This document shows, piece after piece, positions 1 through 36,938 of a DNA stretch of 36,938 nt (positions are counted from its first letter, which is position 1; the number at the start of each line of letters is the position of its first letter). The stretch is taken from positions 1 to 36,938 of the forward strand of contig VBAY01000034.1 of NCBI GenBank assembly GCA_005883085.1, in the 5' to 3' direction. This DNA comes from Candidatus Bathyarchaeota archaeon (lineage in GTDB: Archaea > Thermoproteota > Bathyarchaeia > 40CM-2-53-6). A model generated the notes under the pieces. The model did not search any database, was not told the DNA's origin, and worked only from the letters and a program-made list of their open reading frames with translations. The translations under genes were made by a program, and so were the position numbers.

Positions 1-2
1 CC

Positions 3-56
3 TACGGCATTCTAACAATCGACAAAGAGATTCATGGAGAAATTATCAGACTCTGA
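3..56 (+). CDS. C-terminal end of a CDS truncated by the window start (…YGILTIDKEIHGEIIRL*)
   Basis: Frame 3 is open from the window edge to TGA at 54-56 and has protein-like composition; the other two frames look worse. Confidence 0.4.
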   Translation, partial: YGILTIDKEIHGEIIRL

Positions 57-101
57 TAAATCAAGCCTAGTTGCTGAGGTAGCAAGGGCCTAGTCTTTCA
101 T

Positions 102-980
102 CTAGCCGCTTGTACTTGCTTGCTCGCGCAGGCGCCATATTCCAAACTCTCCCACTGTTTCCTCTGTCTCCACAGGCTTGTACCATTTTTTTCTTGAGCC
201 GATGATGGCTCTCAGCTTCCATCTCAGCGACTTGGGGACAGTATTGGCGGCATAGAGAAGCTTCTCAACCTTTGAAGATAGGTCAGATGTTTCTTGAGAA
301 GATAGGACACTCATCTCTTTCACGTGTTCTCCAATTCCTTGGAGGGTGGTGGTTACTGTGTACCAGAAGCCCCAGTCTCGGGACAATACGTAAGCAACTC
401 TGTCTGTGCTAATGGTTTCCAGCTCTTCTTTCCCTGCTATAGTATGGGCCTTGAGCAAAAGTAACGTATCGATCATGTCCTTCCTGCTGAAGGAGACTAT
501 CTGCAGCTTCTCCAGTAGGAGATCGGAGAGCGGGATCGATATGGGGTCAACTTCCAATCTATCGCGGAAGCTGATAGGATGGTTTGCGGCCTTCAGCTTG
601 TCCCAGAAGACATCAATGTAGAACCATCCTTTCGGGTGAAAATAGATCTGCCTCTGGCTCGCCGAAGTAGACATCGTAGACGGACGCTTCGAATAGCCCA
701 ACGACTCCATGATCTTTCTCACTCCGTCGCGAGACTTGTAGTAGGTAGCGAAGTCGATGTCACTGTACTCTTGACCTTTCTCAGCGGACCTGCCCAGTCG
801 ATTTGCAAACTCTTTCTCGTTGAGGCTGTGAACCTTTATCGCGAGGCCACCTAGCATTTTCAAGGCGACCTTCGCTTCTGAGGCGGCTCTGAGAATCCTC
901 AATGATTCATCTACGAATATCCGAGTTGGCACCTTTCCATTCCATTCGGCGAGCATCTCAATTGTTCTGTTCTCTGTCAC
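102..980 (-). CDS. Nucleotidyltransferase-fold protein (AbiEii/MNT-like)
   Basis: 292 aa with MLGGLAIKVH…R…YSDIDFA, resembling the GG…R..SDIDF pattern of minimal/AbiEii-type nucleotidyltransferases. Confidence 0.6.
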   Translation of the reverse strand: MTENRTIEMLAEWNGKVPTRIFVDESLRILRAASEAKVALKMLGGLAIKVHSLNEKEFANRLGRSAEKGQEYSDIDFATYYKSRDGVRKIMESLGYSKRPSTMSTSASQRQIYFHPKGWFYIDVFWDKLKAANHPISFRDRLEVDPISIPLSDLLLEKLQIVSFSRKDMIDTLLLLKAHTIAGKEELETISTDRVAYVLSRDWGFWYTVTTTLQGIGEHVKEMSVLSSQETSDLSSKVEKLLYAANTVPKSLRWKLRAIIGSRKKWYKPVETEETVGEFGIWRLREQASTSG

Positions 981-1078
981 TAGGCCTCGACCTGGTCTCC
1001 TAGATAGCTGGTTTAATCTAAATTAAATCCAAAACGGTTATGTCTGCGTTCGTTCGAGCCTAGAGCTCGAAGAAGATT

Positions 1079-1963
1079 ATGTCCACATCCAACACCTGTC
1101 CCAAGTGTGGATACACAAATCTTCCTAACGCCAGATTCTGCGCGAACTGCGCAACACAACTAGCCGCCTCGCTCCCATCCTACCAAGGTCCTCAGCAGCC
1201 TCCGAATATCTCACCAGCACAGTGGTATGGGTCGCCCCCAGGATACTGGAATCCGGTGGAGACTGCGAGGAAGACAAACATCGACAGGACCAAAACTGGG
1301 CTCCTACTTGTGATCGCGGGAATACTCCTCGGGCCACTGCCATACATAATGTATGTAGGATTGATCCTAGCCATAATCGGGGTCATACTGGTCATTATCG
1401 GCCGAAACCCCTTCGGCAACAACCACTCCAACTATACCATATTTTCCGTTGTAATCTATTGCGTAGGAATTGCGGTCGCCTTTGTCGTGGGGTTCCTGTT
1501 CGGTCTCTCCTTTGTCTCCGCCGCGTTGAGTGGCGGCAGCCAGACAGCCATTGAACAAGCATTAGTTTCAGCCTTCAACGAGCTCCTCATCGGGGTTCTC
1601 ATTAGCGGCGCAGTCATCGGAATAGCTTATGTGATCTTCACTTACGCGTTACAGGACTCAATGGGCCGCGTCTTGCTCTACATTGCCTTCGCGATCCAAC
1701 TGGCCGTCTCGGTCACGGTCGCTTACATTGTAAGCCCGCAGGTTCTAGGGGCAGTCACCCAATCATTTTCCAGTGGAACCTTCGACCCCTCTCCACTCAG
1801 TGCGCTTCAAGCCCAGCTACAATTTCTACGATTGTTAGGTCTCATTCCCGCGGCTATCTTCGCATTCGCTTACTACAGAGCATATTCTCGAATCGCAAAA
1901 GGAGAAGTTCCTGCGGCCGCAACGCCGCTGGCATCATTTACTCCCAGCTCAGGGAGCGGGTAG
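1079..1963 (+). CDS. Zinc-ribbon multi-pass membrane protein
   Basis: N-terminal CPKCGYTNLPNARFCANC double CxxC zinc ribbon, then several hydrophobic helices. Confidence 0.75.
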   Translation: MSTSNTCPKCGYTNLPNARFCANCATQLAASLPSYQGPQQPPNISPAQWYGSPPGYWNPVETARKTNIDRTKTGLLLVIAGILLGPLPYIMYVGLILAIIGVILVIIGRNPFGNNHSNYTIFSVVIYCVGIAVAFVVGFLFGLSFVSAALSGGSQTAIEQALVSAFNELLIGVLISGAVIGIAYVIFTYALQDSMGRVLLYIAFAIQLAVSVTVAYIVSPQVLGAVTQSFSSGTFDPSPLSALQAQLQFLRLLGLIPAAIFAFAYYRAYSRIAKGEVPAAATPLASFTPSSGSG

Positions 1964-2027
1964 CAATACGGGAAGCTCGACTCTGAGCCCTGGCAACTAG
2001 TTACCCGTCAGATCGTACCTACATCCA

Positions 2028-2687
2028 GTGATGACTTTGAACAAGACGCATCCGTGGGAGCTAGCTTGGAGAGAAGGGAGATGGGAAGAGACATCTCCAC
2101 CACTGCCAGAAGTCGTAGAGTTCGCCCAGGACTTGAAACGCGAAGGCGCGAAGACGATCCTCGACCTAGGCTGCGGAGCAGGTCGTCATTCCATACTTCT
2201 GGGCAAACAGGGATTTCAGGTAGTAGCTCTTGACATTTCGGAAACGGCCCTCAACACCCTTGACGGCCGTCTGAAAGTCGCTTCGATTGCTAACGTTTCT
2301 CTTGTCAAGCATGAAATGCGGGATCTCCCGTTCATAGACGGCTACTTTGATGGTATCATCTGTACCAATGTCCTCCATCATGGAAATATCGTTGAGATCA
2401 AGCGGACAGCTGGTGAGATTCGAAGAGTGATGAGAGAAGGGGCATCAGCGCTCATCGTAGCTTTGTCAGCCGCAGATTTCAGAAAAGGTAATGGAAAGAA
2501 GTTGGAGCCCAACACCTATGTCTTTACAGAGGGCGATGAGCGGGGAATAATCCACCACTTCTTCTCGCGCTCAGAACTTGAATCATGCCTCAAGGGAGCG
2601 AAGATCGTGTCATTCAAAGAAAGAATGATTCCTGTTGAAGAAGGTGGAAACCGTGCCCATTTTCTAGTGACACTGAAAAAGCCCTAA
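2028..2687 (+). CDS. Class I SAM-dependent methyltransferase
   Basis: Motif I ILDLGCGAGRHSILLGKQGFQVVALDIS and the downstream ICTNVLHH motif. Confidence 0.85.
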   Translation: MMTLNKTHPWELAWREGRWEETSPPLPEVVEFAQDLKREGAKTILDLGCGAGRHSILLGKQGFQVVALDISETALNTLDGRLKVASIANVSLVKHEMRDLPFIDGYFDGIICTNVLHHGNIVEIKRTAGEIRRVMREGASALIVALSAADFRKGNGKKLEPNTYVFTEGDERGIIHHFFSRSELESCLKGAKIVSFKERMIPVEEGGNRAHFLVTLKKP

Positions 2688-2761
2688 GCGCTCGCGGCCG
2701 CACCAAAGGGGTAGAAAGAGCGCAATCGGACTAAGGTGTCGTGTAAGGCTGGAGACTCGCG

Positions 2762-4702
2762 CTACTTCAGAGCGCTTAGGAACGAGCTGGTTGGCGTTCC
2801 TAAGCCTGTCACGTCATCGTACCCGGGTGTAGATGTGAGGCTTAAGTTCTGGTTCATTGTTCGCAGACGATAGACTACTCCCGCGCTAGCGCCAATGTTG
2901 TTGACGTAGTTCGCGCGTACCACCGCCACCGTTGAGGCTGGGCTGACAACGTCCGTGAAGGCGGATGAGCCTGCGAGGCTGTAGAAGAGTGGGTTGGCAA
3001 ACCCATGAGTGTGACCAGCAGCTTGGTCGGCGAGTGCCATGATTCCGGCTACCAGTGGAGATGATAAGCTGGTTCCTCCGATGCGATATTCAGAATACGC
3101 CACTGTGCCATTGGGGAAGGTTTGTGTTTCACCGATCAAGTATCCCGTGTTGGGATCGCCGACAGCCGATATGTCCGGTACAGCTCGACCGGTTCGTCCC
3201 TGAGCTTGGAACACCGAGTTAGGCACTACTCCGACCTGGTAGGATGGTTCCGCGAAGATGCGGCTTACGCCGCCTCCCGAGCCGTACAACCATGAGCCTG
3301 GCGGAGTAGGAGACCATTTTGTGCCAGTCCATGATGATGTGGTTGTTCCCCAAGCAGTCTCAAAGAGATAATTGTTGGACGGGCCGACTGCGAGGCTGGT
3401 CCCTCCGACAGCGGTCACAAATGGGCTTGAGGCTGGCCAGTCAGTGGTAATATAGCCCTGCACGAGTGACTCGTCGCTGTTGTCGCCCGAGGAGAAGTAG
3501 ATTCCGATGCCTTCGACAACTCCTTGCAGAATCGTGTCCTCTTGTGGCTTGATGTAGCCGAAGGGCAGTATCTCGGTATTGAAGCCGTACGAGTTAGTAA
3601 CGATCGACGCAAGATGCCGGTCAACGACATGGTTCAGTGCCGCGTCAAGGTCTTGGAAATTGTTAGGCGCGCCCACGAAAACGATAGTCGCAGCGGGGGC
3701 CATGCCGTGAACAGCTTCCACGTCAAGCGTCTCCTCACCATACCAGCCCTGTGGGTCCTGAAAGAGCCCTTTCTCGGGGTGGTTGTAGGTCCCAGGTGCA
3801 ACAACTTGGACGAGCTGGTTTGCTGTTAGTGTCGGAAGACCGCGATTGATCGACCACTGGTTAGTATCTTGGATGATCGTAGGTGCCGCATAGGCGTCGA
3901 TAATCGCTACCGTCTGACCTGAACCATCGTACCCGGAGATACCGTACGCGCCCTTGATCTGTTGGGGAGTATATCCGCACGGGGCAAAGGGAAGAGTTCC
4001 CGCTCCATACGGATTCGTGAAACCTACAGCCTGCAGCTGTCCCCAATACGATGAGCACGGATGAGCGCTAACGAAGGCAGGTGGCGGAGGCGCGTCTCCG
4101 ACAGTGCTATCCGTGTGAACAAATTGTACGCTATCGTCGAGGCCCAGGACACCTGTGACGATGTTTGCTAGGGAGTTGGGAATGGTGACATCAGCGGACG
4201 GGGATCTGAGGCTTAGGCCACCAACGCTGTAGACTCCGAAGCTGGTGCCGAACGCGGCTTGCGCCTGCGCGACAGTTCCCTCTGCTGAGACATAATGATT
4301 GTTCATCGGGGTATACTCAACGGAGAAGCCTTGGCTCTTGAGCCAGGACTGGACCGCACCCACCTGTGATTGTGACGGAGCGAATTGCTGGCGGAACTGT
4401 TGGGGTGTCAGATATTGACCATAAGACGGGCTCTTGGGGTCGGAAACGGCCTGCGCGAGAGCCTCAACCGCTGACGGGTTATTCCAACCAAGGTAGACGC
4501 GGAAACCAACGTCAATAGTCGGGTTAGCAGCACTCTGGTAGTTCTTGCTGTTCGCCCATGTAGGGGCGCTTCCCACGAGGGTTGAGCGGCCGGAATTCGC
4601 TGCTTGAGCGAACAGGCCCCCAAATGAAACGTTTAGCGAGACAATCAATGCCAAAACACTCAGAGCGAGGAGTATTCTCGGTAATGACATAACGAAGACC
4701 AA
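2762..4702 (-). CDS. S53 family (sedolisin/kumamolisin) peptidase with pro-domain and signal sequence
   Basis: Signal-like N-terminus; pro-kumamolisin region (YLTPQQFRQQFAPS); catalytic GEETLDVEAVH and GGTSLSSPLVAG motifs. Confidence 0.9.
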   Translation of the reverse strand: MVFVMSLPRILLALSVLALIVSLNVSFGGLFAQAANSGRSTLVGSAPTWANSKNYQSAANPTIDVGFRVYLGWNNPSAVEALAQAVSDPKSPSYGQYLTPQQFRQQFAPSQSQVGAVQSWLKSQGFSVEYTPMNNHYVSAEGTVAQAQAAFGTSFGVYSVGGLSLRSPSADVTIPNSLANIVTGVLGLDDSVQFVHTDSTVGDAPPPPAFVSAHPCSSYWGQLQAVGFTNPYGAGTLPFAPCGYTPQQIKGAYGISGYDGSGQTVAIIDAYAAPTIIQDTNQWSINRGLPTLTANQLVQVVAPGTYNHPEKGLFQDPQGWYGEETLDVEAVHGMAPAATIVFVGAPNNFQDLDAALNHVVDRHLASIVTNSYGFNTEILPFGYIKPQEDTILQGVVEGIGIYFSSGDNSDESLVQGYITTDWPASSPFVTAVGGTSLAVGPSNNYLFETAWGTTTSSWTGTKWSPTPPGSWLYGSGGGVSRIFAEPSYQVGVVPNSVFQAQGRTGRAVPDISAVGDPNTGYLIGETQTFPNGTVAYSEYRIGGTSLSSPLVAGIMALADQAAGHTHGFANPLFYSLAGSSAFTDVVSPASTVAVVRANYVNNIGASAGVVYRLRTMNQNLSLTSTPGYDDVTGLGTPTSSFLSALK

Positions 4703-4873
4703 CGTGGGTTGGGTCTAATCTATTTAACAATTGGTAACCGGCAGCAACCCGCGTCATTCCCAAGACCCCCAAAGCTACACCATTCAGTTGAAGAGAATCC
4801 TGTTTCCGCCAACAAACTGATTGGTGAGAATGTTCTCCCTCTATTCCAGCGGAAAGAGATCTAGAGTAGGAGT

Positions 4874-5218
4874 TCAGCTGCTCTCTTGGGCCCGCCTCGA
4901 TATGTGAGCAGCCATCATCTTTTCTGCGTTATCATAAGCTAGGCGAATCAGTTCTTTCGCGTTCTCAATATCCTTTTCCAAACCGATTCTGAAAATGACC
5001 CAACCGGCTTGATGATGCACGAAGCGATGCGGTTCAGCCTTACCCTCCTTCAGCGTTCGCTCTTGGTCTTCATTGGAGAGTCTGATGTCAAGTTGCGAAG
5101 TCCCATGAGTATGCATGAATTCTAGACCGTGTACTTGATATTCTGTGCCGCCCAGCCTGTGTGAAGCCTTTGTGACGTTAGGGAGCTGGAGAATCCAGTC
5201 TTGGAGAGACTCGGTCAA
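4874..5218 (-). CDS. Luciferase-family domain protein (DUF5519-like)
   Basis: Pattern LPNVTKASHRLGGTEYQVHGLEFMHTHGTSQLDIRLS…GKAEPHRFVHHQAGWVIFRI matches the remembered family pattern. Confidence 0.65.
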   Translation of the reverse strand: MTESLQDWILQLPNVTKASHRLGGTEYQVHGLEFMHTHGTSQLDIRLSNEDQERTLKEGKAEPHRFVHHQAGWVIFRIGLEKDIENAKELIRLAYDNAEKMMAAHISRRAQESS

Positions 5219-5230
5219 AGGATACTCGTC

Positions 5231-6358
5231 CTAGGATTCGACCAGTAGTCTTCCATCCTCCATGACCTTCTGACCGCTAATTGTTACTGTCGCCTTGGTC
5301 ATCGAGGCCCACCATTGGCCGGTTGCGCCATTCATACCGCCCTTTGCGCTACTATGGCCGAATCCCACGATGGTGCTTCCGAGGACTTTATCATCCTGGG
5401 TGAACCCGTGGCGAAGCTTGGGGTTCAGTCCGAATCCGAAATAGGAGAAGCGATTCTCATCTCCCGATCCCTCTCTAAGATAACGTTCGAAGATCTCCTT
5501 TCCAGATCTCGCCGAAAACTGTTTGATCCGGCCCTGTGCTACTTGAAAGGTCAGGTCCTCAACTTGGCTTTTTCCGGCGCGGATTAGCGGGTCGTAGACT
5601 ATTCTTCCTTCAGCGCTATCTTCCGCGGCTGAAACTTCGATTCCACCGGTTGGCAAGAAAACAACTTCTCCTCTCTCGGCCTTCTCCTCTGTTGCCAGGC
5701 CGTACGAATAATCGTATGGGCGTTTGTCGAGTCTGAATCTGAAGTCAGTTCCAAACGGTGTTGTCAGATGCACCTGTCCTTCTCCGCCCATCAAAGGTTC
5801 CAGTGCACGTCCATGGGAAGCCATCTCTCTCGGGTCGGCGGTACAACCTTCAAACATTACTCGTCTCCACTCCTCCAAATCCAGACCCATAGACGTTGCG
5901 CGTTCCGGGGTCGCGAGAGTGGCTTCGATCCCCACCATCTTCACTTTGTTCCTCCTAGCTACTTTCGCCCACTGTTCAGCAAACCTGCTCCTATCGTACC
6001 TAGCGTCAAGCCATACACTAACCGACCCACGTCTATCAACAGGAATCCTGTCCCACGGAATAGGCTTTCTCGGTCCCAAAGTATAGACGTAGATTTGAGT
6101 CTCTTCCAATGCAGCGGCAATATGAGCTGGCAAATTGTCAAGGAGCTCCAGTGGAGCTTCGATCATAGAGCGCAACCAGAGGTCTTCCAGCTGAACCGTC
6201 AGAAGCACCTCGAGACCACGTTTCTTGGATTCCATGGCGAGATCTGACGCTAGTTCAAGCGTGTGGTCCCAGCTGTTGATCCACACTCGCTGACCGGGCT
6301 TGGTGCTAAGACAGCCATCAAGGATTTGTTTAGAGAGCGTTGCGTACCCAGTATCCAT
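5231..6358 (-). CDS. M29-like aminopeptidase (thermophilic metalloprotease family)
   Basis: 375 aa; N-terminal GQRVWINSWDHTLELASDLAMESKKRGLEVLL and C-terminal NPKLRHGFTQDDKVLGSTIVGFGHSSAKGGMNGATGQWWASM are typical of M29. Confidence 0.75.
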   Translation of the reverse strand: MDTGYATLSKQILDGCLSTKPGQRVWINSWDHTLELASDLAMESKKRGLEVLLTVQLEDLWLRSMIEAPLELLDNLPAHIAAALEETQIYVYTLGPRKPIPWDRIPVDRRGSVSVWLDARYDRSRFAEQWAKVARRNKVKMVGIEATLATPERATSMGLDLEEWRRVMFEGCTADPREMASHGRALEPLMGGEGQVHLTTPFGTDFRFRLDKRPYDYSYGLATEEKAERGEVVFLPTGGIEVSAAEDSAEGRIVYDPLIRAGKSQVEDLTFQVAQGRIKQFSARSGKEIFERYLREGSGDENRFSYFGFGLNPKLRHGFTQDDKVLGSTIVGFGHSSAKGGMNGATGQWWASMTKATVTISGQKVMEDGRLLVES

Positions 6359-6486
6359 TCTTGTAAGTCCTACTTTTTCCCTGAACTCTCCTCGTCCAAG
6401 CTTCTCAGGTCCGGATTACTGACAAAATAGTAGGGCTCGCATGTCACTACAAAGGTTTAATCGCTCGTTCTTCCATTTTGTGAAAT

Positions 6487-7470
6487 ATGTCGAGACAGTG
6501 GACACTCCCATTGCAAATCAGCGAATTCAAGGCTGATGACTACGGGAAGTTGGCCCGCGTCTTCGGCTCTATCTTTCCTGATTACGACCGGACACCAGAA
6601 GAGTGGCGGTTTGAAGATGAGAGCCTCGACAGGTCGAAGTTCCATTTCAAACGATACTCCTGTATCAGCAAGGACGTCCAAGAACCTGTCGGGTTTGCTC
6701 AATGTCAACATATTCCATGGATGTATCATCCGAGGAAGCTCTGGTTCGATATCTGGGTCGACCCGCAACATCAGAGAAAGGGCATAGGGAGCGCCCTCTA
6801 CGAGAGGCTGAACCAGGACTTCAAGGATCTTGGCACCGTCACATCATGGACTGGGGTAAGGGAGGACATGCCCGTACCGATCAAGTTCGCCTTGAACCGA
6901 GGATTCCATGAGAAGATGAGAGCTTGGGAATCACGCCTCAACCCAGCAACAGTTGACATCTCAGCTTTCCAAAAATACGCGGAAAAGGCATCCCAGCATC
7001 GAATCCAGTTTGTCACATTAGCCGATGAAATGAGGAACGATCCTGAATGTTACAGCAAACTCCATTCTCTAGTTCAATCCATTTCGGAAGACATTCCTCG
7101 ACCTGAACAGTTCACACCCGTGTCTTTCGAGCAATGGTCAGCTTTCGAGATGAAGAGCCCCAACCTAGTTCCTCAAGGCTACATGATCGCGAAGGATGGC
7201 GACAAGTACGTGGGTATGAGCACGGTATGGAAGGCTCAGAAGGATCCCAAGGGACTCTATCAGGGACTAACTGGAGTAGTACGCGATTACAGGGGACGAG
7301 GAATAGCGGTCGCCTTGAAACTCAAAGTTATCGAGTTCGCAAGGAACAACAGGTATGAGAAGCTCAAGACCTGGAACGATTCGACAAACGCCCCCATGTT
7401 GGGGATCAATGTGAAGCTTGGCTTCAAACGAGAGGTCGGCTGGATAACTCTTGAGAAGAACCTGGCATAG
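6487..7470 (+). CDS. Tandem GNAT acetyltransferase
   Basis: Two acetyl-CoA-binding motifs: VDPQHQRKGIGSALYERL and VVRDYRGRGIAVALKLKVIEFAR. Confidence 0.85.
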   Translation: MSRQWTLPLQISEFKADDYGKLARVFGSIFPDYDRTPEEWRFEDESLDRSKFHFKRYSCISKDVQEPVGFAQCQHIPWMYHPRKLWFDIWVDPQHQRKGIGSALYERLNQDFKDLGTVTSWTGVREDMPVPIKFALNRGFHEKMRAWESRLNPATVDISAFQKYAEKASQHRIQFVTLADEMRNDPECYSKLHSLVQSISEDIPRPEQFTPVSFEQWSAFEMKSPNLVPQGYMIAKDGDKYVGMSTVWKAQKDPKGLYQGLTGVVRDYRGRGIAVALKLKVIEFARNNRYEKLKTWNDSTNAPMLGINVKLGFKREVGWITLEKNLA

Positions 7471-7476
7471 ATCATA

Positions 7477-8598
7477 ATGAAATCAAAGCTCCCCGTTCTA
7501 ACCCTCAAAGGCTCACCCCGCCAGATTGGATTCATTCATGGAAGGAAGGCTCGTCCAGAAATAGAGAACAATCTAAAGGTCTACTTTGGTCGCTTCAAGA
7601 GCGAAACCGAACTCTCACATGACGTAGCCATCAGTCGAGCAGCAAGATTCCTAGACGCGATCAACAAGGTCAGCCCAGAATACGCCGAAACAATGAGAGG
7701 GGTGGCCGCTGGCTCTGGCCAGGAAATCCTCGACATCACCGCATTGAACGTCCGTTATGAGTTGATGTACAGCCAGTTCTCGAAAATTGGATTAAAGCCG
7801 ATACCCAAGACCTTCGGCTGCACAGCCTTCGCTACGCTCCCCGCAGCGGTCGAGAACGGGCATTTGATCATGGCGCAGAACTGGGACTGGATACCAGAAG
7901 TCGAAGGACTATTCCTCAAGGTCAGAAACGAAAACGGCGCTGACACACTGTCATTCACAGAAGCAGGAGTAGTCGGCGGAAAAATCGGCCTAAACTCCGA
8001 AGGACTAGGTCTCCTGATAAACGGAATAGTTTCCAGCAAAGACGACTGGGCACGTCTTAAGAAACCCTTCCACGTCCGATGCTGGGAGATTCTTCGATCC
8101 AAAACCCTCGCACGCGCGAGGGCGGTCATTTCACAGGGTCAAAGAAACTGTTCAGCCAACTTCATACTGGGACAACAGAAAACTATCAGATCAGGCAAGG
8201 TAGTCGATATTGAAACTGCCCCAGAAGCGGTTTGTGAGCTCCGACCCGACCGAGGAGCCGTGGCGCACACGAACCATTTCTCAAATCCGAGAATACTTGG
8301 CGTCAAACAGGTCTTGGACGAAGAGCGATTATCTACTCTCCAACGATATCGAAGAATACAGAAGCTCTTGGACGGTTCGGTTCGCGTCGGACGAAAACTG
8401 GGAATTTCTGACGCAAAGAACATGTTGAGAGACCATTATGGGAAGCCCGAATCTGTTTGCAGGCATTCGAACATGAAACTCCCAGAGTACGAGAGATACG
8501 AAACGGTCGTTTCTGTAATAATGGATCTGCCCAGCAGAAAAATGTGGGCCGCGACCGGCACACCGTGCTCCACTGAATATCGTTCGATGAGTCTCTAG
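7477..8598 (+). CDS. C45 family autoproteolytic acyltransferase/hydrolase (acyl-CoA:6-APA acyltransferase-like)
   Basis: FGCTAFATLPAAVENGHLIMAQNWDW (nucleophile Cys and NWDW), LNSEGLGLLINGI and TNHFSNPR; starts 7 nt after the GNAT gene. Confidence 0.85.
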   Translation: MKSKLPVLTLKGSPRQIGFIHGRKARPEIENNLKVYFGRFKSETELSHDVAISRAARFLDAINKVSPEYAETMRGVAAGSGQEILDITALNVRYELMYSQFSKIGLKPIPKTFGCTAFATLPAAVENGHLIMAQNWDWIPEVEGLFLKVRNENGADTLSFTEAGVVGGKIGLNSEGLGLLINGIVSSKDDWARLKKPFHVRCWEILRSKTLARARAVISQGQRNCSANFILGQQKTIRSGKVVDIETAPEAVCELRPDRGAVAHTNHFSNPRILGVKQVLDEERLSTLQRYRRIQKLLDGSVRVGRKLGISDAKNMLRDHYGKPESVCRHSNMKLPEYERYETVVSVIMDLPSRKMWAATGTPCSTEYRSMSL

Positions 8599-8669
8599 AA
8601 GTATTCCGGAAGAAATCTCTAGCCGAATCATATTTCTACAAGCAGACCCATCTACCAAGCAGTCAGTCC

Positions 8670-9587
8670 ATGCCCTCCGCCCAGAAACGAAAAGTTCTAG
8701 AAAAGAGACGAAAGCGAGAGAGCCGAGGAAGGACTTACCTCATCGCAATCGTCCTAATAGTGGCAGCGCTAGGGGTTGGCTACTATGCTTACTTGCTCGC
8801 AACAGCGCCACGCCCAGATTTCATAATCGGGGCTCCTCCAGGCGTGGCGGTACGAGCGGGAACTCCCACTACCTCAAAAGTCAATGTGACCGCCGTGAAT
8901 CAGTTTAACGGAGTCGTCGACCTGACCGCTACAGGTTCTGCTGGCCTAACCGTATCGATCACCCCTACCACCATCACCGGCTCTGGGGTCGCCACGTTGA
9001 CTGCGTCCTCCGCGACAAACGGCACTTATACCGTCACCGTGACTGGCACCAGCGGCAGCCTGACACACACAGTGAACATGGTAACAGCACCACTCTTGGC
9101 CGCATTGTCCACCACGGGCGGAACAATCGTGGTCCAGCTCTTTCCTGCTTCAGCCCCTAAGACGGTGGCGAACATTGTCAGTCTAGCTCAATCAGGATTC
9201 TACACGAATCTCGTCTGGCACAGGATAGTCAGAACCAGTCCGGGCGTAATACAGACTGGAGATCCAAACACGAGGGGCGGTTACACGGACAGATCAACAT
9301 GGGGCACAGGAGGCTCCTCGCAGACAGTTCCCCTCGAGATAGACAGTTCCCTCCACAACGATAGAGGGTTCCTCGGAATGGCTCGTTCATCTGACCCTAA
9401 CAGTGGAAGCTCCCAGTTTTACATCAACATGGCCAACAACAACTATCTGGACGGGCAGTACACGGTCTTCGGGAAGGTGCTAAGCGGTATGAATGCAGCT
9501 GACGCGCTCTGGAATACTCCCACTAATTCCCAGGATCAGCCAATTAACCCAGTGTTTCTGTTGAGTGTTACAATATCTGGCAGTTAG
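8670..9587 (+). CDS. Membrane-anchored peptidyl-prolyl cis-trans isomerase (cyclophilin) with Ig-like stalk
   Basis: Basic N-terminus plus one TM helix, Ig-like beta repeat, then cyclophilin motifs (TVANIVSLAQSGFYTNLVWHRIV, GFLGMARSSDPNSGSSQFYI, YTVFGKVLSGM). Confidence 0.88.
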   Translation: MPSAQKRKVLEKRRKRESRGRTYLIAIVLIVAALGVGYYAYLLATAPRPDFIIGAPPGVAVRAGTPTTSKVNVTAVNQFNGVVDLTATGSAGLTVSITPTTITGSGVATLTASSATNGTYTVTVTGTSGSLTHTVNMVTAPLLAALSTTGGTIVVQLFPASAPKTVANIVSLAQSGFYTNLVWHRIVRTSPGVIQTGDPNTRGGYTDRSTWGTGGSSQTVPLEIDSSLHNDRGFLGMARSSDPNSGSSQFYINMANNNYLDGQYTVFGKVLSGMNAADALWNTPTNSQDQPINPVFLLSVTISGS

Positions 9588-9602
9588 CGAGAAGCTCCGG
9601 CC

Positions 9603-10517
9603 TCAAGGTCCTGCTGCTGTTCTGAGGTAGTAGGCCCAGTAGCCTTTCGCGCGTCCATACTTCTCCGCAATGACATGGAGCCTCTGTTCTTTCATTGGTC
9701 TTCCATAGACTCTGCCTGCTGCGGCGATCAATCTCTTCTCGACTGCGAGCTTGTCCATTCGTCCGAGGCCCCTTAGCATTATGAGCCTCGAGGAGAACTC
9801 TCCTATTCCTCTGATGTTCTTCAGCCAGTCCTCGACTCTGTCATACTCTCCCGTTCTAAGGAATCTCTCGTCGACCTCGGTGAATGCCTTGGTGATATGG
9901 GCGAGATAGTCTTCTCGTCGTTCATGTCTGATGAGTTGTTTCAGATCTTCATTGGAAGTCTCAGCTAGTTGGCCAGGCTCTGGAAATGCTCTGTAAACTT
10001 GACCGTTTACTTCGAGGCTCGTGCCAAATCGTTCAAGCAATGCCTGTCTGGCTTTTCGTGCAGCGTTCAGTTGGTTCCTTTGTGAGAGAACTGCCCAGCA
10101 TGCGCATTCGAATGGTGTGAGGAATTTGACTTGGTGTAGCCCGTAGAGCTTCTGAAGAACAGGGGCAAAGTTAGGATCGTTGATCGCTATCCGATAGAAC
10201 TGGTCCAGATCGTCATTGAGACTTAGAAAGAAGGAGATCCTATCGAGTATCACATCTGTAAGTCCATGAGAAAAAGGATGATCCGAAAAGAGAGTGTATT
10301 TCAGAGCAGGCATCTTGATCGTTCCGGTCGGTTTGAGCCGGAAGACAATCGTTCGGCCGCCAACAGGGATCGCTTTCGTAAGCGAGACCTCGCTCACGGT
10401 CTGGTCCTCCTGCATGGGAGGAAACATTCCTAGAAAGTCCAGTGACTTTGCAAAATCAAAAGGGGGTGTTGGCCGAAGAGAACCTTCTTCGGAATGCAAG
10501 CCCCTTTCGTGGATCAT
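9603..10517 (-). CDS. DNA-3-methyladenine glycosylase II-like HhH-GPD protein
   Basis: HhH-GPD signature LKNIRGIGEFSSRLIMLRGLGRMDKLAVEKRLI; AlkA-like layout. Confidence 0.82.
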   Translation of the reverse strand: MIHERGLHSEEGSLRPTPPFDFAKSLDFLGMFPPMQEDQTVSEVSLTKAIPVGGRTIVFRLKPTGTIKMPALKYTLFSDHPFSHGLTDVILDRISFFLSLNDDLDQFYRIAINDPNFAPVLQKLYGLHQVKFLTPFECACWAVLSQRNQLNAARKARQALLERFGTSLEVNGQVYRAFPEPGQLAETSNEDLKQLIRHERREDYLAHITKAFTEVDERFLRTGEYDRVEDWLKNIRGIGEFSSRLIMLRGLGRMDKLAVEKRLIAAAGRVYGRPMKEQRLHVIAEKYGRAKGYWAYYLRTAAGP

Positions 10518-10541
10518 ACGCCTAGAGACAATGTCATGGTT

Positions 10542-10557
10542 GCCTACTTAGGTAGGC
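10542..10557. promoter_or_regulatory. Inverted repeat GCCTAC-TTAG-GTAGGC between divergent genes
   Basis: 6-bp perfect arms with a 4-nt spacer in the gap between the AlkA-like and methyltransferase genes. Confidence 0.4.
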
Positions 10558-10573
10558 CGTAAGGTCAACGACT

Positions 10574-11359
10574 TTGAAGAGAAAACAAGAGAGAATCGAT
10601 ATGCTGCAAATCGTTGATGATCCGAGGAGAGTGGAAGACGCGTACGCTCACCAATACGACAATCTTGCTAGAAAGATAGCGAGGCTCGTCTCTAGTGGGA
10701 GCGGAACTCTCGCAGAGATTGGGTGTGGAAAAGGTCAACTGACCATTCCCTTGGCAAAGCTTCTCCCAGGACACCGATTCAACGTGGTGGACAAGTTCAC
10801 GGGCGCGTACTCAGGGACCCTTGCTCCGTTGAACAAGGCTCTATCTCAAGCGAAGCTGAGGGGCCGGGTCAAGGTGAACAAAGCAGACTATCTAGATTGG
10901 CTGTGGGAAGAATTCTCCGACAAGTACGTGGGAGCAATATCAAGCGAGTTTCTTCCCGAGATCGATTCCTACGAGCTGCGCATGTTCTTGTCGGAATGCT
11001 AGCGGCTTGTGAGACCCGGTTGTCTTACCACCCACTCTTTTCTCTCCCCAATAGCCAGAAACCGTCGACAGAAGCTAGTGATAGACGCGGACAGTAACCC
11101 GAAATGGACGAAGACTCCTCCCAAGGAATGGTTTTCTCCCAAGCCCGCATTCGTAGTGTCAGAGCTGAAACGAGCAGGGTTCCAGAATCTCCATACTCAG
11201 AAGATGGAGAGCAATCTCATCATTAAGGGCGATGCGGTCATGAGCTTTCTGCATAGCTGGGCTGTCAGGAAAGCATTCTGGAGATCATACAGGTCGGAGC
11301 TGGCGAGCGAGGGGTTGGAGGTCCCTGATTGGATCATCGTGTCAGGTCGTAAACCCTAG
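10574..11359 (+). pseudogene. SAM-dependent methyltransferase interrupted by one in-frame TAG
   Basis: ORFs 10574-11002 and 11009-11359 are in the same frame. Joined: …LAEIGCGKGQLTIPLA…ELRMFLSEC-[TAG 11000-11002]-RLVRPGCLTTHSF…, continuous with a normal methyltransferase fold. Confidence 0.75.
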
Positions 11360-11436
11360 AGAAACTAGTCCGCATTCTGAGTCAAGCTAACGGAAAGAAA
11401 GGTGGGATGTCAATGACGACCGCGATATCCTGTAGT

Positions 11437-11523
11437 TTAAGCGGTCTCTTTTGTCTGGGGTTCTTTTGTTTGGTCCATGGATCCGCCGCATCCGCAGCCG
11501 GGTCCGCAGCAGCAACAACTCAA
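11437..11523 (-). CDS. 28-aa Cys-rich miniprotein MSCCCCGPGCGCGGSMDQTKEPQTKETA
   Basis: TTG start at 11523-11521; Shine-Dalgarno GAGGTGA (11538-11532) with an 8-nt spacer; TAA at 11439-11437; promoter element TTTAAATA (11570-11563) placed for a start near 11540. Too short for the supplied ORF track. Confidence 0.6.
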   Translation of the reverse strand: MSCCCCGPGCGCGGSMDQTKEPQTKETA

Positions 11524-11549
11524 GTCACACTTCACCTCGGTTAGTCAGT

Positions 11550-11564
11550 TACTTTTCTAAAGTA
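11550..11564. promoter_or_regulatory. Perfect inverted repeat TACTTT-TCT-AAAGTA overlapping the TATA element
   Basis: 6-bp arms with a 3-nt spacer, read directly in the hxlR/miniprotein divergent promoter. Confidence 0.6.
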
Positions 11565-11570
11565 TTTAAA
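11563..11570. promoter_or_regulatory. Bidirectional TATA box (TATTTAAA on +, TTTAAATA on -)
   Basis: Spacing to the hxlR ATG (11605) and to the miniprotein SD/TTG (11538/11523) fits archaeal promoters on both strands. Confidence 0.55.
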
Positions 11571-11588
11571 CCGGCAAGTACCCAAACA

Positions 11589-11601
11589 GTAACGGAGTTA
11601 C
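11589..11601. promoter_or_regulatory. Perfect inverted repeat GTAAC-GGA-GTTAC just upstream of the HxlR start
   Basis: 5-bp arms with a 3-nt spacer, ending 3 nt before the ATG at 11605. Confidence 0.55.
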
Positions 11602-11604
11602 ACG

Positions 11605-11958
11605 ATGGTAAGGACGAAAGAAGGAGAACCATGCTGCACCTGCCCCTGCCCCTGCGAAGGAATAATCGAGATCATCGGGAAAAAATGGGCACTCTGCGTA
11701 CTCGCACTCCTAGGAAACGATGGAACCCTACGATTCAACAAACTTGCCGAGAAACTTCCGGGAATAAGCGCGAAGACACTGACGGAAGTTCTGAAGGATC
11801 TTCAGCGAACCGGGCTAGTAAAGCGTCAAGCCTTCGCCGAAATTCCACCACGAGTAGAATACCATCTAACGAAGGAGGGAAATGAGTTGACTATGCTGGT
11901 GGCGCCGTTGATGGTTTGGGCTGATAACAGGACTGGGCTTGTCAGGCTGGAATCTTAG
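11605..11958 (+). CDS. HxlR-family winged-helix regulator with N-terminal Cys cluster
   Basis: MVRTKEGEPCCTCPCPCEGIIEIIGKKWALCVLALLGNDGTLRFNKLAEKLPGISAKTLTEVLKDLQRTGLVKRQ… is a classic HxlR layout. Confidence 0.9.
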   Translation: MVRTKEGEPCCTCPCPCEGIIEIIGKKWALCVLALLGNDGTLRFNKLAEKLPGISAKTLTEVLKDLQRTGLVKRQAFAEIPPRVEYHLTKEGNELTMLVAPLMVWADNRTGLVRLES

Positions 11959-13510
11959 GATGCTTGATCCTAGACTCGACGAGTCTTCCGGCTCGTTCTT
12001 CCAGCTGGGCCGCTTCTTTCCGAAGGTCGGAGACTTGTCTTGAGATCTTCTCTACGTACTTTTGGTCATCGAGACTTGCTAGGTTGATCAGGACGTTGCT
12101 TGCGGCTCCTTCGACGGCTGCACGTGCCGCCGAGACCGCAGTCACTACATCGGACAATGCATTCGTGGACCCTTTCTCCGCGACTTCGCGAGCCAGTCGC
12201 AGAACTCTAACTGAACAGTCGAGTGTTGATAGCGGGGTCTCAGATGCTTTGACAGTTGCTTCTGCTATCGCCTTTTTTCGAGCCTCAGGCTGTTCTTTCG
12301 AGAGCTTGAACGCTTTCATTACCAGGTCAAAGGCTTCAGTGTCCTCGACGACCAGGCGTAGGAGTTTCTGGCGAAGGCCTTCGCCCTCCTTCACCACCTC
12401 GTTGAGCTTCTCTGCACCGGGCGGCGCCTCTTTCTTTCCCAACGTTATCCGAGCAACCATAGAGACGAGACCCGCTGCGAGTGCCGCCATGTACGCGGAG
12501 ACGCTCCCGCCTCCCGGGGTTGCTCTCTTAGAGGCGACTTCTTCGCTGAACAATGCCAGACTCTGGTCGGTCAGTGTTGAAGACCTCGGGGCAAAGATTT
12601 TCCTCTCAAGGACTTGGTCTCTGCTGAAATTCTCCAACCGCAAATAGAACTCTGCCGAGTCGACAAGGGAATCCATGGGCGCGAGCCCGACGATCTCGCT
12701 TCCGACAACTGGGACCCCGTAGCGATCGGCGAAGAGCTTGACGAGCTCGTAGGCTTTGAACAACTGGCTCTTGCGATAATTCGTCAGGTTCATCGACACC
12801 TGAACTATCCCCCGCTCTTTCAGCTCAAACCCGAGAGCCTTCACGAACGCGAGACCACCATCTTTCGCTCGTAGTTGATGCGCGATATGCTTCGCTATAT
12901 CTAGGTCTTTAGTTCCAAGGTTGACATTGAAGGCTATCAGGATCTCTCGGGCTCCAACAGCCGTGGCTCCCGCAGTAGGATGGATGGTCTCCGGACCAAA
13001 GTCCGGCTTCTTCACCGGGTCTTTGCCAATCTTATCCCGGAGGCCTTCAAACTCTCCCTCCCGGACATCAGCGAGGTTCCGTCTTTCGGGAGTAGTGGCC
13101 GCTTCCTCGTAGAGGAAGACAGGTACGTGAAATTTTTCGGCAAACTCCCGGCCGAAAGCCCGGGCGAGAGAAACACAGTCATCCATCGTTATGCCGGATA
13201 ATGGTACGAAGGGGACGACGTCAACAGCGCCCATTCGTGGATGTTCACCTTTATGGTGTGTTAGGTCGATGAGTTCGATCGCTTTTTGGCAAGCTGCTAG
13301 TGCAGCGTCCTTCACGGGTCCAGGTTCGCCGACGAAACTTATCACTGACCGGTTGTGGTCCGGGTTGGATTCCACGTCAAGAAGTGTGGCGCCAGGCGTT
13401 TTTCGTATAGAGTCAGCAATTGATTCTATGACCTCTTTCCTCCGACCCTCACTGAAGTTGGGAACACACTCGACTAACCGCAATCTGGGACGCCTCTCAA
13501 TCGTCTCCAC
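11942..13510 (-). CDS. ftcD: Bifunctional glutamate formimidoyltransferase / formimidoyltetrahydrofolate cyclodeaminase
   Basis: N-terminus LVECVPNFSEGRRKEVIESIADSI…DPDHNRSV-like; C-terminal cyclodeaminase VASKRATPGGGSVSAYMAALAAGLVSMVARIT. Confidence 0.9.
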   Translation of the reverse strand: METIERRPRLRLVECVPNFSEGRRKEVIESIADSIRKTPGATLLDVESNPDHNRSVISFVGEPGPVKDAALAACQKAIELIDLTHHKGEHPRMGAVDVVPFVPLSGITMDDCVSLARAFGREFAEKFHVPVFLYEEAATTPERRNLADVREGEFEGLRDKIGKDPVKKPDFGPETIHPTAGATAVGAREILIAFNVNLGTKDLDIAKHIAHQLRAKDGGLAFVKALGFELKERGIVQVSMNLTNYRKSQLFKAYELVKLFADRYGVPVVGSEIVGLAPMDSLVDSAEFYLRLENFSRDQVLERKIFAPRSSTLTDQSLALFSEEVASKRATPGGGSVSAYMAALAAGLVSMVARITLGKKEAPPGAEKLNEVVKEGEGLRQKLLRLVVEDTEAFDLVMKAFKLSKEQPEARKKAIAEATVKASETPLSTLDCSVRVLRLAREVAEKGSTNALSDVVTAVSAARAAVEGAASNVLINLASLDDQKYVEKISRQVSDLRKEAAQLEERAGRLVESRIKHPKIPA

Positions 13511-13531
13511 GTCAACTCGTCTACTTAATAG

Positions 13532-14008
13532 TCAAGCGGGCCCGAGAAGCTCGATCTTATGATCGACTAGTTTCTCAAAATCTCCTCTAAAATAGAAATC
13601 TCCACGAAAGCTCCTCCCCTCGATAGCGTGGTTGTACCAGTATCTGTCATCCTCCCACATCTCGTCCAATGGAGGCTGGTCGATTGGATACCATTGGAGA
13701 ATGCCTTCTTTGCTTTCCTTGATGGTCCCGTGGAACTGTTTCGTAAGGAATACGTGTGCTATCCAGTCCGGGTTTTCTCGTTTGTTGTACTTGAAGAAAA
13801 CGAGCGTTCCAATCTTTCTCAGCTGTTGGACCTCCAGTCCAGTCTCTTCGTAGACCTCTCGCGTAGCGCAGTGCTCAGCCGTCTCTTTGGGTTGTAGTTT
13901 TCCGCCAGGCGCGTTCCATTTGCCTGCACCGAAGAGCCCAGGGTTCTTTTTCAGCAACAGGACCCTGTTGGCATGAATGATGAAGCATAGTGTCGCGTGA
14001 ATAGTCAA
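13532..14008 (-). CDS. Nudix/MutT hydrolase (8-oxo-dGTP diphosphatase-like)
   Basis: Nudix box GGKLQPKETAEHCATREVYEETGLE. Confidence 0.88.
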   Translation of the reverse strand: MTIHATLCFIIHANRVLLLKKNPGLFGAGKWNAPGGKLQPKETAEHCATREVYEETGLEVQQLRKIGTLVFFKYNKRENPDWIAHVFLTKQFHGTIKESKEGILQWYPIDQPPLDEMWEDDRYWYNHAIEGRSFRGDFYFRGDFEKLVDHKIELLGPA

Positions 14009-14017
14009 TTGGACAAT

Positions 14018-14392
14018 TCAGGGGTTGCGTTTCTGTTTCAGCAGGATGATCGCCTGGGCTAGGTCACCGTTTGATTGTCGCAGTGCGTTCGTAGCCTCTT
14101 CAGTGGAGACGCCTGCTTGTGAGGCGACGAGTTTCACGTCTTCGTCGGATCCTCCGCCAATTCCTTCCTCTCTCATAGTTCCTCCTCCGACTTGGTAGAC
14201 TGTCTGTCCTTGGACCGTTACGGTGGCGACTTCGGGGTTGTCGATGACAATCCGTTTGGTCGGGGTTTCCATTATCACTTTCGTGACCTCGTCTAGTTGT
14301 TGGACTTGCATCCCCATGCGCTGCATCATCCGGTTTGCTTCGCGGGGATTGATCTTTCCACGACGCATCATCACGAAATCACTCTCTTCCAC
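14018..14392 (-). CDS. nac: Nascent polypeptide-associated complex protein (archaeal NAC)
   Basis: MMRRGKINPREANRMMQRMGMQVQQL…EVIMETPTKRIVIDNPEV-like NAC domain and C-terminal UBA domain. Confidence 0.9.
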   Translation of the reverse strand: MEESDFVMMRRGKINPREANRMMQRMGMQVQQLDEVTKVIMETPTKRIVIDNPEVATVTVQGQTVYQVGGGTMREEGIGGGSDEDVKLVASQAGVSTEEATNALRQSNGDLAQAIILLKQKRNP

Positions 14393-14412
14393 CTGTCCGG
14401 TGATTGTTAAGC

Positions 14413-14904
14413 CTATTCAGAATCGGCAACTCCATGCCGAACCTTTACAGCCACTCCAATCTTGAAGCTCTGCATCTCTATCGCGTTGAAGAAGGATCTT
14501 CCAACAGCCAACAACCGGTCCTTTTTGTCCACCACGAGAACTTCTTCTTCAGGCCGTAGCTCCGAGTCGACTCCGATCACGTGTTTGGCGAACACGTTTC
14601 CCCCCTTCCGGATGAACGGCTCTACTCCATGAGTGACTTTGACCCGTAGCTTCGGAGCCTTGAACACACGTTTGAGAGCGAGGCCTCCATTTACGGTTAG
14701 AGCCAGGAGTCCGTCTTTGGGACGATATGTCGCCAATAACTTCCCGTCGTCGTAGACGTGGCGTATTCTATGGGTGTTAGGGGATCGCACGATCAGTATT
14801 GAGGGTGGAAAGGCCTTCTCGGCTCCCTTGCCGAACTGGTAGGCCGCTACAGCGCGGATCCGTCGCAGCTCGTGGAGTTGAGGCTTGACAGGTTCGAGAG
14901 GCAT
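14413..14904 (-). CDS. PUA-domain protein
   Basis: C-terminal PUA pattern VKVTHGVEPFIRKGGNVFAKHVIGVDSELRPEEEVLVVDKKDRLLAVGRSFFNAIEM. Confidence 0.8.
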   Translation of the reverse strand: MPLEPVKPQLHELRRIRAVAAYQFGKGAEKAFPPSILIVRSPNTHRIRHVYDDGKLLATYRPKDGLLALTVNGGLALKRVFKAPKLRVKVTHGVEPFIRKGGNVFAKHVIGVDSELRPEEEVLVVDKKDRLLAVGRSFFNAIEMQSFKIGVAVKVRHGVADSE

Positions 14905-14969
14905 CCTTGTTCCGATACCTAATTAAACCTGGTCGGAGCCTATTTCTATTGTTTCTCCGCCACGAGGTC

Positions 14970-15494
14970 TTGATTACAGCATTGTACTGCGAGGTTTGCG
15001 GGAGCGAGATAATCGGCAAGCCCGCCCGGTCCCTTGTTGAAGGCGCAACCCTGATCGTTTGCCAGAAGTGCTCCAGCCTGGGAAAGGAGCTTCCCGGTTT
15101 TCCCGAAAGAAGACAGAGAACAGCCCGACTTGGACCAGTGCCCTCCCACACTCGAACCCCAATAGAGAGCCTGCCGAAAGCGGTTGAGGACTCTGATCTT
15201 GTCGAGGATTATCCCATGATCGTGAAGGAGGGTCGTGAGAAGCTAGGCTTGTCACAGACGGATCTCGCCTTCAAAGCGAAAGAGAAGCTCACGGTGATAC
15301 AGAAGATCGAGCTAGGCAAGATACTGCCTACGATGAGGTTGACGAAGGAGCTAGAGCATATTCTACGGGTGAAACTGCTCGCGCCGAGAACAGAGCTCGA
15401 GATTTCCACCGTGCCAGTCAGGCAAGTTGGGCCGAGAGAGCTAACCCTCGGCGACGTCGCGCTGGTAAAGCATAGAGAACCAGAAAACAAGTAG
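14970..15494 (+). CDS. Multiprotein bridging factor 1-like (zinc ribbon + HTH)
   Basis: TTG start preceded by GAGG gives MITALYCEVCGSEI…CQKC zinc ribbon and HTH YPMIVKEGREKLGLSQTDLAFKAKEKLTVIQKIELGKILPT. The ORF track's 14907 start is probably too early. Confidence 0.85.
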   Translation: MITALYCEVCGSEIIGKPARSLVEGATLIVCQKCSSLGKELPGFPERRQRTARLGPVPSHTRTPIESLPKAVEDSDLVEDYPMIVKEGREKLGLSQTDLAFKAKEKLTVIQKIELGKILPTMRLTKELEHILRVKLLAPRTELEISTVPVRQVGPRELTLGDVALVKHREPENK

Positions 15495-15510
15495 GAAGAA
15501 GGCCGGCAAC

Positions 15511-15539
15511 AATGCTTCTAGTAACTTCGGTAAAGCATT
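15511..15539. terminator. Inverted repeat AATGCTT…AAGCATT downstream of the MBF1 gene
   Basis: 7-bp perfect arms separated by 15 nt, followed by a T-rich stretch. Confidence 0.3.
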
Positions 15540-15567
15540 ATTTAGTCTGAAACAATCGCGCTACTCC

Positions 15568-16203
15568 ATGGCTTCCCTGGGGCAGGCGAAGACTCTCGGT
15601 GGAATAGGAGCTATACTCGCCCTGTTGTTCTGGGTCCCGGCCAACGTCGGCATTGGTTTGCTGGTAGTGGGGCTCGTGTTGATGCTTTTCGCTGTGAAGA
15701 ATATCGCCGATACGGTCGGAGATCATCCGATCTTCGACAACATGATCTATTCTGTCATCTTAGCGATCACAGGACCCATCATTTTCGTCGTGATATCAAT
15801 TGAGGCCACCGTGTCATTCTTCAGCGCCTTCAGGGGCTTCACTCCAGGGACCATGACTATCCCTACTGGATTTTGGGCCGCGGTTGGCATCTTTATTTTG
15901 GCTGTTGTGATATTGTGGGTTTGCATTCTGATCTCAACGATATTCCTCAAGAGGAGCTATGACGCTATAGCTTTGAAATTGAGAGTTGACATGTTTCGGA
16001 CCACAGGGCTCCTGTTCCTTATCGGAGCAGCGACACTGATCGTCTTTGTAGGTTTTCTGATACTCTTCATTGCTGCGATCCTTCAGGTAGTGTCTTTCTT
16101 CTCGATCTCTGAAACGCCACCTCCTCCAATGCCCTCACAGCAAACCTGGGGACCGCCAGTGCCTCCTTCACCGCTGCCTCCGTCTCAGGCCCCGACACAA
16201 TAG
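15568..16203 (+). CDS. DUF996-like membrane protein
   Basis: LGQAKTLGGIGAILALLFWVPANVGIGLLVVGLVLMLFAVKNIADTVGDHPIFDNMIYSVI pattern, then several TM helices and a Pro-rich tail. Confidence 0.7.
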   Translation: MASLGQAKTLGGIGAILALLFWVPANVGIGLLVVGLVLMLFAVKNIADTVGDHPIFDNMIYSVILAITGPIIFVVISIEATVSFFSAFRGFTPGTMTIPTGFWAAVGIFILAVVILWVCILISTIFLKRSYDAIALKLRVDMFRTTGLLFLIGAATLIVFVGFLILFIAAILQVVSFFSISETPPPPMPSQQTWGPPVPPSPLPPSQAPTQ

Positions 16204-16289
16204 GGCGCCTCCAAGACCGCGCTCGTTACACAGCCAGATGGCTGATTAGCTATCATCGTGGGCCGCTGGAACCTTTAGAAATAAAGAGA

Positions 16290-17048
16290 TTGAAGGAGGG
16301 AGCGGCCCCTGAAAAGATGACGGTCAGAGCAGTCCCCCTAGCGGTACCGGAAGAGGTTTTCCTTCGGGACACGGACAGAAAACGGGCCAAGAAAGGAATC
16401 CTAGGCGGAGCAGAGGAGCGGATTGTATTCGCTAAGAAGATCTTTCTGCCCTATCTCGATTTCACTTACCGGTTTCCTTCGGAACGGGGCCTGCTGTCAA
16501 AGCAGATAGTGATGAGCGAGGGCCGGTCAACGGTATTAGCCTTGCGAGAGGCGAACTTCGGCTTCGATCCCAGACTAGTAGAGCTGGCCCCGATGCTTGC
16601 TGAAATGGAATTGGACTCTGCATCAATCATTAACGGGGTTGAATCCACGGTCTTGGTTAGCGAACGGTTGGCTGAGCTCAAGAATCTCCTGAGAGATTAT
16701 GAGGTCCAGTCAGAAGAGAGATCGGAACAGTACGAGGCTCTTCCAAAGGAGAGTCCGACGAGAGAGAATCTGAAAGAGAATATTGAGTTCTTGCGGAAGA
16801 CGAAGTTGTTGCGATGGAAGATGTTTGCCGACGGGCTGCAACTCCCCACAAAACTCGATCTCGACAAGCTAGAACTCCTCAACGGGACGCTGTTTTACAT
16901 GCCCTATTTTATCGCAAAACTCTCGCGTGGAGGAGAATCACGCTATATTGTCTGGAACCACGAAGGCAGAGAAGATGACACGATCGCGGACGAGATGACG
17001 AAAAACAAGAAGTTCCGAACCCTCATCGAAACCCACGTGATTCCATAG
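16290..17048 (+). CDS. Uncharacterised protein, predicted soluble
   Basis: 252-aa ORF with coherent composition and a central charged, coil-like segment; no family recognised. Confidence 0.7.
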   Translation: MKEGAAPEKMTVRAVPLAVPEEVFLRDTDRKRAKKGILGGAEERIVFAKKIFLPYLDFTYRFPSERGLLSKQIVMSEGRSTVLALREANFGFDPRLVELAPMLAEMELDSASIINGVESTVLVSERLAELKNLLRDYEVQSEERSEQYEALPKESPTRENLKENIEFLRKTKLLRWKMFADGLQLPTKLDLDKLELLNGTLFYMPYFIAKLSRGGESRYIVWNHEGREDDTIADEMTKNKKFRTLIETHVIP

Positions 17049-17106
17049 ACAGCCAAAGTTGCCTGTAAAACCATCATAGTGATATAGCAGATTACACGGT
17101 CTCTCC

Positions 17107-17709
17107 GTGACTGCGACAATGGCCTACTGCTGGAAATGCGGAGCTCAGCTCTACGACAACTCCTCCTTCTGCCATGGCTGCGGAGCGCCAGCAAAACCCC
17201 CTCCAACAATGGCTTCGGGTAGCCAGACAGGCTTCGACCGTCTCAAAGACGACAGAGCATTCCAAGACCTCTGGGTAAAACGCGTCATTGCCTATGTCGT
17301 CGATGTGGCTATCGTATCGGTTGCAGTGTATTTTCTCCTACTCGTCACGGCCCTTCCTGCGCTCCTAGCCGTCTTTTTCGGCCAGACATTCCCCTTTGCA
17401 TGGTTCTGGGGGTTCTGGCTCGGCGGAATCGCGCCGCTAATCGTTCTAGCTTATTTTGTTCTAGCTGAAGCATTGTTTGAGCGGACAATCGGAAAGGAGA
17501 TAATGGGTTTGAGAGTTGCGAGGCTGGATGGCAAACGCGTCGACCTTTGGTCCTCGCTTGTCAGAAACGTTTCAAAGATTGCTTTCATCCTTCTGGTTCT
17601 TGACGTGGCAGTGGGTCTCGGGACCCATGGGGATGGTCGGCAAAAATACAGCGACCGCTATATTGGAACCACGGTCGAAACCACGAGCACCAACAGAATT
17701 ATTTCCTAA
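17107..17709 (+). CDS. Zinc-ribbon RDD-family membrane protein
   Basis: MAYCWKCGAQLYDNSSFCHGCG plus RDD-like VKRVIAYVVDVAIV…LFERTIGKEIMGLRVARLDG. Confidence 0.82.
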   Translation: MTATMAYCWKCGAQLYDNSSFCHGCGAPAKPPPTMASGSQTGFDRLKDDRAFQDLWVKRVIAYVVDVAIVSVAVYFLLLVTALPALLAVFFGQTFPFAWFWGFWLGGIAPLIVLAYFVLAEALFERTIGKEIMGLRVARLDGKRVDLWSSLVRNVSKIAFILLVLDVAVGLGTHGDGRQKYSDRYIGTTVETTSTNRIIS

Positions 17710-17816
17710 CGGGATATAGATCTCTACCAGAGTCATCCACGATCGTACGGGCCATTCTAGAGAAAAGAAATCAGCTTATTATCCTCAAACCTTCGCATTC
17801 ACGAGGGTGCTGCATC

Positions 17817-17942
17817 TTGGGGTCTAAGCCGGCTAACCGCGGAGAGAAGAAGAGTCGTAGTTCCCGCGGGAGAATAGAAATCGCTCATGATTCTATGGAA
17901 AACTCGATGCTCGGCAACCCCGTAGATGAGAACACGTTGTGA
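17817..17942 (+). CDS. 41-aa small protein MGSKPANRGEKKSRSSRGRIEIAHDSMENSMLGNPVDENTL
   Basis: TTG start preceded by GAGGG; CTTATTAT TATA-like element about 35 nt upstream of the start; convergent with DUF2110, 6 nt away. Confidence 0.45.
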   Translation: MGSKPANRGEKKSRSSRGRIEIAHDSMENSMLGNPVDENTL

Positions 17943-17948
17943 CGAGTT

Positions 17949-18707
17949 CTACAGTTTGACAGGGGTTCTGTAGGACTTCAAGCCCACCCCTCTAAGCCGA
18001 TTACCAATCTTCGCGATAACTCCTGGCGCTTCGGTGCCAATCTTGCACAGGACGGATTGAACGAAGAGAGAAAGACTCTCCACCTTCACAACGTCGCTCT
18101 CCAGGCCCGAAGCCCTCACAGCATTCTCCACGAAGGCTCTGTCGGCTCCTACAACGATTACTCTGTCAAAGGGATATTTTCTCCACGAAACAAGATTGTC
18201 CCTCGCCTGATCATCTAGTTCAACAGAGATGTTTTCGCCTTCAAGTTCAGTCACGATCATCTTCAGTGGGACACAGTCGACCAGTGCATTCGCGTCAAGG
18301 ATCTCTCTAGCAGACCTCGGTTCTCCATCGGCTAACTGAGCCCGCATTCTGTGGAGTGGATACAGCGCGTCTTTGGGTCTCGGGTCTTGGATTCCAATGT
18401 CAACGTAGACCCCGTAACCGATCCGGCCGGCACCTGCGATGAAACCTCTTACGACATCCCACTTTTCCAAATTCGCGCGAGATAGAGGAGCTTCACCAAG
18501 CTCCTGTCTGAGGAGGTTGAGAAACGCGTCCGCATCTTTACCTCTAGCCTTAACTTGGAGCCATTGTCCTTGCTGGCCAAAGTCCGACTCTACCTCAAGC
18601 CCGTTGGCTTTCTCAGAGAGAACCTTAGCGATGAGCTGTGAGCCTTGTTTGAGTATTTGTGGGGGAAATTTCTCGGCGAGGGTGGCGATCTGCCACTCCT
18701 CTACCAC
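17949..18707 (-). CDS. DUF2110-family archaeal protein
   Basis: YGVYVDIGIQDPRPKDALYPLHRMRAQLADGEPRSAREI pattern, placed directly after the TFE gene as known for this family. Confidence 0.75.
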   Translation of the reverse strand: MVEEWQIATLAEKFPPQILKQGSQLIAKVLSEKANGLEVESDFGQQGQWLQVKARGKDADAFLNLLRQELGEAPLSRANLEKWDVVRGFIAGAGRIGYGVYVDIGIQDPRPKDALYPLHRMRAQLADGEPRSAREILDANALVDCVPLKMIVTELEGENISVELDDQARDNLVSWRKYPFDRVIVVGADRAFVENAVRASGLESDVVKVESLSLFVQSVLCKIGTEAPGVIAKIGNRLRGVGLKSYRTPVKL

Positions 18708-18738
18708 TTGCTACAGCCTCGGAGGAAACCCGGTTTAG

Positions 18739-19266
18739 TTAGGGTGCGAATGCTGCAGGCCGTTCTTGGAGTTCGGACTCTATCTTTTTCGATAGATCCT
18801 CTAGCACCTGGACTGTCCTGCTGTTGTCCTCGCTGATTAGTTGGCCGTTGCAGCTACTGCATCGGAACGCTGACTCCATGGCTTCCTCGAAAGTCACTCT
18901 GACGGTGAGGCATCCTTTGCACATGAAGAAGCTGTGTCCCTTCTCGTATTCGAGGCGTGCTCGCATCTTTTCCAGAGCCTTCTTTTTTCTGCTTCTTACG
19001 AAAGCATCCAGCTGGTCTGGTTGAAGCTTCCAGTGATAGATGAACCAGCCGGTCTTCTCATCACGGCTCCGGACAACGGTGACTAAGGCGTGGTTGTAGA
19101 GCTTGTAGAGGACCCTGCGGGCGGCGTTCAGCTTGACATTCGCGTTTACCGCGATAATATCATCAGTAGTTGTTCCAGCGTCTGATAGTGCTTGGACGAC
19201 GCTGAGAGCTTCCTGTCCGCCGAAGAAGCTTGCCAGTCGTTCAAGATCATCATGATTAGACCCCAT
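18739..19266 (-). CDS. tfe: Transcription initiation factor E subunit alpha
   Basis: N-terminal winged helix (LNAARRVLYKLYNHALVTVVRSRDEKTGWFIYHWKL), coiled helix, and CKGC…CSSC zinc ribbon. Confidence 0.92.
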   Translation of the reverse strand: MGSNHDDLERLASFFGGQEALSVVQALSDAGTTTDDIIAVNANVKLNAARRVLYKLYNHALVTVVRSRDEKTGWFIYHWKLQPDQLDAFVRSRKKKALEKMRARLEYEKGHSFFMCKGCLTVRVTFEEAMESAFRCSSCNGQLISEDNSRTVQVLEDLSKKIESELQERPAAFAP

Positions 19267-19349
19267 ACTCGCAAAAATCCCTCGTTGACACCCTATATTG
19301 TGCGGTTCTCCAATTTAATCTATTAGGCTCTGAAGACGTATTCCTAATC

Positions 19350-19883
19350 ATGGCGAGGCTAGTTGTGCTCCGCATCGGGCATAGGTTCTTCAGGGATTCG
19401 AGGGTGACGACTCATGTCTGTCTCACAGCTCGGGCGCTTGGTGCTGACGGTGTAATCATAGCCGATAGGGAGGATAAGACGGTTGAAGCTACTATCAGGG
19501 AAGTTGGAAAGAGGTTCGGCGGAAACTTCTCTGTCGAGTCCGGAAAACCATGGAAGAAGACGATTAGAGACTGGAAGGAAGTAGGGGGGAAGGTGGTGCA
19601 TTTGACCGCTTATGGCATGAAGCTGCCTCATGTGATTCAGGAGATTGATGACACTGACACCGACATACTCGTAGTGGTCGGGTCAGAGAAAATGCCTGGG
19701 GAAGTTTTCAAACTTGCAGACTGGAACATCTCAGTGACGAACCAGCCGATGAGCGAGGTCGCCGCTCTAGCCGTATTTCTCGACTGGCACTTCCAACACA
19801 GCGCCTTCGACAAGGCCTTTCCAAACGGACAGGTCCAGATTGTTCCATCAAGTGATCGGAAGAATATTCAACATCTCAGCTAA
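19350..19883 (+). CDS. trm56: tRNA (cytidine(56)-2'-O)-methyltransferase (Trm56)
   Basis: VVLRIGHRFFRDSRVTTHVCLTARALGADGVII and ILVVVGSEKMPGEVFKLADWNISVTNQPMSEVAALAVFLDW. Confidence 0.92.
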   Translation: MARLVVLRIGHRFFRDSRVTTHVCLTARALGADGVIIADREDKTVEATIREVGKRFGGNFSVESGKPWKKTIRDWKEVGGKVVHLTAYGMKLPHVIQEIDDTDTDILVVVGSEKMPGEVFKLADWNISVTNQPMSEVAALAVFLDWHFQHSAFDKAFPNGQVQIVPSSDRKNIQHLS

Positions 19884-19901
19884 AACGAGGCAACGTGTAG
19901 T

Positions 19902-20750
19902 ATGTTCATCGAGGAAACATTGGAAAAATTTCTCGACGAGGACATTGGCCAAGGAGATATCACTACTGACGCTCTTGTTGATTCGAAGTTAAGGGCTACT
20001 GGGCAGGTCGTTTGCAAAGAACGAGCCGTAATTGCGGGCTTGTCCGAATCCATCATCCTTCTCAAGCTCCTAGGCTGCGAGGGAAAATCCAAGTTCCGGG
20101 AAGGACAAGAGGTCCCGGCCGGAACCATTATTCTAGAAGCGGATGGTTCTGGGAGTTCTCTTTTGAAAGTGGAACGTGTGCTGTTGAACATGCTCTCTCA
20201 CATGTCAGGAGTGGCAACTGCAACTGCTGAGCTTGTAGAAATCGCAAAGAAGAATGGGAGTTCGGCCAGAATCGCCTGTACGAGAAAGACCCTTCCCGGT
20301 CTCAGGTACTTCGAAAAACGAGCGGTCGAGCTAGGAGGCGGCGATACCCACCGTCTCAGGCTTGACGATGCTGTCTTGATCAAGGACAATCATCTGGAAC
20401 TAGCAGGCTCCATAACTGAGTCTGTTAGAAAAGCGAAGGCCAAGGTGAGCTTCACCAAGAAGATAGAAGTTGAAGCAACTAGCCCAGACCAGGCCGTGGA
20501 GGCAGGGTTGGCTGGAGCCGACATTATCCTTCTGGACAATATGACACCTCAAGATGTGAAAAAGTCGTTGAACCTGTTGGAAGCTAAGAAGCTTCGAGTT
20601 CATCTGTTGACAGAAGTGTCCGGTGGCATTACGAGAGAGAACCTCTTGAGCTACGTCAAGACGGGCGTGGACGTGATCTCCGTCGGATCGATAACTCATT
20701 CCGCTAAGGCAATTGACATGAGTCTGGAACTCCACTCTGTCAAGAAATAG
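19902..20750 (+). CDS. nadC: Nicotinate-nucleotide pyrophosphorylase (carboxylating)
   Basis: DEDIGQGDITTDAL…ACTRKTLPGLRYFEKRAVELGGGDTHRLRLDDAVLIKDNHL. Confidence 0.95.
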   Translation: MFIEETLEKFLDEDIGQGDITTDALVDSKLRATGQVVCKERAVIAGLSESIILLKLLGCEGKSKFREGQEVPAGTIILEADGSGSSLLKVERVLLNMLSHMSGVATATAELVEIAKKNGSSARIACTRKTLPGLRYFEKRAVELGGGDTHRLRLDDAVLIKDNHLELAGSITESVRKAKAKVSFTKKIEVEATSPDQAVEAGLAGADIILLDNMTPQDVKKSLNLLEAKKLRVHLLTEVSGGITRENLLSYVKTGVDVISVGSITHSAKAIDMSLELHSVKK

Positions 20751-20806
20751 AGAGGCTTTGACAAAATCTGTCTTTGGGATAGTGTTCTGACTCGAATGCT
20801 AAACAG

Positions 20807-21640
20807 CTGATCGAGAAGGCAGAACAAACCCGGGAGCTAGAACACCGGCTCAAGCCATCTCTCCGACTGAAAACTCAGGACGACATCTACAAGTTCATCC
20901 ATGATAGGGGTCTTGTCTCTGCTCTGGGAGGAAACGAGCTTCCAAGTTTCATCAGTGCAGTACTAGGTCGAGCCTGGAAGCCGTCTGCGAAAGGTTTCAC
21001 CGGATGGAATGATTGGTGGTCGATGAATATATCCGGCCAGTCAATGGCCCACGTCTCCCGTGAGGTCGAAGGAAGAAAGGACATTCTTGCAACAAGAATA
21101 TTCCGACGCACCAAGACCTTCGTCGCCAATGAACTCTGGCCGATTCTCGACATCACAGTAAAGCATCACCAAGAGCCTGCAGAGAAACGAAAGATCCTCT
21201 CAGAATTGGAACTGAAACTGCTGGAAACCATTGAGACCGAGGGTTCGATCCGGACTGATCAACTGAGAAAGAAGCTTAGACTCGGCGCAAAAGAAAACAA
21301 TTCGAGGTTCCACCGCTCGCTAAGTAACCTGGAAAGCTACGCGATGATAGTTGGTGTTGAAGATCCCCATCCAGAGAAACATATGCACGCTAACATTTGG
21401 CAGACATGGGACACGAGAACAGGTGAAGGGATCGATCGTATCGACCTCTCTTACCGCGAAGCGCTGGCCGAACTCCTCGAGAGAACTATCGATGCATGTG
21501 TTCTCGCTCACGAAGATCAGATGCGAAAGTGGTTCCGGTGGAGTGTCGACATGGAGGCAGCTAAAGGAGAATCGCTGAAGAACGGAGGAATCATAAAGGC
21601 AGGTCCCTTCATCATCGCGCCTCGAATCTCAAGATCCTGA
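20807..21640 (+). CDS. AlkZ-related winged-helix protein; 5' end unresolved
   Basis: The listed ORF starts at 21023, but the same frame is open and protein-like from 20783. C-terminal LETIETEGSIRTDQLRKKL…RFHRSLSNLESYAMIVGVED resembles AlkZ-related wHTH proteins. Confidence 0.55.
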   Translation: MIEKAEQTRELEHRLKPSLRLKTQDDIYKFIHDRGLVSALGGNELPSFISAVLGRAWKPSAKGFTGWNDWWSMNISGQSMAHVSREVEGRKDILATRIFRRTKTFVANELWPILDITVKHHQEPAEKRKILSELELKLLETIETEGSIRTDQLRKKLRLGAKENNSRFHRSLSNLESYAMIVGVEDPHPEKHMHANIWQTWDTRTGEGIDRIDLSYREALAELLERTIDACVLAHEDQMRKWFRWSVDMEAAKGESLKNGGIIKAGPFIIAPRISRS

Positions 21641-21743
21641 GATTCAATATTTGTGGACTATGCAGTGGTTTCTCTCTAGTTCCGAAGTCATCGGGTTGGG
21701 CGATGTAGATTAAAGCAACTCGCTAGAAATAACGTGGCGGACG

Positions 21744-22985
21744 ATGCCGTCGTTCGAACTTATTATCACGGCCTTTCTCGCGATCTCCCTGACGGCTTCC
21801 ATTATCTCCAGCAGGACTAGAACACCCTACACGATCGTTCTCGTCCTATTCGGATTGGCGATAGCTGGCTCGTATCTGCCCGGTCTCTTGGGGGTCAACC
21901 TTCTCTATGACAGCCTGATCGGCGGAGGGCTATTTGTTGGTCTGGTTCTTCCCCCGCTTCTCTTCGAGACTATGATGAACATTCGCTACGAGGATCTTCG
22001 TGCAGTTGTGAGGCCCGCCCTGCGTCTTGCAACGGTCGGGGTTGTAATTGCCACGATCGTCGGAGGACTGTTTCTATGGCAAATTGCCCAGCTGCCGCTC
22101 ACTTCCTCCTTCGTATTCGCGTCGCTAATTGCACCAACCGATACTGCTACGGTTCTTGAGATCTTCCGGAGAGCAAGGCTTCCTCGAAAGCTCTCGACGC
22201 TTATGGAGACAGAGGCCGCTTTCAACGATGCTACCGGAATCGCGATTTTCACGATAGTGATCACGTCTTACAGTGTCTCTCAACTCTCGCTCTTTCGGGC
22301 TGCTACGAGCTTCGTGACGATTCTCGGGGGAGGTGTCCTCGTGGGGCTGGCTGTCGCGCTTGGGGCTCATTTTCTATCGAGAATTGTGACAGATCCCATG
22401 TCTGAGACAATGATTACGATCACCACGGTGTACGGGTCCTTCACTGTTGCACAGGCTTTCGGGGTCTCAGGGTTGGTGGCGGTCGCTGTCGGAGGGTTGT
22501 ACTATGGGAACTCGACGGTGAAGACTTGGGTCCGCCCTCAAACAACTCGGATTGTCAGGAATTTCTGGCGCATAATGGCGTTCATCGCGAACTCTCTTGC
22601 CTTTCTCTACATTGGCCTTAGTACCGATCTCTCGAAGATAGTCGCCGATCTTCTTCCGATCGCAATCGCTTTTTCAGCCGTAATCCTCGCCCGTGTTGCG
22701 ACAGTATACCCTCTTCTCGGAACATCAAAGGTGGATAATGCCCCAGTTCCTAGATCTTGGAAGAACGTGGCACTCCTCGGAGGGGTGAAGGGCGCACTCT
22801 CAATCGCACTGGCAGCGTCTCTCCCAGCAAACACTCCTGCCAGGGATCTGATCACTTCCATGGTGCTGGGTGTTGCCTTTCTTTCCATTATTATACAGGG
22901 TTTCCTCCTGTCAAACTACACCGCGAGGAGGTTTCCGAGGAGGCCGAGCGGAGGATTACAAACAGTTCTATCAGCCAAGAGATAG
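21744..22985 (+). CDS. Cation:proton antiporter (CPA1/NhaP-like)
   Basis: About 12 hydrophobic helices; LIAPTDTATVLEIFRRARLPRKLSTLMETEAAFNDATGIAIF. Confidence 0.9.
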   Translation: MPSFELIITAFLAISLTASIISSRTRTPYTIVLVLFGLAIAGSYLPGLLGVNLLYDSLIGGGLFVGLVLPPLLFETMMNIRYEDLRAVVRPALRLATVGVVIATIVGGLFLWQIAQLPLTSSFVFASLIAPTDTATVLEIFRRARLPRKLSTLMETEAAFNDATGIAIFTIVITSYSVSQLSLFRAATSFVTILGGGVLVGLAVALGAHFLSRIVTDPMSETMITITTVYGSFTVAQAFGVSGLVAVAVGGLYYGNSTVKTWVRPQTTRIVRNFWRIMAFIANSLAFLYIGLSTDLSKIVADLLPIAIAFSAVILARVATVYPLLGTSKVDNAPVPRSWKNVALLGGVKGALSIALAASLPANTPARDLITSMVLGVAFLSIIIQGFLLSNYTARRFPRRPSGGLQTVLSAKR

Positions 22986-23012
22986 AAGCGATATTCTCAA
23001 CCTTCAGAAAGC

Positions 23013-23117
23013 ATGGCTAAGCCAGCACATAGGATCTGCAGTGCAGGTTCTGTGCAGGTGCTTTACAGGAGGTCGCGAGAACTTTTGAAACAGTGGAACA
23101 AGTTACACTCACGGTAA
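23013..23117 (+). CDS. Possible 34-aa basic peptide MAKPAHRICSAGSVQVLYRRSRELLKQWNKLHSR
   Basis: Short ATG-TAA ORF in a gap; weak ribosome-binding context. Confidence 0.2.
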   Translation: MAKPAHRICSAGSVQVLYRRSRELLKQWNKLHSR

Positions 23118-23151
23118 GTTCCCCGTCTGCACATACTATGCAGGAAGAAGC

Positions 23152-23691
23152 ATGAAGAAAATCGCATTCTCTCTCTGCCTGGTAATAGTGTCCTTAGTGG
23201 CTCTCAATGTCGCCCTTCTCGCCCATGCACCCCCGAATACTCCACCCGTCATCGGAACCCCTGTTATCCAACCATCTTCAGCAACCTACAGTACCCCGGC
23301 AACAGTCTACGTGAACGTTACTGACCAGCACTCAGGTGTACAAAACGTGACCATCATTTACACGACTGACAACTGGAAAATGGTTAACGCGACTCTTCTC
23401 GCCTCATACAATGCCACAACTACCACTGCCACTGCTCAGATACCAGCACTGGCAACCGGAGGCCACGTAGCATTCTATGTTGTGGCCTTTAACGGCAACG
23501 GCATTAAGGGTGTCAACAATAACTCGGGAAGCTACTTCGGCTACGACGTCGCGGCACCTCCGTCACTAATCACAACAACGAATGGGTGGATAGTCACCGG
23601 CATAATCCTGGGAAGCTTAGGAGCATTCGCTGTCGCCGCACTGCATTTCCTCAGGAAGAAACCCGAGACCAGGTCTCACTCAACAAACTGA
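23152..23691 (+). CDS. Exported Ig/fibronectin-like protein with C-terminal TM anchor
   Basis: Signal peptide, single beta-sandwich domain rich in T/N, TM helix GWIVTGIILGSLGAFAVAALHFLRKK. Confidence 0.75.
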   Translation: MKKIAFSLCLVIVSLVALNVALLAHAPPNTPPVIGTPVIQPSSATYSTPATVYVNVTDQHSGVQNVTIIYTTDNWKMVNATLLASYNATTTTATAQIPALATGGHVAFYVVAFNGNGIKGVNNNSGSYFGYDVAAPPSLITTTNGWIVTGIILGSLGAFAVAALHFLRKKPETRSHSTN

Positions 23692-23833
23692 ATCCAATAG
23701 TGCAAACTCACAGTACAAACAACGGCAGCCACCAAACTCCACATTTTTTCCGCGGGAGGCCCCATCCTTACCTTCCCTCGTATCAAGATCGAGATGTCAA
23801 CAATTAATGACCAGGCGCATTCCGATCTGAGCT

Positions 23834-24838
23834 ATGACAGACTCGCTTGCCGGTTCCTTGTCCCCCGATATCGATGGGAGAAGCCGAATCATAGAGAGAA
23901 TTGAGAGGGATGCGGGGGTCCCGAACCTAACTGATGTTCTCGTTGATCGTCTCGCCCCTACCGATCTGCAATCGTTGCTCTTGGAGGTGTATGGCCGCAG
24001 GGCAAAGAAGCGCGACCCAAAGGAATTGATTAAGGATCATATCTCAAACCGGTTCGCCCGGCCTTCTACTGCAAGTCCGACCCGCCTTCTTGAATGGGAT
24101 CACATCGCGTTCTCGCGACTACCCAAAGTCTTCCAGCCTGTCGAACTCTCACCGGTCTGCCCGCTAGGAACAGGCTCTGTGCTATCCCCGATTAGCCAGG
24201 ACTGGACCGTCTCGACGAGTCGGAACACGGAGATTGTAGCTGATTCAACGAATGTGCTCGCGATTGAGTGTGCAGTCCGACGCCGCGAGCAGAGGAACAT
24301 CTCTTCAGGTAAAGCGGCATCCGTTCACCTGGCCGCGAGTCACCGCCTCTTACGAGGCCAGAAATTCGGCGTCGGTCCCGGTACCAGACAACACTTCAGA
24401 ACCTTCACTCTGTGTAGCGCAGGCCGAGACCCAGGGAATCTCCTGTTCGAGACCGAAACAGTAGGTCTCCACATCGGATTCTATCTATTGGCACTCATGA
24501 AGTTTCTAGGCACCAAGGCATCTCTCCGGGTTACCGTTTCTGACTTCGGGTCAAAGGCCGCACGGTCGGCAGTTCAATCAGGAGTGGTTGAGAAGCTTCA
24601 GTCCGCTCACAAGAAGATCAGAATCGGAATCGACCAAGATCGGAAGCAGGGGAGAGGATACTATGGCGAGTTGTGTTTCAAGATCTTCGCAACTCCCTCC
24701 AACGGTCGGGAGCAGGAGCTGGTTGACGGTGGCGACGTCAATTGGACACAGAAGCTCCTCAACAATGCAAAGGAGCGTCTCATCATCAGCGGATGTGGCA
24801 GCGAGAGACTGTGTGAGCTCTTCGACCCAGCCGGGTAA
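23834..24838 (+). CDS. Uncharacterised conserved protein (PLGTGSVLSPISQDWTVSTSRNTEIVADSTNVLAIECAVRR family)
   Basis: 334-aa ORF with strongly patterned motifs (APTDLQSLLLEVYGRRA; SPVCPLGTGS; CSAGRDPGNLLFETE); no named family recognised. Confidence 0.75.
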   Translation: MTDSLAGSLSPDIDGRSRIIERIERDAGVPNLTDVLVDRLAPTDLQSLLLEVYGRRAKKRDPKELIKDHISNRFARPSTASPTRLLEWDHIAFSRLPKVFQPVELSPVCPLGTGSVLSPISQDWTVSTSRNTEIVADSTNVLAIECAVRRREQRNISSGKAASVHLAASHRLLRGQKFGVGPGTRQHFRTFTLCSAGRDPGNLLFETETVGLHIGFYLLALMKFLGTKASLRVTVSDFGSKAARSAVQSGVVEKLQSAHKKIRIGIDQDRKQGRGYYGELCFKIFATPSNGREQELVDGGDVNWTQKLLNNAKERLIISGCGSERLCELFDPAG

Positions 24839-24864
24839 GCAACGAGCACTTAGGGCCCCTATTC

Positions 24865-25197
24865 TTACTGCCGATTGCTTTTTTCCTTGTTCAGCAACTG
24901 GTCCAATCGGTCAAAACTCTCGTCCCAGTATTGCTGGAACTCGGTAGCCCAAACAGCAACTTCCCGCAAAGGTCTGGCCTGGAGTCGGCACCAGCGTCGC
25001 TGTGCGTCGCGTCGGCGCTCAACGAGACCGGCCTTCTCCAGGACCTTGAGGTGTTTGGAGACCGCTGGCTGGCTGATCGGCAGAGGCTCTGCCAGTTCCT
25101 GGACGGTGGCCTCGCCTTGCGCGAGCCGGGCGAGGATAGTGCGGCGCGTCGGGTCGGCTATGGCCAGGAAGGTCGCAGATAGGGTGTCGTCGTTCAA
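24865..25197 (-). CDS. ArsR-family transcriptional regulator
   Basis: ADPTRRTILARLAQGEATVQELAEPLPISQPAVSKHLKVLEKAGLVERRR; TTG start overlaps the TGA of the upstream SRPBCC gene (TTGA). Confidence 0.88.
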   Translation of the reverse strand: MNDDTLSATFLAIADPTRRTILARLAQGEATVQELAEPLPISQPAVSKHLKVLEKAGLVERRRDAQRRWCRLQARPLREVAVWATEFQQYWDESFDRLDQLLNKEKSNRQ

Positions 25198-25733
25198 TGA
25201 ATGGTCCGTAGGAGTTCGTCGAGGCGATCGAAGCCCTCGTTCATTCCGCTTTCCATGCCGCTGGCTAGCATGCCGTCGCGATGCTCCTTGCGCTCGAACT
25301 TGACGATGGATGTGACTGTGGTTCGGCCATTGTGTTCTTGGAAGAGGGCGGTCTGAAGGGACTCGCCTGGCATGCCTTCGAAGTTCCATGTCTGCACGAT
25401 GCGCTCCGGGCGAACGATCTCTCGGAATTCACCGTGGAAACCGTATTTGGTCCCGTCCGTGTCGACGTGGGTGAAGTGCCATCGACCGCCGGGGCGAACG
25501 TCCATCTGTTCGATGGTCATCTTGTATTTTCGTGGCCCCATCCATTGAGCAAGGAGCTTTGGATCTGTATATGCCCGGAACACGGCGTCGCGGGGCGCGT
25601 CGAAAGTGCGTTCTATTCGGATTTCCGTATCGTTTGGTGTTGTGATTAAGGCGCGTTTCGCGGTAGCTTGTGAGGATTTCATAGGTCCCATGTATAACCA
25701 TATGGCTATATAACCATTTTTTGTTAAGCTCAA
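25194..25733 (-). CDS. SRPBCC/AHSA1-domain protein
   Basis: IRIERTFDAPRDAVFRAYTDPKLLAQWMGPRKYKMTIEQMDVRPGGRWHF. The true start is probably the ATG of MGPMKSS near 25691. Confidence 0.88.
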   Translation of the reverse strand: MSLTKNGYIAIWLYMGPMKSSQATAKRALITTPNDTEIRIERTFDAPRDAVFRAYTDPKLLAQWMGPRKYKMTIEQMDVRPGGRWHFTHVDTDGTKYGFHGEFREIVRPERIVQTWNFEGMPGESLQTALFQEHNGRTTVTSIVKFERKEHRDGMLASGMESGMNEGFDRLDELLRTIH

Positions 25734-25813
25734 GTCTTCTATGGAAACTGAGGCCCAAATGGGGTGCTAGACTAAAACGCGCTTAGAGGCGCTGATACCT
25801 TGAGGCTTTGACA

Positions 25814-26113
25814 ATGTGCAGGAATATCAGACCCCTCTTCAACTTCGACCCACCAGCCACAGACGAGGAGATACGGGACGCTTCTCTACAGTTCGTCCGA
25901 AAGATCAGCGGATTTCGTCAACCGTCGAAAGCAAATGAACGCTCGTTCCTGGCAGCGGTCGATGAGATCGCCCATGTCTCAACTAACCTTCTCCGATCAC
26001 TTGAGACGAACGCGCAACCGAGGACACGGGAACAGGAGATTGCAAAGGCAAAAGCTCGCTCTGCAACTAGGTTTCCTGCTAGCGTTCGCTTAGCCGGCCC
26101 GAACATTCTCTAG
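25814..26113 (+). CDS. DUF2277-family protein
   Basis: MCRNIRPLFNFDPPATDEEIRDASLQFVRKISGFRQPSKANERSF. Confidence 0.85.
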   Translation: MCRNIRPLFNFDPPATDEEIRDASLQFVRKISGFRQPSKANERSFLAAVDEIAHVSTNLLRSLETNAQPRTREQEIAKAKARSATRFPASVRLAGPNIL

Positions 26114-27046
26114 AAATGTCGTGGATGGGACGAAGAAGAGGTTCCCTGTGACAGCCCGGCTGAAATCCAGCAGTCTGTCATAGTTGCCTGGCGGCTTGCC
26201 GACGAACATGTTCTGAAGCATCTCTTCGCTCGTCCTTGGTGAGCGGCTGTAGCCGATGAAGTACGTCCCGAACTCTTTCTGACCGGCGTGACCGAAGGGC
26301 ATGTTGTCCCGAAGAATCTTGACCTCCTTCCCATTCTCCACTATCTTGGTGAGTGCGTTGTGCGCGTAGGTAGGCTTGACCTCATCATCCAGCTCCACAT
26401 CATTCAGCTTCGTGCGACCGACGATCTTTTCCTGCTTCTCAGTCGGTAACGCATTCCAGCCGGCCAGATCATGGAGATACTTCTGAATGATCACATAGCT
26501 TCCCGAGGCGAACCCAGGATCCTCGCCGGCTATCAGGGTAGCATTAATGGCCTCCTCGCCCTTAGGGTTCTCCGTCCCGTCGACAAAGCCGATGAGGTCG
26601 CGACTGTCAAAATAACGGAAACCGTGAACCTCGTCGACCGGGCTGATCGCAGGTCCAAGCCGAGCCGTGATCTGCGTCGCCAGCTCGAAGCACAAGTCCA
26701 TGCGCTGCGCCCGGATATGAAAGAGCACGTCGCCCGGTGTTGAAACGGCATGACGCTCTCCCGCCCGGATCTCTCGAAACTTATGCAGGTCTCTTGGCCG
26801 CGGCTTCCCGAAGAGCTGGTCCCAGGCATCGGACCCGAAACCCACGACACAGGAGAGGGTTCCCTCTTGCTCGCGAAATCCTACGGATCGCACGAGCGCG
26901 GCCATATCGGCACAGAAAGATCGGATCAGGGCTCGATGCCCATCACCGGGATTGATTGTTACGACGAGAAAGATTGCGGCGCGAGTCAGCGGTGTCGCTA
27001 CAGCCTGTGGGACCACATGGGAGATATCAGACGCCCTAGGCGTCAT
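26090..27046 (-). CDS. DyP-type peroxidase
   Basis: FRYFDSRDLIGFVDGTENPKGEEA (GxxDG), FGHAGQKEFGTYFIGYSRSP. Confidence 0.92.
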   Translation of the reverse strand: MTPRASDISHVVPQAVATPLTRAAIFLVVTINPGDGHRALIRSFCADMAALVRSVGFREQEGTLSCVVGFGSDAWDQLFGKPRPRDLHKFREIRAGERHAVSTPGDVLFHIRAQRMDLCFELATQITARLGPAISPVDEVHGFRYFDSRDLIGFVDGTENPKGEEAINATLIAGEDPGFASGSYVIIQKYLHDLAGWNALPTEKQEKIVGRTKLNDVELDDEVKPTYAHNALTKIVENGKEVKILRDNMPFGHAGQKEFGTYFIGYSRSPRTSEEMLQNMFVGKPPGNYDRLLDFSRAVTGNLFFVPSTTFLENVRAG

Positions 27047-27116
27047 AGGCGAGAAGCTGGCCTAGAGCGCTGAAAACGTTTGCTGTCTTTCCTCTATGTA
27101 GCCGTAGCGAGGCTAG

Positions 27117-27464
27117 GCTGGTGTTGCTACTTCGAGCTTCTTCTCGTGGAAGACGATACCATCATGGTTCCTGATCTCTAGGGACGACCGCATGATCCCG
27201 CCGACGCTCCAACAGATGTTCGCCAACCGAATGAACGCCACAACTGATACAATACCAACATCAAGCTATGCCTCACTCGTCTCGCATCCACACGAGGTCT
27301 TCGAACTGATCCAAGCAGCAGCTGGTGCAGGCTTGAGCCCGTCGACGGCAACCACAACGACCCAAACGGCGGCGCAGTGGCTCTCCTCAACAAGAAGTAG
27401 GCTCCGCCAAACTTCCCTCCTTCTTAGCGTCTCGCCCAGGACGCCTTCTTCTTCTCTGAACTAA
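27117..27464 (+). pseudogene. C-terminal remnant of an alpha/beta-hydrolase
   Basis: Open frame from 27117 reads …SWKTIPSWFLISRDDRMIPPTLQQMFANRMNATTDTIPTSSYASLVSHPHEVFELIQAAAGAG, the C-terminal signature of alpha/beta-hydrolases, with no N-terminal domain; in-frame stop at 27114-27116. Confidence 0.65.
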
Positions 27465-27517
27465 TAGTTACTTCAAGGTTAAACGCTAGGCTGCCAAACA
27501 GCAGAATCGTCCCCTGA

Positions 27518-28114
27518 ATGATTCCGAAATATTTCTTTCTGACGAAAGGGGTTGGAAAGCACAAAGAGAACCTGGCCAGTTTCGAGCTGGCTCTCCGTGA
27601 CGCGGGGATTCAACACTGCAATCTCGTTCCGGTGTCGAGCATAATTCCACCCGGCTGTAAGCTGATCCCGAAAGAGAAAGGTATCCAGATGTTGCATCCT
27701 GGTGAGATTACGTTTGTCGTGCTCGCGAGGAATTGTACGGATGAGCCGCACAGGCTGATAGCCTCATCTATTGGCATCGCTATTCCCTCCGAAGAGAACC
27801 AGTATGGATATCTCTCTGAGCACCATTCTTTCGGGCAACCGGAAGAGATTGCGGGAGACTACTCAGAAGATCTCGCAGCCAGCATGCTGGCGACTACTAT
27901 GGGTGTCGCGTTTGATCCTGCAACCGCTTGGGACGAGAGAAAGCAACTGTTCATGTCCAGCGGCCTGATCATCAAGACGACCAACATGACGCAGTCTGCC
28001 ATAGGGGACAAGAGTGGGCTCTGGACCTCGGTTGTGGCAGCCGTCGTATTTCTGCCCGCAACCCCCGCTTCGGTACAGGACCTTCTGCCTCAGTCAAACC
28101 AACCTGCAGTATGA
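27518..28114 (+). CDS. pdaD: Pyruvoyl-dependent arginine decarboxylase
   Basis: [47 protein letters not shown] (Ser-Ser self-cleavage site) and [16 protein letters not shown]. Confidence 0.93.
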
Positions 28115-28162
28115 CAATCTGTAGACGCTGAAAAAGAGTCAATTTTCTTCGATCTTACCGCG

Positions 28163-28348
28163 TTACTTCCACTTTGTGAGTATCTCTTCTCTGCGGAAAG
28201 TAGCTGTGCCAATGCGAAAGAGAACAAGGTCAACGGTCGCGAGAATAGCAGAGATGATGAGAAGATTGTTGGTGTTGAGCGATACCAGGCCTATCTCACC
28301 TGCCACGTAGATGACCATGAATGGGAGGAACATGAGAACTCCGAACAT
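28163..28348 (-). CDS. Small two-helix membrane protein
   Basis: MFGVLMFLPFMVIYVAGEIGLVSLNTNNLLIISAILATVDLVLFRIGTATFRREEILTKWK; the longer listed ORF reads antisense into the M20 gene. Confidence 0.55.
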   Translation of the reverse strand: MFGVLMFLPFMVIYVAGEIGLVSLNTNNLLIISAILATVDLVLFRIGTATFRREEILTKWK

Positions 28349-28474
28349 GCAAGCGGTCGCTCGTGGATGCGTGCGCCAGTTTAAGGATGAAGGCCCCCTC
28401 CACGTATAGACAGAACTCGTTGGGCCGGGGAATGATAGAATTGTTGATATCTGGTTCGAACTCTCCTTATCCTG

Positions 28475-29872
28475 TTGATTCCGGTGGCCAAGGCTCCAAG
28501 CGAGACAGTTACTGAACGGAAAGACGAGGTTTTCCATGAGATAGATTCTAGTAGCGACAGGTTTGTTGAGAAGCTCCAGACGCTTTGCAGACAGCCTAGC
28601 GTGTCTGCCCAGAACCTTGGACTCAATGAGACTGCGCGACTTGTTAGCAAGTTCCTCCAGGAGACCGGCCTCACGGTAGAACAGTTCTCCCCGAGCAAGG
28701 GTCCGCCAGTCGTGTTCGGCGAGCTCCCTTCGAAGACGGGTAGAAAGACGCTTGTGATCTATAATCACTATGATGTGCAGCCAGTTGAGCCTGTCGAGTT
28801 GTGGAAGAATGCTCCGTTCTCGGCAACAGTGGAGGATGGCAGAGTCTATGCGAGAGGAGCGAGCGATAACAAGGGAAACATCGTCTCTCGATTAATGGCG
28901 ATTAACGCGTTCCTGAAGGTGACTGGAGACGTTCCCTGCAATATTAAATGGGTGATCGAAGGTGAAGAAGAGATTGGTAGCCCCCATTTCTCCGAGTTCA
29001 TCGCCCGTTACAAGGAGAGGCTGACCGGGGAATCGGCGGTCTGGGAGTTCGGAGGCCTAGACTACGAGGATCGTCCACTGATCACCCTGGGTTTGAAGGG
29101 AATGCTCTATGTTGAGTTTAGAGTTCAAACAGCGCTGAAGGATTCGCATTCAGCCCGCGCGGCTGTGGTCGAGAATCCGGCGTGGCGTCTTGTCCGGATG
29201 CTGGACACGATCACGGACGAGGATGGCAGAATCACGGTAGAAGGCTGGTATGACGACGTCAAACCTTTCACTCAAGAAGAGCTGGAGGTCATACGAGTGA
29301 TGCCGCTAGAAGAACATAGTATTCGAGACGAGCTAGGGGTCAAGAACTTCCTCTATGGCCTAACAGGCTTCGAGTTCAAGAAGGCCTTCTACGGAAACCC
29401 TACAGCAAACATCGCTGGAATATGGTCAGGTTACACTGGCCCTGGACACAAGACAGTTCTTCCATCCGTGGCCCAGGCGAAGATGGACTTTCGCCTAGTG
29501 CCAAACCAGGACCCGGTAAAGCTGGCGGGGAAGTTGAGGCAGCACTTGGTCCGGCACGGATTTGCTGATGTTGAGGTGAATCTTCAGGCTGAGAATCCTG
29601 CTGCCCGGACGCCTATCGACGCTCCGATAGCGAAGATTGCAGCCCGTGCTGGGAGAGAAGTTTTTCGCAAAGAACCTGTGACCCTAGTCACCTCGGCGGC
29701 TTCGGGTCCCATGCACTATTTCACAAACACCCTAGGGCTGCCGACTGTGGCCATTGGTTGCAATCATGCCAAGAGCAATACTCATGCTCCCAACGAGAAC
29801 CAGAGGATCGACGTGTTCGTTCAAGGAAGCAAGTGGATAGCACGGGTCATCGAAGAATTCGCTAAAGCCTAG
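28475..29872 (+). CDS. M20 family metallopeptidase/dipeptidase
   Basis: VIYNHYDVQPVEPVELW, YARGASDNKGNI, WVIEGEEEIGSPHF. Confidence 0.92.
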   Translation: MIPVAKAPSETVTERKDEVFHEIDSSSDRFVEKLQTLCRQPSVSAQNLGLNETARLVSKFLQETGLTVEQFSPSKGPPVVFGELPSKTGRKTLVIYNHYDVQPVEPVELWKNAPFSATVEDGRVYARGASDNKGNIVSRLMAINAFLKVTGDVPCNIKWVIEGEEEIGSPHFSEFIARYKERLTGESAVWEFGGLDYEDRPLITLGLKGMLYVEFRVQTALKDSHSARAAVVENPAWRLVRMLDTITDEDGRITVEGWYDDVKPFTQEELEVIRVMPLEEHSIRDELGVKNFLYGLTGFEFKKAFYGNPTANIAGIWSGYTGPGHKTVLPSVAQAKMDFRLVPNQDPVKLAGKLRQHLVRHGFADVEVNLQAENPAARTPIDAPIAKIAARAGREVFRKEPVTLVTSAASGPMHYFTNTLGLPTVAIGCNHAKSNTHAPNENQRIDVFVQGSKWIARVIEEFAKA

Positions 29873-30033
29873 AATATTGTCGAGGCTCCACAAAGTCAGA
29901 CCTTAAACGAAACTCTTTGACGTCAACTCTCCTCGAAGGTTCAACTGGGTCTGCTGGCGAATAGACGATTGGGCCGCCACCGGCTGCGGATCTTCGTCCT
30001 CTAGCGCGAAGGGATGGAGAAGCAACCTCCATT
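29869..30033 (-). CDS. Possible 54-aa Arg/Pro-rich protein MEVASPSLRARGRRSAAGGGPIVYSPADPVEPSRRVDVKEFRLRSDFVEPRQYSRL
   Basis: ATG-TAG ORF on the minus strand, convergent with the M20 gene; below the track length cutoff; no clear SD. Confidence 0.3.
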
Positions 30034-30245
30034 ATGTTAGGCTAAAAACCCGACCTCGAATTGTTGTTGGCACGAAAGACGTGTAAATTATTCATTGTAA
30101 GTATCAGGATAGAGAGTGGAAGAATATGCAAGCGTTGGATTGATTGATGTATCTCTCGAAGACGAAGGCTGTTTGAAGCGCGAGTCAAATCTGTATTCAC
30201 TTGTGTACATGCTGTTGATATTTCACAGTCATCACGCACCATTCC

Positions 30246-31883
30246 ATGAATTCGAGGATAAGCAAGTTTCCTCGCTCAATTATGGTAATGCTGATAGTTG
30301 TCCTATCCGCGTTGGTGGTCTCCATGCCCCACGTTGTTAGTGCGACTCCTTCCTTAGGATTAGACGGAGTGGGAAAACCGGGTGGATGCTGTGTTTCAGA
30401 ACTGCTCACAACAAACAATGCCAATGATGTGATAGTTGTTGTCGTCGAGTGCGGCTACATATCGTGTAGTGATAACGTGTCTTCTGTCACAGATAGTAGC
30501 GGCCTGGACTACACTCTCCGCGCATCATTTGCTCCCAATGATAGACTTTGGGAATACTACGCTATTGCGCCCGCGCCCCTCTCATCTGACAATATCACCG
30601 TGTTAGCCTCAGGTCCGCGCTTTTACGGGTTCATGGCTTTCGCGATTGAGGGGGTTAACACCGCAACAGTATTCGACGCTAGCCCTTCATTGCCCGCGGT
30701 GGCAGCTTGCGCGGGTCCTGGCCCAAATGACTGCACCGTTTCAGCGGAAACATCCGCCGTAGACTTCGTCATAGCGAGTACAGCGATAAACGACGCGGGC
30801 GCTTGCACTGCATCAACCGGTTTCACCGAGGTAACTCCGGCCGGAGGCTCTTTAGACATTGATTATCAGATAGTTGACACATTGGGGGCCAAAACCTATT
30901 TCACTTGCAGTGGGACCGATCCTACAGCAATCGTGCTCGACGCCCTAACTTCATCGAACCCTCATGCGCCAATTTTCATAGATGGGAATAGTGGGTTCAC
31001 CGCTGAGAATGGTGTCACGGGCGGGACCGGGACTAGTGACGATCCGTACATGATAAGCGGCTGGACCATTCAGGCCCAAGACTACGGAATTGAGATAGCC
31101 GACACAACAGTATACTTCACCATCACCAACGTTACCATATCGTGGGGTGGCGACGGCATCGTACTCTCTTCCATACAAAACGGCGTTGTCCAGAACTCGC
31201 ACATTTCAGTCCAGGGCATCGGTATCGGAGTCGAAAATTCTGTCAATTTCCAGCTTACAAGTAACGATGTCCGTTCGGGAGGACTGGACGAGTGTGGAGG
31301 TGCACCCGTGTGCGAAAGGTGGGGGGCGATCTTTCTCAACATGTCAAGCAGCTTTGATGTCAGTAACAACAGTCTAGAGGGTGGCCCCGGTGCCATCAAC
31401 GGCTTCAATTTGAGCGATGCCAGCATAGTTGGAAACACGGGTGGAGGGGAGGACGGAATCACCCTGCATCATCTCTCCGGCTTCCTGGTAAGCCAGAACA
31501 GTATTCGGGCCCACACCCCGATCGCTGTCTCTAGCTGCGGCGACTTGACCATTGAGAATAACGCCCTAGATTCTCCGAATGCGGGAATTATGATCTCTAA
31601 CTGTAACAATGTTCTCGTCTGGAACAATACAGCAAATGTCAGTGGGGGCGAGGAGGGTATTTGGGTGACAGGGTCGGACAGCATAAGCATCACAGCGAAC
31701 ACACTATCGCACAATACCAACGGAATCCGACTATCGAACTTTGCCACCGGGAACACGATTACCGGTAATCTAATCAGCAATAATCAATGTGGAATTCAAA
31801 CCGACTCATCATCAACCGTCGACCAGAACTACGTAGCCGACAACACGTTTGCCGGAAATACTCAAGACTATTGCAGCCTGTAA
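30246..31883 (+). CDS. Exported NosD-like right-handed beta-helix protein
   Basis: Signal peptide, N-terminal beta domain, then repeated NN-type coils (ITNVTISWGGDGIVLSS…VQNSHISVQGIGIGVENS…SITANTLSHNTNGIRLSN). Confidence 0.82.
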   Translation: MNSRISKFPRSIMVMLIVVLSALVVSMPHVVSATPSLGLDGVGKPGGCCVSELLTTNNANDVIVVVVECGYISCSDNVSSVTDSSGLDYTLRASFAPNDRLWEYYAIAPAPLSSDNITVLASGPRFYGFMAFAIEGVNTATVFDASPSLPAVAACAGPGPNDCTVSAETSAVDFVIASTAINDAGACTASTGFTEVTPAGGSLDIDYQIVDTLGAKTYFTCSGTDPTAIVLDALTSSNPHAPIFIDGNSGFTAENGVTGGTGTSDDPYMISGWTIQAQDYGIEIADTTVYFTITNVTISWGGDGIVLSSIQNGVVQNSHISVQGIGIGVENSVNFQLTSNDVRSGGLDECGGAPVCERWGAIFLNMSSSFDVSNNSLEGGPGAINGFNLSDASIVGNTGGGEDGITLHHLSGFLVSQNSIRAHTPIAVSSCGDLTIENNALDSPNAGIMISNCNNVLVWNNTANVSGGEEGIWVTGSDSISITANTLSHNTNGIRLSNFATGNTITGNLISNNQCGIQTDSSSTVDQNYVADNTFAGNTQDYCSL

Positions 31884-32422
31884 TACTAATCGGATACTAA
31901 CGTACCGGGGCCGAAGTTACTGAGCACGAATAGTTCGGAAATTGCACGTGATGTCCGAGGCTTCGGAACAGACTGTTCGACCGCATGACCAACCCAACCC
32001 CAAAAAAAAACGTCCTCAAAGTTCACGAAGGCCGGACCCTTGAGGAGGATTAGAAAGCCTCAACACATTTGACAGTATTCAAGTATCCAACGAACTTCTC
32101 CGGTTGAACCGCTCGACCTACATCGCCAAAATGGCAACGACTGGATTTTTCGCTCATCTCAATCGCTGCAGACGAATCTAGAGTGTCTCACAATCTCTGG
32201 GATTGTTCCCGATAGCTTTGGGATCTGCGCAGTCTTGCTCGCCGAAGCCGAATTATCGCTAATAGCTTGATGAGGATGAAACTAGTCCTTCCCAGTCATA
32301 TTACAAAGGAGCTCTGGTATTACAAGCATTTATTCGACGCGAGCCGGATGTGTCCATAGGGGCTTCCGGCCTCGTCAACGCTTCTTAGCGCGGCTTTCGC
32401 CGGCCTAGTCGGAGGCATCTTC

Positions 32423-32830
32423 ATGACTATGTTCGAGTACCCCTTTTGGAAAGCATGGGGAATGAATGGGGTGGCCGAGTGGCAAACCAACTGGGTAATC
32501 CTCTCTAAGCTCACAAGAGCAAGCCCAGACAGAACCCGGGGACCAAGAATCTCATGGATCATTACCCTCCATTTGTGGCATGGAGTTGCGGCCGGTATCG
32601 TGTTCGGACTTCTTCTACCCCTTTTAACGCTGCTACCCGCTGGGAACTTCTCGGTTCTTCTGGATGCTGTAGTCTACAGTATTGCACTCTGGATCATCTT
32701 CATTTTTGCACCTCGGAGATCGTTCGAGTCTGCAGGCGATACGCGAATTTCCGATCACGGCCTATTGCTCGCCTTGGCGTCCCACCTCGTCTATGGCGTC
32801 TTTCTTGGACTCTTGGTGCCTCTTGCCTAG
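32423..32830 (+). CDS. Multi-pass membrane protein, 5' end unresolved
   Basis: Three or four TM helices; the first helix (STLLSAAFAGLVGGIFMTMFEYPFW) begins upstream of the listed ATG in the same frame. Confidence 0.6.
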   Translation: MTMFEYPFWKAWGMNGVAEWQTNWVILSKLTRASPDRTRGPRISWIITLHLWHGVAAGIVFGLLLPLLTLLPAGNFSVLLDAVVYSIALWIIFIFAPRRSFESAGDTRISDHGLLLALASHLVYGVFLGLLVPLA

Positions 32831-32873
32831 ACGGGCAGGCCTTACTTCCCAAGCTGATGCGTAAAGAGTTGCT

Positions 32874-33275
32874 TCAGTGACCCCAGTTGAGCGGGACTTG
32901 TTGTCTTCCTGTCTGTAAGACCCAGTAGTCATGTAGTTCCTTGCACAGTCCGTTCTTAGCGAAGCGTAGCATTACGCAACCTGCGAGGGTTACGTCTTCC
33001 ACTTTTTCTTTCATCGTGGTCCAGTATTCAACAGCGGCTCGGGAGCCTTCCACGACCGGCTTTCCAAAACGAACCTCGTATACCTGTCCGACATCCAACG
33101 CCCCCAGCGTGTAGTCCAGGATACTCTTCCTGCCATGGGTCACCGGCCGGAATGGATGGGAGTGATAGACGGCGTCCTCGGTGAAGAGCGCCGCAATCGC
33201 TTTTGCATCTTTCTTCAGCCATGCTTTCGTGTAGTTACGGATCCACCTGGTAACAGTCAACCTGGTGCTGGTCAT
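32874..33275 (-). CDS. SnoaL-like/NTF2-fold protein
   Basis: WIRNYTKAWLKKDAKAIAALFTEDAVYHSHPFRPVTHGRKSILDYT. Confidence 0.8.
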   Translation of the reverse strand: MTSTRLTVTRWIRNYTKAWLKKDAKAIAALFTEDAVYHSHPFRPVTHGRKSILDYTLGALDVGQVYEVRFGKPVVEGSRAAVEYWTTMKEKVEDVTLAGCVMLRFAKNGLCKELHDYWVLQTGRQQVPLNWGH

Positions 33276-33351
33276 CTTCAGACCATCCTAAGTCAACCAT
33301 CCTGTTTCACCGGAAATAAGGCCTTGTCAGCCCTGAAACCTGGTGTAGGAT

Positions 33352-34416
33352 GTGTCTGGGACGAACTATCGTCAGTTTATTATTCTGTATTCCGAGGGGC
33401 TATCGCTTCGCCTGTTGATCAGTCTCACACTTCTCAAGTCTAACGGAGATGCGGGAGCGGAGACCTTGAAGGGGTTTCCTCGGGAGGTGAGGCAGGGGGA
33501 GCTGCTCTGGGTTGATGCTGAGAGCCCGACAGAGCAGGAGATGGCCGATCTGAAGCAACGGTTTGGACTCGATGATTACGCTGTTGAGGATGTGGTCCAT
33601 AAGAATCAGAGGCCGAAACTGGAAGACTATGGAAAGAATGTCTTCGCAGTCATCCACGTACCAGTTGAAAAAAATCGGAAGGGCGAGATAGTAGAGCTCT
33701 TCATGTTCTTCCAGAAGAACTGGATCATAACAATCCACTCCGTGGAGTCGGAACTGATCCATGCTGTGGACTCGCGGATAAGGACAAGAGGTCTTTCTCC
33801 CCTCACGACCACTCCCTCGCCTGACCTCTTGTTCTATGTTTTCTTGGATTTTGCGGTTGACGCGTACTATCCCATCCTAGACGAAGTGGAGAATCGGCTT
33901 GAGGAACTCGACAAACAAGCGGCTACGACCTTCAAGACACGGGTAAAGAGAATGGAGAACATCATCAGTATCATAACCACGATTGAAGCTGTGCGAAAGC
34001 GGCTGATGAAGCTCAGGCACTCTCTCACACCCACGAGGGATATGCTTGGAATGGTGATGCGTGGAGCGGTGCCTTTCGTCGCTGATACAAGTCTCAGGAG
34101 CTTCAGAGACGTTTACGATCACTCATTTCAGCTGTTGGAAACGATCGATAACGATAGAGACAGGACAAGCGATGTTCGCGACCTCTACATCAGCCTCCAT
34201 TCAGCCTCGACAGACAATACTATCAAGGTGCTTACACTTGTCGCAACAATATTTCTCCCACTCACTCTTCTTGCAGGAATCTACGGAATGAACTTCAGCC
34301 CAGGCTTCTTCCAGCCCGGGTCGAGCGACCCACTCGGATTCTACATCCTCATCCTAGCAATGTTCGTCATATCGCTGGGATTTGTCTCCTACTTCAAGAG
34401 AAGCGGCTGGATCTAA
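33352..34416 (+). CDS. corA: CorA-family magnesium/divalent cation transporter
   Basis: VEDVVHKNQRPKLEDYGKNVFAVIHVP and C-terminal YGMNF with two TM helices. Confidence 0.92.
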   Translation: MSGTNYRQFIILYSEGLSLRLLISLTLLKSNGDAGAETLKGFPREVRQGELLWVDAESPTEQEMADLKQRFGLDDYAVEDVVHKNQRPKLEDYGKNVFAVIHVPVEKNRKGEIVELFMFFQKNWIITIHSVESELIHAVDSRIRTRGLSPLTTTPSPDLLFYVFLDFAVDAYYPILDEVENRLEELDKQAATTFKTRVKRMENIISIITTIEAVRKRLMKLRHSLTPTRDMLGMVMRGAVPFVADTSLRSFRDVYDHSFQLLETIDNDRDRTSDVRDLYISLHSASTDNTIKVLTLVATIFLPLTLLAGIYGMNFSPGFFQPGSSDPLGFYILILAMFVISLGFVSYFKRSGWI

Positions 34417-34560
34417 GCTGATGCCCTTGGCTTTAGCAGCATCATAGATAGAACACATCTTTCGATGGGCGGATCCACGATGGTTGTGATCCTACTCACC
34501 CCGCTGATCGTCGGTTTCCCTGTAAAGGACCGTTCCATTGCTCTTTGTTGTCTAAAGTGT

Positions 34561-34582
34561 TTGTGTACGCAAAAGTATACAA
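34561..34582. repeat. Hairpin TTGTGTAC-gcaaaa-GTATACAA
   Basis: 8-bp arms with one G:U-type mismatch, nested inside CGTTCCA (34531-34537)…TGGAACG (34607-34613). Confidence 0.45.
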
Positions 34583-34656
34583 CTAATTTTACTCCAAATT
34601 GGATCGTGGAACGAACATGATCACCTGCTAGTTCCATCAATCCTTCGACTATGTTA

Positions 34657-34670
34657 TGTTGTTAACAACA
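34657..34670. promoter_or_regulatory. Perfect 14-bp palindrome TGTTGTTAACAACA
   Basis: Read directly; about 119 nt upstream of the zinc-finger gene. Confidence 0.5.
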
Positions 34671-34718
34671 AGTGTCTCATGTCAAACCACATAAAAAAAT
34701 CGGGTTATGTCGAAATCC

Positions 34719-34730
34719 GAGAATATTCTC
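34719..34730. promoter_or_regulatory. Perfect 12-bp palindrome GAGAATATTCTC
   Basis: Read directly; about 59 nt upstream of the zinc-finger gene ATG. Confidence 0.5.
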
Positions 34731-34788
34731 TTGCGGAACATTCCTTATCTTTCATTCTACTCATTGATGGCTAAGAGAGATTGGAAGC

Positions 34789-35139
34789 ATGGCGTTGGAC
34801 AGGCAGGTAGAACAGAAGAATCCAATAGATGAAGCACGGCTCCCGGGTCCGCTTTCTCTGCTGACAGCAACTGTTGATGCCCCATTGCTGATTCAGGACC
34901 CAACTGGCGCTATTCCAAGAATAGGAGAAGTCTCACCCTCTTCGCCGTCTAGCGGAAATGGAATGAAACCTCGGAGAATCCGACGGCTCAAAGACAAACT
35001 TGTCTGCCTAGAATGTGGCCGCGGCTTTCGTCCTGAAGGGGGGAGTCACGTGATCTGCAATGCTTGTGGTCTCAAGGCCTGGGGAACCAAGCGAGCTGAA
35101 GAATACAAGACCCTGGTAAGCATGATCACCGGATCATAG
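34789..35139 (+). CDS. GATA-like zinc-finger protein
   Basis: CLECGRGFRPEGGSHVICNACGLKAWGTKR (C-x2-C-x13-C-x2-C with CNACGLK), after a low-complexity N-terminus. Confidence 0.7.
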   Translation: MALDRQVEQKNPIDEARLPGPLSLLTATVDAPLLIQDPTGAIPRIGEVSPSSPSSGNGMKPRRIRRLKDKLVCLECGRGFRPEGGSHVICNACGLKAWGTKRAEEYKTLVSMITGS

Positions 35140-35206
35140 TTCTAGATCAATCAATCTCAAACGAGCGATCTCCGCGTGCCCTCTGAGAGGTAGGCTCCTA
35201 CAGTCT

Positions 35207-35644
35207 TCAATGTTTAGATCGGGAGGCACGCTTGGTGCCACTATGGGCAACTGCGCACCGTCTTATCTTCCGCTTGATCTTTGGGACGGGATCCACCCCA
35301 TGGGTCCACGCCGCCTTGACCAGCTCCTTGAAGGCCGAATTTCTCGTTTCTTCAAAGGTTCTAATCCTGACGTGCCGTGCTCGTTTGCCGCTGCCTTGGA
35401 GTAGGTGGTGCAGGTCGTCGAGCTGTGCTCCGAACAAGAATCCGAGCGTGACATACTTCTCCATCGGAGAAATGTAGCAGATACGCTTGAGCGGAGAATC
35501 GTCAAGTGAGTAGTTGATGGCGTCATAGTAAAGGAACTCGTGAGCTCGAGGCAGAGTTTTTCTGGCCATCTTGCGCAACTCTAGGGTTATTTTCCGAACT
35601 CCCTCAGGATAGTTCGAAAGAAATTCTTTCACAACGTCGACCAT
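35207..35644 (-). CDS. DUF1801-family protein
   Basis: VVKEFLSNYPEGVRKITLELRKMARKTLPRAHEFLYYDAINYSLDDSPLKRICYISPMEKYVTLGF. Confidence 0.75.
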   Translation of the reverse strand: MVDVVKEFLSNYPEGVRKITLELRKMARKTLPRAHEFLYYDAINYSLDDSPLKRICYISPMEKYVTLGFLFGAQLDDLHHLLQGSGKRARHVRIRTFEETRNSAFKELVKAAWTHGVDPVPKIKRKIRRCAVAHSGTKRASRSKH

Positions 35645-35694
35645 AGAAAGTCAACTCCCGCCTTCCAAGCACAAGCCATGAAGGGAGACTTTCT

Positions 35695-35982
35695 TTATTC
35701 TAGGTTTGCCTCTGATCTGGAGCCTCTTTTTCCGGTTGGCCTTGCCCGTTGAAGCATTAATACTGAAAAGGTACATATGAAGAAGCAAATTCCTAATCCT
35801 GTGAACACGTAGACCCACGCATCCCACAGTCCCCGTGCTCCGATGATTGGGAAGTAGTAGACACCGTTGGTTCCGTAGAATTGGGCGATTCCATAGAGTT
35901 CGTCTGCTGTGACCGAGAGTGCCCCAAACCCGTAACAGGCGATTCCAAACAGTATCAGCCATTTCGCTTCAGCCATCATCAT
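35695..35982 (-). CDS. Small membrane protein
   Basis: Two hydrophobic segments and a basic tail (RARPTGKRGSRSEANLE). Confidence 0.55.
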   Translation of the reverse strand: MMMAEAKWLILFGIACYGFGALSVTADELYGIAQFYGTNGVYYFPIIGARGLWDAWVYVFTGLGICFFICTFSVLMLQRARPTGKRGSRSEANLE

Positions 35983-36078
35983 TTCTTTGCAACTATCAGG
36001 AAGATTTCATCCGGGCTCTAATCAAGATAATAGGCGATCACTTGGGTGAGATGCATAGAAATCAACAGGGCTTCATAT

Positions 36079-36102
36079 GGAAATCTAGAGATTCAGATTT
36101 CC
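36079..36102. repeat. Inverted repeat GGAAATCT-agagattc-AGATTTCC over the stop codon of the exported protein gene
   Basis: 8-bp perfect arms spanning the TGA at 36095-36093. Confidence 0.5.
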
Positions 36103-36938
36103 TTCCAGCAAGCTTTCTTGTTCTTGTCATACCAGGAGTTGACGTACTCGCCGCCGGTGATCCGGTTGCAGACGAATTTCGCGTCGCAATAGTCGCAGAG
36201 CTCAAGGTTTCCTATTACCCATCCCGTTCCCGGATTCATGTCAGTCTTCAGCTCCACCATCTCCTCTGACAATCCCTGCTTTAGAGTATCCAGGGGATTG
36301 TTGGTGCATTGGTTGCAGCCTTTGCTACACGGATAGGGTTCAACCGTGTAGAACGGACCATTCGACCCGTTCACGGTATTGTGATAATCACAGAAGACAG
36401 CGCATGATGCCTCAACGGGCGAGAGGGATACTGTAACCCCTGGTGGCAGGAATATGTTGTACGCCCCTTTTGTCCCTAAATTGGGAACAGTGCCTGATGC
36501 GATCCAGCTAGCAAGAGTCTGTCTGATCTGTCCGTCGGTTATTTTTGTGGCCGGAGCCGTCTTGATTGTGACGGGAGTGTTGAGCTTCCCGATTCCAACA
36601 TTGTATTGCGATAGCCCTACGGAATAGGTCTTGTCCGACTCTATGTCCAAGACTGCTCTCTCGATACTCTTTACCCAAGCAGTATTGGCCGGACTTGAAA
36701 AATAGGGACCCCAGTATATGTCCTGCCAGGTGTAACCGTTCTTCCACAGCGGGCCGCCACCATATTTCACGCTCGCAGATCTGGCGCGAAGCTGATTGCG
36801 GTGGCGGCATGGGCTGGCGTAGTGCCATATTCCTGAATCGTGACTGGCGGTCGCCCTAACGCCGATATGTTCGAACCCGGAGGTCGAGCTACCGCATACA
36901 TTGCAACTTGCGATATCGCTGCACGATTCACATCTATC
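36093..36938 (-). CDS. EXORDIUM-like exported protein, truncated at the window end
   Basis: The frame stays open past the listed GTG to 36938 (DRCESCSDIASCNVCGSSTSGFEHIGVRA…). DIYWGPYFSS…WVKSIERAVLDIESDKTYSVGLSQYNVG, IFLPPGV and LSEEMVELKTDMNPGTGW resemble EXORDIUM-like domains. Confidence 0.6.
   Translation of the reverse strand, partial: DRCESCSDIASCNVCGSSTSGFEHIGVRATASHDSGIWHYASPCRHRNQLRARSASVKYGGGPLWKNGYTWQDIYWGPYFSSPANTAWVKSIERAVLDIESDKTYSVGLSQYNVGIGKLNTPVTIKTAPATKITDGQIRQTLASWIASGTVPNLGTKGAYNIFLPPGVTVSLSPVEASCAVFCDYHNTVNGSNGPFYTVEPYPCSKGCNQCTNNPLDTLKQGLSEEMVELKTDMNPGTGWVIGNLELCDYCDAKFVCNRITGGEYVNSWYDKNKKACWKEI

Follow-up and report, generated by a model that had tools for sequence, protein, structure and literature searches.

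On the evidence of sequence comparison, soil archaea carry an overlooked peptide gene, divergent from the gene for a Cys-rich DNA-binding regulator. The two very probably form a module in which a regulator of the HxlR family controls a thiol miniprotein, and the best reading of it is that a local HxlR regulator with a Cys cluster governs a thiol peptide resembling metallothioneins. That the function of this module is metal sequestration is evenly balanced with its not being so. Together, the peptide and regulator look like a miniature switch against toxic metals or other thiol-reactive stress.

The window, meaning the whole stretch of 36,938 nucleotides that was analysed, lies on contig C266 of an archaeal draft genome of 1.7 Mb (assembly 78% complete), the closest named relatives of which are soil Bathyarchaeota genomes. 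Orthologous hxlR loci were taken from the same genus and family; 16 of these, with the window counted in, have an intact 5' flank. The features of the locus in the window are:

11392-11400, minus strand: T-rich stretch, a candidate archaeal terminator about 36-45 nt past the miniprotein stop codon, interrupted in the window copy (TTTCTTT)
11437-11523, minus strand: Cys-rich miniprotein gene, 28 aa, with a TTG start, found in the ORF lists
11532-11538, minus strand: Shine-Dalgarno (SD) sequence GAGGTGA of the miniprotein gene
11540-11552, no strand: candidate operator B, a degenerate GTAAC-N3-CTAAC overlapping the predicted minus-strand transcription start
11560-11570, no strand: shared TATA-box region (AAGTATTTAAA / TTTAAATACTT) between the divergent genes
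11589-11601, no strand: candidate operator A, GTAACGGAGTTAC, a perfect GTAAC-N3-GTTAC overlapping the predicted plus-strand transcription start
11605-11958, plus strand: gene for an HxlR/DUF24-family regulator, 117 aa
11632-11655, plus strand: Cys cluster of the regulator, codons 10-17, CCTCPCPC

No transporter adjoins this gene pair in the window. A methyltransferase-like gene upstream of the mini-gene, at 10574-11359, is divided into two frames (10574-11002 and 11009-11359), and in relatives such as L050, L051 and L052 is a single intact 261-aa ORF; the split copy is either a pseudogene or an assembly error.

The miniprotein, MSCCCCGPGCGCGGSMDQTKEPQTKETA, had been proposed as a coding ORF with an SD and TTG start by a sequence-only reading of the window, and comparison with relatives confirms the ORF from 11523 to 11437 as a real gene. 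A divergent Cys-rich mini-ORF lies at the same position in 16/16 hxlR loci with an intact 5' flank, encoding peptides of between approximately 17 and 35 aa, for example MSCCCCGPGCGCGGTMERTEDRKTNETA, MGCCCCGCCGPGCCTSEQPTGKPEKD, MDDCCPCCCGCCGPHAKGTP and MENCCCSGCGCSCGCSGGPGIDNTP. The SD, separated from the TTG by 8 nt in the window, is kept at every one of these loci, with one G variant in L013, and 15 of the mini-ORFs have ATG, GTG or TTG 5-9 nt past it; in L014, translation would have to begin at CTG or at a GTG that shares bases with the SD. The window likewise has an in-frame GTG overlapping its SD, at 11535, and this is a less likely start than the TTG. Among the six closest sequences, the 13-codon Cys head contains six variable sites, all of which are synonymous third positions (P = 5e-4, random placement), and 11 of the 12 variable codons in the tail are non-synonymous. 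In combination with the conservation, this pattern indicates that the Cys head is translated and selected, with the tail nearly free. The earlier reading had staked its claim on conservation beside HxlR genes and on selection, and both were found, the latter in the form of purifying selection acting on the Cys motif.

No part of the peptide other than the Cys head is conserved, with variants running from MDGCECPCGCGCCGPGF to MSCCGCGCGGGCCGPGCGCGG. None of these has an aromatic residue in the head, the L013 orthologue ending in a Phe outside the Cys cluster, and a 21-nt in-frame insertion in L010 adds Cys. Divergent ORFs with at least five Cys in 15 aa are found at only 3 of 259 ORF starts in the same genomes, two of the three being hxlR loci, and the mini-ORF is present at none of 16 loci of HxlR paralogues without the CxC motif. 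Searches of the peptide and its relatives against Pfam and NCBIfam models matched no family, including no metallothionein family.

The start codons of the two genes are separated by 81 bp, within which every one of the 16 loci has TAAATACTT in the same position. This common TATA box, with a candidate operator to either side, upholds the single shared promoter region that had been claimed. Site B is a perfect GTAAC-N3/4-GTTAC in several relatives, and the two sites are 49 bp apart where both are perfect. As the spacing between TATA box and start is usually around 25 bp in archaea, site A would lie over the plus-strand transcription start and site B over that of the minus strand. No exact GTAACNNNGTTAC other than operator A occurs in the window's genome assembly, itself 78% complete, and the exact palindrome search therefore identified no wider regulon in this genome; this suggests a local repressor, with the HxlR protein probably regulating its own gene. 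An exact GTAAC-N3-GTTAC also stands at G014:C17:48307-48319, some 70 bp ahead of the gene for an HxlR paralogue (31% identity), hence this type of operator may be common to several HxlR proteins. An Rfam search of the intergenic region found no riboswitch or known RNA, and a scan for sigma-70 promoters found nothing, as expected for an archaeon. Beyond the mini-ORF, runs of T5 or longer occur 15-44 nt past the stop codon in 13/16 loci, compared to 5.8% of background windows. Although the run in the window is weaker than those in relatives, such runs suggest that the mini-gene is transcribed as a short monocistronic RNA.

The regulator, which begins MVRTKEGEPCCTCPCPC..., matches PF01638 with an E value of 8e-25 (86.9 bits, against a cut-off of 20.8). 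Its predicted structure (pLDDT 84.6) contains an HxlR-like winged-helix domain and matches the structures of HxlR, YodB, QsrR and HypR, with a Foldseek E value of 9e-8 to 7bzd and 5hs7. Cys residues are found at C10, C11, C13, C15, C17 and C31, the first five of these falling within eight residues, as the claim of a Cys-cluster HxlR regulator had it; this five-Cys cluster is invariant within the window's family. It precedes helix 1 (residues 20-24 of the model), in an N-terminal extension that is less certain. The N-terminal Cys that the family conserves within helix alpha-1 or immediately ahead of it is C15, which aligns with the sensor residues HypR C14 and HxlR C11. As HypR, YodB and CatR sense oxidants by an N-terminal Cys (PMC6943732), thiol sensing by the window's HxlR protein is well founded; metal as the signal would be a further step. 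The formaldehyde-sensing HxlR protein depends on a C11-K13 pair, in which Lys13 is needed for the cross-link, a feature marking a subtype and not the family (PMC7835342). The Cys-x-Lys pair is absent from the window's regulator, which has C15-P16-C17, with Cys17 at the position of Lys13; formaldehyde sensing in the style of Bacillus subtilis HxlR was consequently rejected, and an aldehyde role of that kind is unlikely. The closest named relatives in NCBIfam are the redox regulators RrpA and RrpB, at scores well below cut-off.

Under the preferred reading, a dimer of the HxlR-family protein would bind the GTAAC-N3-GTTAC sites on either side of the shared TATA box, repressing the divergent miniprotein gene as well as its own. 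Repression would be lifted once the N-terminal Cys cluster beside helix alpha-1 is modified, whether by a soft metal ion (Cu(I), Zn/Cd or As(III)) or by some other signal that reacts with thiols. The short monocistronic mRNA then produced would be translated into the 28-aa peptide, which may capture the metal in a thiolate cluster of the metallothionein kind. P1B ATPases are encoded elsewhere in the genomes, at loci of their own, and the window's assembly has no further exact palindrome, so the module is not obviously in command of metal export genes.

A wider survey found a profile match at E 1e-25 or better in 61 of 260 Bathyarchaeia genomes. Regulators of other families carry a shorter motif, CxCP, and the slot facing a CxC-type HxlR gene outside the window's family is usually filled by a different small protein. 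Under a strict SD-based rule, a small Cys/His-rich or thioredoxin-like gene occupies the slot at 19 of 31 CxC loci outside this family, as compared to 7/196 background starts and 0/16 paralogues without CxC, although most of these paralogues belong to a single orthologous group and the CxC loci are themselves interrelated, such that P values overstate independence. The slot proteins include those with a Cys/His-rich head and coiled coil (MCCDCGCGSGHHGEGHHHEEGHERGHGRRFLT...), ECHPNMKEHPC-type and MCIEC-type peptides, and thioredoxin-like proteins. The first of these types, approximately 50-75 aa with a coiled-coil tail (RRFLTKEEKIEKLKSYAEELKKEL...), is divergent from CxC-type HxlR genes at L117, L118, L137-L142, L145 and others, and has a weak similarity to DUF5320 that is below cut-off. 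Thioredoxin-like proteins are found in the slot at L124, L126, L127, L128, L132, L184 and L192, the one tested being Thioredoxin_3. Cys-only peptides are paired with five-Cys HxlR proteins, and the Cys/His coiled-coil proteins with two-Cys HxlR proteins. Outside the Bathyarchaeia, the arrangement was observed in four of 14 loci inspected (L172, L184, L191 and L192). Searching a whole genome with one of the divergent small proteins gave no useful information, short queries being weak.

Genes that neighbour these loci bear indirectly on what the module might do. ABC-2 transporters follow the small protein or are nearby at around 10 loci, Cu-type P1B ATPases are near L119 (on the other strand) and L123, and a Zn/Cd-type ATPase is near L132, again on the other strand. 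CopD-type proteins are also found, that at L067 confirmed by Pfam and those at L133 and L135 assigned only because their sequences cluster with L067. In sister lineages the slot is often taken by proteins with abundant Cys and His alike, such as CCDCGCGSGHHGEGHHHEEGHERGHG, which favours metal over redox: the His-rich proteins fit metal binding and the thioredoxin-like ones fit redox, and slots with thioredoxin-like proteins or ABC-2 exporters are also compatible with redox or xenobiotic stress. The notion of a metal- or thiol-responsive module thus gains indirect support from the Cys/His-rich, thioredoxin-like and CopD proteins in the slot and the Cu/Zn P-type ATPases nearby; metal buffer, chaperone and redox relay are candidate roles for the miniprotein. 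It is conceivable, if somewhat less than evenly so, that a widespread archaeal architecture exists in which a CxC-type HxlR protein controls a divergent small soft-metal-binding protein, with this partner pared down in the soil Bathyarchaeia branch to nothing more than a poly-Cys peptide, an archaeal metallothionein class under an HxlR metal sensor.

In L050 and L059, a cassette comprising a second type of mini-gene and an unknown gene of 154-181 aa is positioned between the promoter and the original mini-gene. Loci L006 and L017 have the promoter, mini-gene and HxlR N-terminus in common with one another, with HxlR proteins 97% and 76% identical to that of the window. Based on this sharing and the second copies, the promoter-peptide segment appears to have been exchanged and the peptide gene multiplied; multiplied genes are common among metallothioneins. 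The conserved protein encoded alongside the second mini-gene type, A3, is found between hxlR and the old mini-gene at L050:5489-6034 and L051:5616-6080, with matching genes in L059 and L062. The one member tested had no Pfam match, A3 had no PADLOC match, and its predicted structure (pLDDT 53.8) was too poor for use. At L152, in genome G017, an hxlR remnant with a stop codon is flanked by neither an SD nor a TATA box nor a Cys ORF, suggesting that hxlR and the mini-gene were lost together; the neighbouring A3-type gene is broken too.

Alternative explanations differ in whether the peptide is made at all and in what it would do. That the mini-ORF is a chance frame within a conserved promoter region is scarcely credible: its TTG start and the one relative without a standard start at the right spacing are what might be expected of such a frame, but it was rejected on the synonymous nature of every variable site in the Cys head and on the presence of the ORF at 16/16 loci and its absence from the 16 paralogue loci. 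Mycobacterial polycysteine sORFs are described as translation-sensing attenuators (Canestrari et al. 2020, as cited in PMC9094748), and the density of Cys codons in so short an ORF, close to the 5' end of its transcript, with a same-strand gene next in some relatives, could be taken as a leader peptide of this type. This is very improbable, however, as the next gene downstream in the window is on the opposite strand, that in relatives is inconstant (aldo/keto reductase, glycosylase, unknown or none), T-rich runs follow 13/16 mini-ORFs and two genomes have a second mini-gene copy further downstream; the attenuator was rejected for want of a constant downstream gene and for the T-rich run past the ORF. 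The likeness to the mycobacterial leaders consists of a short ORF with a Cys-codon run near the promoter, and the difference of the likely terminator and lack of a constant co-transcribed gene in the window.

A more serious competitor, albeit rather unlikely, is a thiol-redox or electrophile module, in which C15 and its neighbours would make the HxlR protein a sensor of disulfide stress or electrophiles, in the manner of HypR, YodB and QsrR, with the peptide serving as a sacrificial thiol sink or a thiol-disulfide relay. Oxidant sensing by the N-terminal Cys of HypR, YodB and CatR (PMC6943732) favours this, as does the alignment of C15 with HypR C14. It is likewise consistent with the thioredoxin-like divergent gene in five Bathyarchaeia loci, one of them Thioredoxin_3, and with the aldo/keto reductase gene that lies downstream, on the strand of the miniprotein, in several relatives from the window's clade. 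Against it, metal is a better fit than redox for the His-rich versions of sister lineages, and the slot or its surroundings also hold metal exporters. Nor does the uninterrupted CCCC run with Gly/Pro correspond to any known relay motif. Improbable, too, is that the peptide serves as a co-effector, binding the Cys cluster of HxlR through a bridging metal or mixed disulfide so as to tune DNA binding, in a feedback loop without bulk buffering. The matched pairing of Cys-only and Cys/His partners with five-Cys and two-Cys regulators would suit this, as would the promoter, peptide and HxlR N-terminus that L006 and L017 have in common despite differing HxlR bodies; yet the peptide varies greatly in length and sequence opposite an invariant HxlR Cys cluster, and common ancestry of one DNA segment explains the linkage equally well.

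The metallothionein-like reading can be set beside several known systems. The HxlR/DUF24 thiol regulators, including B. subtilis HypR, YodB and HxlR, Staphylococcus aureus QsrR and Campylobacter jejuni RrpA/RrpB, share PF01638, the winged-helix fold, the N-terminal sensor Cys and a position adjoining a probable target. They have a single Cys where the window's protein has five in eight residues, Lys13 of the formaldehyde sensor is replaced by Cys17, and their targets are a reductase or dehydrogenase, whereas the probable target in the window is a peptide. Regulators of this family bind an inverted repeat in their own promoter or a neighbouring one, and the conserved palindromes in the window are candidates for such sites. 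The cop module of Sulfolobales (CopT/CopR, CopM and the CopA ATPase) is similarly a compact archaeal combination of regulator and small protein, with a metal-binding role in the case of CopM, a metallochaperone of 56-71 aa (PMC3595675). By contrast with its TRASH domains, Lrp-like regulator and genes in tandem with an ATPase, the window has an HxlR protein and a divergent 28-aa poly-Cys peptide with no ATPase alongside.

Metallothioneins resemble the peptide in being very short, with around 20-35% Cys in CC and CxC clusters, a Cys-rich head without aromatics, and a tolerance of sequence drift outside the Cys residues, which are conserved above all else. Metallothioneins also bind d10 metals in thiolate clusters, as the peptide would under this reading. 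The window's peptide is shorter than most and matches no Pfam or NCBIfam model, and a literature search found no paper joining Bathyarchaeota and metallothionein.

If this reading is true, archaea would gain a metallothionein-class peptide gene, and metals would join the signals sensed by the HxlR/DUF24 family. It would also mean that a conserved peptide family of under 40 aa can escape gene callers. The compact design, two genes with around 80 bp between them, makes this a directly testable module.
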